The notes under the pieces: model-generated
What the model saw: the letters and a program-made list of their open reading frames with translations, nothing else
What the model was told of the DNA's origin: nothing
Databases searched by the model: none
Position numbers and translations under genes: made by a program
In this document: one piece after another, positions 1 to 64,000 of the stretch
Layout of the letters: each line of letters starts with the position of its first letter
How positions within the stretch are numbered: position 1 is the stretch's first letter
DNA from: Methanoculleus marisnigri JR1
Lineage (GTDB): Archaea; Halobacteriota; Methanomicrobia; Methanomicrobiales; Methanoculleaceae
Length of the DNA: 64,000 nucleotides
NCBI RefSeq assembly: GCF_000015825.1
Contig: NC_009051.1
Location: 1,544,695-1,608,694 of the forward strand
Reading direction: 5' to 3'

Positions 1-953
1 GCAAGCCTTCCCGGAGCAAGGGCGCCCCGGTCATGGAGCCCGAACCGTCCGGCGGCGGAGAGCGTGGCCATCCGGAGCGCCTGCTCGACCTCGAGTCCGC
101 CTGAGACCGCTTTTCTCACGCAGTCATCGATATGCCCCTCCCCGGCGAGCATGTCGGCGTGCCGGTCGTCGGTGGCAAAACAGCACCGCGGCGCCGTGCA
201 GGCGTCGACAAGCGGGAGGAGGTCGTGGAGATTTCGCTCCGTCGAGCCCTCCCGGATCATAACATACATCCCCCGGAGGAGTTTCTCCCGCGCCTCCGGA
301 AGCGCTGTACACTCGTGGTCGCTCTGGACGCCGGCATAGATGTAGGCGTTCAGGTCCTTTCCCGAGAGGAACGGCGCGTGACCGTCGACGACCTCGAAGA
401 GATCCATCTTCGCCCGGAGGTCCTCGTCGCCGAAGAGGACGCCGGGAACGTTCATCACTTCGGCAAGCCCGACGACCCCCTCCCTGCCCCGAAACCGTGC
501 AAGGTCGGCGGCCGTGAGCACGGCGCCGCCCGCGTCAAACGGCGTTGCCGGGACACAGGACGGGAGCATGACCAGGATATCGAGCGGCGTCCGCGCTCCT
601 TGGGCAAGCATGTAGTCGATCCCCGGCGCCCCGCAGACGTTTGCTATCTCGTGGGGGTCGGCGATCACCGTCGTCGTGCCGTGCGCGAGAACGAGCCGGG
701 CGTACTCCGCCGGCGCGAGGAGCGAACTCTCGATGTGGACGTGAGCGTCGATCAGCCCGGGCACCACGTAAGCGCCCGAGAGGTCGTACTCCCGCGTCCC
801 CCGGTACTCCCCGAAGCCGATGATGCGGCCGTCCTTCACGCCGAAGTCCACGCGCTCCCAGGAGCACGCGAAGGGATTGAAGACCTCAGCCCCGGAGAAA
901 ACGGCATCCGCGGGTTCGATCCCCCGCGCCGCCGCGAGTCCCGCCGGGATCAG
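1..953 (-). CDS. ade: Adenine deaminase, 3' part cut by the window edge
   Basis: Hydrolyses adenine to hypoxanthine and ammonia in purine salvage. The frame reads as an amidohydrolase with the metal-binding motif PGLIDAHVHIESS about 60 residues in, followed by TTVIADPHEIANVCG and, near the edge, CCFATDDRHADML, all typical of Ade. About 317 codons are present and the rest lies left of base 1. No ATG, GTG or TTG precedes the conserved N-terminus in this frame. A GGAGGT ribosome binding site at 961-966 sits six bases before CTG at 951-953, and this CTG overlaps the TGA of the upstream lipoprotein gene by two bases. CTG is therefore my chosen start. The next in-frame GTG comes after the first conserved strand and would remove it. 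The family call is firm and the start is inferred. Confidence 0.9.
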   Translation of the reverse strand, partial: MIPAGLAAARGIEPADAVFSGAEVFNPFACSWERVDFGVKDGRIIGFGEYRGTREYDLSGAYVVPGLIDAHVHIESSLLAPAEYARLVLAHGTTTVIADPHEIANVCGAPGIDYMLAQGARTPLDILVMLPSCVPATPFDAGGAVLTAADLARFRGREGVVGLAEVMNVPGVLFGDEDLRAKMDLFEVVDGHAPFLSGKDLNAYIYAGVQSDHECTALPEAREKLLRGMYVMIREGSTERNLHDLLPLVDACTAPRCCFATDDRHADMLAGEGHIDDCVRKAVSGGLEVEQALRMATLSAAGRFGLHDRGALAPGRL

Positions 954-1309
954 GCTGTTACCTCCAGGTCGCGGATGACGGATGCTCTCCGCTCGTTGCC
1001 GACGAATACGGTCAGAAAGCCCTTGTATGAGCCGGGCTGCAGGTCTACCCGGATCGTGTATTTGTTCTCCCCCGTAACAAGGTCGATATACCGCGCTTCG
1101 GAGAAGGCCTCGCGCTGTTCGAGCGCGCCCACCTCCATGATCGTAACCTGGAGCACGGCATTCTCGACGGGCTCGCCGGCGTTCTCCACATGGACCTGCA
1201 GGGCGTCCCCGCTGTAGGTCACCTCCCCAAACGACGTGGAGAGGCATCCGGCAGCCCCGGCAAGGGCGGCAAGGGCCAGTATCAGAAGGATCGTATATAT
1301 TCTGGACAT
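950..1309 (-). CDS. Small secreted lipoprotein of unknown function
   Basis: A 119-residue protein. It begins with a short charged stretch, a hydrophobic core and a lipobox-like LAGAAGC, so it is probably exported and lipid-anchored at Cys. The rest looks like a compact beta-rich domain (FGEVTYSGDALQVHVENAGE, then Val/Ile-rich strands). An in-frame ATG exists 93 bases upstream at 1402, but that extension is charged and would bury the signal peptide, so 1309 is preferred. It overlaps the start of the adenine deaminase gene and is probably co-transcribed with it. I do not recognise a named family. Confidence 0.7.
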   Translation of the reverse strand: MSRIYTILLILALAALAGAAGCLSTSFGEVTYSGDALQVHVENAGEPVENAVLQVTIMEVGALEQREAFSEARYIDLVTGENKYTIRVDLQPGSYKGFLTVFVGNERRASVIRDLEVTA

Positions 1310-1712
1310 TCGCTCGGAGAAACGGAGAGCCGCACGCCGTGCCGGCGCAAGCACGGCCGTATGACCCCTCCGGTTCTCCAGATTCACCTCCACTCTATTC
1401 ATTCAGAATTTTGGTTGCTATTATTAAAATATTGTGAAAAAAACGGAGATTGCAAGGTTTCGTATTCCGGGCTCGATACCGGAGGACGCGGTCCGGGATT
1501 CGCCCGGACTCGTAGAGGCCGTGCAGCCGCACGTCCGGGTTCGTTCTCTGCGGGGGACCGGAGAGGGAGGGATGCACCGGACCGGGCGGCGCGTCGCCGG
1601 GAGGAAGTCACACCTGCGGATTACCGTGGATAAAATCGGAAAATCGCCAGAATAACGGCGATTCTTCCGGGAGCAATATTTAATATACATTCATTATTAT
1701 ATTTTAATCATA
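1310..1712. other. Divergent intergenic region with two promoters
   Basis: About 400 bases between the lipoprotein gene (minus) and the M48-like gene (plus). A/T-rich TATA-like stretches lie near 1415-1432 (reading leftward) and at 1677-1688 (ATTTAATATAC, reading rightward). The second is about 25-30 bases before the 1713 start and implies a very short leader. The leftward one would give a leader of roughly 90 bases to ATG 1309. Short open frames in the middle have no family resemblance and I do not call them. Confidence 0.5.
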
Positions 1713-2384
1713 ATGAGCGAGGCCGACCGCAATTCCCGCCTGTACCGGATATTTTGGGAACTTCAGGAGAAGGGGTTGATTGACCGCAGGAGGAGGCTGG
1801 TGAGATGCCCCCTCACCGTCTCCATGCGGGGATGCCCGGCACTCAACTGCATCCGCTACCGGCCTTCATTCTACGAGAGAAACCTCTCGGGGGCAAGCGA
1901 CGACGCGCTCCGGTTCGTGCTGCTCCACGAAGAGGGGCACGTAAGGAAGGGCTCTTCTCTTCTCTCAGCCCTTCCGGCCTTCCCGGTTCTCCTGTTCCTC
2001 GGGTACCCGTCCCTGCAGGCGGGAAGCCTCCCGGGTGCAAAGCCGGCCTTCATCGCCCTCCTCCTCCTGACCGCCTTCTTCGCCTACCGGACGTACTACC
2101 ACCGTATGTGCGACGAGGAGTTCGTAGCCGACCGGTACGCCGCCGATGCAATGAGGTGCTGCTACCGGGTCGGGGATCCCGGAGATCTCCTCCAGAACCT
2201 TCTTTCCGGCCTGCTGGCAGGAGCGTCGTCCTCCCGTCGTAAAGGCGTGATCCCCGGAATTCTTCGTTCCGAGCCAGACTACCGGCCGTCGATCTCCGAG
2301 CGCGTGCAGAGGCTCCGGGGCGCAATCGATCCCGGAGACAGAAAAACCACAGTGCGCCCCACTGACGGCGATCTCCCTCGTTAA
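1713..2384 (+). CDS. Membrane-bound M48-like zinc metalloprotease
   Basis: A 223-residue protein with a zinc motif HEEGH at about residues 72-76 and a downstream EEFVADRYAADA segment around residue 135 that would supply the third ligand, as in M48 (HtpX/Ste24-like) peptidases. Two hydrophobic segments lie between them (about residues 83-101 and 109-126), so the active site probably sits on the cytoplasmic face of the membrane. The protein is shorter than typical HtpX and has no N-terminal membrane pair. It is monocistronic with its own TATA box. The protease class is well supported; substrate unknown. Confidence 0.75.
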   Translation: MSEADRNSRLYRIFWELQEKGLIDRRRRLVRCPLTVSMRGCPALNCIRYRPSFYERNLSGASDDALRFVLLHEEGHVRKGSSLLSALPAFPVLLFLGYPSLQAGSLPGAKPAFIALLLLTAFFAYRTYYHRMCDEEFVADRYAADAMRCCYRVGDPGDLLQNLLSGLLAGASSSRRKGVIPGILRSEPDYRPSISERVQRLRGAIDPGDRKTTVRPTDGDLPR

Positions 2385-2600
2385 CATCTGTTGTCCGTCG
2401 TGCGCCGAATCTCCCGACAGCGATTGGCTTATACAACGCTCTTTTTCCACCCCGGGATCCCCCGGGAATACAATGACAAAAAAACCCTCTAATTCACATC
2501 TAGAACGAAAAAATATTTCAAAAAACACGAGACGCTTAGAATATACATAGCATCATAAAAGTAGATTTAATAACATCTATTTCAAATGAGGTATTGAGGG
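2385..2600 (+). promoter_or_regulatory. Upstream region of the parA-mcp-cheW-cheR operon
   Basis: Strongly A/T-rich from 2480 to 2590. TATA-like stretches lie near 2537-2549 (GAATATACATAG) and 2562-2574. A short GC palindrome (CCCCGGGATCCCCCGGG) lies near 2451-2467. A GAGGT ribosome binding site at 2588-2592 sits eight bases before the GTG start at 2601. Confidence 0.5.
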
Positions 2601-3482
2601 GTGCTGGACATTACGATTATAGCATTCGCCCACCATAAGGGCGGCACAGGAAAGACGACATCGTGCCTCAACGTTGCAGGGTACCTCCAGAAAGATGGCA
2701 AGAGTGTTCTGGTCGTAGACTGCGACCCGCAGGCCAATGCCACCGCGGGTCTCGGGGTCAACCCCGAAACGCTCGAACTGAGCATGTATGACGTCTTCAT
2801 GAGCGTCTTTGAAGGCTTTCCCGACGCCGGGATCACCGATGTAATCGTCTCCACGGCATCGGGGATCGATCTCGCTCCGGCAACTCTGGACCTCGTGGGG
2901 GTTGAACCCTATCTTTACAGCATCGAGAACCGGGCGGGGCTGCTCAAGGAGGCCCTCGACCGGGTGAAGGACGACTACGATTTCATCCTGATCGACACGC
3001 CCCCGAGCATGGGCCAGTTCGTCATCAACGGCCTCGTCGCAGCGGATCACACCGTCGTCACCCTCGATGCCGGTACTTTCGCCCTGAAAGGCATGGAAGC
3101 CCTGTCTGCGGTCTTTGGCGACATCAGGGAGATGCTCGGAGAAGACGTCGCCGCAGATTTCGCTATTCTTACCCGCTGGAAAGGATCGGGCGACCCGGCG
3201 GCCGGAACAGGCGGGCTTGCGCTTTTCCTGAAACGGATCTTCTCACCCGCCTCCTCCGCAGAAGAGGAGAAGGAGAGAGAACGACTGAAGGCGTTCGAGT
3301 CCGAGGTAAAAAAAGCGTTCAAGCAGGTATTCACGGTCCCGTACTCTCCTGCAATCTACGAGACGCAGCAAAAGGGGGTCCCTATCTCCCATTACGCGCC
3401 CGAGAGCGATGCCGGCAGGGAATACCGGGCGATAGCAACTGCACTCGCCGGGCGGGACAAAAAACATGATGAGGATGTGTAA
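2601..3482 (+). CDS. parA: ParA/MinD-family ATPase linked to chemotaxis genes
   Basis: A 293-residue ParA/Soj-type ATPase. The deviant Walker A box FAHHKGGTGKTT lies at residues 9-20, the switch region contains DCDPQANAT, and DTPPSMGQ is Walker B. These proteins form ATP-dependent dimers on the nucleoid that position plasmids, chromosome origins or large protein clusters. There is no ParB or parS-like array beside it. It lies directly upstream of a soluble chemoreceptor with a four-base gap, followed by cheW and cheR, so I infer a role in positioning that receptor cluster. A Glu/Lys-rich segment near residues 210-240 is longer than in minimal ParA. The GTG start is supported by GAGGT eight bases upstream. 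Confidence 0.85.
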   Translation: MLDITIIAFAHHKGGTGKTTSCLNVAGYLQKDGKSVLVVDCDPQANATAGLGVNPETLELSMYDVFMSVFEGFPDAGITDVIVSTASGIDLAPATLDLVGVEPYLYSIENRAGLLKEALDRVKDDYDFILIDTPPSMGQFVINGLVAADHTVVTLDAGTFALKGMEALSAVFGDIREMLGEDVAADFAILTRWKGSGDPAAGTGGLALFLKRIFSPASSAEEEKERERLKAFESEVKKAFKQVFTVPYSPAIYETQQKGVPISHYAPESDAGREYRAIATALAGRDKKHDEDV

Positions 3483-3485
3483 TCG

Positions 3486-6329
3486 ATGATCGATAAACCT
3501 GGAAGGAAAGCACTATTTACCGGGCCGGTTGTGCCGGGTATGACAGGACAGGAACAGGGAGCAGTGGTACTGCCCGAGGCGATCGAGGCCGCACTCCACG
3601 CGGCGCTTGAAGGCGACGACTCCGTGCAGATCGACCTTGCCGGCGTTCCGGAGAGTTACCGGCCGCTGGCCACCTCGATCAACGCGCTGCTCGGGAAGAA
3701 GCAGGAGGAGAAGCAGCGCCTCAAGCACCGGCTGGACGAGGCAAAGATGCTTCTGAAGGGATCCGATACGATCATCCAGCAGAATCCGATGCCCATCCTG
3801 GTCGTCGATCCGGACTTCACGGTGACGATGGTAAACGCCGCCTACGCCGAGATGAGCGGAATCCCGATGGATCAGGTGCTCGGCAGGAGCCTGAAAGACT
3901 TCAGGATAACGTCCCAGAAGGGTTCCGGCCTCCGACAGGCAATCCAGGAGAAGAAGCGGGTGTATGCGGAAGTCGTCGTCGAACTCCCCTCGGGCACCCG
4001 TACGCTCGAGCAGTACGGCATCCCGCTGCTCGACAACGAGAACGCGGTCGAGAGCATCCTCATGGTCTACAACGACCTCACCGAAAAACGGCAGGAGGAG
4101 GAGGAGATCCAGAGGATGCAGCATCGCATCGACACGATGATCAAACTGAATCCGCTTGCCATCGCACTCCTCCGCCCCGACAAGAGCCGGATCGACATCA
4201 ACGACGAGTATGCCCGGATGTGGCGCGGCACCCGCGAAGAGACCCTCGCGAAGAAACTCTACGACTACGACATCACCGTCATCGACGGCGACCACTTCTA
4301 CGCCTGCTACGAGACGAAGAAACCCGCCCGGACGGACGTCATGGTCAAGTGGCCCGACGGCGTCAGGAAATACCTCACCCTGAACGCCATCCCCATCCTC
4401 GATGCGAACGGCGAGATCGAGATGGCCTTCTACGTCTGGAACGACTGGACCGACCTCCAGAATAAGAAGGAAGAGGCCGAGAAACTCAAGCACAGCGTCG
4501 ACACGATGATCAAGCAGAACCCGCTTGCCATCGCAACCCTCCGCGCGGACAAGAGCCGGATCGACATCAACGACGAGTACGCCCGGATGTGGCGCGGCAC
4601 CCGCGAAGAGACCCTCGCGAAGAAACTCTACGACTACGACATCACCGTCATCGACGGCGAGCACTTCTACGCCTGCTACGAGACGAAGAAACCCGCCCGG
4701 ACGGACGTCATGGTCAAGTGGCCCGACGGTGTCAGGAAGTACCTCACCCTGAACGCCATCCCCATCCTTGATGCGAACGGCGAGATCGAGATGGCGTTCT
4801 ACGTCTGGAACGACTGGACCGACCTCAAGGAGAAGGAGGAGGAGGTCAAGGATACCGAGCACCGGGTCGACGCGATGATCAAGCAGAACCCACTCGCCAT
4901 CGCGACCCTTCGCCCGGACAAGAGCAGGATCGACATCAACGACGAGTATGCCCGGATGTGGCGGGGCACCCGCGAAGAAACCCTCGCGAAGAAGCTCTAC
5001 GACTACGATATCACCATCCTTGACGGCGATCACTTCTACACCTGCTACGAGACGAAGAAACTCGCACGGACGGACGTCATGGTCAAGTGGCCCGACGGCG
5101 TCAGGAAGTACCTCACCTTAAACGCCATCCCCATTCTCGACCGGAACGGCGAGATCGAGCTGGCCTTCTACGTCTGGAACGACTGGACCGAGCAGCGGGA
5201 GAGGGAGGACCAGATCCGCGACCTGATGGAGACCGCGAAGCGGGAGAGCGAGAGGCTTGGAGAGAGCGCCGGGGAACTCGGGAACGCGCTTGCCGCCATG
5301 GCAAAGGGCGACCTGACGGCGTTCGTAGAAGCAGAAACCGACGACCCGCTCCACCAGGTCAAGACCGACTACAACGCCTCGTTGACCGCTATCCGCGCGC
5401 TTCTCGCCGACGTGGCGAAAGCCGCTCAGCAGGTGGACATGACGACGAAGGAGGTCAGCAAGAGCACCGACGAGATCATCCGGGCGACGGAGCAGGTCGC
5501 CGTCTCGACGCAGCAGTCGTCCGAGGACGCACGCCGCCAGCTCGATAAGATCGAGGAGATCGGAACGGACGTCAACGACCTCTCGGCATCCATCGAAGAG
5601 ATTGCAAGCACGTCGCAGTCGGTCATGGAGCAGGCCTCGAAGGCTTCCAAGGAAGGAAACGACGCGGCCTCGCTCGGTGAAGTCGCGACGAACAAGATGC
5701 AGCTCGTCGAGGAGATCTCCAAGCAGACCGTAGGGGAGATCAGCACCCTCAACAACCAGATGCGGGAGATCAACAACATCGTCAAGTTGATCGCCGACAT
5801 CGCGAACCAGACCAACCTCCTCGCGCTGAACGCCGCGATCGAGGCCGCCCGGGCCGGGGAGCACGGCCGCGGGTTCGCCGTGGTCGCCGGCGAGATCAGA
5901 AACCTTGCCGGAGAGTCCAAGCGGGCGAGCCAGGATATCGAGGACCTGATCCGGACGATCCAGGCAAGCACCGAAAAGACCACCGACTCGATGCAGGCAT
6001 CCCACCAGGAGATCCAGGCAGGCATCGAGAGCGTCAACAAGGTCATCGTGGGCTTAAACCGGATCGTCAACAGCGTGGAAGTGGTCACCCGCGGCATCAG
6101 CGAGATCACCAAAGCCACCGAAGACCAGGCGGGCTCCACCAACAACGTCATGCAGAAGATGGACGAGTCCACCCACATGACCAAGGAGAGCCTGGACCGC
6201 ACCGAGGACATGGCTGCACTCGCCGAAGAGGTCAGCGCATCGACCGAGGAGGTCGGAAGCGCTTCCCACGAACTGGCAAGCATGGCCGAACAGCTCAAGA
6301 AGGTAATGATGCAGTTCAAGCTGAACTAG
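3486..6329 (+). CDS. Soluble methyl-accepting chemotaxis protein with four PAS domains
   Basis: A 947-residue chemoreceptor with no membrane segment. In order: an N-terminal region with a short coiled coil (about 70-90), a PAS domain (about 94-203), three further PAS domains that are near copies of each other (about 218-330, 341-453, 464-575), a HAMP-like helix region (about 590-650) and a long methyl-accepting coiled coil ending at 947. The hairpin tip that contacts CheA and CheW is intact around residues 775-812 ([20 protein letters not shown]). The PAS domains probably sense a cytoplasmic ligand or redox state. It is co-transcribed with parA, cheW and cheR; no cheA, cheB or cheY lies in this window, so the kinase must be elsewhere. 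Confidence 0.92.
4137..5220 (+). repeat. Three in-frame 369-bp tandem repeats encoding PAS domains
   Basis: The sequence starting at ATGATCAA recurs at 4137, 4506 and 4875, exactly 369 bases (123 codons) apart. The first two copies differ at only a few positions. The third is somewhat more diverged (for example [10 protein letters not shown] and KLARTDVM in place of [10 protein letters not shown] and KPARTDVM). This is recent internal duplication or ongoing gene conversion within the receptor gene. Confidence 0.95.
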
Positions 6330-6339
6330 GGGGGAGACG

Positions 6340-6819
6340 ATGGCAGCATCCGTAGACGTGGTGGAGTTCCAGCTCGGGGAGGAGCACTACGCACTGGATA
6401 TCCAGATTGCACGAGAGATCGTGGAGATGATGCCGATCACTCCCCTTCCCCGTGCTCCCGACTACCTCGCGGGCATCATTAACCTGCGAGGCGAGATCAC
6501 GAACATCATCGACCTTCGCGATCTTCTCGGGCTCCCTGCATCGGAGGAGGTCGAGAACCGAAAGATCGTCGTGCTGATGCCGGACGTGACGAACGGGTCG
6601 AACGTAGGGATCATCGTCGACGACGTTCACAGTGTCGTGTCGGTCAGAAACGACCAGATCGAACGCGTCAGCGACGGCATCACGTCGTCCATCAGCAGTT
6701 ATGTCAAGGCAATCATCAAGATAGGGGACGAAGAGGAAGAGAAGACAAAGACTCTTATCATCTGGCTCGACGTCCAGAAAGTAATCGGCGATCTCGGCGG
6801 CGATCTCGGAAACCACTAG
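6340..6819 (+). CDS. cheW: Chemotaxis coupling protein CheW
   Basis: A 159-residue CheW that links chemoreceptors to the CheA kinase. It has the usual double beta-barrel pattern: VEFQLGEEHYALDI at the N-terminus, PDYLAGIINLRGEITNIIDL in the middle and IVDDVHSVVSV in the second half. The start follows a purine-rich GGGGGGAGACG at 6329-6339. It lies ten bases after the chemoreceptor stop and 42 bases before cheR, so it belongs to the same transcription unit. Confidence 0.93.
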   Translation: MAASVDVVEFQLGEEHYALDIQIAREIVEMMPITPLPRAPDYLAGIINLRGEITNIIDLRDLLGLPASEEVENRKIVVLMPDVTNGSNVGIIVDDVHSVVSVRNDQIERVSDGITSSISSYVKAIIKIGDEEEEKTKTLIIWLDVQKVIGDLGGDLGNH

Positions 6820-6861
6820 ATCGCTTCCGTAAACCAACACCCGGCGTGAGTAGACTGTTCC

Positions 6862-7656
6862 ATGGATGAATTCGCATCGCTCCAGAGAAGCATCGAGAGA
6901 CTGGTTCGGATCAAGTGCTCGAACTACAAGGAAGATTACATCAAACGGCGTATCCTCTCCCGGATGCGCCTGACAAACACCGCGGATTTCGAGACGTATC
7001 ACAAGTACCTCCTTGCGAATCCGCAGGAAGCCGACCTGCTCAGGAACGCTCTCACTATCAACGTCACCAAATTTTTCCGCGACCCGGAAGTCTTCGAAGT
7101 GATACGCCGGGAGATATTGCCCGAGCTCGCCCGCCGCAGGGAATCGATCCGGATCTGGTGCGCCGGCTGCGCCACGGGTGAAGAGCCCTACTCACTCGCC
7201 ATCCTCGCGCACGAACTGATGACCCTCCACAAAAACGTCACCGTAACGATATACGCGACCGATATCGATACCGTGGTGCTGCAGAAAGCCATGGCCGGGG
7301 TCTACGACAGAAAGGCGCTCGAGAACGTCGACGAGAAGAGGCTCCGCAAGCATTTCATCGGCCACGACGACGGCACGTTCGAGGTCCGCCCCCATATCAA
7401 AAGCCTGGTTAAATTCCGGGAACACGACCTGATGTCGGGCGTCCCCATCGCCCGGTACCTCGACGCCGTCACCTGCCGCAACGTCACCATCTACTTTACC
7501 GAGAAGCAGAAGAACGACCTTACGCACCTCTTTTACTCTGCACTTGCCGTCGACGGCTTCTATATCATGGGCAAGACCGAGTACGTGGCAAGAGAGGTAG
7601 AGCACCTCTTTGTGTCGTACAACGTCATGCAAAAGATTCTGCGCAGGGCCGCCTGA
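6862..7656 (+). CDS. cheR: Chemoreceptor glutamate methyltransferase CheR
   Basis: A 264-residue S-adenosylmethionine-dependent methyltransferase that modifies glutamates on chemoreceptors. The N-terminal all-helical domain precedes a Rossmann domain with IRIWCAGCATGEEPYSLAI, the SAM-binding signature, near residues 96-114, and DAVTCRNVTIYF near residue 200. It closes the parA-mcp-cheW-cheR run. No partner methylesterase CheB is present here. It converges with a small membrane-protein gene immediately downstream. Confidence 0.93.
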   Translation: MDEFASLQRSIERLVRIKCSNYKEDYIKRRILSRMRLTNTADFETYHKYLLANPQEADLLRNALTINVTKFFRDPEVFEVIRREILPELARRRESIRIWCAGCATGEEPYSLAILAHELMTLHKNVTVTIYATDIDTVVLQKAMAGVYDRKALENVDEKRLRKHFIGHDDGTFEVRPHIKSLVKFREHDLMSGVPIARYLDAVTCRNVTIYFTEKQKNDLTHLFYSALAVDGFYIMGKTEYVAREVEHLFVSYNVMQKILRRAA

Positions 7657-7659
7657 GCA

Positions 7660-7926
7660 TCACCAGAGGTAGCCGGTTTCCACGTCCGTCTCGGTCTCCT
7701 CGAACTGCGACATCCGGTGTATGAAGGCCTTCCTGGCCTGGTGACGCTTCAACTCGGAGAAGAGCAGGTAGAAATTTACGCCGACGACGACGATGATGAG
7801 CGTCAGGCTGATCCAGAGCTGACTACCGCTCTGGGTTGTGATGAAGGTCGCCGCAAGGAGCACCACGAACGAGATCAGATAAAATATCACCCACGTGCGC
7901 ACCTCAGTGATTTCCATGCTTCCCAT
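7660..7926 (-). CDS. Small two-helix membrane protein of unknown function
   Basis: An 88-residue protein with two hydrophobic helices (about residues 11-29 and 36-54) followed by a charged C-terminal tail. It is probably an integral membrane protein. A TATA-like GTTAATATG lies about 25 bases upstream of the 7926 start. A second possible start, ATG 7917, is three codons downstream. No named family is recognised. Confidence 0.6.
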   Translation of the reverse strand: MGSMEITEVRTWVIFYLISFVVLLAATFITTQSGSQLWISLTLIIVVVGVNFYLLFSELKRHQARKAFIHRMSQFEETETDVETGYLW

Positions 7927-8098
7927 GACCGTAGTCGCGGCTTCATATTAACGGTTCCGTTTTAGAACCTCTATCAGGAGAGGGGTTACGAAAAAACCGG
8001 GTAAATTCAACCCTCAAACGACAGTCTTCGTCGATCTCCGGGCGGGAGTGCGAAGTCAAACCCGAAGAACTTTTTACCCTGCACATCCCTTTAAAACT

Positions 8099-8698
8099 GT
8101 GGATAAAGGCGACGTCTTCAGCATTCTTGCCGCCCTGCTCATCGTCTCCGTGCTGGCACTGGTCTTTCGGCCGCCCGTAGCGGAGGCCGGGCAGGAGATC
8201 CCGGAAATCCCCACCCCGACGCCTCCCGTTACCGTTCTCCCCACAGAGACCCCGGCCGCGCCGCTCGAACCCCAGAGGCTCTCCTACGCAACCAGGGTCT
8301 GGGACTACCCCTGCTGCCACCTCCCCGACAACCTCACGCTCTACGGAGGTTCCGACCCGCCCTGGACGGGTACTCAGAAGGTCATTGCGTTCGCTTACAT
8401 CGAGGAAGGGCGAGGCGGCATCACTGAGGCCTTCCACGTGCCGTACGCGGTATGGAGACTTAACTGTAGCGTCTCCTCGACGATAAGGCCCGAGGCGGCG
8501 CATTTCAGGATGGCACTCGTGGAACTCGAGAGCGGGACCATCGTAGAGGGAGCCGACCTGCACTACCCCGGAAGCATCGTCAAAAACGTCGAGAAGGGAG
8601 GAAAGGACTTTTACCTCATCGTCAGCGTGGATGAAGTGGATTCATACCGCATCACCCTGGAGACGCTCCCCGAATACTTCTCGGTCCCTCTCGGATGA
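8099..8698 (+). CDS. Membrane-anchored or secreted protein with Pro/Thr linker
   Basis: A 199-residue protein. It has an N-terminal hydrophobic helix (ILAALLIVSVLALVF), then a Pro/Thr-rich linker of about 40 residues and a beta-rich C-terminal domain with two adjacent cysteines (DYPCCHLP) and another in LNCSVSS. It is probably an extracytoplasmic domain on a signal anchor. I prefer GTG at 8099, because a TATA-like TTTTTA lies 28 bases before it, over the in-frame GTG at 8048. Function unknown. Confidence 0.6.
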   Translation: MDKGDVFSILAALLIVSVLALVFRPPVAEAGQEIPEIPTPTPPVTVLPTETPAAPLEPQRLSYATRVWDYPCCHLPDNLTLYGGSDPPWTGTQKVIAFAYIEEGRGGITEAFHVPYAVWRLNCSVSSTIRPEAAHFRMALVELESGTIVEGADLHYPGSIVKNVEKGGKDFYLIVSVDEVDSYRITLETLPEYFSVPLG

Positions 8699-8740
8699 AA
8701 CCCGGAGCATGCCCGGCGATGCGGTTGTAGTTGTGGTGTC

Positions 8741-8926
8741 CTAGATCTTTTCGACGGTCACCCTGACCCGGTCTCCGGCCCGCACGCCGTGCCCCTTGGG
8801 GACATCGATGTTGAACCAGAGCACCTCCGGGTTTTCGTGGTTCTTGTCCTGGGACATGAGACAATCCTTGTGGTCATTGATATTGGCCACAAACTCGACG
8901 GGTGCTTCGAACTCAATGATCTTCAT
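8741..8926 (-). CDS. Small conserved beta-rich protein, function unknown
   Basis: A 61-residue protein starting MKIIEFEAPVEFVANI and ending in a beta-strand pattern, VRAGDRVRVTVEKI. That ending is common in small OB-like or TRAM-like folds, but the match is too weak to assign. The frame extends 19 codons further upstream to 8983, which I regard as non-coding because that stretch is hydrophobic and unlike the rest. It follows the helix-turn-helix gene at 8956-9207 in the same direction with a 29-base gap and may share its transcript. Confidence 0.55.
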   Translation of the reverse strand: MKIIEFEAPVEFVANINDHKDCLMSQDKNHENPEVLWFNIDVPKGHGVRAGDRVRVTVEKI

Positions 8927-8955
8927 GCCGTAAAATAGAGCGTTCCAGGATAAAA

Positions 8956-9207
8956 TTATGATGCACGTGAGGTGACGCGCCACGTCGTACTGTTCGAGTA
9001 ACTCCAGCGCCTGATATCCAGCTCATCGCAGATCTCGGAGAGGATAGCAAGGTTGATGCCGACCTCTTTTGCGGAAAGGCCAAGATCGGTTGCGATGTAC
9101 TTGGATTTAAAGTAAGACTTGCCGGCTCGCAGCCCGGTTTTGAGGTGATACAGGATCTTTCGCTGGGTGTCGCTATATTTCTCTTTGATACGGTCTTTTG
9201 TCGACAT
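8956..9207 (-). CDS. Short winged-helix-like protein (archaeal DUF7123-like)
   Basis: An 83-residue basic protein. A central segment, YFKSKYIATDLGLSAKEVG, has the look of a helix-turn-helix, and IRRWSYSNSTTWRVT follows as a wing-like strand. This arrangement matches a small euryarchaeal family, abundant in haloarchaea, that I recall as DUF7123; the family number is from memory. The chosen ATG at 9207 has GAGGG about ten bases upstream and a TATA box (GATATAAATATTG, 9247-9259 on this strand) at the expected distance. It probably binds DNA. Confidence 0.65.
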   Translation of the reverse strand: MSTKDRIKEKYSDTQRKILYHLKTGLRAGKSYFKSKYIATDLGLSAKEVGINLAILSEICDELDIRRWSYSNSTTWRVTSRAS

Positions 9208-9246
9208 CGACTGATTCCCTCGTGAGCAAGTGCTTTTTGTCCAGAT

Positions 9247-9259
9247 CAATATTTATATC
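9247..9259 (-). promoter_or_regulatory. TATA box of the winged-helix gene
   Basis: GATATAAATATTG on the minus strand, about 40 bases before the ATG at 9207, leaving room for a leader of about 20 bases that carries GAGGG. The next 220 bases up to 9478 hold no gene that I can support. Confidence 0.6.
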
Positions 9260-9478
9260 TACCCATTTGCGATCGTAGAATCTTAAGAAGAGTATACAAA
9301 TCATTGTATATTAGTGGGCATTGTCGTGTCGATCGGTCGGGCGAGGAGCATGATCTCCAGCCCGGACGATGCAGGCTGCCGCCGCGAGCGCAGGTACGGG
9401 GTGAGGGGGACGGATCGCCCCCGATGCCCCCTATAGGTTGGCCTCATGCTCCGGCTGCCGTTCTCCCCGCTTCCGCCA

Positions 9479-10045
9479 TCACTTCCTGTTCCGTCCGATC
9501 ACAACCAGAAGCCCTGCAACGGCAACGGCCAGGATGACGCCGGCGAGCGAGAGAGGGGCGGCCTGTGTCGCACTCCCGTCGACCTGTGCCGCCTGTATCG
9601 GCGTGAACGTCGGCAGGTCGGCCGTGGAGGTCTCTGCCGGTGTCGCCTCATCCGTCCCGATTACGACGGGAGGTCCGGTCTCGTTGATCGTCTCGAGAGC
9701 CGTCTCGTTGGTCGTTTCGTTCAGGGTTTCCCGGGTCGTCTCCTCGTCCGGGGTCATCTCCTCGTCCGGGGTTTCCCGGGGCGTCTCCTCATCCAGGGTC
9801 GCTACCGGGGTCTCCTCGTCTAGAGTTGTCTCTTCCTCCAGGGTTTCCCGGGGCGTCTCCTCGGGCGTCTCCGTCAGGGTCTCTTCCGGAGCTTCCTCGA
9901 GGGTCTCGTCGGGTGTCGGAGAGAGGGTCCAGGTCAGAGGTTCCGCAGATGCCGAACTCTGGGCCGCTGTAGGGAACGCAATGGCCGATGCCGTCATGAG
10001 CAGCACGACCAGGAGCGTACTCCATGTCCATCGGTTTCCTGCCAT
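9479..10045 (-). CDS. Thr/Glu-rich surface protein with C-terminal membrane anchor
   Basis: A 188-residue protein. It has an N-terminal signal peptide (LLVVLLMTASAIAFPTAAQ), a long low-complexity stretch of E-T, P-E-E-T and D-E-E-T units (about residues 45-125) and a C-terminal hydrophobic helix followed by GRNRK. The layout is that of a cell-wall or stalk protein exported by Sec and held in the membrane by its C-terminus, possibly trimmed by an archaeosortase, although no clean PGF-type motif is visible. The Thr residues are potential O-glycosylation sites. The DNA is internally repetitive. A strong TATA stretch lies at 10071-10083. Confidence 0.7.
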   Translation of the reverse strand: MAGNRWTWSTLLVVLLMTASAIAFPTAAQSSASAEPLTWTLSPTPDETLEEAPEETLTETPEETPRETLEEETTLDEETPVATLDEETPRETPDEEMTPDEETTRETLNETTNETALETINETGPPVVIGTDEATPAETSTADLPTFTPIQAAQVDGSATQAAPLSLAGVILAVAVAGLLVVIGRNRK

Positions 10046-10070
10046 GAGGACTCCCGTAGGGAATAAACCT

Positions 10071-10083
10071 ATTTTTATATTTC
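10071..10083 (-). promoter_or_regulatory. TATA box of the Thr/Glu-rich surface protein gene
   Basis: AAATATAAAAATA on the minus strand, about 26-38 bases upstream of the ATG at 10045, consistent with a nearly leaderless transcript. Confidence 0.6.
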
Positions 10084-10230
10084 GGTCATTGTCAAAATCG
10101 TATCAGCGGTCAAACACCCGGTGTGCCTCAAAACGTGGAAAGAACACACACTACCGTACAGAGGAGGCCTCTGAGGAGAGAATAAAACACCGGCCGCCCG
10201 GCCAGAGCACCGTCAAGAAAGAAGTAGCGA

Positions 10231-12066
10231 TCAGATTGGCGCTTCACCAATCTTCTTGATCAGGCTGTCGATGACCACGTCACGCATCCCTTCCACGAAC
10301 TTGATGCTCCCGACGACAAGGTGCCCACCGCCGCTCACGCCGCCACCGACGATCTCGCTATGCAGTTCGCGCACCATCTGCGGGATGTTCATCATGACGC
10401 CCCGGGAACGCAGGACGGCAAAGTCCGGCCCGAACCCGATCGTGACGACCGGTTCTCCCGGGTGCTGCCGGACCAGCCGGTCGTGCACCTCCCCGGAAGT
10501 CTTCCCCGGCGGTGGGAACGTGAACCGGTGAGCAAACATCTCCACGTCGAGCATGAAGAGGTGAGCACCATTCGGGAGCATCCGGCTCTCGACGTGGGGC
10601 ATGTTGGTCTCGATCTGCTCTTCGATCGCCCGGTTCGCCTCTTCGACCAGCAGGTGAACGAACCGTTCGTGGCGTTCGGGCTCGCCGGAGAGGTTCAGGA
10701 TGTCCTTGACGATCTCTCTTCCGTCGCTGAACCGGAGCCAGAACTGCTCGTAGTCGAGCGCGAGCGCGATATCGCGGCAATCGTCCTCCGAGTACTCGGG
10801 CGCAGCCACCGCAAGGTAGCGGGCACGCTCCGGCGCTTCGCTCCGGTCGCCGAGCCCCGCGATTGCCGGCAGGTGCCGGATCTGGTTCTCGACCGCCGGG
10901 TTGACCATGCGGGCGACCTCTGTGCCCAGCATTCCGGCCGTGATCCCGTAGTCGCCGCCCACGTGGTAGGGGTTGACGTGCCCGATCAGGTAATCGTCCA
11001 CGATCTCGTCGGGGTGGTGGTGGTCGACGACCATCACCGGGAGACCGAAGATCCGGGTTACCTTCAGCGACGGCATATCCTCCTCGGTCGACCCGTTGTC
11101 CATCAGGAGGATCATCGGCATCTTCTGCCCGTAGCGGACGTTGTCCTTGAGGGCGAAGTCGAGATCCCGCGTGATATCCTCGATCTCGTAGAACGGAGCC
11201 TTGGATGGGGATCGCTTGAAGAGGAAGAACTCCGCGTCGAAATCGCCACCACTCTCCCGGATCAGTGCGGTCACCGCCTGCTCGACGGCAACGGCGGCGC
11301 ATATGCCGTCTGCATCCGCGTGGTGCCGGAGGATGATCGGCCGCGCGGTCAGGACAGCCTTTCTGATCTCCTTTGCCACGTTGCGCATCTGCGGCCGGAG
11401 GGCCTCGAGGACCTCGCTCTCCACCAGGAACGGGAGGTCGAGCGGCTCAGCACGCTCATCGAGCGCCGCGTCGATCCGCTCCCTGACCCGTGCCGCATCC
11501 TCCGGCTCCATCACCATCATAGACGAGACTTCGATCTGGAGCTGGTTGTTGCGTTGCATCACTTCGCCCGTGAGGGCGACGATAGCCCCGAGTTCCACCT
11601 CGGGATACGCGCGGACGCCCGCCTCGACGAACGCTGCGGCATTCGCGGTGCCCGACTCGTCCACGAGGGTAAAGATCGTCGGCCCCGACGTCTGCTTGAT
11701 CTGGGCAATCTCGCCCTCGATCAGCACGGTCCTGCCGATCTTCTTCCCGATATCGGCAATCAGCACGGTCGTCGTCGTCCGGGTCACGTTCTCCGTCTGG
11801 TAGACAGTCGGCGTGACCTCCTCGAGATCGATGTTGCCGTTGCTCCGGATCTGGAGGACGTGAACGATGATCGGGTCGCGCTCGCTATGCTGCACCTTCA
11901 CGTTGCTCTTATGAACGAGCCCTTTGACCCGGTCGTTTAACTGGACAAAAACGCCGAACGGGGCAAATCCCTGCACCCGCCCGAGGTACGTCTTTCCTTC
12001 CTCCACCTCGTCGAGACTGCAGTTCGCACCGAGGCGGTAAACAATCGTATCTTCTGTATCTTCCAT
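10231..12066 (-). CDS. Archaeal RecJ-like DHH-family protein with S1 and OB domains
   Basis: A 611-residue protein. In order: an S1 RNA-binding domain (about 20-90, GKTYLGRVQGFAPFGVFVQL), an OB-fold (about 95-185, IEGEIAQIKQ), a DHH phosphoesterase core (HADADGI and VVDHHHPDE motifs) and a DHHA1 domain ending with GGGVSGGGHLVVGS. This is the layout of archaeal RecJ/GAN-related exonucleases, which act on single-stranded DNA or RNA and in some species associate with the CMG replication helicase. The ATG at 12066 is preceded by GGGAG eight bases upstream; the open frame continues a further 22 codons without family similarity. It is the last gene of the minus-strand run from 16795. Confidence 0.85.
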   Translation of the reverse strand: MEDTEDTIVYRLGANCSLDEVEEGKTYLGRVQGFAPFGVFVQLNDRVKGLVHKSNVKVQHSERDPIIVHVLQIRSNGNIDLEEVTPTVYQTENVTRTTTTVLIADIGKKIGRTVLIEGEIAQIKQTSGPTIFTLVDESGTANAAAFVEAGVRAYPEVELGAIVALTGEVMQRNNQLQIEVSSMMVMEPEDAARVRERIDAALDERAEPLDLPFLVESEVLEALRPQMRNVAKEIRKAVLTARPIILRHHADADGICAAVAVEQAVTALIRESGGDFDAEFFLFKRSPSKAPFYEIEDITRDLDFALKDNVRYGQKMPMILLMDNGSTEEDMPSLKVTRIFGLPVMVVDHHHPDEIVDDYLIGHVNPYHVGGDYGITAGMLGTEVARMVNPAVENQIRHLPAIAGLGDRSEAPERARYLAVAAPEYSEDDCRDIALALDYEQFWLRFSDGREIVKDILNLSGEPERHERFVHLLVEEANRAIEEQIETNMPHVESRMLPNGAHLFMLDVEMFAHRFTFPPPGKTSGEVHDRLVRQHPGEPVVTIGFGPDFAVLRSRGVMMNIPQMVRELHSEIVGGGVSGGGHLVVGSIKFVEGMRDVVIDSLIKKIGEAPI

Positions 12067-12080
12067 AGTAATTCTCCCAA

Positions 12081-13283
12081 TTATTCTTCGGAAACCTCGG
12101 CGGCGTGCCCGGCAAGTTCGTAGAGCCGGCACTCACCGTCCCGCCTGCCCTTTGCTATGATGATATCCCCGCTCTGCAGCCTGACGCTCTTCCCCGGGCG
12201 GTAGACCCATCGGTCGCCGTGCTTGGTGGCGAGCACGATCATCCCGGTCACCGTCGCAAGCGACATCTCCTTGAGCGTTCTCCCCACGAGCGGCGACGAC
12301 GGCGTCACGGTCATCCGCGTGATGATCTCGTCCGACTCCCGGACGATCTTCTTGAAGATCGGCGGGATCTCGATGTCACGCAGCAGGACGTCGACGATCG
12401 AATGGGCCGAATCGCTGATCGCCTGCGCGAACGAAGACATGTACAGCAGGCCGCGAAGATAGCGCACGTCCTCGATCTTTCGTGCCGCTTCGAGGATCCA
12501 GAGATCCAGGTCGTAGCGCATATCGTCGAGCGTGCTGTCGAGAGCGACCACCTCGTGCGCCACCTCCATGTTGTTGAAGAGGAGGGAGGTATACGCCAGC
12601 CCGACGGAGAGCTCCGAGAGGTTCTTCATCTCGATGATCAGCTGAACCGCCCGGTCGAGGTCGTCGACCTCTCCCGCGGACGAGGCCTCGACCCGGGGAC
12701 GCTCCCCCGACCCCGCCATCATGGAGAGGATCTCCCCTCCGGCCTCCGGCCCCCGCGCGATCAGGATATCCTCGCTCTCCACCCGGGTGTCCTTGTCGGG
12801 ATCGTAGATCCAGCCCTTTCCGCGCCGGATGGCGATCACCTGCATGCCCGTCGTGCTCTGGACTTTGAGATCGCCGAGCGTGCGGCCGGCAACCTCGCTT
12901 CCCTGGCTGACGATAACCCGGGTGACGATCTCCTCGGCCTCCGGGAAGACTCGCTTGAGTTTTGCCGGGAAGCGGATGTCTTTCAAGATGAGTTTTGCGA
13001 TATCCGAGGCCGAGTTCGCGATCCTCTCCGCAGCCTCGGCCACCTGGAGCATGCCGCTCATCGCCTCGGCCTCTTCGATCCTTCTCGCGCCGAGGACACT
13101 CTGAATCCTGGCCTGGTAGACCAGTTTGTTCATCCTCTCCTCGAGGTTGATCACCTCGAGCGCTATCTCTTTGCTGTCGAAGAGGATCGCTGAATAAGAA
13201 AGATCGACCATCAGCTCGGAGACGTCTTTCATCTCTATGAGGACGTCTTTGAAGCTGATCGGCTGATATTCATGTTCCATCAT
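12081..13283 (-). CDS. Duplicated PhoU-like/TrkA-C regulatory protein for cation transport
   Basis: A 400-residue soluble protein made of two similar halves. Each half has a PhoU-like helical segment (SELMVDLSYSAILF, then SELSVGLAYTSLLF) followed by a TrkA-C (RCK-C) domain (EVAGRTLGDLKVQSTTGMQV, then PLVGRTLKEMSLATVTGMIV). TrkA-C domains bind small ligands such as nucleotides and gate or regulate ion transport. It lies 31 bases after a transporter gene that is duplicated in the same way, so I infer that it regulates that transporter. The ATG at 13283 is followed immediately by a second possible ATG at 13280. Confidence 0.8.
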   Translation of the reverse strand: MMEHEYQPISFKDVLIEMKDVSELMVDLSYSAILFDSKEIALEVINLEERMNKLVYQARIQSVLGARRIEEAEAMSGMLQVAEAAERIANSASDIAKLILKDIRFPAKLKRVFPEAEEIVTRVIVSQGSEVAGRTLGDLKVQSTTGMQVIAIRRGKGWIYDPDKDTRVESEDILIARGPEAGGEILSMMAGSGERPRVEASSAGEVDDLDRAVQLIIEMKNLSELSVGLAYTSLLFNNMEVAHEVVALDSTLDDMRYDLDLWILEAARKIEDVRYLRGLLYMSSFAQAISDSAHSIVDVLLRDIEIPPIFKKIVRESDEIITRMTVTPSSPLVGRTLKEMSLATVTGMIVLATKHGDRWVYRPGKSVRLQSGDIIIAKGRRDGECRLYELAGHAAEVSEE

Positions 13284-13314
13284 GGTATGTTAACCGTCGT
13301 TCTCCATTCTTTCA

Positions 13315-14511
13315 CTACAACAGCAGGCCTATCGCCGTCACGAGCGCGGCTGCACCGATCAGGTCGATCAGACTTGTGATGACGGGGATTCCGAAGTTGT
13401 CGGGATCGAGACCGTACCGGAATGAAAGGCTCGCGGTGACGTATGCCACGCCGTTCACCAGTGTCATGACGACCAGACCCGCCGCAAGGCTGATGATGAC
13501 CAGCATCCCGAGACCGGGGCTGTTCAACCCCATGAGCACCGCCGCACCATGCGCGATGAGCGCCAGCAGTGGAAGCAGTATCAACGTATAGAGATAGGAA
13601 ATAATAAAATGATGCACGACGCCGCGCTCGGGGAGGAACGAAGGGTTGAGCTCGCCGGTGTGCATCCCCGTCGAGAGACGCGACCCGAGAATGCCGCCGA
13701 TCGACCCGAGGCAGCCCGTGAACGGCGGTATCAGGATGAGGAAGACTGCGATCGCCACCAGTGCGTCGAGGCTGAAGGAGTAGGTCAGGCCGGCCAGCGT
13801 GCCGAGGACGCTGAGCGGGATGAGCAGAAAGAGATTCTCCCGGACAATCGGTCCGATCCCCTCCGGCCGGTGCAGGGTGTAGATGACGGCGGCGACCGCG
13901 ATCGCGACCGTGATGCCCCCGAGAACCAGGCGCATCGCAGGAGAGAGGAGCATGACGAAGGTCGCCGAGAGCACGAGGATGGGAAGCGTAATGATGTCTC
14001 CGGAGGTGGTGACGGTCGGTGCGCCGATCATGTCGAGGTCGAGACCGTAGCGGTAGCTTGCAAGGGCGATGAGCAGGGTGATCGCCGTCACCACGGCTCC
14101 CGCGACGATGCCGGTGACGACCGAGATCAGCACGAGGTCGGTGACGCTGATTACGGGACTGTCGAAGATGCGGCTCGCCGCGTAGGAGAAGATACCGATG
14201 ACGAGCGCGATAAGAATGGTTATCACGAACGACGCGCGGATGTTGTCGCCGAGAACGCTGCCTTCCTCGAAGTCGATGGAGAACTCCCCGAGGTGCATCG
14301 CCGAAGAGAGGCGGGAGGCGAAGACACCGGCTATGCTTCCCCGGATATGGATGATCGACGGCAGGAGCACCATAAGGCCGGGGATCAGCGCGAGGACTTC
14401 ACGTACGGAACCGAGATAGATCCCCGCAATGCTCGAGATGACGGCACTGACGAGCAGGGCGCCGAGACCGGTAAGTATCAGGCGGCTCCGGCTGAATATG
14501 CCCTGTTCCAT
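13315..14511 (-). CDS. MgtE/SLC41-type divalent cation transporter, duplicated
   Basis: A polytopic membrane protein of about 398 residues with roughly ten hydrophobic helices. It contains two copies of the MgtE integral-membrane domain: each has a G-S-x-x-G/A-x-x-x-S-R-L-S pattern near its start (FASRLSSAMHLGEF and LGSRLSTGMHTGEL) and a YRYGLDLDMIGAPTVTT or FRYGLDPDNFGIPVITS segment. This is the SLC41 arrangement, probably transporting Mg2+ or a related ion. There is no N-terminal CBS regulatory domain, which fits regulation by the neighbouring PhoU/TrkA-C protein. ATG 14511 is preferred over GTG 14520 because GGTGAT lies just upstream of it. Confidence 0.85.
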   Translation of the reverse strand: MEQGIFSRSRLILTGLGALLVSAVISSIAGIYLGSVREVLALIPGLMVLLPSIIHIRGSIAGVFASRLSSAMHLGEFSIDFEEGSVLGDNIRASFVITILIALVIGIFSYAASRIFDSPVISVTDLVLISVVTGIVAGAVVTAITLLIALASYRYGLDLDMIGAPTVTTSGDIITLPILVLSATFVMLLSPAMRLVLGGITVAIAVAAVIYTLHRPEGIGPIVRENLFLLIPLSVLGTLAGLTYSFSLDALVAIAVFLILIPPFTGCLGSIGGILGSRLSTGMHTGELNPSFLPERGVVHHFIISYLYTLILLPLLALIAHGAAVLMGLNSPGLGMLVIISLAAGLVVMTLVNGVAYVTASLSFRYGLDPDNFGIPVITSLIDLIGAAALVTAIGLLL

Positions 14512-14532
14512 CACAATCACCGTCCATCTCGA

Positions 14533-15486
14533 TCAACTCCTGTACGGGATCTCCAGCACGGCCAGATCGGCCGGCAGAATCACGTCTCCCTCATACTGTC
14601 GCTTTGCATCGTGTATATGGTTTGCTGTGCTTGCATAGCGGGAACTTATGTGCATCAGGGCAAGCATACGGGCGCCCAGGGCCGTTGCGGCCTCACCCGC
14701 CTCTCCTGCGGTCGAGTGGAGGACGTCGCGGGCGCGATCGCTCTCCTGGTCGTCGAAGGTGGCGTCGTGGATCAGAAGATCTGCACCCCGGATCAGCGCC
14801 GCGATGCCGGGCTGGTCCTGGAGCGGGCGGGTGTCGCCGGTATAGACGATCTTCCGGCCCGGGCGCGGCTCTCCCATCACGTCGGCGGGACGGACCGCGG
14901 TCTCGACGCCGTCGCGGACGACGCGGACCTCCTCCCCGCGCTGCAGCCGCCCGAAGAGCGGGCCCGGCGGGACGCCGAGTTCGATCGCCCGCTCGCGGTT
15001 GAACCTGCCCGGCCGCTCGTCCTCCTCCAGCACGTAGCCGAGCCCGGGGATGCCGTGGAGCGTCGTAAACGCCCGGACGGTGTAGCCGTTGAAGGGCACG
15101 ACCGAACCGTGCTCGAGGACGTGGGCGGTGACGGAGAAACCCCTGGTGTGGCGGCTGATCCTCTGCACGAGATCGACGAACTCGCCGACCCAGGGTGGGC
15201 CGTAGATCGGGAGCGGATCGGTGCGCCCCATGAACGCGAGCGTCTCGACGAGCCCGAAGACACCGAGGAAGTGGTCGGCGTGCCAGTGGGTGATGAAGAC
15301 GGCGTTCACGGTAAACCCGGTCCGGGCGCGCATCATCTGCTGCTGGGCGCCCTCCCCGCAGTCGAAGAGCAGGGTGTCGGAACCCCGCCGGATCAGGAGA
15401 CAGGAGGGGTTCCTCTGCGGGGAGGGGAGCGCCCCTGCTGTCCCGAGGAAGTGAACGTGGAGTGTCTCGCCGGCTATACGAACCAC
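14533..15486 (-). CDS. rnz: Ribonuclease Z (tRNA 3' processing endonuclease)
   Basis: A 317-residue metallo-beta-lactamase-fold nuclease that removes 3' trailers from tRNA precursors. It shows VHFLGTAGALPSPQRNPSC at the start, the zinc motif THWHADHFLG near residue 66, the exosite-like region around residues 160-200, GDTRPL and HDATF as further metal ligands and MHISSRY near the end, all typical of the short RNase Z form. The only plausible start is GTG at 15486, 13 bases inside the end of the preceding TIM-barrel gene, which suggests translational coupling. Confidence 0.93.
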   Translation of the reverse strand: MVRIAGETLHVHFLGTAGALPSPQRNPSCLLIRRGSDTLLFDCGEGAQQQMMRARTGFTVNAVFITHWHADHFLGVFGLVETLAFMGRTDPLPIYGPPWVGEFVDLVQRISRHTRGFSVTAHVLEHGSVVPFNGYTVRAFTTLHGIPGLGYVLEEDERPGRFNRERAIELGVPPGPLFGRLQRGEEVRVVRDGVETAVRPADVMGEPRPGRKIVYTGDTRPLQDQPGIAALIRGADLLIHDATFDDQESDRARDVLHSTAGEAGEAATALGARMLALMHISSRYASTANHIHDAKRQYEGDVILPADLAVLEIPYRS

Positions 15487-16247
15487 TTCCTGAATGCGGC
15501 GAGGCTCCGCTTTGCCTCTTCAAGGTTCCGACCTTCAATGACGACCGGGCCGGAGTAGTCGCGAGCGATGACCCGCCCGACCTTCTCCCAGGCGATGGTG
15601 CCGTCGCCGAGCGCAAGGTGCTCGTCCGACTGTCCGTGGTTGTCGTGGATGTGCAGGTGATCGACCTCGGTGACGTGTGTAAGGAAGGCATCCACAAGAC
15701 CGTTGGTGTTGGCGTGCCCGACATCCAGCGTGATCCCGATCCCTGCGATTCCTTCGGTGAGGCCAAGGATCTCCTCGGGGTAGCGGCAGAGGAAGTCCTT
15801 GATGCTGATCATGTTCTCGACGCACGCGAGGACGCCGTGGTCTTCCGCGCACTTCCCGATCTCGACGAGCGCGGTCTTCTGCATCTCCCAGACCTTCTCG
15901 GGGACGAGCTTGCCTATCGGAGAGACGAAACCCGGGTGAACGGTCACCCGGTCGGTCAGTTCGGCCGCGTGCTGGATGCAGCAGCAGGTCTGGCGGATTG
16001 ACTCGCGCCAGATCGGGTAGTTCAACGATGCGAGGTTTAAGTCGCTGTATGGCGCGTGCACGGTCGCGAGAAGGCCGGTGCTCTCGAGGTTCTCCCGGAC
16101 AGCAGCGAAGTTCTCGGGGTTGTCCAGGCGATACTTCCCGTCGGCGACGATCTCCCATCCGGTATACCCGATCTCTTCGAGCCCGTAGACCCAGTCACGT
16201 GACTCCCAGATCTTCGACGAGGCTGAAAAATACGGGACAAGACTCAT
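15474..16247 (-). CDS. Sugar phosphate isomerase/epimerase-like TIM barrel protein
   Basis: A 257-residue protein of the xylose isomerase-like (AP endonuclease 2) superfamily. Metal-binding candidates lie in ATVHAPYSDLN, VTVHPGFVSP, ACVENM, TLDVGHANTNG, LHIHDNHG and VVIEGRN, in the usual order around the barrel. This superfamily includes endonuclease IV and many isomerases, and the sequence alone does not show which reaction is catalysed. Its ATG overlaps the TGA of the UPF0200 gene (ATGA) and its end overlaps rnz. Confidence 0.8.
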   Translation of the reverse strand: MSLVPYFSASSKIWESRDWVYGLEEIGYTGWEIVADGKYRLDNPENFAAVRENLESTGLLATVHAPYSDLNLASLNYPIWRESIRQTCCCIQHAAELTDRVTVHPGFVSPIGKLVPEKVWEMQKTALVEIGKCAEDHGVLACVENMISIKDFLCRYPEEILGLTEGIAGIGITLDVGHANTNGLVDAFLTHVTEVDHLHIHDNHGQSDEHLALGDGTIAWEKVGRVIARDYSGPVVIEGRNLEEAKRSLAAFRKWFV

Positions 16248-16795
16248 TCTTCTCTACCTCCCAGCCGGCAGAGCAGGGCGCGGATCTCTGCGGCGAACTC
16301 TTCAAGCGATGCTTCATTCGTGACCCGGCAGTCCGCCTGTTCCAGGGCGCGCCCGAGCCCCCACCCGAGTTCCCGCTCGTCGCGGGCCCGCAGTTCTTCG
16401 GGGGTGAGGGAGTCGTCGGACCGGCCCCGGTTCTTGAGCCGCCGGTAGCGCGTCGTAAACGACGAATCGATCCCAATGAGCGTGAAGTCGGGGAAATGGT
16501 CCCGAAACGTCGCCACCTCGTAATCTCCCCGAATGCCGTCCACGAGCGCCACCGGGGCACCCGTCGCCTCGATCCTCGGGATGGTGATCCGGGCGATGGC
16601 GTCCATGCCGAGGTCTGCGCGCAACTTCCCGGCGATTGCGCCAAAGTTCGCGTCGGTCGGGGGAAGCCCGGCTTCCTTCACCCGTTCCCGTATGGCATCT
16701 CCCATGACCACGACCGGGATCCCGAGATCCCGGGCAATCCTTGACGCCTCTCCCTTCCCGCTTGCCGGCATACCAACGATTCCAATGACCTTCAT
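16244..16795 (-). CDS. UPF0200 family nucleotide kinase-like protein
   Basis: A 183-residue P-loop protein starting MKVIGIVGMPASGKGEAS, with the Walker A motif GMPASGKG near residues 8-15 and VVVMGDAIRERV and VDGIRGDYE further on. It matches the archaeal UPF0200 family, which is related to dephospho-CoA and adenylate kinases. The substrate is not established. The ATG at 16795 has AGGAGG six bases upstream; the 30 codons in frame before it are not conserved-looking. It is the first gene of the six-gene run that ends with the RecJ-like gene. Confidence 0.85.
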   Translation of the reverse strand: MKVIGIVGMPASGKGEASRIARDLGIPVVVMGDAIRERVKEAGLPPTDANFGAIAGKLRADLGMDAIARITIPRIEATGAPVALVDGIRGDYEVATFRDHFPDFTLIGIDSSFTTRYRRLKNRGRSDDSLTPEELRARDERELGWGLGRALEQADCRVTNEASLEEFAAEIRALLCRLGGREE

Positions 16796-16940
16796 CAGGT
16801 TCCTCCTATATCCAGAACAGCGGGCCTCGCCGGCGAGCGACCGGCTGCAGGGTCCCGGCGGTGCAGGTTGCGGCGGCCGCCGCAAATGTCTTCATAAACG
16901 TGCGTTCTCGACGATATTATGCTTAACGTCACCGGAACAG

Positions 16941-17639
16941 TTACTGCTCCGGGTCGTAGACGACCTCGCCGTCCTCCCGGGTCCGTATACGAACCCGGCG
17001 GCCGAGCGGCGCCGCTGCCGCCTCGAGTTCCTGCCGGGTCAGGGGAACGAAGCCCGCGGCCACGCCCTGCTGGATCACGAGGTCGAGCCCGCGGGTATCC
17101 TGTGCGATGGCCGGAAGGTCCTCCTCGCGGCCCCGGAAGAGGGTGACCACAGCCTGGAAGGTCTCGAGGCTGCCGTCGGCCTTCGCCCGTTTGCAGGCGG
17201 CGAGCGACTGCTTCACCGCATCGGCGGCGGTGAGTTCCAGGAGGTCGTCGTAGCGTTCCCACGTCGTCTTGATATCGAGCGCAATCATGTCGACGAGGTG
17301 CTTCGCAAGAAGGTCCTCGATCACCCGGGGGAAGATGCCGTTCGTGTGCAGGCCGACGGACAATCCCATGTTGCGGGCAGCGGCGGCGAGGTGGGCGAGT
17401 GCCTGCCCCTGCAGGGTAGGCTCCCCGCCGGAGAAGACCACGGCGCCCGCAACCGTGCGGGACTCCCGGATCATCGCGATGATCTCGTCTGCGTCGCGCA
17501 GGTCCTCGCCGTCCTGGATAGCGATGTTGTGGCAGTAGAAGCAGCGCGCGGGGCACCCCCGGAGAAAGACGGTGCAGGCCGCCCGCCCCCGCCAGTCGAC
17601 GGTGCTGATCGGGACAAAACCTCCGAAATTGACGTACAA
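16941..17639 (-). CDS. NrdG-like radical SAM activating enzyme
   Basis: A 232-residue radical SAM protein with the iron-sulfur motif CPARCFYC (CxxxCxxC) near residues 29-36, FSGGEPTLQG near residue 70 for SAM binding and LHTNGIFP further on. This is the pattern of anaerobic ribonucleotide reductase activators and related glycyl-radical activases. No reductase gene is adjacent, so the target is inferred. The start is TTG at 17639, chosen because GGTGAT lies four bases upstream and no other start is available before the conserved region. Confidence 0.85.
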   Translation of the reverse strand: MYVNFGGFVPISTVDWRGRAACTVFLRGCPARCFYCHNIAIQDGEDLRDADEIIAMIRESRTVAGAVVFSGGEPTLQGQALAHLAAAARNMGLSVGLHTNGIFPRVIEDLLAKHLVDMIALDIKTTWERYDDLLELTAADAVKQSLAACKRAKADGSLETFQAVVTLFRGREEDLPAIAQDTRGLDLVIQQGVAAGFVPLTRQELEAAAAPLGRRVRIRTREDGEVVYDPEQ

Positions 17640-17720
17640 ATAATCACCAGGCGCTAAAGAGGTGCTCCGTTATTTCTTGTAAGCCTTGGCTTTCCGGCTA
17701 AGAAAAAAGATCTGAATAAG

Positions 17721-17752
17721 GTAAAGTCAAGTTTACTTGTTGAGAGAACAAG
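17721..17752. promoter_or_regulatory. Nested inverted repeats upstream of thiC
   Basis: CAAGT and ACTTG flank two bases at 17728-17739. GTAAA and TTTAC (17721-17725 and 17731-17735) form a second dyad, and CTTGTT and AACAAG (17736-17752) a third with a five-base gap. They lie upstream of a TATA-like CTTTATC near 17782, so they fit a protein-binding operator better than an RNA leader. A thiamine-responsive regulator is one possibility. Confidence 0.35.
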
Positions 17753-17814
17753 CCCAATTTAACCCTAATCCCAAAAACAAGCCTTTATCAACTCTTTTCT
17801 GCAAATATAGGGCC

Positions 17815-19089
17815 ATGAGTCTCATAGAAGACGCCCGGCGCGGTGTCGTCACTGAAGAGATGCGGATCGTCGCAGCAGCGGAGGGGGTTACCGAAGATTT
17901 CGTCCGGCGCGGTGTGGCCGAGGGTCACATCGTCATTCCGGTCTCCCCCTACCGGAGGGTGAAGATCTGCGGCATCGGCGAAGGGCTTCGCACGAAGGTC
18001 AATGCAAGCATCGGGACGTCGACGGATATGGTCGACGTCGATATGGAGGTCGAGAAGGTCCGGCAGGCCGAGCGCGCCGGTGCCGATACGTTGATGGAAC
18101 TCTCCACCGGCGGCGACTTTTTAGAGATCCGGCGCCGGGTCGTCGAGGCGACCACCCTCTCGGTCGGGTCGGTCCCGCTCTACCAGGCGTTCATCGAGGC
18201 CGCCCGGAAGCGTGGGGCGGTCGTCCACATGGAGCCGGACGACCTCTTCCGGATCACAGCGGAGCAGGCGAAGCTCGGGACCAACTTCATGGCGATCCAC
18301 ACCGGGATCAACTACGAGACGATGAAGCGCCTCCAGAACCAGGGGCGGCACGGCGGGCTCGTCTCCCGGGGCGGGGCCTTCATGACCGCGTGGATGCTCC
18401 ACAACGAGAAGGAGAACCCGCTTTATTCGGAGTTCGACTACCTGCTCGAGATCTTGAAGGAGCACGAGGTCACCCTCTCGTTCGGCAACGGGATGCGGGC
18501 GGGAGCGGTTCACGACGCGACCGACCGCGCCCAGGTCCAGGAGCTGCTTATCAACGCGGAACTCGCCGATAAAGCGCATGAACAGGGTGTCCAGACGATC
18601 ATCGAGGGACCGGGGCATATCCCGGTCGACGAGATCCAGACAAACGTCGTCCTGCAAAAAAGGGTCACGAACCGGAGACCGTTCTACATGCTCGGGCCGC
18701 TCGTCACCGATATCGCGCCCGGCTACGACGACCGGGTGGCCGCCATCGGGGCCGCGCTCTCCTCCTCCTACGGCGCCGACTTCATCTGCTACGTGACGCC
18801 GGCCGAGCACCTGGCGCTTCCCACCCCCGAGGAGGTCTACGAGGGCGTCATGAGCTCGAGGATCGCCGCCCACGTCGGGGATATGATCAAACTCAAGAAG
18901 CGGGACGCCGACCTCGAGATGGGTCATGCCCGCCGCGACCTCGACTGGGAGCGGCAGTTCGCGGTCGCGATGAACCCCGAGCGCGCCCGGGCGATCCGGG
19001 ACGAACGGATGCCGGCCGATACCGACGGCTGCACGATGTGCGGGGACTACTGCGCGCTGAAGATTGTTGGAAGGCATTTTAATTTCTGA
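17815..19089 (+). CDS. thiC: Phosphomethylpyrimidine synthase ThiC
   Basis: A 424-residue radical SAM enzyme that converts 5-aminoimidazole ribotide to the hydroxymethylpyrimidine phosphate of thiamine. It contains KVNASIGTSTD, DTLMELSTGGD, EGPGHIPVDEIQ, GPLVTDIAPGYD and ICYVTPAEHL, all ThiC hallmarks, and a C-terminal cysteine cluster CTMCGDYC for the iron-sulfur centre. The last spacing is three residues rather than the four usual in bacterial ThiC, which I take to be the archaeal form. The protein is shorter than bacterial ThiC because it lacks the N-terminal extension. ATG 17815 follows a TATA-like element by about 30 bases and the transcript is probably leaderless. Confidence 0.95.
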   Translation: MSLIEDARRGVVTEEMRIVAAAEGVTEDFVRRGVAEGHIVIPVSPYRRVKICGIGEGLRTKVNASIGTSTDMVDVDMEVEKVRQAERAGADTLMELSTGGDFLEIRRRVVEATTLSVGSVPLYQAFIEAARKRGAVVHMEPDDLFRITAEQAKLGTNFMAIHTGINYETMKRLQNQGRHGGLVSRGGAFMTAWMLHNEKENPLYSEFDYLLEILKEHEVTLSFGNGMRAGAVHDATDRAQVQELLINAELADKAHEQGVQTIIEGPGHIPVDEIQTNVVLQKRVTNRRPFYMLGPLVTDIAPGYDDRVAAIGAALSSSYGADFICYVTPAEHLALPTPEEVYEGVMSSRIAAHVGDMIKLKKRDADLEMGHARRDLDWERQFAVAMNPERARAIRDERMPADTDGCTMCGDYCALKIVGRHFNF

Positions 19090-19210
19090 AAGGAATTTTG
19101 GAGCGGGTGGCCCTCTTCCGGCTTTCCGCTTTTATTTGTGGCATTCCTCTCAGGGTAGCGGAGGGTGTTCGTGTGTGCAAGTGGATCTGGTGTGGTTTTT
19201 CCCGACAAAA

Positions 19211-19590
19211 CCGGTATACTGGACCGTGGGGCTATCGCCATTGGGGGAACGACGCTCCGAAGAACGACTGTCCGCAGGACAGGAGTTCGAGAAGACCGAA
19301 GGTCTTCGAGGAGCGGAGTTCGAGCACCGAAGGTGCGAGGTGGGGCTGACGGGGAGGGGGGTGCAGCCCCCCCTCCCCTGTCTCTACCCCGTAAGGCTCT
19401 ACCTGTAACCCCCACTCGAAGACCTTCGGTCTTCTCAAGCTCCGGACGTCCGTCCGTCGCACCCCGCCCGGCCTTCGGCCTCCTCATTCGCACCTTCAGT
19501 GCTCAAACTCCTGCTGTTCCAGCAGTCGTTCCCCGCCCCTCTGGAGCGGGGCAGTCACGGCGATATCCCCACGGAAGCCGTGAATGGGAC
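19211..19590 (-). repeat. Intergenic hairpin element, copy A
   Basis: A non-coding element between thiC and the gene at 19801. Near-perfect inverted ends CGTGGGGCTATCGCC (19225-19239) and GGCGATATCCCCACG (19559-19573) enclose about 320 bases. The core is a perfect hairpin, GGGGAGGGGGG (19351-19361) with its complement ending at 19378. Both arms carry small hairpins set in a constant frame, such as GGAGTTCGAG followed by AAGACC-GAA-GGTCTT or CACC-GAA-GGTG. The right arm (19381-19470), read on the minus strand, matches the left arm of copy B at 35206-35298. The remaining bases 19591-19800 hold no recognisable gene. Confidence 0.8.
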
Positions 19591-19800
19591 TGTGCGACGG
19601 GTCAAAAGTGGGATTACGAGAACCGTGGGTACGCCATGCGACTGCTGGAAGAATTTGGTCTAAGGGACTATCGGACTTCAAGAAAAGGCTCTTTGGAGGA
19701 CAAAAGCCCCATAATCCTCTCCCGCTCCCACCGCCGGCCAAACCAAAAACCGCACCATTATCCCCCCGTACCGCCAAAATTCCCATACGAGGACAGCCCG

Positions 19801-20217
19801 ATGAAACCCGAAAACGAAAAACTCATAGACGACTTCCTCGCCCACGCCGACGACCTCGGCGACGAGATCGTGACAGATGTAGAAAAGATGCTCGGCGTCG
19901 TGCCGTTCATCTTCCCTATCCTCCGGGACCGGCCCGAGTCTTTCGCGCTCTCCACCCTCGCCGACTACCGGTTCTCCCGGCCCGATTCGCTCGACCCGAA
20001 GACCGCGGAACTGATCGCCGTCGCGGCCGCCGCAGGTGCCGGTGCGGACAGCTGCCTGAAGGTTCATATCGGGGCTGCCCTGAAAGAGGGCGCGTCCCGC
20101 GATGAGATCCTCGACGTTCTCCTCATCGCCGCGATGATCGGCAAGACCCGTGTCCTTGCGTCCTCTCTCCGCCGGTTCCGCGAGGTCTGCGGCGACGGCC
20201 GGGAGGCGGAGGAGTAG
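19801..20217 (+). CDS. Carboxymuconolactone decarboxylase-like (AhpD-fold) protein
   Basis: A 138-residue all-helical protein with the AhpD/CMD signature near residues 80-110: GADSCLKVHIGAALKEGAS followed by DEILDVLLIA. The redox-type CxxC is reduced to one Cys followed by His (SCLKVH), so it may be a non-peroxidase member. Upstream the frame is open through copy A, but that stretch is the repeat element and not coding. ATG 19801 has GAGG eight bases upstream. The physiological substrate is unknown. Confidence 0.8.
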   Translation: MKPENEKLIDDFLAHADDLGDEIVTDVEKMLGVVPFIFPILRDRPESFALSTLADYRFSRPDSLDPKTAELIAVAAAAGAGADSCLKVHIGAALKEGASRDEILDVLLIAAMIGKTRVLASSLRRFREVCGDGREAEE

Positions 20218-20276
20218 GCCGCCCCTGCCTTTCGGCATGCATGCTTTATGGTCTGATTGAGACAAACTCTTCCATA

Positions 20277-20852
20277 ATGAGCCAGACAAAGGCAGCCCTC
20301 CGCCTGCGGGCAAAGGAGGCCCGGGCGCTCCTCTCTCCGGAGGATGTCGCCGCGTACAGTGCAAGCATCGAAGAAAAACTCCTCGGCCTCCTCGACGGCT
20401 TTACGACCGTCATGGTCTACGCTGCAAAAGCCCCGGAAGCCGAGACTAAAAACCTGATCGCTGCCCTGAACCGCCGGGGCGTGCGGGTCGTCGTGCCCAT
20501 CATCGAGCGGGATACCTGCAGCCTCCGCCTCTCCTACCTCCCCGACCCTTCGGTTCTCGTCCCGAGCACGTTTGACGTCCCGGAACCGATCGGCCACGAA
20601 CTCCCGGCCCGGCCCGGGGACGTCGAGGCCGTCGTCATACCGATGCTCGCCTTCGACGCCGAAGGGAACCGGCTCGGCTACGGTGCGGGGTATTACGACC
20701 GCTTCCTCCACCGGTACCCTCACCCGAAGAAGATCGGCATCGCGTTCTCCTGCCAGCAGGCAGAACGCATTCCTGCCGATGAAAACGACGTGAAGATGGA
20801 TTACATCGTTACGGAAAAGGGGATCATCCGGCATAACGGAAGGGCGGTTTAG
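20277..20852 (+). CDS. 5-formyltetrahydrofolate cyclo-ligase family protein
   Basis: A 191-residue protein with the family signature near the C-terminus, MLAFDAEGNRLGYGAGYYDR, and the N-terminal basic pattern SQTKAALRLRAKEARALL. In bacteria and eukaryotes the enzyme converts 5-formyl-THF to methenyl-THF with ATP. A methanogen uses mainly tetrahydromethanopterin, so the true substrate may differ. A TATA-like CTTTATGG about 30 bases before ATG 20277 suggests a nearly leaderless transcript. Confidence 0.85.
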   Translation: MSQTKAALRLRAKEARALLSPEDVAAYSASIEEKLLGLLDGFTTVMVYAAKAPEAETKNLIAALNRRGVRVVVPIIERDTCSLRLSYLPDPSVLVPSTFDVPEPIGHELPARPGDVEAVVIPMLAFDAEGNRLGYGAGYYDRFLHRYPHPKKIGIAFSCQQAERIPADENDVKMDYIVTEKGIIRHNGRAV

Positions 20853-20856
20853 GGAA

Positions 20857-23342
<2,486 letters not shown>

Positions 23343-23343
23343 C

Positions 23344-23393
23344 GGGAGCGCCCCCTGCCCGTGAGGCGCTCCCATGGGGGTATCCGACCCCCA
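23344..23393 (+). terminator. Two tandem hairpins between VAT and hsp20
   Basis: GGGAGCGCC (23344-23352) pairs with GGCGCTCCC (23365-23373). Immediately after, TGGGGG (23375-23380) pairs with CCCCCA (23388-23393). No T-run follows, so this could be a partial terminator or a processing and stability element setting the ratio of VAT to Hsp20. Confidence 0.45.
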
Positions 23394-23422
23394 CCAACAG
23401 GGATAGAAACAACGTGATGCAC

Positions 23423-23875
23423 ATGAGTGACAGTCCAGCAGACATCTTCGAGCAACTCAACGAACTGATGAAACGCCTCATGGAGCAGGGGCTCAAAGAG
23501 CAGGGAGATCAGAACAGACCGTTTGCCTACGGATTCAAGATCGTTCTTCACGACGCCGGAATGCCTGAGATCCCGGCAACGGAAGCCGCTCCCGTAGCAG
23601 AGCCGAAAGAACCCTCTTCCGAGGGGACCATCGAGCCGATAGCAGAGATGTACACGACCGATGACGACGTGACGGTGGCGATCGATCTCCCGGGTGCCGA
23701 GACGGAGAATATCCACCTGTCACTCATCAACGGGACGCTGACGATCATCGCCGGCGGCAATCAGCTGACTTCGGTGGAGGTGCCGGCCGTGGACCCCGAC
23801 TCCATGCAGTCGAGGTACAAGCACGGCGTCCTGGAAGTCAAATTCTCGCGAGGCAAGTCGATCAGGATCGACTGA
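23423..23875 (+). CDS. Hsp20/alpha-crystallin-like protein
   Basis: A 150-residue protein with a helical N-terminus (DIFEQLNELMKRLMEQGLK), a spacer and a C-terminal beta domain beginning MYTTDDDVTVAIDLPGA and ending with the crystallin-type motif HGVLEVKF. This diverged small heat-shock protein lacks the usual C-terminal I-x-I tail. GTG 23414 and ATG 23417 are alternative starts. I prefer ATG 23423 because the resulting N-terminus aligns with the paralogue at 26415-26834. It lies 80 bases after VAT and probably shares its transcript. Confidence 0.8.
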   Translation: MSDSPADIFEQLNELMKRLMEQGLKEQGDQNRPFAYGFKIVLHDAGMPEIPATEAAPVAEPKEPSSEGTIEPIAEMYTTDDDVTVAIDLPGAETENIHLSLINGTLTIIAGGNQLTSVEVPAVDPDSMQSRYKHGVLEVKFSRGKSIRID

Positions 23876-24324
23876 GTCATCAGGGCGCCTGCCGGCCCGG
23901 CTCCCCGGCAGCGCCGCAATACTTTTCGCCGAGAGCGGCATCCGCCCGTGAAGGAGCCGGCAGGTTGCCCTCCACGATCCGTATCCATCGCGCCCGGCCC
24001 TATCTCACGACGTCGTTCCGTCAAACTCTCCGGGAGAAGACGCGCGAGCGTCACCGGGGCCGCCGTGAGCAATTTCAAGAAATTCCACCCGCCAAGAAGG
24101 TCAGATAGTCCAAAAACCCCCTAAAAATGGCATGAATAGTAAACGGCAGCACAATAGCGCAGGCATCTCCGTCGGGGCCCTCTGCCGCGAAGGATCGCCG
24201 GGAAGGACGAACCCGCAGACAGATTGCCGCAGCCAACCTTTTTTCAAGGCAACAACACCTACATATACAGTAATACCTATCTACTAGTCGTAAGGGCTAC
24301 GCCCGTCCAGGTAGTGGTGATTAT
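23876..24324. other. Intergenic region with fbp promoter
   Basis: About 450 bases without a supported gene. A GC-rich inverted repeat (CTGCCGG and CCGGCAG) near 23888-23913 could terminate the VAT-hsp20 transcript. A TATA element CTACATATACAG at 24259-24270 serves the gene at 24325, leaving a leader of about 35 bases that ends in GGTGATT (24316-24322). Confidence 0.5.
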
Positions 24325-25422
24325 ATGGTTAAGACCACCGTGTCCGTAATTAAAGCAGATATAGGCAGTTTCCCGGGGCACTCCCGAACCCACCCGAAGA
24401 TCCTTGAGGTGGCCGCCCGGAGACTCAAGGAAGCGGAAGGAAGCATCCTCATCGACTCGTACGTCACCCACTGCGGTGACGATCTCGAGTTGATCATGAC
24501 GCACACCAAAGGGGAGGACAATGAAGAGATCCACAAGCTGGCGTGGGATATCTTCATGGAGTGCGCCGGACTCGCCAAGGAGATGAAACTCTACGGCGCC
24601 GGGCAGGACCTGCTCGGAGATGCGTTCAGCGGCAACGTCAAGGGGATGGGACCCGGTGTCGCCGAGATGGAGTTCGAAGAGCGGGGTTCCGACCCGATCC
24701 TGGTCTTCATGGCCGACAAGACCGAGCCGGGGGCGTGGAACTACTTCCTCTACAAGATATTCGCCGACCCCTTCAGCACGTCCGGCCTCGTCATCGACCC
24801 GTCGCTGCACGATGGGTTCACCTTCGAGGTCCACGACGTCATAAAGAAGCGCAAGATCCTCTTCAACACGCCCGAAGAGTCCTACAGCCTCCTTGCCTAT
24901 ATCGGAGCGCCGAGCCGCTACGTCATCAAGTACGTCTGGAAGAGAAACGGCCTGATAGGGGCGTCCACCAGCACCCAGCGGCTGAACCTGATGGCCGGGC
25001 GGTACGTCGGCAAAGACGACCCGGTCATGATTGTTCGGGCACAGAGCGGATTCCCGGCGGTGGGCGAGGTCATCGACCCCTTCAGGACGCCCATCCTCGT
25101 GGCCGGCTGGATGCGGGGCTCGCACCACGGACCGTTCATGCCCGTCGGCGTCTGCGACGCAAACTGCACCCAGTTCGACGGACCGCCCCGGGTCATCTGC
25201 CTCGGGTTCCAGGTCTGCAACGGAAAGCTGATTGGGCCTGCCGACATGTTCGACGACCCGGCGTACAACCGCGTCCGCGACCAGTGCTGCGAGCTCTCCA
25301 GCTTGCTCCGGGCTCACGGGCCGTTCGAACCGCACCGCCTCTCGCTCGAGGAGATGGAGTACACCACCCTCCCGGGCGTCGAGAAGCAGTTCAAGGATCG
25401 CTGGGAAGACCTTCCCGAGTAA
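24325..25422 (+). CDS. fbp: Bifunctional fructose-1,6-bisphosphate aldolase/phosphatase
   Basis: A 365-residue type V FBPase, the ancestral gluconeogenic enzyme of archaea. One active site condenses triose phosphates and then dephosphorylates the product to fructose 6-phosphate. The start TTVSVIKADIGSFPGHSRTH, the metal-binding Asp-rich loops and GRYVGKDDP near residues 225-233 are diagnostic; Tyr227 and Lys230 of that motif correspond to the aldolase Tyr and Schiff-base Lys of characterised enzymes. The length is normal. It is monocistronic, with its own TATA box and a strong GGTGATT ribosome binding site. Confidence 0.97.
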   Translation: MVKTTVSVIKADIGSFPGHSRTHPKILEVAARRLKEAEGSILIDSYVTHCGDDLELIMTHTKGEDNEEIHKLAWDIFMECAGLAKEMKLYGAGQDLLGDAFSGNVKGMGPGVAEMEFEERGSDPILVFMADKTEPGAWNYFLYKIFADPFSTSGLVIDPSLHDGFTFEVHDVIKKRKILFNTPEESYSLLAYIGAPSRYVIKYVWKRNGLIGASTSTQRLNLMAGRYVGKDDPVMIVRAQSGFPAVGEVIDPFRTPILVAGWMRGSHHGPFMPVGVCDANCTQFDGPPRVICLGFQVCNGKLIGPADMFDDPAYNRVRDQCCELSSLLRAHGPFEPHRLSLEEMEYTTLPGVEKQFKDRWEDLPE

Positions 25423-25526
25423 CTTTTTTTTATTGCCGGCGGTTGTCCGCGGCGCGTTATCCGTCTCAGTCGTTCGTGAATAGCCCCGGCCGCACCGCAC
25501 GGTGCCTTCCGGAACTAAACGGCCCA

Positions 25527-25700
25527 TCGGCAGCAGCACCTAACGGGGCCGCACCTCCCACCGACCGCCGGAGGCGGGCGCTAGTCGGCAGCAGCACCTA
25601 ACGGGGCCGCACCTCCCACCGACCGGCTCCGACGGTCGCTAGTCGATAGCGACACCTGCCGGTGCCGCGCCTCCTACCGACCGGCTCCGACGGTCGCTAG
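25527..25700 (+). repeat. Three 58-bp tandem repeats upstream of the Sm-like gene
   Basis: Units at 25527-25584, 25585-25642 and 25643-25700 have exactly 58-base spacing, and a fourth begins with TCGGCC. Units 1 and 2 are identical over their first 41 bases and differ in a block near the end: unit 1 has CCGCC-GGA-GGCGG, while units 2 and 3 have GACCG-GCTCCGA-CGGTC. Each block can still form a stem. Unit 3 also changes the first half to CACC-TGCC-GGTG. The preceding bases 25423-25526 contain a degenerate, partly similar GC-rich stretch and no gene. Confidence 0.9.
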
Positions 25701-25747
25701 TCGGCCATAGGAAAACTTAATGCATGAACATAACCATATAAGAACAG

Positions 25748-25984
25748 ATGGTTAATGGTATCGTACTCCCTGTGAAGAAGGTTTTTTCGCTCGTAGACTC
25801 TAAAATCACTGTTGAGATCAAAGATGACAGCAGGAAACTCCAGGGACGGCTCGTGGCGGTGGATGAACACCTGAACCTGCATATGGACGAGACCACCGAG
25901 TATACCGGGGAACAGCGGGGCCGCACCCTCGGGACCGTCGTCATTCGCGGCAACAATATCCTGACCATTGCGCCCCTGCTCTGA
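25748..25984 (+). CDS. Sm-like (Lsm) RNA-binding protein
   Basis: A 78-residue Sm-fold protein that is expected to form a hexameric or heptameric ring binding U-rich RNA. The Sm1 motif is visible in VEIKDDSRKLQGRLVAVDEHLNLHMDE in outline, and Sm2 in VVIRGNNILTIAP, ending at the C-terminus as usual. A short A/T-rich stretch with AACTTAAT near 25715 probably acts as the promoter, giving a very short leader. It is followed five bases later by a winged-helix gene in the same transcript. Confidence 0.92.
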   Translation: MVNGIVLPVKKVFSLVDSKITVEIKDDSRKLQGRLVAVDEHLNLHMDETTEYTGEQRGRTLGTVVIRGNNILTIAPLL

Positions 25985-25989
25985 TAGCC

Positions 25990-26328
25990 ATGTCCGACCA
26001 GGAGGAAGAAGCATTCAAGGTTATCCAGTCCCATCGTCAGGGGGTTCTCCAGAGCGAACTCTGGAAACTTCTCGATATCGACAGCAGGAAGTGCTCGAGG
26101 ATCGTGAAGCGGCTGCTTGATGCCGGGTTGATCGAACGCATCGAGTTTCGCAGCGACGGCATCAAGACTTACCTGTTGCGCGCGAAGAAACGCGCAATCG
26201 ACCCCTGCATCATCCTTGCGGGAGGAGAGGTTCTCCCGTGCATCGGCTGCGATCAGGAGTGCACCCCGGAAGAATGCGCACTCCTTCTCGACTGGATGTA
26301 CCAGCTTGCTCTTGAAGAGTATCAGTAA
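25990..26328 (+). CDS. Winged-helix protein with C-terminal cysteine cluster
   Basis: A 112-residue protein. Residues 5-65 form a MarR-like winged helix (GVLQSELWKLLDIDSRKCSR, then LLDAGLIERIEF). Residues 73-96 carry Cys73, Cys84, Cys87, Cys91 and Cys96, a pattern that could hold an iron-sulfur cluster or zinc. A winged helix followed by a C-terminal metal cluster recalls TFE-beta/RPC39, but this protein is shorter and I cannot confirm the relationship. It is co-transcribed with the Sm-like gene, which suggests an RNA or transcription role. Confidence 0.7.
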   Translation: MSDQEEEAFKVIQSHRQGVLQSELWKLLDIDSRKCSRIVKRLLDAGLIERIEFRSDGIKTYLLRAKKRAIDPCIILAGGEVLPCIGCDQECTPEECALLLDWMYQLALEEYQ

Positions 26329-26414
26329 AGCCCCTCTTTTTCAGATACCCCACACGGTTTCAGCCGGAGAGTTATTCCGAAGAGCCAGAACCCGCCGCAA
26401 AAGAGTAAGATTGT

Positions 26415-26834
26415 TCAGGACCGGGCGACCTCGCCCGGTGCGCTCTTCTTCCGGCAGACGGCGTCGATCACGCCGTGCTGCACGTTGTAGAAACTGTGCA
26501 GTATATCGATCTCGCAGTCGAGATCGATGACCGTCTCCTCGTCACCCCCGGTGCAGAGGGTCACGGAGTCTTCCTGAAACGTGACGTACGGGGCACCGTC
26601 CGCCCGGACATCCGTCACCGCGGTGATGTAGATGCAGTCATCCCCTTCGACCACCTCGACATCGGACTCCCCCTCCTCATCTTCGGCGAAATCGGGGTAG
26701 GGAGCCCCCTCGGGCAGTCCGCCGATGATGGTGAACCCGATGATCTTCGGGTCGTAAGGAGGCATCTCGCTTAAGATCTTCTCCATCAGCCGCGCGATGT
26801 TTCGAAACATTTCGTCGTATGGGTTATTCGCCAT
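26415..26834 (-). CDS. Second Hsp20/alpha-crystallin-like protein
   Basis: A 139-residue protein with a helical N-terminus NPYDEMFRNIARLMEKIL like that of the 23423 protein, an acidic linker and a beta domain containing HGVIDAVC, the equivalent of the crystallin GVL motif. The core is more acidic and Cys-containing than usual, so it is a diverged member. Its ATG at 26834 lies inside the end of the regulator gene (11-base overlap), which implies translational coupling with it. Confidence 0.7.
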   Translation of the reverse strand: MANNPYDEMFRNIARLMEKILSEMPPYDPKIIGFTIIGGLPEGAPYPDFAEDEEGESDVEVVEGDDCIYITAVTDVRADGAPYVTFQEDSVTLCTGGDEETVIDLDCEIDILHSFYNVQHGVIDAVCRKKSAPGEVARS

Positions 26835-27447
26835 GTGTACCACGTATCCGGTATCGGTCGTTGATTCGCTCGACAACCCCCGTGTGCATGAGGTTGCCCA
26901 GTCTCTGTTTCAGCTCATCCGTGGACAGGCTGCTCACTTCCTCGAGTTCCGCGAGGCGCAGATCGGCATGGGAGAGGGCGAGGATGATCTCCAGATCTCC
27001 GTCGTCGGTGACGGAGCCCCCCCGCATGCGCATGACCTCGGCGAACCTCGATTCGATCTCCCGCTCCAGTTGTTCGAGGTTATCCAGCAGTTCGTCGCGA
27101 GCCCGAACCATCTTCCTGAACGCCTCGAGGTTTCTTGCAAATCGTGTTCTCTGGTTCTCTTCAACGGAGGGAAGCGTAACCCCATCCTGCTTCTGCAGGT
27201 TTACGATGACATTGATGTCATGCGAGAGATAGTAATACTTTCGCCTGCGTTCGTCCTGGTAGGAGATGAGGATTTCTTCGCGCTCCATCAACTGCAGGTG
27301 TTCTATCACCGCTTTCGGACTGAGCACCAGGCGCTCGGAGATCTCGGTCACAAAACACGGTTTCTGCCTCAGCAGTTGTATTATTCGCCGCCTGTTCCGA
27401 TTTCCCAGGATATCGAGGAGACGGGAAACCTCACTGCCCTCGAGCAT
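26824..27447 (-). CDS. ArsR-type winged-helix regulator, likely heat-shock repressor
   Basis: A 207-residue protein. An N-terminal winged helix (VSRLLDILGNRNRRRIIQLL, then VTEISERLVLSPKAVIEHL) is followed by a long coiled coil and a C-terminal second helical domain. This matches the layout of the archaeal heat-shock regulators related to Phr and to Archaeoglobus HSR1. It is encoded with an Hsp20 gene, as HSR1 is. A dyad similar to the published HSR1 site (CTAAC-N5-GTTAG) lies in its own promoter, suggesting autorepression. The heat-shock role is inferred from family and context. Confidence 0.75.
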   Translation of the reverse strand: MLEGSEVSRLLDILGNRNRRRIIQLLRQKPCFVTEISERLVLSPKAVIEHLQLMEREEILISYQDERRRKYYYLSHDINVIVNLQKQDGVTLPSVEENQRTRFARNLEAFRKMVRARDELLDNLEQLEREIESRFAEVMRMRGGSVTDDGDLEIILALSHADLRLAELEEVSSLSTDELKQRLGNLMHTGVVERINDRYRIRGTHGE

Positions 27448-27448
27448 A

Positions 27449-27485
27449 TTTACTAAATGTTAGTGATTCCAACATAAAAATAGAT
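27449..27485 (-). promoter_or_regulatory. Promoter of the heat-shock-type regulator with operator-like site
   Basis: On the minus strand a TATA-like CTATTTTTATG is followed by CACTAACATTTAGTAAA (27465 down to 27449), ending two bases before the ATG. CTAAC-ATTTA-GTAAA matches the HSR1 consensus arms at eight of ten positions. The 17-mer matches the VAT promoter site at 13 of 17 positions, at the same distance from TATA. Confidence 0.55.
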
Positions 27486-28951
27486 CACTCGAAGAGGCGG
27501 TAGTTCGGCGCCTCGTCGGTGATCATGATGTTGTGCGGGTGGCTCTCGCCATAGCCCGCAGGCGTAATCCTGAGGAATCTGCCATTCTTCTTCAGATCCA
27601 CTATTGTCTTTGAACCCGTGTAGCCCATGGCGGACTTCAGGCCGCCGACAAGCTGGTAGATGACGTCCGATACATGGCCGACGTAGGGCGTGACCCCCTC
27701 GACGCCTTCGGGAACGAACTTGGTTCTCCCGAACTCCTTCTTCTGGAAGTAGCGGTCGCTCGACTCGCCGCTGCTCATGACGCCGAGCGATCCCATCCCG
27801 CGATACTGCTTGTAGCGCCGGCCCTTGATCGTCGTGACCCTCCCCGGCGCCTCGTCGGTGCCGGCAAAGAGGCTGCCCGCCATGATACAGTCCGCGCCCG
27901 CGGCAATCGCCTTCGCGATGTCTCCGGAGTAGCGGATGCCGCCGTCGGCGACCACCGGCACGTCGGCGTCGTGCGCCACCTCAGCGACGTTTGCGATGGC
28001 AGAAACCTGCGGCACGCCCACGCCCGCGACGATCCGTGTCGTGCAGATGGAGCCCGGCCCGATGCCCACCTTCAACCCGTCGACGGTCCCGGCGAGGGTC
28101 GAGGCCGCCTGCTTCGTCGCGATGTTCCCGGCCACCACGTCGACGGCGACGCTCGCCTTGATCTCCCCGACCGCTTTGACGACGTTCATGTTATGGCCGT
28201 GGGCGCAGTCCACCACCAGAGCGTCGACCCCCGCCTCGACGAGCATCATCGCCCGGTTGAAGTCGAAGGGGCCCACCGCGGCGGCGACCCGGAGTTTCCC
28301 GATCGCATCGCGGTTCGCGCGGGGATACTGGCGTTTCTCGAGGATATCCCGCATCGTGATGATGCCGACCAAGCACCCTTCCCCGTCCACGACCGGGAGA
28401 CGCTCGACCTTGTTCGCATACATCGTCTCGAGCGCGTTCTCCGCCGTGATATCCTCGGAGGCCGTGATCAACTTCTTCGTCATGTAGCCGGTGATCTTCG
28501 CCTCGCCGCGTTTCGGGAGGATCGCCCGGATGTCCCTGCGGCTGACGATGCCGATCACCTTATCGTTCTCGATGACCGGCACGCCGCCGATACCATACTG
28601 CCGCATGACCCGTTCCACGTCGGTGACCGTGGCCTCGGGACCGACCGCCACGACCTCGCGCTCGATCAGGTCCTCGGCCTGCTTGACGACCCTGACCTCG
28701 GCGACCTCGCGATCCGCAGGCATATTCCGGTGGATGACACCGATGCCGCCTTCCCGGGCCATGGTTATCGCCATCACCGACTCGGTCACCGTATCCATAG
28801 CGGCGCTCACGAGAGGGATATTCAGGGGAATGTTGCGCGAGAACCGCGACCTGACATCGGCCTCGTCGGGCTCGACCCATGATTCGGCGGGCTCAAGAAG
28901 CACGTCGTCGAACGTAAACGTTGTTTTCATCTGCATCTTCTCGATGTACAT
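27485..28951 (-). CDS. guaB: Inosine-5'-monophosphate dehydrogenase
   Basis: A 488-residue NAD-dependent enzyme making xanthosine monophosphate, the committed step to GMP. It shows FTFDDVLLEPAES at the start, two CBS domains (about residues 95-215), the catalytic cysteine loop GIGPGSICTTRI, and GYTGSKT and RITPAGYGESHPH near the end. The ATG at 28951 follows the mfnB stop by three bases and is preceded by GGTGAT at the end of that gene. ATG 28936 and ATG 28930 are alternatives. It is probably translated from a common mfnB-guaB transcript. Confidence 0.95.
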   Translation of the reverse strand: MYIEKMQMKTTFTFDDVLLEPAESWVEPDEADVRSRFSRNIPLNIPLVSAAMDTVTESVMAITMAREGGIGVIHRNMPADREVAEVRVVKQAEDLIEREVVAVGPEATVTDVERVMRQYGIGGVPVIENDKVIGIVSRRDIRAILPKRGEAKITGYMTKKLITASEDITAENALETMYANKVERLPVVDGEGCLVGIITMRDILEKRQYPRANRDAIGKLRVAAAVGPFDFNRAMMLVEAGVDALVVDCAHGHNMNVVKAVGEIKASVAVDVVAGNIATKQAASTLAGTVDGLKVGIGPGSICTTRIVAGVGVPQVSAIANVAEVAHDADVPVVADGGIRYSGDIAKAIAAGADCIMAGSLFAGTDEAPGRVTTIKGRRYKQYRGMGSLGVMSSGESSDRYFQKKEFGRTKFVPEGVEGVTPYVGHVSDVIYQLVGGLKSAMGYTGSKTIVDLKKNGRFLRITPAGYGESHPHNIMITDEAPNYRLFE

Positions 28952-28954
28952 ACA

Positions 28955-29644
28955 TCACCTGAGCATCAACATTGCTTTCTCCACCAGTTCCGCCCTGACC
29001 GTTGTCGACCGATCGCCCCCGCAGACCATCCCCCGGACACCGATGATCTCGGGGTTGATCCGCTTTAAGGCATCGAGATCCTCGAACTTCAGCGACCCGG
29101 CAAGAGCCGTCTGCAACCCGAGATCCTGGTTCTGCCCGACAAACCGGATCAATGTCTCCTCGTCCATGAACTCAAAGAGACTCTTCCCATCTTTAATACC
29201 GGTGTCGATCATGGCGACGTCGGCCCCGGCATCCGCGACCAGAGAACCGATCGCGAGCGGCGAGATCGTGCCCATCCTTGCAAAATCGGCATACGCTGCA
29301 ATGACGACGTATTTCTCGGGAAACTCGTGCTTCACCGCCGTGGTCACCGCCTCGATGACCTCGCGGGCACGGTCTTCTCCGTCGAACATCAGGCCGACTT
29401 TGATATAATCGGCACCTGCATGCGCGGCGCCGTATGCAGAAAGAGCTGCGGTTCCCGGTTTATACTCATTGTCCCCGATTGCAGCGCTGACAGGCTTCTT
29501 GCCGGCGATCTCCTTGATCCCCCGGATGATCCAGGGAAAATTCGCGCCCAGCGACCCCTCAGAGGGTTTCTTTACGTCGATGATGTCAGCGGAAAGCGAG
29601 CTTTTTGCCTCCTCAATGCTGCTTGGACTGACGAGTAATTGCAT
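28955..29644 (-). CDS. mfnB: (5-formylfuran-3-yl)methyl phosphate synthase
   Basis: A 229-residue TIM-barrel enzyme that makes the furan precursor of methanofuran from two molecules of glyceraldehyde 3-phosphate. The start MQLLVSPSSIEEAKSS and the segments DIIDVKKPSEGSLGANFP, DYIKVGLMF and MIDTGIKDGKSLFEF are characteristic of the former DUF556 family; the Lys residues in DVKKP and YIKVG are the expected Schiff-base region. It marks the organism as a methanogen or close relative. It is divergent from the HisA-like gene at 29689 and upstream of guaB. Confidence 0.93.
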   Translation of the reverse strand: MQLLVSPSSIEEAKSSLSADIIDVKKPSEGSLGANFPWIIRGIKEIAGKKPVSAAIGDNEYKPGTAALSAYGAAHAGADYIKVGLMFDGEDRAREVIEAVTTAVKHEFPEKYVVIAAYADFARMGTISPLAIGSLVADAGADVAMIDTGIKDGKSLFEFMDEETLIRFVGQNQDLGLQTALAGSLKFEDLDALKRINPEIIGVRGMVCGGDRSTTVRAELVEKAMLMLR

Positions 29645-29688
29645 AGAAATTAATGATCCTTCACCCTAATAGTGATTACGTTGAGGAC

Positions 29689-30369
29689 ATGGAACTGATT
29701 CTTGCAGTCGATCTGGCAGGCGGCCTCGTGGTGCACGGGAAGTCCGGAGACCGCGCGGGTTACCGGCCGCTGACCTGGGGGATCGCGCCCTCGGCCGAAC
29801 CGGAAGCCTACCTCTCCGCTCTCGCGCCCCGGTATCTCTACATCGCCGACCTCGAGGCTCTCGAGGGCAGGACACCGCAGGACGGCCTCGTCCGGCGGTG
29901 CGCCGCGATGGTCGAGCGGTGCTACCTCGACCGGGGCTGCAGGTCGCCTGACGAATGCGCCGCGGTCGAGGGAGTGATGCCGATTGTCGGCACCGAGACG
30001 GCGGCGAGAGCGATCGAGGACCTTGCGGCATACCCGGCAGGCTACCTCAGCATCGACGTCAAAGGCGGCCGGGTGCTCCCCTGGGGCATCCGGCCTTCGG
30101 AGATGCTCCGCCGTGCGGCGGCACTCTCGTTCGAGGGGTGCATCCTCCTCAACATCGGCGCCGTGGGGACGGAACGAGGCCTCGTCCGGGAGAAACTCGA
30201 AGAGATGCGGGCGTGCTACCCCGGCCGCCTCCTCTACGGGGGCGGGGTCGCCGGGACCGACGACATCCGTCTCCTCGAAAAAGTCGGGTTCGACGGGGCG
30301 ATCATAGCGACCGCCGTTCACCGCGGCACCGTGCCGCTCGAATGGCTCCGGAGGGGACACCCGTGCTGA
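29689..30369 (+). CDS. HisA-related TIM barrel protein of methanogens
   Basis: A 226-residue protein resembling the COG1411 group of HisA-like proteins. It has ELILAVDLAGGLVVHGKSG at the N-terminus and phosphate-binding glycine motifs LLYGGGVAGTDDIR and GAIIATAVHRG near the C-terminus. It is not ordinary HisA, because the substrate loops are different. The divergent position next to mfnB suggests, without proof, a role in a related cofactor pathway. Its stop overlaps the GTG of tmk (GTGCTGA). ATG 29653 is an alternative start 12 codons upstream. Confidence 0.75.
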   Translation: MELILAVDLAGGLVVHGKSGDRAGYRPLTWGIAPSAEPEAYLSALAPRYLYIADLEALEGRTPQDGLVRRCAAMVERCYLDRGCRSPDECAAVEGVMPIVGTETAARAIEDLAAYPAGYLSIDVKGGRVLPWGIRPSEMLRRAAALSFEGCILLNIGAVGTERGLVREKLEEMRACYPGRLLYGGGVAGTDDIRLLEKVGFDGAIIATAVHRGTVPLEWLRRGHPC

Positions 30370-30980
30370 TCACCATCGAAGGGATCGACGGGAGCGGGAA
30401 GAGCACGCTTCTTGCCCGTCTCCGGGAACTGCTCGCCGACCTCGATCCGCTCTTCACCCGCGAGCCCGGCGCCACCTGGGTCGGCGAGTCGGTAAGGCGG
30501 GCGATTGCCGAACGTATGGACCCGATCACCGAGGCGCTCCTCTTCTGCGCCGACCACGCCGCGCACATCGATACGGTGATCCGGCCCGCCCTCGACGAGG
30601 GAAGGCTTGTCATCTCCGACCGCTACGCCGACTCGCGGTTCGCCTACCAGCCGGTCGTCCTCGACGGCGTCCTCCCCGACCCGCTCTCCTGGCTTCGCCG
30701 GATCCACGAAGGATGGTCGATCCGGCCCGACCGGACGTTTCTCCTGGTCCTGCCGGTCGAAGACGCCGTCTCACGACTTGGCCCTGAGAAAAAGAGAGAA
30801 TACTTCGAGAACGCCGCGATCCTCGAGCAGGTGCAGGAGAACTACCTGAACCTTGCAGCCGCCGACCCGTTACGGTTCGTCGTCGTCGATGCGCTGCTCC
30901 CAAAAGAAGAAGTTGCCCGGTTCATCGCGGGCGAAATCAGGGCTGGTGCCCGATCGTCACGACGACGTCCCCGAGCGTGA
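30363..30980 (+). CDS. tmk: Thymidylate kinase
   Basis: A 205-residue kinase that phosphorylates dTMP. The P-loop [10 protein letters not shown] lies at residues 6-15, [11 protein letters not shown] follows, [11 protein letters not shown] is the DR motif near residue 83 and [10 protein letters not shown] forms the lid. The GTG start at 30363 has GGAGGGG seven bases upstream. The C-terminal 44 bases overlap the end of the converging valS gene, so both genes share coding sequence on opposite strands there. Confidence 0.93.
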
Positions 30981-33528
30981 GGACGTCCACCTCTTCTCCC
31001 GCCACCCGGTAGGCGACCTTCGGCGTGAAGGAATTGGCCGGAACCGGAATATCCTCGCCTGCGACCGTCACGGTCGCAGGCGGGTTCTTGAGCAGTTCCG
31101 GCGGGAGCGCCTCCACTGCCTGCATGAACCCGCGGGCCTGCTTCCTGAGCACCGGGCCGATGACCGCCATATTGAAGTCCACGCCGCTCACGACCTCCTC
31201 GAGCCGGGGCGTGCCGGTGCTCCAGCGCGCATCGGCATTGAGGGCACGTCCGGCGTCGCCGGCGTCGTCGACCGGCTCCGGCGCGTAGATCATGACGTGG
31301 CCGAGCGGGGCGTTCAGTGCCATGCCCTTATCATGCTTGTAGCGCCGGAGTTCGGCGACCGTCTTCACGAGGAGATCGCCGTGGCGCCGCGCTTCGTCGT
31401 CGGCGTATGAAAAGTCCGGCCAGGCTTCTTTGTGCACGCTCTCGCCGGCGAGGTTATGGTAGCACTCTTCCGCGAAGTGCGGGATGATCGGGGCAAGCAG
31501 GCGGCAGAGGACGTCCATCGTCATCCGGAGCGCGCTGCAGGCACTGGCCCTGCTGCTGTCGGCCGCATACAGCCGGCCTTTCACGATCTCAATGTAGTCG
31601 TCGGCGAGCGTGTTCCAGGCAAATTCCCGGATCGCCCTGAGCGCCCGGTCGAACTGGTAGCCCTCCATCGCGGCGGTGACCTCCGCCACGGTCTCGGAGA
31701 GCCGGACGAGCAGCCACCGGTCGGTGAGTTCCGTCACCGGTGCATCGGGATCGGCCCCCTTCTCCAGGTGTCCCATCACAAACCGGAAGATGTTCCAGAG
31801 TTTGGTCTGGAACCGGGACGCCGCGACGACGTCGTTCCAGTTGAACATGATGTCCGAACCGGTGGCGGCACCCCCGGCGCCCCACTGCCGGAGCGCGTCC
31901 GCGCCGTAATCCCCGACGATCGCCTCGGGAGAGATGATGTTGCTCCGGCTCTTGCTCATCTTGAACCCGTCTTCCCCGAGGACCATCCCGTTGACCAGGA
32001 TCTCGTCCCAGGGGTGGCCGCCGACCAGCGCCTTCGCCCGGAGGATGGTGTAGAACGCCCACGTCCGTATGATATCGTGTCCCTGAGGGCGGATCTGCGC
32101 CGGGAAGAACGGAGGTTTGCCGGTTCCGTCCCACCCGGTGACGTGGAGCACCGATATCGAGGAGTCCATCCAGGTGTCGAGCACGTCCGTCTCGCCGGTG
32201 AAGTCCGATCCCCCGCACTTCGGGCAGGGTGCCTTCGGCTTATCGACCGTCGGGTCGATCGGGAGGTCTTTCTCGGCCGGGATGACCATCTCGCCGCAGG
32301 CAGTGCAGAACCAGACGGGGATAGGGGTCGCGAAGATCCGCTGCCTGGAGATGCACCAGTCCCATTCCATGGAGTTCGCCCAGTTCTCCATCCGGGCGAA
32401 CATATGCTCCGGTGTCCAGGAGACCCTCCGCGCCGATTCCAGGATCTCGTCCTGGTGTACCCGGACGAACCACTGCCGCTCCGAGAGGATCTCGATCGGG
32501 GTCTTGCACCGCCAGCAGGTCCCCACCCGCTGCTCGAGTTCCTCCTGCCGCTTCAGGATCCCGGCCTTCTCCATGTCGGCGAGGATCGCTTCCCTGCAGT
32601 CCTCAGACGACATCCCCGTATAGGGGGCCGCGGTTGCGGTCATGATGCCCTGCCGGTCGATAGCCTTGCGGAGGTCCAGGCCGTGCTGTTTCCACCAGTA
32701 GACGTCCGTCTTGTCGCCGAACGTACAGATCATCACCGCGCCGCTGCCGAACTCCGGGTCGACCGCGACGTCCTCGATGACCGGAACATCGTGACCGAAG
32801 ATCGGGACGGTGAGCCTCTTCCCCTTCATCCCGCGATACCGCTCGTCTTCGGGATGGACGGCCACGGCAACGCAGGCCGCGAGCAGCTCGGGCCGGGTGG
32901 TGGCGATCTCGACGCCGTCGAAGTCGAAGTAGTTGAGTTTGGTGGTGCGGGGCGCGTAGTTGACCTCGGCGAACGCGATGGCCGTCTCGCACCGGGTGCA
33001 GAAGTTCACCGGATGCTCGCTCTGGTAGATGTCGCCGGCTTTGAGCATCTGCAAAAACGACGCCTGGGTCTTTCTGTAGTAGTCCGGGAGCATGGTGATG
33101 TACTCGTGGCTCCAGTCGGTCGAGAACCCAAGCCGCCGCATGGTCGCCCGCATCTTCTCGATATTTGAAAGCGTGAGGTCGCGGCACATCTCCCGGAACT
33201 TCTCCCGCGGTACATCGTTCTTGGTGATCCCGTAGGTCTCCTCGACCTTCACCTCGGTCGGGAGGCCGTGGCAGTCCCACCCCTGCGGGAACATGACGTT
33301 GTAGCCGCGCATGCGCTTGTACCGCGCGATGAAGTCGATATAGCACCAGTTTAACGCGTTCCCGATATGGAAGTTCCCGGTGGGATAGGGCGGCGGCGTG
33401 TCGATGATGAACCGTGGTTTCGACGAGGCGGGGTCGAAATAGTTGTCCTCATCCCGCCAGGTATCCTGCCAGCGCGTCTCCACTTCTTCGATATCGTAGT
33501 TTTTGGGTAGTTGATGTGACGGCGACAT
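30937..33528 (-). CDS. valS: Valyl-tRNA synthetase
   Basis: An 863-residue class I synthetase. It carries the HIGH-type motif GNFHIGNAL near residue 54, the editing (CP1) domain with [16 protein letters not shown], zinc-type cysteine pairs CWRCKTP, CTACGE and CPKCGG, and the KMSKS motif [10 protein letters not shown] near residue 550, followed by the anticodon-binding helices. Full length for the archaeal form. The promoter TATA box AACATTATATTTC lies at 33558-33570 on this strand, giving a leader of about ten bases. Its 3' end overlaps tmk by 44 bases. Confidence 0.97.
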
Positions 33529-33721
33529 TTTCAGCGTATAATCTCTCTCTTCCCAGTGAAATATAATGTTCGACGGGGCTTTCCCTATCGGAGTATCCCG
33601 CGCAGCGCACGGGCTCGCCGTCCCCGGCCCGGGGGTTCCGGAACGTTCGCCGCTAAAAATCGCGGAGACGGCAGGTGTTCAACCCTAAAGGCTTTGTCCC
33701 TCCACTCCCAACTCTATATGA

Positions 33722-34921
33722 ATGACAAAGCCGCCGGGGTTGGTTCTGGCATCGGTGCTCACCCTCGTCTTCATAGGCCTTGCCCCCCTGCTCCAGCCGG
33801 CGTGGCTGCTCACGCTCTTCCTCGTCCCGTTCTCGCTCGTCCTCTTTCTCATCAAAGAGACACGCTACGTATCGCTCTCGATCGTCGCGCTTGCCGTGAT
33901 CTACGGACTCGGCTGGCTCTCGACGTTCGTCTTCACCTGCACGCTCGGCATCGTCGTGATCGGCGAGGTGGTCTTCCGGCTCACCGGCGCCCGGCATGCG
34001 GCGTATCTCCATCACCTGGTTGCCGCAATCGCCGTATCGGTTGCGGTGATGGTCTACCTGCAGTACGCCGCGCCGTTCGTCGCCGTGATGGGCGTGGTCG
34101 TCGCGGTGCTCCTCCGTGCGGCCCTCCGGGGCCGGGACGACGCCCTGATGATCGAGGCGCTCGGCGTCGCGATGACCATGTTCCTCTTCGAGGAGCTCAA
34201 CTTCGAGGTCGACCTGACTCTTCTCGTCGCCGCGGCCGTGATAGCGTTCGGGTTCGGCTACACCTCCTACCGCGTCCGGGTGGCCGATGTCAGCGGCCTC
34301 TTCTCGGGCGCCATGATAGGGATCATCCTGATCGTCTTCGCGGACGTCCGGTGGTTCCTGATCATGCTCACCTTCTTCATCATCGGTGCCGGGGCTACCC
34401 GGTATCGCTACGGCGACAAGGAGCAGCTCGGCGTCGCCCAGGAGCATGGGGGCGTGCGCGGTTACTTCAACGTCTTCGCGAACGGCCTGGTGGCGACCGC
34501 CGCCGCCATCCTCTACGGCCTGACCGGCCAGCCGGCATTTGCGGCGCTCTTCATGGGCAGCGTCGCCTCGGCGGCCGCCGATACCGCCGCAAGCGAGATC
34601 GGGGTCACGGGAAAGGTGCCGTACCTGATCACGACGCTCAAGCCGGTGCCGCGGGGGACGAACGGCGGGGTGACCCTGCGGGGCGAGGCCGCGGCCGTCA
34701 TCGCATCCGTCCTCGTCGCCGTCGTCGCATGGGCGATGGGCGTCGCCGACCCCTGGATGGCCGCCGTCACGATCGCCGCCGGGTTCATCGGCACCAATGT
34801 CGACAGCCTGGTGGGTGCAACGCTCGAAAACAGCGGCAGGATCGGGAACTCGGGCACGAACCTGGTCGCTACGTTCTCCGGCGGCGTCTCGGGGATGCTG
34901 ATCTATATGCTGCTCGGGTGA
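33722..34921 (+). CDS. DUF92/TMEM19 family membrane protein
   Basis: A 399-residue polytopic protein. The N-terminal half has about six hydrophobic helices. The C-terminal half carries the DUF92 signature: GYFNVFANGLVATAAAIL, ASAAADTAASEIG, TNGGVTLRGE and ATLENSGRIGNSGTN. The family includes plant VTE6 (phytyl-phosphate kinase), so a polyprenyl-phosphate kinase role in isoprenoid lipid metabolism is possible but not shown. The extra N-terminal membrane half is common in archaeal members. It is monocistronic. Confidence 0.85.
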   Translation: MTKPPGLVLASVLTLVFIGLAPLLQPAWLLTLFLVPFSLVLFLIKETRYVSLSIVALAVIYGLGWLSTFVFTCTLGIVVIGEVVFRLTGARHAAYLHHLVAAIAVSVAVMVYLQYAAPFVAVMGVVVAVLLRAALRGRDDALMIEALGVAMTMFLFEELNFEVDLTLLVAAAVIAFGFGYTSYRVRVADVSGLFSGAMIGIILIVFADVRWFLIMLTFFIIGAGATRYRYGDKEQLGVAQEHGGVRGYFNVFANGLVATAAAILYGLTGQPAFAALFMGSVASAAADTAASEIGVTGKVPYLITTLKPVPRGTNGGVTLRGEAAAVIASVLVAVVAWAMGVADPWMAAVTIAAGFIGTNVDSLVGATLENSGRIGNSGTNLVATFSGGVSGMLIYMLLG

Positions 34922-35033
34922 TGGGGCGCGGGCTCCGGGGCGGTTTTTAAAGGGTATAGTCCGCTGACTGTAAGTATCCGGGCGGATCGTGGAGCAAAAT
35001 GCCATGTCTCGCAAAGTACTGTCCTTTGAGACA

Positions 35034-35467
35034 TCGTTCAACCCCTTGCACGGATTACCATCGGCTTCGCACCTTCGATACTCTAGCTCCGTTTCTCCGA
35101 ACCATCGCTTATCGCCACGCACTGCCCCCGCCCCCCGGGGCGGGGTGCGACGGGGCCATAGGGCCGGAGCATGAGCACCGAAGGTGCGGAGGAGGAGCGC
35201 GAAGCGCGGGCGGGGTGCGACGGACAGACCGTCCGGAGCTTGAGAAGACCGGAGGTATTCGAGTGGGGGTTACAGGTGTCCTTTTGTGCGGTAGAGACAG
35301 GGGAGGGGGGATGCTCCCCCCTCCCCACCTGACGGTGGTCGAACTCCGTTCCTTCGCACCTCCGGTGCTCACGCTCCGGTTCTAACGAACCGTCGCGCTT
35401 CGGAACGTCGTCCTCCCCGTCAGCCCCACCCCCAACGGCGATATCTCCTCGAAAGCCGTGCATGGGT
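35034..35467 (+). repeat. Intergenic hairpin element, copy B
   Basis: A non-coding element between the DUF92 gene and the minus-strand gene ending at 35636. The core hairpin GGGGAGGGGGG (35300-35310) pairs with 35316-35326. The right end GGCGATATCTCCTCG (35438-35452) followed by GCCGTGCATGGG matches the right end of copy A. The left end is less clear: CCCCTTGCACGG near 35042 and CTTATCGCCA near 35108. Hairpin modules such as GGAGCATGAG-CACC-GAA-GGTG and GGAGCTTGAG-AAGACC-GGA-GGTATT fill the arms. About 90 bases on the left of the core match copy A in inverted orientation. Bases 35468-35635 show nothing recognisable. Confidence 0.75.
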
Positions 35468-35635
35468 GTACTATCAGATACACAGGACGGAACCTGCAGG
35501 TAGAGGGTCAGAACGAAGTATGTACGGGAAACGATGAGGAGCCGTTTCAGATGATGTGACAGGAAAAATCTAGAAGATATTAGATATCAAAAACCAGCAC
35601 TGGAGAAAAAGAAGTATAATTCCTGTTCAGCCACG

Positions 35636-36469
35636 TCAGTACTTATACCACCGCCCCTTCTCGTCGTACTCCCCCTGTTCTGCCTGCACAGCACCGGCGT
35701 GGTTTTTGAAGAAACTCGCCTTGTAGGCGTAGAGGAAGACCGAGAAGAGCACGATCACGACTGCATAGACGATTGCGGTGATCCATATCCCCTCCGTCCC
35801 GATGAGCGCGAGGATATCCTCCGGCATCACCGCCTGGAGTTCGTCGGGGCTCATGCTGACGAGCGGTTCGAGTTTGTTCACGAGGAGAGCGGTCCAGGCA
35901 AAGAGGGCCAAAAAGCCGAGCACCGCGAAGACGGCGATGTTGACCAGGTAGAAGACGAGAACCCTGCCGAGGTTGTTCATGACGAACTCGATGCTTCTCC
36001 GGATCGACTCGAAGACCCCCGTCTCTTCAAAGACCGCCACGGTGTCGTAGAAGAACGTGAAGAAGGCGATCGAGAGGATGACCCCGAAGAGGAGCGCCGC
36101 CATGTTCGCGGCGGCTCCGGCGCCGAGGAGCGTGAGCGGTATCGTGAGCAGAATAATGGTCAGGACGACCGCGAAGAAGATGACGAGTGCCGGTAGGAGT
36201 ATCCGGAAGTAGTAGGTCTTGCCCGATTGCATGAACTCCCCGAAGGAGAAGTTCTCCGCACGGATCGTGCCGTAGACGCCGCCGGCCAGAAACGGCATCA
36301 CGAGAACCTGCAGGAGTGCCAGGGGTTGCGTGTAGAACGCCCCGCCGTAGATGGGGATGACGAGGTCGAGAACCACGAGAGCGCCCATGACGAGGCCGAC
36401 CGACCAGAGGACGGGGTGCTGCCGGAGGAGTCCGGCGGCACCGGTGACCGATTCGAGCGTCATGGTCAC
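35636..36469 (-). CDS. DUF4013-like polytopic membrane protein
   Basis: A 277-residue integral membrane protein with about six hydrophobic helices and the segment AGGVYGTIRAENFSFGEFMQSG after the second one. It resembles archaeal DUF4013-type membrane proteins, though the match is by overall pattern. The GTG start at 36469 has GAGG five bases upstream and overlaps the TGA of the previous gene by four bases (GTGA). ATG 36463 is an alternative. Function unknown. Confidence 0.65.
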   Translation of the reverse strand: MTMTLESVTGAAGLLRQHPVLWSVGLVMGALVVLDLVIPIYGGAFYTQPLALLQVLVMPFLAGGVYGTIRAENFSFGEFMQSGKTYYFRILLPALVIFFAVVLTIILLTIPLTLLGAGAAANMAALLFGVILSIAFFTFFYDTVAVFEETGVFESIRRSIEFVMNNLGRVLVFYLVNIAVFAVLGFLALFAWTALLVNKLEPLVSMSPDELQAVMPEDILALIGTEGIWITAIVYAVVIVLFSVFLYAYKASFFKNHAGAVQAEQGEYDEKGRWYKY

Positions 36470-37056
36470 CGGTTCCTCGGCATGGCAACGATCTCGCGCA
36501 CCTGCAGATCGAAGAACGACGCGGTATGCGCGGGACGGATGACGCAGACGGTGTCGGCACCGGTGGCGGTGCCCCCGACCGCGATCACCTCTTCATCGAC
36601 ACCGACCGCGCCCTGGTCGGCCGCGATGAGGACGCACTCCACCGCGACCTTCAGGCCGACCGCGACGGTCCGCCGCAGCGCCTCGGCGATCGCTTCCGTG
36701 CGGGAACTCCCGCCGAGTTTCGACGAGCGGGATATCGCGCGTTCGAGCCCGGAGAGAGCGTGCGTCCCGGTGACGATCTTCGCGCCCCCAGCCCGGAGGG
36801 TCCCGGCCGCCTCCGGCGAGAAGTCCCACTCGCCGGGCTTTGAAAACCCGACCGCGTGGGTGACGACGATCAGTTCGAGGTCCGTTCCTGCCATAGCATC
36901 CCGGAAGGCAAGCGCCGTCCGGCCGCTGCTGCTCGCGACAACGACCTTTTTGACGCCGAGTTCCCGTGCCCTCTCGACGGCGAACCGGGCGGCGTCGTGG
37001 GTGTTCTCTCTACCCGGCGCATCGAAGTAGTAAGTATTCCGGGTTACGAAGCTCAT
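36466..37056 (-). CDS. Pyruvate kinase alpha/beta domain-like protein
   Basis: A 196-residue protein resembling the C-terminal allosteric domain of pyruvate kinase standing alone (COG1751 type). It has NTHDAARFAVERARELGVKK, VVVASSSGRTALAF and VECVLIAADQGAVGVDEEVIAVGGT. No catalytic kinase domain is present. Members are widespread in archaea and of unknown role, perhaps sensing a phosphorylated metabolite. It is upstream of, and translationally coupled to, the membrane protein gene. It diverges from ychF. Confidence 0.8.
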   Translation of the reverse strand: MSFVTRNTYYFDAPGRENTHDAARFAVERARELGVKKVVVASSSGRTALAFRDAMAGTDLELIVVTHAVGFSKPGEWDFSPEAAGTLRAGGAKIVTGTHALSGLERAISRSSKLGGSSRTEAIAEALRRTVAVGLKVAVECVLIAADQGAVGVDEEVIAVGGTATGADTVCVIRPAHTASFFDLQVREIVAMPRNR

Positions 37057-37208
37057 GCAGTCATGTTGTCGTTGCTCCTAATTGAATCTCCCGTACCGAT
37101 GATTGGGGCTACAACGACACGGTCAGGGTCGCTATGGCGGGGAAAGAAGGTGATAAATGGTGGATGGCCCAACACTACTCTCAACCGAACGGTGCGGTAG
37201 GAGTTCTC

Positions 37209-38378
37209 ATGATTACACTGGCCATTGCAGGAAAACCAAACTGTGGGAAATCAACGTTTTTCAGGGCGGCAACCCTCGCCCAGGCAGAGATCGCCAATTA
37301 CCCGTTCACGACCATCGACGCAAACCACGGCGTCGCGTACGTCCGGACAGCCTGCCCGTGCCAGGAGATGCATGTTCCGTGCGAAAACTGCCGGGACGGG
37401 GTCAGGTTCATCCCGGTCGGGCTGATCGATGTGGCGGGCCTCGTCCCCGAGGCGCACCTGGGGAGGGGGCTTGGGAACCAGTTCCTCGACAACCTCCGGC
37501 AGGCGGACGCTATCCTCCAGGTCGTCGATGCCAGCGGGGCGACGGACGCCGAAGGGAACCCGGTCGATATCGGCTCGCGCGACCCGGTGAAGGATATCGA
37601 GTTCCTCCAGTACGAGATGTCGATGTGGATGTACGGCATCCTCTCGCGGAACTGGGCGAAACTCGTGCGGCAGGCCCAGGCAAAGGAGTTCTCTCTCGCG
37701 GCGGCGATCGCCGAGGTCTTTGCCGGCCTCGGAATAACCTACGAGCACGTCCGCGACGCCACCGGGGCGGTCGGGATCGAGCTCCGGACCGCCGGGGAGG
37801 AGGACCTGATCCGGTTCTGCCGCGAGCTGATGGCGATCAGCAAGCCGATGCTGATCGTCGGGAACAAGGCCGACCAGGCGCCGAAGGAGTGCCTTGAGCG
37901 GCTCGCGAATCACGACGTCGTCTTTGCAAGCGCCGCAGGCGAACTTGCGATCCGGATGGCCGCAGAGGGGAAGTTCGTCAGCTACCTCCCCGGTGATGGG
38001 AGTTTCACCGAGAACCCCGGGGCGAACCTCAGCGCCGCGCAGCGTGCCGGACTCGCGAAGGTCGCGGACTTCATGGAGACATTCGGCGGCACCGGGGTTC
38101 AGAAGGCGCTGGACGCCGCGGTCTTCAACCTCCTCGACCGGATCGTCGTCTTCCCGGTCGAGGACGAGCACAAACTCACCGACGGCAAGGGGAGGGTTCT
38201 CCCCGACGCGTTCCTCATGAAACGCGGCTCGACCCCCCGCGACCTCGCCTTCCAGGTTCACACCGATATCGGCGAGGGGTTCCTGTATGCCATCGACGCG
38301 AAGATCGGGATGCGGATCAAGGACACACAGGAACTGAAGAACGGCGACATCATCAAGATCGTCAGCGTCCGGAAGTGA
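37209..38378 (+). CDS. ychF: YchF-type translation-associated GTPase/ATPase
   Basis: A 389-residue Obg-related P-loop protein. G1 is AIAGKPNCGKSTFF near residues 5-18, the switch region NYPFTTIDANHGVAYVR follows, then LIDVAGLVPEAHLGRGLGNQ (G3), IVGNKADQAP (G4) and a C-terminal TGS domain ending GDIIKIVSVRK. YchF proteins bind ribosomes and often prefer ATP. The archaeal form has an extra cysteine-rich stretch (TACPCQEMHVPCENC) after the switch. ATG 37209 has GTAGGAG five bases upstream; the frame is open for 25 more codons upstream without similarity. Confidence 0.92.
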   Translation: MITLAIAGKPNCGKSTFFRAATLAQAEIANYPFTTIDANHGVAYVRTACPCQEMHVPCENCRDGVRFIPVGLIDVAGLVPEAHLGRGLGNQFLDNLRQADAILQVVDASGATDAEGNPVDIGSRDPVKDIEFLQYEMSMWMYGILSRNWAKLVRQAQAKEFSLAAAIAEVFAGLGITYEHVRDATGAVGIELRTAGEEDLIRFCRELMAISKPMLIVGNKADQAPKECLERLANHDVVFASAAGELAIRMAAEGKFVSYLPGDGSFTENPGANLSAAQRAGLAKVADFMETFGGTGVQKALDAAVFNLLDRIVVFPVEDEHKLTDGKGRVLPDAFLMKRGSTPRDLAFQVHTDIGEGFLYAIDAKIGMRIKDTQELKNGDIIKIVSVRK

Positions 38379-38383
38379 TCTGC

Positions 38384-38419
38384 GGGCACGGAGAAGCCTA
38401 CCTCAACTTCTCCGTGCCC
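38384..38419 (+). terminator. Hairpin terminator after ychF
   Basis: GGGCACGGAGAAG (38384-38396) is perfectly complementary to CTTCTCCGTGCCC (38407-38419) with a ten-base loop, beginning five bases after the ychF stop. No T-run follows, which is common for archaeal 3'-end hairpins. Confidence 0.6.
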
Positions 38420-38498
38420 CGGCGGGCGAACCGGCATCTCCGGCGCGCCGGTATAAACCGGCAGACATTTATATGGATTTGAGAAATATTCGATCATC

Positions 38499-38819
38499 AT
38501 GAGCGGCGAGGTCTATCAGGCGCAGGTCCTCCGGAACTTCTTCGACACCATCACCGGAACGGACAGGAACCTGACCCGGATCTACATGTGCGTGATGAGC
38601 CTCGCCAAGCTCCGCATGGAGTCACCCGAGAGGATGACGTTCCTCGTGGACCAGCTCCGCAAGTCCAAACAGAAGCGGGAACTCTCGGTCGATATCATCG
38701 ATTATATGTGCGATGTGGCGCGTGATCTCGAACTCGTCACCATCCAGACGGCGTTCGGCGTGAAAGACATCAACGCGGTCTCCGACGAGTTCAGCGGGAT
38801 CAGCCTCGACTCGCTCTGA
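38499..38819 (+). CDS. Small helical protein of unknown function
   Basis: A 106-residue, mainly helical soluble protein beginning MSGEVYQAQVLRNFFDTI, with Met-rich helices (IYMCVMSLAKLRM) and a conserved-looking C-terminus. I do not recognise the family. It has its own promoter: TATA box CATTTATATGG at 38466-38476 places the transcription start almost at the ATG, so the transcript is leaderless. It is flanked by the ychF terminator and the third hairpin element. Confidence 0.7.
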   Translation: MSGEVYQAQVLRNFFDTITGTDRNLTRIYMCVMSLAKLRMESPERMTFLVDQLRKSKQKRELSVDIIDYMCDVARDLELVTIQTAFGVKDINAVSDEFSGISLDSL

Positions 38820-38934
38820 TTTTTTTGCCCTGAATGAGGCACGGTTTTTCCAAGGAGTTGTGACTCTCTTTCGTTGGCCTCCGGTGCGTTGCGTTTTGGG
38901 CGATTGCCAGAACGGGTATGAACGTGGCAAGATT

Positions 38935-39056
38935 CTGTACAGTGGACTGTGGGGATATCGCCACGGAGGGGGGTGGGGACAGGGGAGGGGGGAATACTCC
39001 CCCCTCCCCGTCAGCCCCTCCCCCAATGGCGATATTCAGTGGAAATCCGTGTACAG
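38935..39056 (+). repeat. Intergenic hairpin element, copy C (compact form)
   Basis: A 122-base element bounded by CTGTACA (38935-38941) and TGTACAG (39050-39056). Moving inward, ATATCGCCA (38955-38963) pairs with TGGCGATAT (39027-39035), then G-runs pair with C-runs, and the core GGGGAGGGGGG (38982-38992) pairs with 38999-39009. The whole element can fold into one long hairpin with small internal loops. It lacks the extra modules of copies A and B between its ends and so looks like the minimal form. Confidence 0.85.
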
Positions 39057-39240
39057 GATATGAGCGTCTCGAATTGCGACTGACCTGTGAGTCTGATGAA
39101 TAGGACTTCCGGAGCATGAGCCCCCTCAGGTGCGAGTGACGACCGTCGGAACGACAGGGATCCGAGAAGTTGTCAGGCTTCGCTGTGCGACGGTTCGCAG
39201 AACCGGAGTTTGAGCATCCCTACGTGCGAACTACGTAGAC
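39057..39240 (+). repeat. Hairpin modules flanking copy C
   Basis: Two modules of the same type as in copies A and B lie outside the inverted ends: CGGAGCATGAG with CCCC-CTCAGGTGCGAG near 39110-39137 and CGGAGTTTGAG with CATCCCTACGTGCGAAC near 39204-39231. A stretch around 39141-39200 contains CCGTCGG and TGTGCGACGG, also found around copies A and B. No gene is present before the MATE gene end at 39289. Confidence 0.6.
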
Positions 39241-39288
39241 ATGAAACTCCTCGGCCCTGCAAAACTCCCGGGAACGCCCGCGCCCCCC

Positions 39289-40626
39289 TCATATCACCGT
39301 CGACTTCCAGCCCCCATGCCGGTACATCGCAAAGAGCATACCCATCTGCAAGATCATCCCGCAGATCACCGCAAGCCAGACCCCGGCGATCCCGATCCCG
39401 AGCAGACCCGGGAGGATGCAGGCGAGCGGGACCTGGAAAAGGACCATGGAGAAGAGCGTGGCATACATGGGCTTCTTCGTGTCCCCCGCCCCGTTGAGCG
39501 CGAACCCGAGGATGATCGCGACGGCGAGGAAGACGTAGAACGGTGCGACTGTCTGCATATACGAGACGCCGATCTCCGTGCTCGCGCCGCTCGGGTCGAA
39601 GACCTCGACGATCGCGGGCGCGGCGAGGTAGAAGATCGCTCCCATGAGCGCCATGAACCCGCTGTTCATGAGCGCGGAGAGCCTCACGCCCGCCTCCGCC
39701 CGTTCGGGTTTCTTCGCGCCGAGGTTCTGGCCGACGATCACGGCGGTTGCGGTCGCGATCCCGAACCCCGGCATGAGCGCGACGAGTTCCAGTCGGCCGA
39801 CAATGCCGTAGGCGGAGAGGGCCGCCGTGCCGAAGACCGCCACGATCGCCATCATCGCAAGGAACGTCACGCTCCTGAGCCCGGACTGAACGGAGTTCGG
39901 GACGGCGACCCGAATAAGCCTCCACGCGAGCGAGAACTCAAACTTCGTCCGGAACGAGAAGGGGATCGGCGACCTTCCCGAGAGCAGGAGGGCAAACGCT
40001 ATGGCGAACGCCACGCTCCGGGATATGATGGTGGCGTAGGCCGCCCCGGCGACGCCGCAGGCGGGGACTACCCCGTAGCCGAAGATCAGGAGCGGGTCGA
40101 GGGCGATATTGAGGATATTCGCGAGAACCACGAGGAGCATCGGCGTCGTGGCGTCGCCGCAGCTCTGAAACGAGGAGTTGATGACCCAGAGCTCGACCAG
40201 CGTCACGCTGCCGGTAAAGAGGACCGTCAGGTAGGAAGCCCCGAGCAGTGCAACGTTCGGTTCGGCGCCGAGGAGGAGGAGCATATCCTCGGCGTAGAGG
40301 ATACCCACGACACTGAGGAGAATCGAGAATACGAGCCCGAGGATGAGGGTGTGCGAGACGCCCTTCGCTACCATATCGTAGTTCTTCGCCCCGTAGTAGC
40401 GCGAGACGAAGGCGGTGTTCGCGGTGACGATGCCGATGATGATCGTCATGAGCACCATGACGATGGAGGTGCTCATGGCGACACCCGCGATAGCCTCCGA
40501 TCCAAGCCGGCCGACGAAGAAAAGGTCGACCAGTTCGAGGCCGCTCTGCAGCACGTTCCCGGCGACGATAGGCGCCGCTATTGTTATAAGACCCCGGAAG
40601 AGGTCGCCCTCGGTCAGTTCGCTCAT
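39289..40626 (-). CDS. MATE-family efflux transporter
   Basis: A 445-residue polytopic protein with about twelve hydrophobic helices in two halves. It starts SELTEGDLFRGLITIAAPIVAGNVLQ, and VDLFFVGRLGSEAIAGVAMS after the first helix is the MATE signature, repeated in weaker form in the second half. MATE proteins export drugs or cationic metabolites using Na+ or H+ gradients. Its ATG overlaps the stop of the preceding membrane-protein gene (ATGA). Last gene of the minus-strand run from larB. Confidence 0.9.
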   Translation of the reverse strand: MSELTEGDLFRGLITIAAPIVAGNVLQSGLELVDLFFVGRLGSEAIAGVAMSTSIVMVLMTIIIGIVTANTAFVSRYYGAKNYDMVAKGVSHTLILGLVFSILLSVVGILYAEDMLLLLGAEPNVALLGASYLTVLFTGSVTLVELWVINSSFQSCGDATTPMLLVVLANILNIALDPLLIFGYGVVPACGVAGAAYATIISRSVAFAIAFALLLSGRSPIPFSFRTKFEFSLAWRLIRVAVPNSVQSGLRSVTFLAMMAIVAVFGTAALSAYGIVGRLELVALMPGFGIATATAVIVGQNLGAKKPERAEAGVRLSALMNSGFMALMGAIFYLAAPAIVEVFDPSGASTEIGVSYMQTVAPFYVFLAVAIILGFALNGAGDTKKPMYATLFSMVLFQVPLACILPGLLGIGIAGVWLAVICGMILQMGMLFAMYRHGGWKSTVI

Positions 40627-41459
40627 GCAGTCAGCTTTTCTTTATACGATTCCAGGATCTGGATGATGAACCGCTGGTGCTCCTCCAGCGGCAGCTCATC
40701 TTCGGGGGAGGTCTCGATACCGACAGCATAGAGCAGGATCAGTGCGTTGTCGAGGTCGAGCACAGCCGGATCTTCGACCAGATCCGGGCGGAGCTGGATT
40801 GCAAGATCGTCGTAGTCCTCCTCGGTGAAGACATGCTCCGGGTTCGCCGTCACCCGAGACCTGGCGAAACCGCCGGCACGCTCCCGGAGGATCAGGAGCG
40901 CGCGCTCCAGCGCTCCGGGGCGCGGGGTGATCGCGTCGAGCCGGGCAAGCGCCTCCGTGCTCTTCTCCATTGCATTCGCATACAGCCCGAACTTATATGT
41001 CAACAGGGACTGTGCGACCAGATGGCCGGTCTCCTCGTCGATAACGGCGAGGAGCGGTTCAATCCTGCCGATATATTCGTTTAACATCTGCTTCATTGTC
41101 TTCTCCTGTAGTTTCGGCGCGTTAAACACTTTTTCTACCCGGACTGCAAGGAAGGTGATCGTTGCCGCGAAGATCGTCTGCACGAGTACGCCGCCCGAAC
41201 TGATCTCATTTGGTATGACCAGGATGAGAACCGCGAAGAGCGGCGTGAAGAGCGAGACGAGATCCCGCCGGGGTTTTTGGTAGGCCTGGTAACAGAGGAT
41301 GCACGAGGCGATCACGCATCCTGCGACACCTGCCCAGACGGCGTAGGGAAAGGCGACGGATGCGAGCAGCAGCTCGATCCCGATGCCCAAAAACGAGACC
41401 GCAGGAACCGCTATCCAGAGACGTGACTCTGTTCCGGGTGTTGTGGTGGTATTCGTCAT
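40623..41459 (-). CDS. Membrane-anchored protein of unknown function
   Basis: A 278-residue protein with three or four hydrophobic helices near the N-terminus (about residues 15-110) and a mainly helical cytoplasmic domain of about 160 residues. No named family is recognised. ATG 41459 has AGGA eight bases upstream; another ATG lies at 41477. It sits between a coiled-coil protein gene and a MATE transporter gene, with which it overlaps by four bases, so the three probably share a transcript. Confidence 0.65.
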   Translation of the reverse strand: MTNTTTTPGTESRLWIAVPAVSFLGIGIELLLASVAFPYAVWAGVAGCVIASCILCYQAYQKPRRDLVSLFTPLFAVLILVIPNEISSGGVLVQTIFAATITFLAVRVEKVFNAPKLQEKTMKQMLNEYIGRIEPLLAVIDEETGHLVAQSLLTYKFGLYANAMEKSTEALARLDAITPRPGALERALLILRERAGGFARSRVTANPEHVFTEEDYDDLAIQLRPDLVEDPAVLDLDNALILLYAVGIETSPEDELPLEEHQRFIIQILESYKEKLTA

Positions 41460-41534
41460 CGACCGTCCTTGTACCATAATTACGCGCAGGGGGTAAACAG
41501 GGTTTCCCCTCCCGTGGCAAGGGCGCCTCGCCAA

Positions 41535-42818
41535 TCAGGGGGACGGAAGATCGGGTATCTCGACCTCGGCATCCCGTCCGGCAAGAGCAGCCGTGCGCGA
41601 CCGGATCTTCTCGGTTTCGGCAGCATACGAGGTCTGCAGCGTCTCCCGCTGGCTCTCCGCCCGGGCCTTCGCGGCAGCCTTCGCCTCGGACTCCCGGCGC
41701 AGCCCCGGGAGCGCGGCCGCAAGGCGCTGCTCCTCGACCACCACCGGGAGCGCGGCCAGGGCCTCCTGCTCTGCCGCCCGCTTCTCCCGGACGTCCCGCT
41801 GCTGCTCCAGCGTCCGCTTCATCGCGGCAGGCAGGGTTTCGACGTCGGAGAAGAGGCGGACCTCGTCCTGGTTCTTGAGGGGGAGATCCTCCCGCCGGAT
41901 CATGGCGAGAACGATCTCCATAGCCGCTTCGGTCGGGCCGACCGGGTCATCCCCGTCATCCGTATACGCGTCGAGCGCTCGGTCGATTGACGCGGCAGCC
42001 GCGCTGTCCCCTGCCTTCTCGGCAACTTTTCCGGCCTTGCGGAAGACGTGGGCGGCGGTGGTCCGGAGAGTCGCCATCTCCCGTCCGGCCTCCTCGTCCA
42101 CGGCGTCGAGTACCCGGATCTTCTCCTCGATCTCCTGCTTACGGGCATAGTCCGGGCGCTGTTTGAGAGCGGAAAGTTCCTCTTCCGTCTTGTGGATCTC
42201 ACTCTCCGCCACCGCGAGCGCCGCCCCGTATTCCCGGACCTGACCGTCGGCGGCGGCATACTCCTCGCGGATCCGGACGAGGGACGCATGCGACTCCCGC
42301 ACGTCTCCCACCTGCCGGCGGCCGTCACGCGCCCGGGCGAGGGGCTCGTTCATCGTATTGACCTCCCGCCCCAGATCTTTGACGGCTGCGCGCACCTCCT
42401 TCATCTCGTCCGGGTAGACGGAGGAGAGGTACTTCCCCTGCCCTTTCAGCGCCTTGAGCGAGCCCTTCAGGATCTCAGCGGCGGTCGCGTAGAACGCCTC
42501 GGCATCACCAGTTGGCTCGCGGGAGAGGATCTGCGCCATAGACTTCGTGAACCCCGGAAGCGCCTTTCTGGAGATGTCGCGGAGCCGGGGGTGAACCTCG
42601 CCGTCGCCTTCGGCCGTCTCCATCCGGGCGACCGCCTCCCTGAGGCGCTCGAGAGTGCCGCAGATCGCCTCGCGCGACGGAGCCGTCGCACCGGAGAGTT
42701 CGCGCTCGATCTCCTCCTCGCGGGCCTCGAGCCACGCGGGAAGGCCGTCGAACGAGAGTTTCAGGCTCTCTTCCTCCGGTTCGGTTCGCCGGAAGAGGTC
42801 TCGCAGTTGCTTGAACAT
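41535..42818 (-). CDS. Large coiled-coil protein of unknown function
   Basis: A 427-residue, charged, almost entirely helical protein. It begins MFKQLRDLFRRTEPEEESL and has long heptad-like stretches around residues 170-240 and 330-415 rich in Glu, Arg and Ala. No catalytic motif, signal peptide or membrane segment is visible. The N-terminal amphipathic stretch could associate with membranes, and the downstream gene encodes a membrane protein. Likely a structural or scaffold protein; function unknown. Confidence 0.65.
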   Translation of the reverse strand: MFKQLRDLFRRTEPEEESLKLSFDGLPAWLEAREEEIERELSGATAPSREAICGTLERLREAVARMETAEGDGEVHPRLRDISRKALPGFTKSMAQILSREPTGDAEAFYATAAEILKGSLKALKGQGKYLSSVYPDEMKEVRAAVKDLGREVNTMNEPLARARDGRRQVGDVRESHASLVRIREEYAAADGQVREYGAALAVAESEIHKTEEELSALKQRPDYARKQEIEEKIRVLDAVDEEAGREMATLRTTAAHVFRKAGKVAEKAGDSAAAASIDRALDAYTDDGDDPVGPTEAAMEIVLAMIRREDLPLKNQDEVRLFSDVETLPAAMKRTLEQQRDVREKRAAEQEALAALPVVVEEQRLAAALPGLRRESEAKAAAKARAESQRETLQTSYAAETEKIRSRTAALAGRDAEVEIPDLPSP

Positions 42819-42862
42819 GATTCATCCGATTAGGACGGGCATACCCATCAGGGTTCCGCCCG

Positions 42863-44139
<1,277 letters not shown>

Positions 44140-44186
44140 AGTTCGATAACAAAAATAGGGGTGGAAGTATAATATTACTTCATCTC

Positions 44187-44519
44187 ATGTCCTATCTTGC
44201 CTACGTCGCAGGCTTCGGCGTTGCCGTCACCGCTTTCCTGTGGCTCCGGGACCTGCGGATATTCTACCGCACTGGCCTATCCGGATACCGGAAGGCGGCA
44301 TACCTCGGGGTTCCCTTCACGGCGCTCGCCCTGCTGGGATTTTTCGTGACCGCATACGCCGAAGCGTGGGAGTACCTCGGCCTCGGGCTGGTTCTCCTGG
44401 CCCTCTACCTCCAGGGGCGGGTCGAGAGAGAGAACGTCTGGCACGGCGAGGGCGCCCGCGAGCGGTTCTTCGGGAGTGCGGAGCGCACAAAAGATAAGGG
44501 TTCGCGCAAGAGACTTTAA
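44187..44519 (+). CDS. Small membrane protein upstream of hisS
   Basis: A 110-residue protein with three hydrophobic segments (about residues 4-18, 34-54 and 62-78) and a basic C-terminal tail. No family is recognised. It diverges from larB across a 47-base A/T-rich spacer that contains TATA-like elements for both directions. It lies 16 bases before hisS and is probably the first gene of that operon. Confidence 0.65.
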   Translation: MSYLAYVAGFGVAVTAFLWLRDLRIFYRTGLSGYRKAAYLGVPFTALALLGFFVTAYAEAWEYLGLGLVLLALYLQGRVERENVWHGEGARERFFGSAERTKDKGSRKRL

Positions 44520-44535
44520 TTCAGGAGATTACCGA

Positions 44536-45768
44536 ATGCTTCAAAAACCACGGGGAACACGGGACTTTTTACCCGACGAGATGGAACGGCGGCGGCTGAT
44601 CGAGCGGCGGATGCGGGACGCGGCGCGCAGGTGGGGATACCGGGAGGTCTGCACGCCCGACTTCGAGCACCTCGAACTCTTCACGATGAAGTCCGGCGAG
44701 GGGATCATCCAGGAGATGTACGTCTTCGAGGACAAGGGCGGGAGAAAGATGACGCTCCGGCCGGAGGTGACCGCAGCAGTCCTCCGGATGTACGTCAACG
44801 AGGGCAAGGTGCTCCCGAAACCCCTCCGCTGGTGCTACTTCGCCGACTGTTTCCGCTACGAGCGGCCGCAGAAAGGCCGTTACCGGCAGTTCTGGCAGTT
44901 CGGCGTCGAGCTGATCGGGGCGGACACGGCGAGCGCCGATGCAGAGGTGATCATGCTCGCCGACGATACCCTCCGGTCGACCGGCGTCACCTTCGACCTC
45001 CACGTCGGCCACCTTGCGCCGATGAAGCATCTCCTCTCTGGGCTCGATCCCGGCGACCAGAGGGCGATCATGGCGTACCTCGACAAACACGACCAGAAAG
45101 GGCTCGAGGCGGTGCTTTTCGGGAAGAACCTCACCCACCTTGCCGAGCCCCTCGCGGCGCTCGGTGAGTGCCGCACCGTCTCCGAGGTCTTCGAGGTCGC
45201 GGGCGACGTCCCGGAACGCGCGCGGATCGAGGAGACGTTCACGCTCCTCGAGTCCCAGGAGATCGACTACCGGCCCGACTTCGGGATAGCCCGGGGGCTC
45301 GACTACTACACCGGGATGGTCTTTGAGGGGTTCGCGAAGAACCTCGGCGCGGAGAACCAGATCCTCGGCGGCGGCACCTACCGGCTCGCCCACCTCTTCG
45401 GCGGCGACGACGTCGCATCCTGCGGGTTCGCCATCGGGTTCGACCGGGTCATGGTCTCGATCGGGGACTTCGAACTCGCGCACGAACCCGTCGTCGGCGT
45501 CGTCTGCACACCGGAAGGACGGGCGCGGGCGCTCGAGGTCGCCCGGGCGTTCCGGGAGGCAGGAGTCCGGGCCGAGGCCGACCTGATGCAGCGGGGAATG
45601 GGCGCCCAGGTCTCCCACGCCGCAAAGACCGCGGACTTCGCCGCGGTTCTCGGGAAACGCGAGGTCGAGGCAGGCACGGTGACCCTCAAGAACCTCCATT
45701 CCGGCGAGCAGCAGGAGAGGAGCCTTGAGGAGGCCATCGCCGAGGTGGCACGGCATGGTGCTTGCTGA
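44536..45768 (+). CDS. hisS: Histidyl-tRNA synthetase
   Basis: A 410-residue class II synthetase. Motif 1 lies in PRGTRDFLPDEM and the helix after it, motif 2 is in CYFADCFRYERPQKGRYRQFWQF near residues 110-130 (start of it), the histidine motif is GIARGLDYYTGMVFE near residue 255, and motif 3 is CGFAIGFDRVM. The C-terminal anticodon domain is present. ATG 44536 has GGAG eight bases upstream. Its end overlaps top6B by 14 bases. Confidence 0.96.
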   Translation: MLQKPRGTRDFLPDEMERRRLIERRMRDAARRWGYREVCTPDFEHLELFTMKSGEGIIQEMYVFEDKGGRKMTLRPEVTAAVLRMYVNEGKVLPKPLRWCYFADCFRYERPQKGRYRQFWQFGVELIGADTASADAEVIMLADDTLRSTGVTFDLHVGHLAPMKHLLSGLDPGDQRAIMAYLDKHDQKGLEAVLFGKNLTHLAEPLAALGECRTVSEVFEVAGDVPERARIEETFTLLESQEIDYRPDFGIARGLDYYTGMVFEGFAKNLGAENQILGGGTYRLAHLFGGDDVASCGFAIGFDRVMVSIGDFELAHEPVVGVVCTPEGRARALEVARAFREAGVRAEADLMQRGMGAQVSHAAKTADFAAVLGKREVEAGTVTLKNLHSGEQQERSLEEAIAEVARHGAC

Positions 45769-47557
45769 AGACCTCGCCAAACAGCAGCGGAGCATCAGCG
45801 TCGCGGAGTTCTTCGAGAAGAACAAGCACCTGCTCGGTTTCGATTCCCCGACGCGGGGCATCATCACCACCATTAAGGAAGCGGTGGACAACGCGCTCGA
45901 CGCCTGCGAGGAGGCGGAGGTGCTCCCCGACATCTTCGTCGGCATCAAAAAGGTCGACAACGAGGTCTACCGGATAACGGTCGAGGACAACGGCCCCGGC
46001 ATCGTGCCGGAGAACGTCCCCCTGGTCTTCGGGAAACTCCTCTACGGCTCCCGGTTCCACCAGATCCGGCAGAGCCGCGGGCAGCAGGGTATCGGGATAT
46101 CGGCGGCGGTGCTCTACGCGCAGCTCACCACCGGCATCCCGACGCTGGTCGTCTCCCGGACGGGGGCGAAGGCGAGAGCCCACCGGTTCGAGCTGCTGAT
46201 CAGGACCGAGACGAACGAGCCGGAGATCATCAGCCACGAGGAGATCGACTGGGACCGGACGCACGGGACACGGATCGAGATCCAGTTCAAGAGCACCCTT
46301 GCCGCGAAGAAGCGGCTGGTGGACTACCTCCGCCTCACGGCGATCGTCAACCCGCACGCCCGGATCACGGCCGATATCGACGGCGAGATGACGGTGTTCG
46401 AGCGGGTATCGAATGAGGTCCCGCCGTGCCCGAAACCCATCCTTCCCCACCCGCACGGGATCGAGTTCGGCGCCCTAAAAAGGATCGCCGCCGCGAACAC
46501 CGGGACCGTCGAGGAGTTTCTCATCGGTAGTTTCTCCAAGGTCGGGAAGAAGACCGCCGACGAGATGATCGCTCTCGCCGGGCTCAAGCCCTCCCGGAAG
46601 GTGAACAAACTCGAGTCGGAAGAACTCAAACGGCTCCTCGACGCCATGCAGGCCGTGAAGGTCCCGGCCCCGCCGGCGCAGCAGTGCCTCTCCCCCATCG
46701 GCGAGGACCTGATCTGCAAAGGGCTCGAGAAGGAGATCCAGCTCGACTTCATCAAGGCCCGCACCCGCCCGAGCACCGTCTACGGCGGGCACTCGTTCAT
46801 CATCGAGGCGGCGATCGGCTACGGCGGCAAGGTTCCCCCCGAGGGCACCGCCCAGCTCTTCCGGTTCGCAAACCGCGTCCCGCTCCTCTACCAGCAGGGC
46901 GCCTGCGCGATCACGAGCTGTGCCTCGCAGGTGAACTGGAAGAGTTACGGCCTCTCGCAGCAGGGTCTCCCCATGGGGCCGGTGCTGATCATGGTTCACG
47001 TGGCGTCCACGAACGTTCCCTTCACGAGCGAGAGCAAGGATGCGGTCGCGTCCATCCCGGAGATCGAGCGGGAGGTCGTCCTCGTCCTCCAGGAACTCGG
47101 CCGGGAGCTCAAGACCTACCTCTACCGGCGGGACAAGAAGAAGCAGCAGGACGACCGGGCCCGGGCGATATGCTCGGTCATTCCCGAGATCGCCGCAAAG
47201 GTGAGCGAGATCGTGGAACAACCCCTGGTGGACACCTCCCCGATCGAGGGGAAGATCATGCGCAAGGTCGTCGCGAAGAAACGGACGGTCGACGGGAAGG
47301 TCCGTATCGACGTGAACAACTACACCGCGAAGGAAGTCACCCTCGTCCTCTACAACCTCTCCCGCGATGCGGCGGAAGACGCGAAGCCCCGGCCGGACTT
47401 CGTGGACAGTATGGACGGGGAGTACAACAAGGTCTGGCGGTGCACGCTCGACCCCGGTGAGGCCTGGCATATCGTCTACACGGGATCGGGCGACGGTTCG
47501 GTCGATCTGCGCGGTGTGGAGGACGGCAGGAAAGTGGTGGTGGATCTCGATGTCTAG
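45755..47557 (+). CDS. top6B: DNA topoisomerase VI subunit B
   Basis: A 600-residue GHKL ATPase that drives DNA transport in topoisomerase VI. It shows the N box [15 protein letters not shown] near residues 38-52, EDNGPGI, and [13 protein letters not shown], followed by a helix-two-turn-helix domain ([18 protein letters not shown]), the transducer domain and a C-terminal Ig-like extension ([17 protein letters not shown] in outline). Full length for the euryarchaeal form. It overlaps hisS by 14 bases and top6A by 8 bases, so the three are tightly co-translated. Confidence 0.96.
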
Positions 47558-48638
47558 GGAAGAGATGGATGCGCTGGCAAAGGAGCGGCTCGTCGGTATC
47601 GCCCGCACCTGGTACGACCAGATGCGGGACGGCATCGTGCCGTTCATCCGGCTGCCGACGCGGACGAAGCGGAATATTGAGTACGACGATGCGAGCGAGG
47701 TCTGGAAATACGGCGAGCGGGAGAGCACCCGGGCGGCGACGAACGAAAAAGGGGCGGTCCACCTCCTGAAGATGGCCTACCTCATCGGGTTTTTGAAGCA
47801 GCAACTCGTGGAGAACCGGTCGTCGACCCTGAGAGAGTTGTATTACATCTCGGAAGGCTGGAAGAAGGCGAAGTTCGGTGCTCAGGACGAGAGCAACCAT
47901 CTCATCGAAGACCTCGAGATCATCACCGAGGTGCAGCGGGAGGCGTTTCACCTCCGGCCGGAGGAGGACGGGGCCTCGGTCTTCGGGCCGCTGCGGATCC
48001 GGGAGACCACCCGCCGGGGCGTCAAGGAGATGCACTGCCAGGAGGACGTCGGGGAGGCGGGCTACCCCATCCCAAACAACGTCGACAACCTCGAATTCGT
48101 CGACCACGACGCGAAGTTCGTCATCGCCATCGAGACCGGCGGTATGTACGCCCGTCTTATGGAGAACGGGTTCGACGAGGAGTACGGGGCGGTTCTGGTC
48201 CACCTCAAGGGGCAGCCGGCGCGCTCGACGCGGAGAGTCCTGCGGAAACTCAACGACTCGCTCGGTCTCCCCGTCGTGGTCTTCACCGACGGCGATCCCT
48301 GGTCCTACCGGATCTACGCGAGCGTCGCCTACGGTTCGATCAAGAGCGCGCATATGTCGGAACTTCTCGCGACCCCCCAGGCGCAGTTCATCGGCGTGCA
48401 GCCTTCCGACATCTCCGACTACAACCTCCCCGCCGACAAACTCACCGAGCAGGACGTCAGCGCCTTAAAAGCGGAACTGACCGACCCGAGGTTCGCGACC
48501 GACTACTGGCGGAGCCAGATCAACCTGCAGCTCGAGATGAAGCTGAAGTCGGAACAGCAGGCGTTCGCGAGCAGGGGGCTCGACTTCGTGACGAAGGAGT
48601 ACCTCCCGACGCGGTTGTCGGAGATGGGGATCATTTGA
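47550..48638 (+). CDS. top6A: DNA topoisomerase VI subunit A (Spo11-like)
   Basis: A 362-residue DNA-cleaving subunit. The catalytic tyrosine lies in [13 protein letters not shown] near residue 100, in the 5Y-CAP domain. The Toprim domain provides [14 protein letters not shown] and [21 protein letters not shown] for metal binding. It makes the staggered double-strand break that top6B controls. The ATG at 47550 is inside the end of top6B. Length and motifs are normal. Confidence 0.97.
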
Positions 48639-48752
48639 GGGGGTTGTGGGGCTTCCTGCCGTAGAGAAGGGTTAATGAGCAGGGATGACGCAACCCTCTT
48701 TGCTGGCAGGTTTGATTATACGTGGAATTGACCCGCTGCGGGGGGTCGGGCG

Positions 48753-49193
48753 ATGCGGGAGATGAAAGGAGAAGTGGACGATACTGACAGAGAGCGGATC
48801 ATCGGTCAGATCCGCCGATGCCTTGACGGCAGGGAGGACATACTGCTCGGATACCTCTACGGCTCTTTCCTCCGCCATGCCGGGTTCCACGACATTGATA
48901 TAGCGTTGTTTGTCTCCGGCGAGAGAGAACCCTATGAACTCTATAAATATACCATGGGCATTGCATCCGACCTTGAGCGGTGTATCACGCCGAGGTATGA
49001 GATCGATCTCCGTATCCTGAATGATGCGCCCGTCGAGTTCCAGTATGAGGTGGTGAAGACCGGCCGTCTTCTTGTCTCCCGGGATGAGGACACGCGCATC
49101 GCTTTTGAGGCCGGCGTGATTGCGCAGTTCCTCGATCTGAAATATCTCTACGATACGATTGACAGAGGTCTCCTAGCCAGGGTTGGAGAATGA
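48753..49193 (+). CDS. mntA: MntA-like nucleotidyltransferase antitoxin
   Basis: A 146-residue minimal nucleotidyltransferase with GSFLRHAGFHDIDIALFV near residues 37-54, where the GS and the D-x-D form the active site, and a third acidic residue in EIDLRIL. Proteins of this type transfer AMP to a conserved Tyr of the partner HepT toxin (type VII toxin-antitoxin). The stop overlaps the toxin ATG (ATGA). A TATA-like GATTATACG near 48713 serves as promoter. ATG 48762 is an alternative start. Confidence 0.85.
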   Translation: MREMKGEVDDTDRERIIGQIRRCLDGREDILLGYLYGSFLRHAGFHDIDIALFVSGEREPYELYKYTMGIASDLERCITPRYEIDLRILNDAPVEFQYEVVKTGRLLVSRDEDTRIAFEAGVIAQFLDLKYLYDTIDRGLLARVGE

Positions 49194-49627
49194 GGCTTTT
49201 TCATCATATGCGGGAACTGGAGGAGGCTCTGAGAGACTGGGAGCGGTATCAACGCATCCCAAAGGAGCAGTTCCTGCAGGACCGGGATACACAGAATATG
49301 GTTCACCATGCCATGCTGCTATCCATCCAGTCCGCACTCGACATAGCAACTGATGTGATTGCAGAGGAAAGGTTGAGAAAGCCGTTCACGTACCGGGAGA
49401 CATTCGAGGTCCTCGCCGGTGAGGGGATTATCCCTGAATCTCTTGCAAGGGATCTCTCAAACCTGGCAGGATTCCGAAACGTGCTCGTCCATATCTATTG
49501 GAACCTGGATCTCAAGCAGGTGTATGCGATCCTGCAGCATGATCTGACCGTCCTCCGGGCATTCTCCGTTGTCATGAAGGAGCACGTTTCAGAGAGCGAT
49601 TCCGCCGATCCAGGTGGATTTTTCTGA
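49190..49627 (+). CDS. hepT: HepT-like HEPN toxin
   Basis: A 145-residue HEPN (DUF86) ribonuclease. The catalytic motif RNVLVHIYW fits R-x4-H-x-Y exactly, with Tyr as the residue that MntA modifies in the studied system. Helices before it (MVHHAMLLSIQSALDIATDV) are typical of the family. It is translationally coupled to the antitoxin gene. The pair stands alone between the topoisomerase operon and a converging cyclase gene. The mechanism is inferred from the motifs. Confidence 0.87.
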   Translation: MRLFHHMRELEEALRDWERYQRIPKEQFLQDRDTQNMVHHAMLLSIQSALDIATDVIAEERLRKPFTYRETFEVLAGEGIIPESLARDLSNLAGFRNVLVHIYWNLDLKQVYAILQHDLTVLRAFSVVMKEHVSESDSADPGGFF

Positions 49628-49642
49628 GCCCTAGCACCCTTC

Positions 49643-50311
49643 TCACCCGAACTCCGCGAGCGCCACCACCGGCACCCCCTCCAGGTCATCAAAGACCATC
49701 GGGTAGACCCGCAGTGTCCAGGGCTCTTCGAGCAGCCTGCCGTATGAGAGATCCACGTCCTCGAGCAGGAAGATGTGCGGCGATCCGCAGAGAAACGCAC
49801 GATGGGCCTCCGCACCCTCCTCCGGTTCTGCCGGGACGGCAATGGAGATGGTGTCGATCCCGAAGAGCCTGAGGGCGGGGTTCTCCGTGCGGAGGAAGCC
49901 CGCAACCTCGTGGTGCACCCAGGGGTGCTCCCTCGCGTAGGCATCCGGGTCGCTCTCCCGGAGCCGGCCGCTCCCGGTCCGGATGAAGAGCGCGCGTGAC
50001 GCCCGGATCGCATCGAGGTGTTCAAGGAGATCGTAGATCCGGATCGGTTCCGCTCCCGTCTTCGGGATCGCGATGCACCGAGCGGGCTCAAAGACCGCCT
50101 CCGGGGCGAGAAGAGACCTGACCGAGCCGCCGCCCGGGCAGAAATGCCGGGGGAGGTCGATGTGCGTCCCGGCGTGGCTGGAGAAGGTTATCAGGCTCTT
50201 CTCCTCCGCATCGCCCTGGTCGAATGACTTCGTGCGGGTGATCGAGAGCGGTTCCGTTCCGGGGTAGAGCGGTGCTGCCCGGTTCAGAGGGTACGAGATC
50301 GGGATGAGCAT
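49643..50311 (-). CDS. Cyclase-family (kynurenine formamidase-like) metal hydrolase
   Basis: A 222-residue protein with the cyclase-family zinc motif HAGTHIDLPRHF near residues 46-57 and a second conserved stretch, LFGIDTISIAVP. Family members include bacterial kynurenine formamidase and isatin hydrolase; the substrate here is unknown. It overlaps the HAD hydrolase gene by 28 bases and is probably translated with it. It converges with hepT. Confidence 0.8.
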   Translation of the reverse strand: MLIPISYPLNRAAPLYPGTEPLSITRTKSFDQGDAEEKSLITFSSHAGTHIDLPRHFCPGGGSVRSLLAPEAVFEPARCIAIPKTGAEPIRIYDLLEHLDAIRASRALFIRTGSGRLRESDPDAYAREHPWVHHEVAGFLRTENPALRLFGIDTISIAVPAEPEEGAEAHRAFLCGSPHIFLLEDVDLSYGRLLEEPWTLRVYPMVFDDLEGVPVVALAEFG

Positions 50312-50973
50312 ATGTTCCCCCGTAGGTACTCCCGGAGTTCATGAAGGTTCTCCACGATCCCCTCCACCCCCGGCCGACCGGCAAACCGGTTCGGGTCGCC
50401 GGGCGGGATCCTCGCCACGAACCGAACACCCGTCTCGTACGCCGCCTGCCAGTCGTTCGGGGCATCGCCGACGAAGAGGGCCTCCTCGGGCGAGGCGCCG
50501 GTCTCAGCGAGGATCTCCCTGATGCACTCGGCCTTCGTCTTCGGCGAGCCGTAGATCCGGACGAAATACTTCGTAAGATCCCGGCGGCGGACGATCTCCT
50601 GCATCTCGCCCTCCGGGGTCGCGGAGACGATATAGAGCGGGAGTCGCCGGGAGCAGTCCCTGAGGAGTTCTTCTGCGCCACGGACGTACGGGACGGTGAG
50701 CATGGATTCAAAGATCAGCCCGACGTACTCGCCCGCGAGCCGCTCCTCCTGTTCGGGAGTCAGTTCTTCGTGGAGGATGTTTGCGTAGATGTGGCGGAAC
50801 TTGTCGTACCGGGACATCCCGCCGTTCTCGAGGTGGAAGGCGATGATCTCGTCGAGGTGTTTTGGAGGCGCGAAGGAGAAGATCTTTTTGAACGCAGCGG
50901 TCTTTAGAGGGAGGGATTCGACGACGACGCCGTCGAAGTCGAGGATGAGGGTGGTGAGGCAGTTGCTGGACAT
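50284..50973 (-). CDS. HAD-superfamily hydrolase
   Basis: A 229-residue phosphatase-like protein. Motif I is ILDFDGVVVESLP near residues 10-22 (Asp nucleophile and acid), motif II is YIVSATP, motif III the Lys in SPKTKAECI, and motif IV FVGDAPNDWQAA. The helical cap between motifs I and II places it with phosphoglycolate phosphatase-like enzymes. Substrate unknown. It is the first gene of a two-gene unit with the cyclase. Confidence 0.85.
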   Translation of the reverse strand: MSSNCLTTLILDFDGVVVESLPLKTAAFKKIFSFAPPKHLDEIIAFHLENGGMSRYDKFRHIYANILHEELTPEQEERLAGEYVGLIFESMLTVPYVRGAEELLRDCSRRLPLYIVSATPEGEMQEIVRRRDLTKYFVRIYGSPKTKAECIREILAETGASPEEALFVGDAPNDWQAAYETGVRFVARIPPGDPNRFAGRPGVEGIVENLHELREYLRGNICSSRSRTL

Positions 50974-51366
50974 TCTATTCTCTCTTTAGGGTCTCAAATC
51001 CAGATAAAATATTGTGAGAGATCATCCGTCTCCCGGAGATCTCTTATCTCTTGGGAACCTATGAGGAACCGCAACGTATCCAGAATCCACAGGATATAGG
51101 ACTCGTTACTAGGAGGATCTACGTGATGGGTGGAAGACCATTGTTGCCATCCTGATGTCTGCCACCCTTGCTTTTCTTTATGCACATGGCTGCTATTCCC
51201 GGGACCAGAGGAATTGATCAGGCAGATTGTAGATCCATTCTAATATATGAGATTGAGATCCGGAGGCTAGATTCCGTCTAGAATCTGACATTCTTCTCTT
51301 CAAGACCCAAAATGACAGGAATAATGTTATGTATTATCTCTCATATGTCTATACTGGAGTTTTGCG
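50974..51366. other. Intergenic region at the left edge of the glycan island
   Basis: About 390 bases where composition turns visibly A/T-richer. On the minus strand, 50994-51185 is open and contains NESYILWILDTLRFLIGSQE, which could be a gene remnant, but I recognise no family and do not call it. GGATCTAC near 51115 and GTAGATCC near 51229 form a distant inverted repeat. A/T-rich promoter-like sequence and GGAG (51355-51358) precede the start at 51367. Confidence 0.4.
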
Positions 51367-52578
51367 ATGAAGGTACTCATGATAGCCGGCGACAACCCTC
51401 ATGCGATAAAAATCGGGGGAAAGCATATTCACCAGTTGTTGCTTGAGAAAGGGCTCACATCTCAGGGCATCGATGTGGATACAGTGTATCCCCGGTTTTC
51501 AGACAGTCGGGTTATAAGACTCCTCGAATACATTAAGCATGGACTACTCGCAGGCAATCCAACTCAATTTATCCCACCAGACAAACTCCAGGTTGTCTCC
51601 ATCCTGAACCAACTACGAAATACACTTGCCTCCATCGATATCGATTCCTATTCGGTCGTTCACTGCCATGATGTCGTTTCGGCTTATGCATTCCACCAAG
51701 CATTTCCTCACGCAACACTGCCCAAGATTTTAACGCTTCATGGCTATTTCGCACGCGAAGCCATCGATTACTCCAGGATTCGGACAGATAGAACGAGGAA
51801 CGCGTTTTTTGACTTTTGCTACGCCATTGAAGAGGAAGGTATCCATTGGAGTGATCGAATCATCTGCGTAGATACCAGACTTCGGGATTATGTGGACGAT
51901 ACTTTCAGTTACCCTTCCAAACAGATCTCAGTCATCCAGAACGCTACAGACACCAATTCATTCTGCCCGGTCTTGAAGAAGGAGAACGTTCAGTTCCGTG
52001 AGGAGGGGGGTTATTCCAAGGACCAATTTATCATCATAATTCCCCGGCGTCTGGTTCCAAAGAATGGTGTACGGTTTGCCATCCTGGCAATGAAGTACAT
52101 CTTGGACGACAATGTAAGATTGCTGATCCTCGGGGACGGACCTCAATATCAAGAACTGGTAGCGCTGGCCCAGGGAGATCCAAGAGTACAGTTCCTCGGT
52201 GCCGTGCCTCACGAAACCGTTGAGAGGTATTATAAAATAGCCGATGTAGTTCTGATTCCGTCGATTACATCGCACGGCATTCAAGAGGCGACATCACTCT
52301 CAATGTTGGAGGGCATGGCTTGTGGGAAGATTGTCATCTGTTCCTCCATAGGCGGCATGAAGGAAGTTATCCAAGATGGTGTGACCGGCTATCTTGTATG
52401 TGAGCAGAATCCAGAGGAGATTGCCAGCAAGATTAGCAGCATTCTCAAGGGCGGCGTTGACATCGATTTGATGGGGCGAAGAGCACGGGAGTATGTCGTT
52501 GAGCATCACTCCTATATCCCGCACGCGGTGATGGTCAGAGGCGTGTATGAGGCAGCTGATTCTGTCGATCAGGAGTGA
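51367..52578 (+). CDS. Glycosyltransferase family 4
   Basis: A 403-residue GT-B glycosyltransferase. The N-terminal half begins MKVLMIAGDNPHAIKIGGKH; the C-terminal half has the donor-binding pattern IIPRRLVPKNGVRFAI, LILGDGPQYQELV, FLGAVPHETVERYY and the E-x7-E motif in EATSLSMLEGMACGK. It probably adds a sugar to a lipid-linked or surface glycan. A GGAG ribosome binding site is present. It is six bases upstream of a GT2 gene. The A/T-richer codon use suggests acquisition. Confidence 0.88.
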   Translation: MKVLMIAGDNPHAIKIGGKHIHQLLLEKGLTSQGIDVDTVYPRFSDSRVIRLLEYIKHGLLAGNPTQFIPPDKLQVVSILNQLRNTLASIDIDSYSVVHCHDVVSAYAFHQAFPHATLPKILTLHGYFAREAIDYSRIRTDRTRNAFFDFCYAIEEEGIHWSDRIICVDTRLRDYVDDTFSYPSKQISVIQNATDTNSFCPVLKKENVQFREEGGYSKDQFIIIIPRRLVPKNGVRFAILAMKYILDDNVRLLILGDGPQYQELVALAQGDPRVQFLGAVPHETVERYYKIADVVLIPSITSHGIQEATSLSMLEGMACGKIVICSSIGGMKEVIQDGVTGYLVCEQNPEEIASKISSILKGGVDIDLMGRRAREYVVEHHSYIPHAVMVRGVYEAADSVDQE

Positions 52579-52584
52579 GAAATA

Positions 52585-53754
52585 ATGCCAGATCCTCTTG
52601 TATCTATTCTGATGCCCACATACAATGATGCAGAATACATCACAAGTGCTATCGATTCTGTTTTTGCACAAACCTACAAGAACTGGGAATTGATCATCGT
52701 CAATGATGGTTCACCCGACGACACCGAGGGAAAAATCGCTCAATATTTGAACGAGCCGCGGATCCGGTACCGGAAGCAGGAGCAAAACAGTGGCCAGCTC
52801 AATGCTCTGTATGCCGGCATTCATTTAATTACCGGAGATTTCGTTACTCTGCTCCATTCTGATGATGCATTTAGGTCAGAAAATTCCCTGGAGAATCTTG
52901 TACGGTATATGTCATGCCATACCTGCGACGGCGTCTTTGCTGACATCGCCGTAATGGACGGCAGCGGAATGAAACAGAACACTTTGAAGACGATTTCAAC
53001 TGTAAGTCCGGAGACCGTTGCAGCGCTTCTTGCTCTGCGTGGTTCCAACTGTGTCTCAGATGTCTTTTTTCTCCGGTCTGAAATATTTTTCTCCTATGTA
53101 GTTGAGAGGTACATTCGGTGGAACATGCCCTATTGGTTCCTCAGCGATCAGCAGGGGACTGGTGTCTTAAATCTGCATAAGGTAGAACCATGGTATTTAT
53201 ACCGTGTATATAGGGGAAATTACATCCATTCCAGTGCCGGAAAATTTGAGGCGAGCAATGGTTGCCTGAGATCGGTCCTTGAGATTGCCAGACATTACGA
53301 TATCCCACTTTTCTCAATATCGAGAGCCATGGCATTCCTTTCGATGAAGGTATTTCATCGTCCACTTGTTATTTACAAGGCCCGGCCCTATTCGCGGTCA
53401 TATGAAGGATTGATCCGTTCTGTCCTTCTATGCTATTATCGGGATGATGAATTAAAGGCGGACCCTTATTTCTCCTCATTGCTCGCATTTTATTCTCACT
53501 ACCCTTCAAAACGAGATATATATGTCCCAGAGGGACTGCTTGAACAGTGCAGCAGTGGGTATACGGGAAAAGATGCGAGGTTGTTTCATGCTATGATGTG
53601 TAGAGACACCCTTGATCCCCTCTCTGCTTTCCTCCTCAAAGAGGCGCAAACCGGTTTTGACAATGTCGTGGTTCCTGATGAGCAATACCTGGAGCCGCTT
53701 CGTGGAATCCTGAAGTTTTTAAATATTCAGACAACAGTCTCTCTCAGGGAATAA
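52585..53754 (+). CDS. Glycosyltransferase family 2
   Basis: A 389-residue protein with an N-terminal GT-A domain: VSILMPTYNDAEYITSAIDS, WELIIVNDGSPDDTEGKI and a DxD-like DAFRSEN preceded by HSDD near residue 93. The C-terminal 200 residues are unlike other families that I recognise and may bind the acceptor. It follows the GT4 gene with a six-base gap, so they form one unit. It converges with the epimerase gene with 12 bases between stops. Confidence 0.87.
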   Translation: MPDPLVSILMPTYNDAEYITSAIDSVFAQTYKNWELIIVNDGSPDDTEGKIAQYLNEPRIRYRKQEQNSGQLNALYAGIHLITGDFVTLLHSDDAFRSENSLENLVRYMSCHTCDGVFADIAVMDGSGMKQNTLKTISTVSPETVAALLALRGSNCVSDVFFLRSEIFFSYVVERYIRWNMPYWFLSDQQGTGVLNLHKVEPWYLYRVYRGNYIHSSAGKFEASNGCLRSVLEIARHYDIPLFSISRAMAFLSMKVFHRPLVIYKARPYSRSYEGLIRSVLLCYYRDDELKADPYFSSLLAFYSHYPSKRDIYVPEGLLEQCSSGYTGKDARLFHAMMCRDTLDPLSAFLLKEAQTGFDNVVVPDEQYLEPLRGILKFLNIQTTVSLRE

Positions 53755-53766
53755 GAGCCTTCGATG

Positions 53767-54840
53767 TCATCGGGTATGAATACTATCGACAATCTTTTGT
53801 GCAGCACGCCCATCCCCGAAGGGATTCGTCCAGTTAGTCTCTTCTTCAAGCATGGTCCCGACCGCCTGCACGATCTCCCCTGGAGTTATACCTGTAAGGA
53901 TATTCGAGCCAACTTCTATTGTCTCTGGCCTCTCAGTATTCTCCCGCAAGGTAACGCAGGGTACCCGTAAGATACAGGTCTCTTCCTGAACGCCCCCGGA
54001 ATCGGTCAGGACCAATCGTGCATTTCCCTCAAGGACTAAGAACTCCAGAAAGCCGGTAGGCGGAATGAGTGTGATATCCGGCGATACATTGAGTTGATAC
54101 TCCTCTATTCTCCTCCTTGTTCTCGGGTGTATAGGGAAGACAACCGGCATTGAGTATTCATCACGAAGTATCTCCAAGGCTTTGAGAAGGTTACGTAGCC
54201 TGAATTTGTCATCGACATTCTCCTGTCGATGGGCGGTTACCAAGAAATATCCCCGGGTTTTGAGGCCGTATTCGTCGAGAAACCCTCGCCGATCTTCTGC
54301 TATCCGGAGGTTCTGCTGTACCGCGTCAACGATGGTGTTCCCGGTTACGTAGATCTTATCAGAAGGGATACCCTCCAGAACAGCGTTGTTTCTTGATTCC
54401 TGGGTTGGGGCGAAGAGGTATTCTGAGATATGATCGGTGAGGACCCTGTTAATCTCTTCAGGCATCCGCCGGTCATGGCTCCTGAGTCCGGCCTCCACAT
54501 GCCCGACATCGATATGCAGTTTTACCGCTGCCAGTGCTCCGGCGAAAACAGTATTTGTGTCCCCCTGGACCAATACGGTGTCCGGCCTCTCCTGCATAAG
54601 TACTCTCTCAATTCCAGTCAGAATCCTTGCGGTCTGTTCACCATGGTTTCCCGAACCGACATCAAGGTAAAACTCCGGTACGGGTAACTCCAGTTCTTCG
54701 AAAAATATTTTGTCCATATCGTAAGAGTAGTGCTGGCCGGAATGAATAAGGAGGTAATCCTCCTGATTATCTCTCAGCAGCCTGATTATCGGACTCATCT
54801 TGATAATCTCAGGCCGAGTTCCAAGAACAATAGCAATCAT
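53767..54840 (-). CDS. wecB: UDP-N-acetylglucosamine 2-epimerase
   Basis: A 357-residue non-hydrolysing epimerase that interconverts UDP-GlcNAc and UDP-ManNAc. It shows IVLGTRPEIIKMSPII at the start, VQGDTNTVFAGALAA, HVEAGLRSHDRRMPEEINR and SGGVQEE, all diagnostic. ATG 54840 is preferred over ATG 54885, because a TATA-like GCATATAACC lies near 54872-54881, between the two. The ManNAc product would feed the surface glycans made by this island. Confidence 0.94.
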   Translation of the reverse strand: MIAIVLGTRPEIIKMSPIIRLLRDNQEDYLLIHSGQHYSYDMDKIFFEELELPVPEFYLDVGSGNHGEQTARILTGIERVLMQERPDTVLVQGDTNTVFAGALAAVKLHIDVGHVEAGLRSHDRRMPEEINRVLTDHISEYLFAPTQESRNNAVLEGIPSDKIYVTGNTIVDAVQQNLRIAEDRRGFLDEYGLKTRGYFLVTAHRQENVDDKFRLRNLLKALEILRDEYSMPVVFPIHPRTRRRIEEYQLNVSPDITLIPPTGFLEFLVLEGNARLVLTDSGGVQEETCILRVPCVTLRENTERPETIEVGSNILTGITPGEIVQAVGTMLEEETNWTNPFGDGRAAQKIVDSIHTR

Positions 54841-55095
54841 ATCGTCACTTTCATGTAAATTTGGCACAGGGATGGTTATATGCATTCCTCAACACTTTGG
54901 TGCGTCATCATCAACACAGGATGAGAACATACCTAAATCCTCTGGCGTTAGTGGTGCTTACGCAAATATGCGATTCACCATCTGGCTTGCAAAGAGCCTG
55001 GGCGCAAATATGGTTTTTGCCAGTCTCACCTGGGCGTCCCCTTGGTTAGATAAGGGCTATCTGTTCTTATATTGCGGACCAACGATGACTACCCT

Positions 55096-56256
55096 CTAAT
55101 GTTTAATGACACTGCTGTAGATCTGTAAAAACTTGTTTCCGACTGCCTCCCACGAATAGAACCCAGTGCCATTTGTAATCGCCTCGGCATCCCACGGCAT
55201 GTCGAGCGCTCTGACGATACTTTCCGCAAGACTCCGTGGATCTTCAGCAGCACAGAGCAGACCGGTATCATCCGGAGTTACGATCTCCTCACTCCCGCCA
55301 TTTCTCGTGGCAACAACGGGTTTCCCACAGGCCATCGCCTCTATCTGCACAACTCCGAAACTTTCTCTCAGGCTCGGCAGAACGAAGATATCCGACGCGT
55401 TCATCCATAATGGGATCTCGTTATGTGGTTTACCTCCGACAAGGCGCACGTATTGTTCAAGGCCCAACGACGATACTTTCTTTTCTAACCTGTGCTTCAA
55501 TTCGCCCCTGCCGACAATAAGACAGAGAACATCCTTCCTCTTTCGGACGACTTCAGACATTGCATCGATCAGGTACGTGTGGCCCTTGACATCCACCAGA
55601 TTTCCAACGCTGAGAATTATCTTTCGTTCCACAGGGAGGCCGAGGGATCTTCTGCACATCTCCATCTGCATCGGGCGGAATTGATCGTGCCTGAAGCCAT
55701 TCGGAATAACTTCAACCGGGGTGGTCACGTCCAGCTTCTTTATGCATTCTCGGTTGCTGTTGCTGACGGTAATAACGACCTCAGCAGCGTTGAGAATCGC
55801 TTCGATTCGCTCTTTCCACTCTGCATCCCGGAATGGCAGATCATAGATATCGTACCCATGCGCGGTGACAACGAATGGGATCCCACACTCCCCCTTCAAC
55901 TTCGCACCTACAAAACCGTTCGGCCAGACAAAATGCGCATGAATGATGTCAGGATGTGCTTTGGACTCCTGGAGTCGATTTTCGATAGTGCCATAATAAC
56001 GCTCTCCAATCCTTTTGAACTGATGGTCGCAAGGGAGATAGAAGAGAGGTATAGGATAGACAAACACGTTCTCGGGCAGATTCATTCGATCAATAAGAGT
56101 ATCCTTCCGGAACGCTTTGAGGCGAGGAACCGGAAATACCCTGGAGATCTCGGTTGCCGGGTGGTACCTGACATACACATCAGTATGCATAAACCTCCCC
56201 GCGAGCAACTCCACCGGGTCCTTGACAAACGTGAGGTAATGGTCTGAGAGAACCAT
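55096..56256 (-). CDS. Glycosyltransferase family 4
   Basis: A 386-residue GT-B enzyme. It carries DIIHAHFVWPNGFVGAKL in the acceptor half, VIPNGFRHDQF, ILSVGNLVDVKGHTYLIDAM and the E-x7-E motif ESFGVVQIEAMACGKPVVA in the donor half. Its ATG overlaps the stop of the PHP gene (TGATG), so it is translationally coupled. The upstream bases 54841-55095 hold no other gene. It closes the minus-strand run from 59450. Confidence 0.9.
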   Translation of the reverse strand: MVLSDHYLTFVKDPVELLAGRFMHTDVYVRYHPATEISRVFPVPRLKAFRKDTLIDRMNLPENVFVYPIPLFYLPCDHQFKRIGERYYGTIENRLQESKAHPDIIHAHFVWPNGFVGAKLKGECGIPFVVTAHGYDIYDLPFRDAEWKERIEAILNAAEVVITVSNSNRECIKKLDVTTPVEVIPNGFRHDQFRPMQMEMCRRSLGLPVERKIILSVGNLVDVKGHTYLIDAMSEVVRKRKDVLCLIVGRGELKHRLEKKVSSLGLEQYVRLVGGKPHNEIPLWMNASDIFVLPSLRESFGVVQIEAMACGKPVVATRNGGSEEIVTPDDTGLLCAAEDPRSLAESIVRALDMPWDAEAITNGTGFYSWEAVGNKFLQIYSSVIKH

Positions 56257-56921
56257 CAGTCTACGATCTTCCACAGGTACCGCCATCCGGATTGTATCAG
56301 TTGCAGGAACTCCCGTCGCCTCAGGTGGTGAAGAACCTGGGACTGGATTACCGCAGAACGTGAAGAGAATTCCGAGCGCAGGACCCTCTTGACCTCCCAG
56401 GTTCCGGGGTTCACCAGAGCACCCACATTTCCGATCTCACCATAGGTATGCGCGTCGCTGCCATATATACCGGGCTTTTTAAGTCCCTCAGCCAGTTGCA
56501 GCGCCCTCTCGTTCTGCTCTGCTGTAGAACGTGCGTTCCATACCTCGATGAGATCGACCGCTTTTGCCAGTCTTGGGATATCCAGGTGCGATCGATACGG
56601 GTGCGGCAGGACAGCAACGCCTCCTTGTCCTCTGATCTCTTCGATGACCTCATCCCAGCCGCGGGAACGGATCTCCTCGTTGACGAAAAGGCCGATGATG
56701 TCACCGGAATCGGTCAGGATCTCCACGCCGGGGATAACAGTCACTCCAACTTCCTTCTCCAGTTTTCTGGCATGGAGAGAACCCCGGATTGTGTCATGAT
56801 CAGTTATTGCAACGCCAGTTAAACCGACCTCCTTTGCCCGCTTCAGGATCCGTCCTGGCCTCATCAACGAGTCTTGCGAGTAATTCGAATGGATGTGGCA
56901 GTCAAAGTAGAGGTCTTCCAT
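56256..56921 (-). CDS. PHP-domain phosphoesterase-like protein
   Basis: A 221-residue protein with the PHP metal motifs: DCHIHSNYSQDSLM at residues 7-20, ITDHDTIRG near 40, a Glu in PGVEILTD, LPHPYRSH and GSDAHTYGE. Such domains hydrolyse phosphate esters or nucleotides. ATG 56921 has GGAGG five bases upstream. It overlaps the ATP-grasp gene by 20 bases and the glycosyltransferase by one base. Its role in the glycan pathway is not known. Confidence 0.85.
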   Translation of the reverse strand: MEDLYFDCHIHSNYSQDSLMRPGRILKRAKEVGLTGVAITDHDTIRGSLHARKLEKEVGVTVIPGVEILTDSGDIIGLFVNEEIRSRGWDEVIEEIRGQGGVAVLPHPYRSHLDIPRLAKAVDLIEVWNARSTAEQNERALQLAEGLKKPGIYGSDAHTYGEIGNVGALVNPGTWEVKRVLRSEFSSRSAVIQSQVLHHLRRREFLQLIQSGWRYLWKIVD

Positions 56922-58053
56922 GCGGCCTCCAGAATCTCCCCTGTTTGACACGGAGCGCAAACTCCCCAACCGTCATGCCGATCTGCAGGATGTTCGGCAC
57001 GATATCATGAGAGTCAATGTCGTAATGGATAGTCCTATCCGCAAAATCGGAGAAGAAACGCGGCAGGACTCTCGGATTTGTCACCGCATGGAATATATCC
57101 TGGGGGAATAGCCACCTGAACTTCACACCGGTTTTATAGGAAAAAACCGGTTCGATATCCCCCTCACATGCCATCCTGCAGGTCAGGTACGGGAAGTCCA
57201 CCCCTGATGCAATGGCAAGTTCAAGGGAGCCCCAGAATTTCGGGTTAATCTCCATCAGCACATACCTTCCGGTCCGCTCATCCTTCTTGAACTCGACCAT
57301 GGCCACACCGTGCCATTGCAGGCTGTCAAGCAGTTTCAGGCCCTGTTCCATCAGCACTGGGTCATAGATGCTCTCGGCAAGGGCGCTCGGTCCACCGGTG
57401 ACCGGGTATTCCCGTAGCCGCCGGTGCATGAAAATAGCCTTTGCCTCCCCATGGTTGTAGAGTGCAAAGAATCCGTATCCTCGCCCGGTGATATATTCCT
57501 GGACGATCGGCGAGAATGCCGATATTTTTTTGTACTGAGAAATGAGTTCCTCGCATGAATTCGCATATCCAACATTACCGTTCTCTCGAGCCCCTTTCAC
57601 CACCACCGGATAGGAAAGGGATTCTGCAATCCGCTCTGCATCTTCAAGCGACTGCGGGTAGAAGGTCTTTGGAATGGCGATGCCGATACTCTCGGCAAGT
57701 TGCATGGTTTTGTCTTTATTTCCGGCGAGATCGATTGAGGCTCTATCAGGTAGGGGTACCTTGATGTAGGGTTCCAGTCTTTCCTGAATCAGGGAGATCT
57801 GATCAACTGCCGCGTAACTGATCGGCAGGATCGCATCGAACTGCTCCCGTTTGACCAGATCGTACACAAACTCCGAAAAAGCGGTGTCATGCTCCGGGTT
57901 GGGAGCAAAGATCCCTTTTGAGCAATACTTTGAGTGTAGCGATACACTCAGGCGCAGATCGGAGAGCACCGTAACATTGACTCCCTTCTTCCCCAGGGAC
58001 CGGACTGATGCCAGCGTGTGTTTGAAGTTTCCGTCGGTGATAAGGACTCTCAT
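56902..58053 (-). CDS. ATP-grasp family ligase
   Basis: A 383-residue protein with an N-terminal Rossmann-like domain (MRVLITDGNFKHTLASVRSL), then the ATP-grasp fold: PVVVKGARENGNVGYANS, IVQEYITGRGYGFFALY and the metal-binding YVLMEINPKFWGSLELA. Such ligases join a carboxylate to an amine through an acyl phosphate. Placed within glycan genes, it may amidate a uronic acid or attach an amino acid to a sugar, which is inference. Its ATG overlaps the deacetylase stop (ATGA). Confidence 0.87.
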   Translation of the reverse strand: MRVLITDGNFKHTLASVRSLGKKGVNVTVLSDLRLSVSLHSKYCSKGIFAPNPEHDTAFSEFVYDLVKREQFDAILPISYAAVDQISLIQERLEPYIKVPLPDRASIDLAGNKDKTMQLAESIGIAIPKTFYPQSLEDAERIAESLSYPVVVKGARENGNVGYANSCEELISQYKKISAFSPIVQEYITGRGYGFFALYNHGEAKAIFMHRRLREYPVTGGPSALAESIYDPVLMEQGLKLLDSLQWHGVAMVEFKKDERTGRYVLMEINPKFWGSLELAIASGVDFPYLTCRMACEGDIEPVFSYKTGVKFRWLFPQDIFHAVTNPRVLPRFFSDFADRTIHYDIDSHDIVPNILQIGMTVGEFALRVKQGRFWRPHGRPLL

Positions 58054-59450
58054 ACAAAAACCACGCTCACCCGCTCTCTATCGCACTTGATATCCACATA
58101 CCCTTCGCCGCAGATGTAATCAGCATCAATATGCCGAACCCGCTCCGGATCGATGTGAACCCGGATGCGCAACGGCGGCAACGACCGGGCCGACTCAAGG
58201 CCTGCAACCGTGATCTTGAAGCCGTCTTTGGTTTTCGAATATTCCAGATTGGCATTACGGCGCATCCTGAACCAGTCGACGATATCGACTGCACGGGTGA
58301 TCCAGGCGTTGTCTGACTTTGCCCTGTTGATTATACCCGTATACACGCCACCCCAGTCACGGGGGGCAGCCAGGCAGTCGCTGTGCCAGAGAACCGTGAC
58401 GACACCGCCGTACTGCAACGCATGATCGAGGATCTCGTTGCAGGTCTGATACGCCTCGCCCTCATCCAGACCCAGGCAGTCTGCCCTTTCGCACCCCCTC
58501 TCCGTCGTAAGCCAGCAGTGCCTCCCGAACAGGCTGACGTCCTGGATGTGGAGAGGGAGTTCCAACAGCCTCTCAACCCCACGGGGCCGGTAAACTTGCA
58601 GCGTCCCAGCCCGGAATCCGACGTCTTCGTTGTATCCGAACGTGGAATCGTAATCATAGCCCGCATCATCAAGAATCTGCCACGTGCCTTCATCAAAATG
58701 CAGCCAATGCACCCGTGTACCCACCCGGACTCTTGCATCCCTCAGAAGCGACATGCGTTCAGCGTCGGCACTGGCTTTATCAATCCAGTTATCTATGCCG
58801 TGAACCCCCACTTCCCAGCCGCCGGCGGTCAGTTCCTCGATCGGAACATCCTCGATCGAGTAGTATCCGGCACGAATCTGCGGGGAGCCGATCCCCGCAT
58901 GACCGCTCTGGGGCAGGAAGTAGAACGTGGATTTCACCTGATGCTTCTCCTCAAGCACTCTCCAGGTCTCGAAGAGATCCCAGGGATCCATCCCAAGGCC
59001 GAATTTCGCGAGCGCGATCCTGACTCCCTCAATGAATCTCCGTTGAAGGAAGCAGTTGTAGGTCGCATAGAGGACGGATGGGAGAGACCGCTCTCTGACG
59101 GAGGTGACATCCACATCGTGCGTAAGCGCAAGCGAGTAGGTGTACCCCCACGGTATTGGCGGAATTTCGATCAGCGGAGAAAAACGCTTGATCTGCTGGC
59201 GCAACGTGTCCAGGTACTCTTCGCAGAGCGGCCTGCGGTTACGAGGGAGCCCCTCGTTGAGCATATCAGCAATCTTTTTGATCAGGTCATTATCGGTGAG
59301 GTCAATTCGGTTACAGGTCTCTGGAATATGCCCGGTTTTTGTTATGACAACATCATACCTGGATGTTAGGGTATACCATTCCCAGGGAACCTTCAGTAAC
59401 TGAAACACTTCCTCAACTGCATACTCATCGTCATGTTGCACTCCAATCAT
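58050..59450 (-). CDS. Polysaccharide deacetylase-like protein (NodB fold)
   Basis: A 466-residue protein. The NodB-like region contains LTHDVDVTSVRER near residues 108-120 (catalytic Asp and metal Asp), FYFLPQSGHAG, GWEVGVHGIDNW (metal His) and TVLWHSDC near residue 375. A separate N-terminal domain of about 100 residues and a C-terminal beta domain flank it. It is soluble, with no signal peptide, so it may act on a cytoplasmic lipid-linked sugar. It is the first gene of the minus-strand run to 55096. Confidence 0.82.
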   Translation of the reverse strand: MIGVQHDDEYAVEEVFQLLKVPWEWYTLTSRYDVVITKTGHIPETCNRIDLTDNDLIKKIADMLNEGLPRNRRPLCEEYLDTLRQQIKRFSPLIEIPPIPWGYTYSLALTHDVDVTSVRERSLPSVLYATYNCFLQRRFIEGVRIALAKFGLGMDPWDLFETWRVLEEKHQVKSTFYFLPQSGHAGIGSPQIRAGYYSIEDVPIEELTAGGWEVGVHGIDNWIDKASADAERMSLLRDARVRVGTRVHWLHFDEGTWQILDDAGYDYDSTFGYNEDVGFRAGTLQVYRPRGVERLLELPLHIQDVSLFGRHCWLTTERGCERADCLGLDEGEAYQTCNEILDHALQYGGVVTVLWHSDCLAAPRDWGGVYTGIINRAKSDNAWITRAVDIVDWFRMRRNANLEYSKTKDGFKITVAGLESARSLPPLRIRVHIDPERVRHIDADYICGEGYVDIKCDRERVSVVFV

Positions 59451-59861
59451 GTCTTTTTATGCCTCGTTTGAGATGTACAGTTCTTGCAGATTTCCCGCAT
59501 CCTGATATGTCACAATAGATCGATTCAGACAAATCAATTTGATAGGCATTAACTTATACCTTATCAAAATACGGAACTCGTGGGATTATGGTGTAATTTA
59601 TGATTTTTTTGAATCAACTATGATAGTAGATACAATTCACGGCTGTATGCACTAATATATCCCACAATCACCCGGTACGCACCCTCTTCATCTATCCCGG
59701 GTAACACTGCCTCCTCGGCCCCCCAGTTCATTCACACAACCCCTCAAACGCTCCACCAAGCAGCCAACCGCCCATGCGACCCCATCCAGTTCCACCTGAT
59801 CGCCCTGTCCCCCAACCGTTTACTTAAACAATGAGAACGCGAGTATACCTTCCTCGATCTG
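59451..59861. other. Divergent intergenic region with a G-poor stretch
   Basis: About 410 bases. The left 190 bases are A/T-rich and hold the promoter area of the deacetylase gene. From about 59660 to 59830 the plus strand is C- and A-rich and unusually poor in G. TTTACTTAAACAATG near 59819-59833 is TATA-like for the gene at 59862. No gene supported. Confidence 0.45.
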
Positions 59862-61049
59862 ATGGTCCCTCGCAGTATCGTCAATGACGTTCGATCGCTA
59901 GCCTACGATATTGCCACACTCATCGTTTCGGCACTATCGCAGTTCATACCGAAAAATGACCATAAAATCCTATTCTTCTCAGCACCCGACTTCTCCGATA
60001 ATGCAAAGTACGTCTACGACAAAATGCTCGAATCGGGCTTCAATGAAACCTACCAGTTGATTTGGTGCGTCTACTCGCCGGCCCCCGCAAACCACGTCAT
60101 CCGCCGCTCACGTGAATACCTCTACCACGCGCTGACGGCAAAGTATATCATCAGCACCCACGGAACACCCGCCTGGAAGTCCAGAAACCAGGTCAGCATC
60201 GAACTATGGCACGGCCTCCCCCTGAAGACGATCGGGCACTTTGCCGATACTGACTACCCGAACGCCGCCGCGAGACTCTCCGCGGCACAGAGGCTGCGGG
60301 GGTTTGCGAACTCCGTGGACTATCTCATCACAACCTCGGAATTCGAGCGGATGATCTTCTCTTCCGCTTTCCTGATCGATCCGGGGAGAGTCCTGATCCT
60401 CGGGCAGCCCCGGTGCGATGCTCTTTACAGGCCCGGAGCTTCCGGGATAGACGCACTCTGCCGTATCCTCGACCGGAACGATATTGTTAGGAAGAGGAAC
60501 CTGCTGTATCTTCCCACCTTCCGGGAGTACGATTCCGGTGCGAGCCGTAAAATTCTGGAAGAGATCCTCGCAAGCGAGAAGTTTCGCCGGTTCGTGAAGG
60601 ACGAGAACCTGCTGTTCATCTGCAAGCCTCACTCTCACGATGAGGGTGCGTTTCAGGCGTACAACGGAGAGCACATCCACATACTCTTAAACGATGACCT
60701 GCAGAAATCCGGTAATACCATCTACGACTTCCTGAACGCCGTCGACATCCTGGTTACCGATTACTCGTCGGTGTACTTCGACTACCTTCACCTGAACCGG
60801 CCAATCGTCTTCCACGTGCCCGACATTGAGGATTATCGGGCGCAGAGAGGCTTTATTCTCGAACCGTTTCGCGACTGGGCGCCGGGGGAGATCTCGACCG
60901 ATGTCGATGAACTGATAGGAGCCCTTACGAGTACCCTCGCCGGCCCGGACAGGTGGGAGCCGGAGAGGGCCAGGCTCCGACGGTTATTGTTCAGGTACAC
61001 CGACGATCTCGCATCTGAAAGAGTCTGCAGACTGATCGAGCAACATTAA
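59862..61049 (+). CDS. CDP-glycerol:glycerophosphotransferase (TagB/TagF-like)
   Basis: A 395-residue protein of the teichoic-acid glycerophosphotransferase family. It has ILFFSAPDFSDNAKYVY, the acceptor-domain motif ISTHGTPAW, the catalytic ELWHGLPLKTIGH near residue 110, LILGQPRCDAL, FICKPHSHDEG and the C-terminal nucleotide-binding TDYSSVYFDYLHLNRP. These enzymes transfer polyol phosphate from CDP-glycerol or a similar donor to a lipid-linked acceptor on the inner membrane face. A nucleotidyltransferase and a GpsA-like dehydrogenase lie downstream. Confidence 0.88.
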   Translation: MVPRSIVNDVRSLAYDIATLIVSALSQFIPKNDHKILFFSAPDFSDNAKYVYDKMLESGFNETYQLIWCVYSPAPANHVIRRSREYLYHALTAKYIISTHGTPAWKSRNQVSIELWHGLPLKTIGHFADTDYPNAAARLSAAQRLRGFANSVDYLITTSEFERMIFSSAFLIDPGRVLILGQPRCDALYRPGASGIDALCRILDRNDIVRKRNLLYLPTFREYDSGASRKILEEILASEKFRRFVKDENLLFICKPHSHDEGAFQAYNGEHIHILLNDDLQKSGNTIYDFLNAVDILVTDYSSVYFDYLHLNRPIVFHVPDIEDYRAQRGFILEPFRDWAPGEISTDVDELIGALTSTLAGPDRWEPERARLRRLLFRYTDDLASERVCRLIEQH

Positions 61050-61077
61050 TCCGATCCGGTAAAAGCCGTTCCGAAAT

Positions 61078-61270
61078 CCTCCGGCAGGGAGACACCGCTC
61101 ACACCCCCGGTGCTCACGCTCACGATGTTCGCGGTCCGACGGCCTCCGGCCCTCTCAAACTCCGGCCCTTTGGCCGTCACTGTTCGAAAATTGCTGCGCA
61201 ATTTTCTCGAACTCCGCCTGCCCCCCTGGGGCACGCGTCGTTGCTCGCACCTCCCGGAGGTTATACACCT
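61078..61270 (-). repeat. Cluster of hairpin modules, locus D
   Basis: Read on the minus strand, CGGAGTTCGAG is followed by AAAATTGC-GCA-GCAATTTT (arms 61187-61194 and 61198-61205), CGGAGTTTGAG by AGGGCC-GGA-GGCC, and GCGTGAG by CACC-GGG-GGTG. The flanks match the modules in copies A and B while the stems differ. The core hairpin and inverted ends are absent. The remaining bases to 61516 show no gene. Confidence 0.6.
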
Positions 61271-61525
61271 ACTGGACGGATCTCCCCGAATCGGCTGCCG
61301 AGTGAAAAATGCTGCCGGGGTAAAAGCCTTACTCATCCCGGACCACGACACAGTCCACACGGCAGAAATCCCGCATCTAATCGCTCAGCACGAGGGAGCC
61401 CCGAAGCCTGCAGACTGTTCCGGGAGTGCCTCGACTGCCCGAGAGGTTGAGACACCCAGTTGGCAGCCAAATCTTCTTATAACCGGACGGAGTGTAACCC
61501 TCGACAAACCGGGTCGGTGTTTCGT

Positions 61526-62272
61526 TTGAACGGGATAATCCTGGCAGCAGGTCGCGGGCAAAGACTAGGCAGAGACATCGATCTCGAGAAGATCGGCCCG
61601 AAATGTCTGCTTCCTATCGACAGTCGGACACTGCTGGAACGAACGGTCTCGGATCTGGTATCATTCGGTGTGGATACGATCACCATCGTCGTTGGATACC
61701 AGGCAGAGAGGGTACAGGAAGCGTGCGTGGCACTGGGGAGGAAGTATAATGTCCGATTCGGTTTGGTCCGTAATGACGCATATCTCTCGACCAATACGGC
61801 CTGCTCTCTCCAGATTGGGCTATCCGGCATTCATGACGATGTTGTCATCTTTAACGGCGATGTGCTGTACGATCGCGCCATCTTGGATGATTTACTGAAG
61901 ATAAACCGGACCGCGATCGCGGTCGACAATACGAAACCGCTCACCGGAGAATCGTTCAAAGTGAGGATATTAAACAGCCGGATTGAAGAGATGGGAAAGA
62001 CCGTCCCGGTAGAACGGGCGACAGGAGAGTTCATCGGTATCTCGAAGATCGCCGGCAGGGATATCGGCGAAGCAAAAAGGCTGCTGAATGCCCTGGTTTC
62101 GGGGGATCCGAATAACTACTACGACTTCATCTACCAGTCCCTTTCAGAGAGCGGGAACCTTGCATACTCGTTCACGAACGGACTGAAATGGACGGAAATC
62201 GACGATATCCGGGACCTCAGGTATGCCGAGAGCATTGCAGGCATAGCCTGCGGTGCACGGGGGCGGTTTTGA
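61526..62272 (+). CDS. Nucleotidyltransferase of the sugar/choline-phosphate type
   Basis: A 248-residue protein starting NGIILAAGRGQRLG, the nucleotide-binding loop, followed by KIGPKCLLPI, STNTACSLQIG and VIFNGDVLYD, where the Asp binds metal. The S-T-N-T-x-x-S-L segment recalls LicC-like phosphocholine cytidylyltransferases. The most probable product is a CDP- or other NDP-activated polyol, choline or sugar. The start is TTG 61526, or GTG 61517 three codons earlier; no ATG is suitably placed. Its stop overlaps the next gene's ATG (TGATG). Confidence 0.8.
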   Translation: MNGIILAAGRGQRLGRDIDLEKIGPKCLLPIDSRTLLERTVSDLVSFGVDTITIVVGYQAERVQEACVALGRKYNVRFGLVRNDAYLSTNTACSLQIGLSGIHDDVVIFNGDVLYDRAILDDLLKINRTAIAVDNTKPLTGESFKVRILNSRIEEMGKTVPVERATGEFIGISKIAGRDIGEAKRLLNALVSGDPNNYYDFIYQSLSESGNLAYSFTNGLKWTEIDDIRDLRYAESIAGIACGARGRF

Positions 62273-63249
62273 TGATATCGAAAGTCGGGGTCATCGGCGC
62301 CGGAAGCATGGGCACCGCCGTCGCGCAGAGCATATCCAGAAGAGTCGGAGAAGTGATCGTGTTCGGGAGGAGACAGGAGATTGTCGATTCGATAAACACC
62401 GACAATTGCAACAAACGTTATTTCCCGGGCCTGCGCCTGAACCCCAATATACATGCAAGATTGATGGGCGATAGACAGGGTCTCGCGGACTGCGAGGCTG
62501 TAATCATCGCTGTGCCCTCAAGTGAAGTCCGGTTTATCGTTAACGCTACCCACGACGAACTCACAGGCAAGTTCCTCGTCACGGTAGCCAAAGGGCTGGA
62601 ATATCCGTCGCTCAAAACGATGAGCGAAATTATCCGCGATGAAACGGGCAACCCGGACATAGCCTGTTTCTCAGGGCCGACCTTCGCCGATGAGGTTGCC
62701 TACGGCCATATTGCCGGCGCTACGATAGGTGCCGGCGGGGATCCATCGCTGAGAGCAACGATCTCGAATCTTTTCGGTGAATTCATCCTGGATTTTTCGG
62801 ATGATATCAGGGCAGTCGAGTTATGCGGCGTGCTGAAGAACGTATACGCCATCGGAACGGGGATGTGGGATTCGGTTTACGGCAACCATAACGAGCACTA
62901 CACCTTCCTCAACATGTGCTACAAGGAGATGTGCATCTTTTTACGGGCGATCTCTCGCGATAAAGGGATATTCACAAAATTCTGCTGCTTTGGGGATTTC
63001 AACCTGACCGCCAACGTGGATAAAAGCCGCAACCGGACATTGGGGCTGATGGTCGGCAAAAAGATCGTAAAAACCCCCTATTTAGAGTCCGGCGTGACGT
63101 TCGAAGGCTCAAGATCTGTTAAAGGGATAATTGAACTGGCCGAGAACCACAGTATCGATATGCCCATTGCACGATTCGTCTACGATGTTTTGAGCGGGAA
63201 TAACAACGTGCGGGAATCGGTCGATGGGGTCATCAGGAAAGCGCCCTGA
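62272..63249 (+). CDS. GpsA-like NAD(P)-dependent glycerol-3-phosphate dehydrogenase
   Basis: A 325-residue dehydrogenase. GVIGAGSMGTAVAQS at residues 5-19 binds NAD(P); NKRYFPGLRLNPNI, AVPS, AKGLE, SGPTFADEVAYGHIA, the catalytic Lys in CGVLKNVYAIGTGM and SRNRTLG all match bacterial GpsA. The enzyme reduces dihydroxyacetone phosphate to sn-glycerol 3-phosphate, the enantiomer not used for archaeal membrane lipids. It is coupled to the nucleotidyltransferase, so it probably supplies precursor for a CDP-glycerol-like donor. The exact substrate is inferred. Confidence 0.85.
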   Translation: MISKVGVIGAGSMGTAVAQSISRRVGEVIVFGRRQEIVDSINTDNCNKRYFPGLRLNPNIHARLMGDRQGLADCEAVIIAVPSSEVRFIVNATHDELTGKFLVTVAKGLEYPSLKTMSEIIRDETGNPDIACFSGPTFADEVAYGHIAGATIGAGGDPSLRATISNLFGEFILDFSDDIRAVELCGVLKNVYAIGTGMWDSVYGNHNEHYTFLNMCYKEMCIFLRAISRDKGIFTKFCCFGDFNLTANVDKSRNRTLGLMVGKKIVKTPYLESGVTFEGSRSVKGIIELAENHSIDMPIARFVYDVLSGNNNVRESVDGVIRKAP

Positions 63250-63343
63250 AACACCAAGAGCAGGAACCTGATCCCCATACGGTCGAGTAACCGCTCTCTT
63301 CATCGTGGAGAACAGTTCCGTCAAACCTCATCGAAACCCGGGA

Positions 63344-64000
63344 TTATACGGGTCTTTCCTCGATGATGTTCCGGATTTTTTGCATCCTCCCCTCAAGGGA
63401 GAACTCCTTCTCAACCCTGGCTCTTGCCGCCTTCCCCCTGTCGGACTGCAACGCCCCCAATATCCCCGCCGCCGTCGCTTCCGCATCCCCGTACGGCACT
63501 ACGAATCCCGTGTCCCCCACCACCTCCGGGAGGGCGCCCCTGTCCGTCACCACGGGGACGCACTCGCAGGCCATCGCTTCGGCAAGCGCAACACCGAACG
63601 ACTCCCGGTAAGAGAGCTGGCAGTAGACCTTTGCCCGGCGGTACCACTGCAGGAGTTCGCCCTGGGAAGTGGGTGAGATAATCTCGACGTTCGGCGGGGC
63701 ATCCCGTCTCAGGTCTTCGATGCTCCCGTCAAGGTCGCGGCCGATGACAGCGAAACGGAGGTCCGGAAAGTGTCTTGCAGTTTCGAGGAACGTATCAAGG
63801 CCCTTGAGCGCGATGTTGCTCTGGCTGATCTGGCATACCGTGATGACGAGATCGTCTTTTTCCTCTCCCGGGGAGAACTGCGCGCAGTCGATCCCGTTAT
63901 AGACGACTGCAACGTGACGGTGATCGCCCAGTTCCAGTATCTCCCGCCTGTTGAACTCCGATACCGCGAGGATGTGATCGGCGTTTTGGATGATGTAGTT
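63344..64000 (-). CDS. Glycosyltransferase family 4, C-terminal part
   Basis: The last 218 residues of a GT-B glycosyltransferase whose start lies beyond base 64000. It shows ILAVSEFNRREILELG, VVYNGIDCAQFSPGE, VICQISQ-like TVCQISQSNIALKGLD, WYRRAKVYCQLSYRESFG and the E-x7-E motif ESFGVALAEAMACECVPVV. It is encoded opposite to the GpsA-like gene, and the 94 bases between the two stops contain no gene. It belongs to the surface-glycan island. Confidence 0.9.
   Translation of the reverse strand, partial: NYIIQNADHILAVSEFNRREILELGDHRHVAVVYNGIDCAQFSPGEEKDDLVITVCQISQSNIALKGLDTFLETARHFPDLRFAVIGRDLDGSIEDLRRDAPPNVEIISPTSQGELLQWYRRAKVYCQLSYRESFGVALAEAMACECVPVVTDRGALPEVVGDTGFVVPYGDAEATAAGILGALQSDRGKAARARVEKEFSLEGRMQKIRNIIEERPV

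Follow-up and report, generated by a model that had tools for sequence, protein, structure and literature searches.

The window analysed here is a stretch of 64,000 nucleotides of the Methanoculleus marisnigri JR1 genome (G000:C1:1544695-1608694; genome size 2.48 Mb). It contains fbp (24325-25422, plus strand), the gene of a fructose-1,6-bisphosphatase (PF01950 FBPase_3, E 2.8e-178), followed on the same strand by lsm (25748-25984), encoding an Sm-like protein (PF01423 LSM, E 6.5e-19), and, immediately 3' of lsm, by a gene for a winged-helix protein with an HTH domain match (25990-26328). Between fbp and lsm, three 58-nt units are arranged head to tail without gaps (25527-25700; TRF score 253). 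The array starts 104 nt downstream of the last fbp codon (the stop at 25420-25422), and its end is 47 nt short of the lsm start codon (ATG at 25748). An earlier reading made from the sequence only had described three exact-period 58-bp repeats behind the fbp stop and about 45 bases ahead of an Sm-like gene, all of which was confirmed by the measured distances and the domain matches. Neighbouring units are identical at 52/58 and 49/58 positions, while the best pair of adjacent 58-mers anywhere else in the window reaches 29/58. Elsewhere in the window, the gene at 3486-6329 encodes a protein of 947 aa of the PAS and methyl-accepting type, in which a PAS repeat of 369 bp (123 aa) occurs about three times in near-identical form (4129-5191).

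Each unit consists of two hairpins, A and B. In unit 1 (25527-25584), hairpin A (25533-25552) is imperfect with 6/8 pairs and hairpin B (25558-25584) has 9/12 pairs and the loop GGA. Unit 2 (25585-25642) has the same numbers of pairs (6/8 and 9/12), with the interior TCC replacing GGA in hairpin B, and the promoter-side unit 3 (25643-25700) has 7/8 and 10/12 pairs. A constant GTCG is located just after unit 3 (25700-25703). In an alignment of 20 units, the genus-wide unit reads TCGGCA, hairpin A (GCGGCACC TGRC GGTGCCGC), ACCTC, hairpin B (CYACCGACCGCC GNA GGCGGTCGGTRG) and TCGG. The units abut without spacers, and the combination of identical repeats and unrelated spacers that characterizes CRISPR was not found.

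The fbp end and the lsm promoter

A candidate fbp terminator (25402-25431, plus strand) is composed of a short hairpin (25402-25417) and a run of eight T (25424-25431), which starts one base past the fbp stop codon. Runs of 4 to 9 T within 25 nt of the fbp stop were present in 26/26 loci, and the terminator-like hairpin before the T tract (one site compared to a shuffle mean of 0.4) is a weak signal, non-significant alone. Because of the T runs and the weak hairpin, the proposal that the array is a transcribed 3' region of fbp is doubtful.

Upstream of lsm, a conserved promoter block GGAAAACTTAATG (25710-25722, plus strand) begins 9 nt downstream of the array end, and the conserved stretch extends to the ATG (25710-25747). 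Its core TTAATG is found 31-32 nt ahead of the lsm ATG in 30/30 loci, array-free loci included, and the last GTCG lies 15-17 nt before TTAATG in 15/15 carriers of the array. From the spacing, the GGAAAACTTAATG block would be the BRE/TATA region of a nearly leaderless lsm. Since promoter block and array 3' edge hold constant distances from the lsm ATG, the array is placed upstream of the putative lsm promoter, in the spacer after the predicted fbp end. The alternative suggestion of an lsm leader was not sustained, because the array ends upstream of a promoter block which keeps its distance from the ATG even where no array exists. In four genomes (G007, G019, G002 and G023; loci L021, L025, L034 and L035), the lsm promoter block is kept with no fbp upstream in the examined stretch.

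Occurrence of the array in relatives

Named relatives whose Lsm is 94-99% identical belong to Methanoculleus, e.g. M. sediminis (L114) and M. chikugoensis (L124). An Lsm of this kind was detected in 32/35 genomes of the genus (E <1e-40), and 30 of these 32 lsm loci were examined (all but G001 and G020). For the tree, the 25 loci with fbp directly upstream of lsm were used; no fbp was found in G007, G019, G002 and G023, and G009 was omitted due to an insertion. In that locus (L036, 143-1327, minus strand), a TnpB-type gene with the domains OrfB_IS605 (PF01385, E 2.5e-31) and Cas12f1-like_TNB (PF07282) is located inside the fbp-lsm stretch, beside a remnant hairpin.

The array is present in 15/25 comparable loci and absent in 10/25, with 1 to about 8 units per carrier locus as read from the sequences. 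The comparison proposed by the sequence-only reading thus revealed both conservation and variation of the array, contrary to the second of the two observations which that reading had named as refuting it. The carriers G016 and G013 branch first in the tree, with moderate support and a long outgroup. At least six gains or losses are needed, a number not exceeded in 26/500 label shuffles, and good support is limited to 7/23 inner branches. An array that was present in the ancestor and lost later in some lineages is likely on this tree, and the array is probably old. G011 is sister to G003 and G015, both of which are carriers; it has no unit and retains just the 3' edge GGTGGTCGG, spaced as in the carriers, apparently as the scar of an array loss. 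Units resemble each other at 0.84 within and 0.79 between arrays; the values for first-first, last-last and first-last comparisons are 0.77, 0.81 and 0.78. Position-matched orthology of first and last units, considered as an arrangement, gave no clear pattern.

The gene order is more widespread than the array: fbp precedes lsm in Methanoregula, Methanolinea and others (54/80 loci with at least 57% fbp identity, Methanoculleus counted in). A model built from 20 array units (R1) was run on another 65 lsm loci (L129-L193, a few of them labelled Methanoculleus) and gave no match below E 0.9. A DNA query of 221 bases matched one place each in 7/41 genomes.

R1 was also applied to whole genomes with a threshold of E 0.01, scoring at most 150 candidates per genome, so that weak copies may be missed. 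At least 57 matches were obtained in 18/35 genomes of the genus, 36 of them at fbp-lsm in 15 genomes and 21 elsewhere. Among the matches listed for these 35 genomes, all that are better than 1e-4 sit at fbp-lsm. The 21 off-site matches (E 1.6e-4 to 0.009) are distributed over 10 genomes of the genus. Dispersed copies of the 58-bp unit, as expected for a REP or BIME element, were accordingly not found among the strong matches listed.

Inverted hairpin interiors

The sequence-only reading had assumed that one block of the unit was exchanged for a different self-complementary one. Copy 1 does differ from copies 2 and 3 in the hairpin B block, but a foreign stem is not needed: the loop GGA of copy 1 is represented in copies 2 and 3 by its reverse complement TCC, and the 19-nt block of copy 1 matches that of copy 2 at 13/19 positions directly and at 16/19 after inversion. 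Between copies 1 and 3, the 25-nt block is nearly neutral (18 direct vs. 19 inverted). An inverted match better than the direct one was also observed between G003 and G015 (18/23 direct, 21/23 inverted) and in hairpin A of G012, where units 1 and 2 carry the loops TGGC and GCCA (11/16 direct, 15/16 inverted). In three control pairs, whose loops do not differ in orientation, the direct match was favoured. The swapped blocks are therefore best read as inverted hairpin interiors, with few bases behind each inversion. Template switching within a hairpin is described to yield inverted loops and compensatory paired changes (PMC8794818), and that article terms its own evidence for stem maintenance circumstantial.

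RNA folding and stem pairing

Folded as RNA, the three units of the window gave z values of +0.91, -1.94 and -1.11 against shuffles and are thus no better, or slightly better, than shuffled sequences; the whole array reached -1.91. The last, promoter-side units of G012, G006 and G008 fold strongly (z -7.48, -5.73 and -5.64).

Over 20 units, 85.9% of the stem cells pair, compared to 81.8% in shuffles. Cells changed on both sides number 19 (6.7 in shuffles, 0/500 as high). The counts of pairs with a double change (6 vs. 3.4, reached by 25/500 shuffles) and of further pair types (16 vs. 14.7, 129/500) are weak signals, the latter not enriched. Stem B has on average 11.4/12 pairs in seven promoter-side units, compared to 8.9/12 in a set of ten inner ones (p 0.011, with no correction for kinship). 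This comparison leaves aside the single-unit loci, all units of G008 and G015, the remaining inner units of G042 and the partial first unit of G050. In the fbp-lsm stretch of G016 (L023), a single unit is present, whose hairpin B stem is extended to about 20 bp by a self-complementary 17-nt insertion.

The better-kept stem B on the promoter side is the strongest indication of a function and would point to selection. In a boundary element, hairpin B next to the promoter, either as a cruciform or in read-through RNA, would stop or trim fbp transcripts and shield the lsm promoter, with symmetry alone being selected. The position of the array, with the fbp T tract on one side and the lsm promoter on the other, fits such a role, as do the excess of double-sided changes and the strong last-unit folds of the three relatives. 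It is set against the ten loci which lack the array and have an unchanged promoter block, the T tract that already follows fbp in all 26 loci, the poor folding of the window's own units and the lack of enrichment of further pair types. Paired changes are, moreover, also expected from template switching alone. A boundary element as the main explanation is thus considered unlikely.

Dispersed hairpin modules

The array had been likened to hairpin modules dispersed in the window, a likeness which held up at the level of layout. A second model (R2) was built from 11 dispersed modules, three of which stem from window positions 19265-19528. R2 matches were found in 33/35 genomes of the genus, with at least 100 copies in 19 of them and at least 164 in M. 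marisnigri. In a sample of the order, all 14 Methanoculleus genomes but only 9/66 others had matches, the latter with 1 to 8 each. Within the window, R2 modules are located at 19265-19309 (minus strand), 19416-19459 and 19488-19528 (both plus), at five sites within 35067-35395 (35067 plus, 35148 minus, 35218 minus, 35323 plus and 35354-35395 plus), at 39077-39229 (minus) and, as weaker matches (E 0.0012 to 0.028), at 61099-61240 (plus). Composite intergenic elements at 19215-19590, 35067-35460 and 38940-39230 hold hairpin modules between TATCGCCA-like inverted-repeat ends and might be MITE-like carriers of the modules. Outside the window, a 13-copy tandem array of the dispersed module with a period of 46 bp (G000:C1:1429838-1430407, L054-L066) lies inside a composite intergenic element; its second hairpin is either GGTCCTTCGGTCC or GGTCCTAGCGGAAC, which are interchangeable.

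Array and modules share one layout, i.e. hairpin A, N5, CTCC, hairpin B, GTCG and N6. CTCC-hairpin-GTCG occurs nine times in the window compared to a mean of 0.63 and a maximum of 3 in 60 shuffles, and seven other tetramer pairs occur 0 to 2 times. Array unit 3 accounts for one of these occurrences, and two others (42675 and 48581) look like chance. As this layout was named after both kinds of element had been seen, the model searches are the better test. Seven off-site R1 matches were inspected, all of which are modules of the form TCG-N-[GCACC..GGTGC]-N5-CTCC-[hairpin]-GTCG (one with CCCC instead of CTCC) and are also R2 modules at identical places (7/7). They amount to about four independent cases, since three look orthologous and two are copies within one genome. 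Conversely, R2 weakly reaches array units in L030 (E 0.0019), L020 (0.0086 and 0.011), L015 (0.02), L016 (0.037) and L022 (0.038).

In M. marisnigri itself, R1 detected no dispersed module of the window better than E 0.05; its best value there (E 0.05) was at an unrelated place, and a module was overlapped at E 0.87. R2 had no match to the window's array units up to E 1. To judge from these searches, mutual recognition of the two families has been lost in this genome. The failure to cross-match would be expected if array and modules were unrelated, GC-rich hairpins arising easily and the common layout being due to chance or a shared mutational bias, and one R1 match outside the genus (G031, one of 66 genomes; E 1.4e-4, equal to the best off-site matches, under stricter filters) fits the same idea. 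Such convergence is improbable considering that off-site R1 matches are found in 10 genomes of the genus compared to that single one, for which the filters were stricter, that the seven inspected off-site matches are all R2 modules, and that array units of L030 and L020 are within the reach of R2. Common descent of the array and the dispersed modules is inferred from these matches.

The Y1 transposase (PF01797, RAYT) was not detected in M. marisnigri. In the genus, PF01797 matched in 7/35 genomes at E 0.001, six of them above the cut-off, and among the 15 array carriers only G050 has a match, which is below the cut-off. Mobilisation by a RAYT was therefore rejected for M. marisnigri.

Discussion

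Two further explanations assign a molecular partner to the array. One of them is an RNA element to which the Sm-like protein would bind, be it a structured 3' UTR of fbp, a leader of lsm or a small RNA; the closeness of the array to lsm speaks for it, as do the units with two strong hairpins that some relatives have. Archaeal Sm proteins favour U-rich RNA. No run of more than two T is present in the window from intergenic position 30 to the promoter, and the binding to the Sm-like protein that the sequence-only reading had envisaged was not borne out, the window array being without a U-rich stretch. In addition, the array is located upstream of the conserved promoter block, its units fold weakly in the window, and no Rfam covariance model matched in the window at the gathering score or in 25400-25800 up to E 1. 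An Sm-protein-binding RNA is hence retained as a very unlikely rival. An operator, in which a dimeric regulator would bind the palindrome, perhaps the HTH protein of the gene downstream of lsm (25990-26328), is hardly credible: in all 15 carriers the palindrome stops about 10 nt short of the promoter block, but descent also predicts a fixed edge, the arm sequences in the alignment differ between species while the symmetry stays, and 10/25 loci have no palindrome.

The explanation which we favour, with somewhat better than even confidence, is a locus-fixed, tandemly amplified palindromic repeat that is related in layout to the dispersed modules and has been shaped by slippage and template switching. 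Copy number would shift by slippage or unequal exchange among the 58-bp units. A replication template switch inside a hairpin would invert its interior and so give rise to the exchanged blocks, and such a switch may also copy one arm onto the other, whereby pairing is kept while the sequence drifts. The array with its position, its occurrence in relatives, its varying copy number and the layout it has in common with the modules are direct observations; slippage and template switching are the presumed mutational mechanism, and a strong function of the array is presumably absent. If there is any function, it would most likely be at most a modest one, with the promoter-side hairpin B weakly separating fbp transcription from the lsm promoter. 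A more far-reaching version, according to which Methanoculleus harbors an undescribed, layout-defined family of two-hairpin repeats that flip their hairpin interiors by template switching and need no Y1 transposase, with the fbp-lsm lineage fixed and the symmetry of its promoter-side hairpin selected as a transcription boundary, is decidedly doubtful as a whole.

Among known repeats, the bacterial REP/BIME palindromes, for which GTAG- and CGTC-tagged super-families are described (PMC3733652), are similar in being short extragenic palindromes with many copies, in forming hairpin clusters and in having stems that vary while pairing holds. The repeats reported here differ in being archaeal, in their two-hairpin unit with CTCC and GTCG and in the lack of a Y1 transposase in M. 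marisnigri; furthermore, no unpaired GTAG or CGTC tag was recognised, and the array as such is restricted to a single locus. By reading, GTAG is seen in many array units but inside stem B, and the dispersed modules end with CCGTCG, in which CGTC is half paired. Prokaryotic minisatellites (PMC6749651) are also non-coding tandem arrays of variable copy number, but the unit of the array contains two palindromes and belongs to a dispersed type, and the array is homologous across species. The closest counterparts are the dispersed Methanoculleus modules recognised by R2, which have the same layout of hairpin A, N5, CTCC, hairpin B, GTCG and N6 and also exist in tandem versions. The array is distinguished from them by a longer stem B, a period of 58 instead of 46, other spacer letters and its restriction to one site. 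No description of a Methanoculleus palindromic repeat family was found in the literature searched, most subscription journals being outside its scope.

The hairpins at the fbp-lsm locus form a clear orthologous set with several copies per genome, so that inverted loops and copied arms can be traced there, and the set of arrays allows selection and template switching to be tested against each other as the source of paired stem changes. Together with the dispersed modules, it draws attention to an abundant and apparently undescribed palindromic repeat family in an environmentally important genus of methanogens.

Follow-up and report, generated by a model that had tools for sequence, protein, structure and literature searches.

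The window, a 64,000-nucleotide stretch of the Methanoculleus marisnigri JR1 genome (bases 1,544,695-1,608,694 of a single contig of 2,478,101 bases), contains at 59862-63249 the genes for a PF04464 transferase, a LicC-fold nucleotidyltransferase and a GpsA-type dehydrogenase, and these probably form a dedicated trio in which GpsA makes sn-glycerol 3-phosphate (G3P), the LicC-fold enzyme makes CDP-glycerol, and the PF04464 enzyme decorates a surface glycan. CDP-glycerol is the most likely donor, a reading that we hold with fair confidence. In the proposed pathway, the GpsA-type enzyme would reduce dihydroxyacetone phosphate to sn-G3P, and the LicC-fold enzyme would combine CTP with what is presumably sn-G3P to yield CDP-glycerol and pyrophosphate. 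With CDP-glycerol as donor, the PF04464 enzyme would then attach glycerol phosphate to a hydroxyl group on a putative lipid-linked glycan acceptor at the membrane, probably adding one or few units. The glycosyltransferase, UDP-ManNAc and flippase genes around the trio would supply the glycan, and the product would presumably be displayed outside the cell. The same route, from dihydroxyacetone phosphate through G3P and CDP-glycerol to a phosphodiester-linked surface glycan, was put forward in a preliminary description of this DNA, and co-occurrence and the retained residues leave it the most likely reading. The features of the locus are as follows.

53767..54885, minus strand: UDP-GlcNAc 2-epimerase (WecB), context from the surrounding surface-glycan island (profile matches).
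59862..61049, plus strand: PF04464 CDP-polyol phosphotransferase of TagB/TarF size, 395 aa (profile match, alignment to TagF).
61050..61525, no strand: gap between the transferase and the pair, GC-rich, with short genome-dispersed repeats (sequence).
61526..62272, plus strand: LicC/PntC-like nucleotidyltransferase, 248 aa, TTG start, a predicted CTP:glycerol-3-phosphate cytidylyltransferase (PF12804, homologues, fold).
62270..62274, plus strand: TGATG, nucleotidyltransferase stop and GpsA start with a 1-nt overlap (sequence).
62272..63249, plus strand: GpsA-type NAD(P)-dependent glycerol-3-phosphate dehydrogenase, 325 aa, of a separate nucleotidyltransferase-linked subfamily (profiles, tree, residues).
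63344..64000, minus strand: GT4 glycosyltransferase that leaves the window, context outside the pathway proper (adjoins the trio in many relatives).

All three ORFs were verified, and the gene identities first assigned here are borne out by the ORFs and profile matches, with two starts corrected. Comparison with orthologues places the nucleotidyltransferase start at TTG 61526 (the longest ORF would begin at 61460) and that of the GpsA-type gene at ATG 62272 (the longest possible frame, from 62188, would run into the preceding gene). The translational coupling claimed for these two genes holds as a sequence feature, the TGATG with one shared base, and the junction is TGATG or ATGA in most related archaeal loci. 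The transferase is loosely linked to the pair, with 186-480 nt intervening across orthologous loci. An extra gene in the gap was considered and dropped; the short dispersed repeats lie there, and a 139-aa ORF is matched in one other locus only. The surroundings, a stretch with a lower G+C content than the DNA preceding it, contain genes for a UDP-sugar dehydrogenase, a Wzx-type flippase, glycosyltransferases and UDP-GlcNAc 2-epimerases.

Our survey of the order covered 232 genomes. GpsA is present in 15 of these, with a cytidylyltransferase-like gene directly upstream in 15/15, while a strong PF04464 gene is present in 21, among them all 15 that carry GpsA. The naive hypergeometric probability of the GpsA-PF04464 co-occurrence, which ignores kinship, is 4e-19 overall and 9e-9 within the genus; the counts within Methanoculleus are inflated by relatedness. 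Orthologues of the nucleotidyltransferase (>60% identity) were found in 14/232 genomes, each with the GpsA gene directly downstream of it. The GpsA C-terminal domain scores above cut-off in 14/232, and in the fifteenth genome (G068) GpsA is truncated by the contig edge. A nucleotidyltransferase-HAD fusion stands in for the nucleotidyltransferase in G067. Three genomes (G011, G073 and G079) have another PF04464 orthologue instead (about 36% identity), with 15 nt to about 8 kb between it and the pair; that a different orthologue in another placement is yet nearby constitutes independent evidence of functional linkage. The preliminary description had made its reading depend on co-occurrence of the three genes elsewhere, and all three are carried by 15 of 15 GpsA genomes. 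Its view that the set is dedicated also stands, as GpsA in the order is confined to the nucleotidyltransferase/PF04464 context.

Relatives that share 41-47% identity turned up in a genome-wide scan with the GpsA alignment. Their hosts are a Melainabacterium (L083), two MAGs of deltaproteobacterial/myxococcal type (L084, L086), one of alphaproteobacterial type (L085) and Methanobacteriaceae 41_258 (L087); a phylum-wide search adds G255 to the subfamily. The GpsA relative adjoins a nucleotidyltransferase in all of these, with PF04464 adjoining or near in L083, L084 and G255. Nucleotidyltransferase, GpsA and PF04464 genes are consecutive in another archaeal family (G255, L189), and in the Melainabacterium, which also encodes a canonical GpsA, PF04464, Wzx, nucleotidyltransferase, GpsA and Wzz genes are clustered. 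No recognizable glycan gene lies near the L085 member. Full-length members score at least 298 bits against the subfamily profile, compared with about 161 or less for ordinary GpsA. Moreover, a nucleotidyltransferase neighbors GpsA at every subfamily locus with intact flanks (seven lineages), compared with 0 of about 60 ordinary GpsA loci; L082, a contig-edge fragment without flanks, was left out of this count. The maximum-likelihood tree splits the subfamily from ordinary GpsA with support of 100/100 on a stem of 1.68 changes per column, and the clade spans the order of Methanoculleus, another archaeal family, Methanobacteriaceae, Myxococcota, Alphaproteobacteria and Melainabacteria. The trio arrangement recurs well beyond what chance would give, both in 15 of the order's genomes and in unrelated lineages. 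We regard it as an even call whether the GpsA clade and its tandem LicC-fold enzyme form a cross-domain CDP-glycerol module, by which an archaeal glycan would bear the bacterial enantiomer and the membranes the opposite one.

In six genomes of the order a strong PF04464 gene occurs and GpsA does not, which means that this family of transferases is not bound to glycerol. In G033 the PF04464 gene adjoins a CDP-ribitol-type IspD-SDR fusion, and in G105 and G207 its neighbors are a nucleotidyltransferase, an SDR and a DUF2284 protein; a nucleotidyltransferase is 2.8 kb from it in G090, the contig ends at it in G062, and the gene is broken in G098. Around the PF04464 family, methanogens seem to exchange one polyol module for another, a modular CDP-polyol theme, and this exchange is the main reason for caution over glycerol itself. 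It is conceivable, though unlikely, that the diverged GpsA reduces another keto-phosphate (e.g., a tetrulose or pentulose phosphate) and that another CDP-polyol is made and transferred by the PF04464 enzyme. The long stem means that the substrate may have shifted, and a clade-specific segment, NNEHxxFLNxCxKEM, replaces the usual N-A-K/R-A-A-L motif; in addition, TarL, of the same family as the transferase, uses CDP-ribitol, and the other reductase/cytidylyltransferase sets beside the transferase of related methanogens (an IspD-SDR fusion in L063, an SDR plus a nucleotidyltransferase in L044/L045) point the same way. However, the residues that touch dihydroxyacetone phosphate and its phosphate are all kept, consistent with glycerol.

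The transferase matches PF04464 across profile positions 5-366 of 367 (E 2.2e-76; 257.7 bits against a curated cut-off of 22.1). Its H117 and H257 align with H444 and H584, the catalytic histidines of TagF, and the DYSS donor-binding motif is kept as TDYSSVYFDY at residues 299-308; both histidines and this segment are common to 13 aligned relatives. PF04464 includes polymerases such as TagF, and a true teichoic-type poly(glycerol phosphate), in which the transferase would act processively to build a long chain, must be weighed. We consider this improbable. The enzyme is a single GT-B unit that aligns to the C-terminal part of TagF only, and the N-terminal domain of the teichoic acid polymerases (TagF/TarL, about 560-730 aa) is absent from its 395 residues. 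Its best equivalog is TarF, at 101 bits against a 550-bit cut-off. TarF adds one or few units (PMC11666461), and the size and best equivalog of the transferase suggest that it works as TarF does. In favor of a polymer is M. ruminantium, another methanogen, which has high wall phosphate and homologues of teichoic genes (PMC2812497). The Methanoculleus genome contains one PF04464 gene only, so there is no separate primer and polymerase, and it yields no match to WecG/TagA (PF03808) or to the LytR-CpsA-Psr/LCP ligase (PF03816), for which controls were positive; this makes a wall teichoic acid of the classical kind unlikely. The poly-glycerophosphate or teichoic-acid-like product first proposed for the locus is not supported, given the single-domain, TarF-sized transferase, these absences and a cytidylyltransferase that is not TagD-type.

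Assignment of the nucleotidyltransferase as LicC/PntC-like was based on a signature with catalytic Arg and Lys, a metal-binding Asp and a fold match, all of which it displays. It matches PF12804 (E 1.8e-13; fold class MobA/LicC) and contains the LAAGxGxRL...PK signature, with R13, K26, D112 and D226 invariant among 21 homologues and K158 conserved. TagD-type enzymes (PF01467) are defined by HxGH and RTxGISTT motifs; here there is no PF01467 match and no HxGH, but PF12804 instead. The solved structures nearest in sequence are PntC, LicC, 6plj ("nucleotidyl transferase") and an archaeal inositol-1-phosphate cytidylyltransferase, and of these PntC, LicC and the inositol-1-P cytidylyltransferases use CTP to activate small phospho-alcohols or phosphonates. 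The AlphaFold model (mean pLDDT 91.4) has its best Foldseek matches in PntC (9.8e-19) and LicC (1.4e-15), to which the sequence identity is about 21-23%. Because the nearest solved relatives by sequence and the model match are these CTP enzymes, CTP is the likely nucleotide. No glycerol-phosphate-using enzyme was found among the solved relatives. As the enzyme is LicC/PntC-like and without TagD likeness, we infer that it is a glycerol-3-phosphate cytidylyltransferase solely from its gene context. PntC-like phosphonate activation was ruled out, as no PEP mutase was found in the genome.

The dehydrogenase carries both GPDH domains (PF01210, E 1.3e-32; PF07479, E 1.6e-30), and its best NCBIfam match, at 207 bits, is below the subfamily cut-off of 257. 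In human GPDH, K120, K204, N205, D260, T264, R269 and N270 position the carbonyl and phosphate of dihydroxyacetone phosphate (PMC12874384). When this numbering is carried over by motif, all seven align with identical residues in the GpsA-type enzyme, namely K107, K189, N190, D242, T246, R253 and N254, a catalytic set that is intact and conserved through the subfamily. Judged from the sequence, this retention, above all of the phosphate-binding pair, favors a free phosphomonoester substrate and hence would place reduction before activation. The opposite order, in which the nucleotidyltransferase would first make CDP-dihydroxyacetone and the GpsA-type enzyme would then reduce it to CDP-glycerol, appears very unlikely. 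Such an order has precedent in CDP-glucitol and CDP-mannitol synthesis by HS5.18/HS5.17 and Mnp1/Mnp2 (PMC10918830), and the genes here do run nucleotidyltransferase, then reductase; however, the precedents are IspD- and SDR-type enzymes, and the equivalents of R269 and N270, which bind the free phosphate dianion in GPDH, are invariant, whereas a CDP-linked substrate would be without a free dianion.

Archaeal lipids do not use sn-G3P, the enantiomer made by GpsA. The genome contains a candidate G1P dehydrogenase (Fe-ADH_2) and no glycerol kinase was found in it, and GpsA-made G3P is therefore unlikely to serve lipids or catabolism. Glycerol catabolism was ruled out as a role for GpsA by the missing kinase, and a housekeeping GpsA by the distribution and the tree. 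It is most improbable that the G3P made by GpsA goes into lipids, osmolytes or redox balance and that the neighboring genes are incidental: GpsA is a housekeeping lipid enzyme in bacteria, and one alphaproteobacterial MAG of unstated completeness yielded no GpsA other than the subfamily member, but none was found in 217/232 genomes of the order, the subfamily is never seen apart from the nucleotidyltransferase at intact-flank loci, and canonical GpsA coexists with a subfamily member in G232.

Comparison with known systems shows which elements of the predicted CDP-glycerol pathway are shared. The transferase resembles TagB, TarF, TagF and TarL of wall teichoic acid synthesis in its PF04464 family, catalytic histidines, DYSS motif and expected CDP-polyol donor, but it is single-domain, falls far under every equivalog cut-off, would act on a putative glycan acceptor and belongs to an archaeal host without peptidoglycan. 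The poly(glycosylglycerol phosphate) capsules of A. pleuropneumoniae (Cps3B/Cps3D, Cps7A-D) likewise employ a CDP-glycerol donor and PF04464 on a surface glycan; in contrast to the LicC-fold enzyme and dedicated GpsA here, their cytidylyltransferase is TagD-type and the cellular GpsA gives G3P (PMC8262930, PMC11666461). With the PF12804 enzymes LicC (phosphocholine) and PntC (2-aminoethylphosphonate) the nucleotidyltransferase shares the fold, signature residues, a small phospho-substrate and the logic of surface decoration (PMC6697681), but it is distant in sequence, paired with GpsA and encoded in a genome without PEP mutase. HS5.18/HS5.17 and Mnp1/Mnp2, which make CDP-6-glucitol and CDP-mannitol, are also nucleotidyltransferase-reductase pairs dedicated to a CDP-polyol, but are IspD-type and SDR-type, act on fructose 6-phosphate and take the steps in the reverse order (PMC10918830).

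The literature searched holds nothing direct on teichoic or glycerol-phosphate chemistry in Methanoculleus and, for methanogens generally, M. ruminantium only; nor did we find in it the GpsA clade, its exclusive cross-domain pairing with a LicC-fold enzyme or its confinement, within the order, to this setting. GpsA has been reported in Archaeoglobi, Methanobacteria and Methanomicrobia by a survey that assigned it no function and probably covers the same Methanomicrobia genes, and archaeal GpsA has been counted in "lipid divide" debates without a known role (PMC5059525). The trio suggests a possible role for this puzzling bacterial-type enzyme in some archaea. With GpsA tied to surface-glycan chemistry, not lipids, these genes would no longer count toward mixed membranes, a point that becomes testable in a culturable methanogen. 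In our tree, the phylum's other archaeal GpsA (family f9, probably Archaeoglobaceae) is not part of the subfamily clade. A further prediction of the pathway is that archaea and bacteria alike possess a new glycerol-phosphate cytidylyltransferase family, distinct from TagD and accompanied by a recognizable partner dehydrogenase.

Related methanogens combine PF04464 transferases with other reductase and cytidylyltransferase sets. At one locus from the same order (L063:7159-9784; coordinates following a locus name are positions within that locus), the transferase is adjoined by an IspD-SDR fusion of the CDP-ribitol type, as in Bcs1, and an ABC transporter lies close to both. A further variant, found at L044:8221-11383 and L045:7761-11022, consists of consecutive genes encoding a PF04464 transferase, a nucleotidyltransferase, an SDR reductase and a DUF2284 protein. 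Another locus, L066, comes from a host that lacks GpsA and falls in a different family within the order; its PF04464 gene (L066:2844-4013) is broken and shows 77-86% identity to that of the window, which suggests both horizontal transfer and decay.

The stand-alone nucleotidyltransferase is replaced in a Methanoculleus-like MAG (L043:5013-6512) and in a Melainabacterium (L083:5478-6983) by a 500-residue fusion protein in which a nucleotidyltransferase is joined to a HAD phosphatase domain of the NagD type. The nucleotidyltransferase-GpsA pair of an alphaproteobacterial MAG (L085:6238-7984) is not located among glycan genes; genes for glycyl-tRNA synthetase and for a polyprenyl synthase lie close to it instead, and its GpsA is the only one found in that MAG.

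Within the window, positions 51000-60000 have a G+C content of ~46-57%, compared with 58-66% in the preceding 7 kb, marking a surface-glycan island. Between the PF04464 transferase and the pair, positions 61080-61340 contain short repeats that also occur at a dozen other sites in the genome; these include copies arranged in tandem around genome position 1,051,900.
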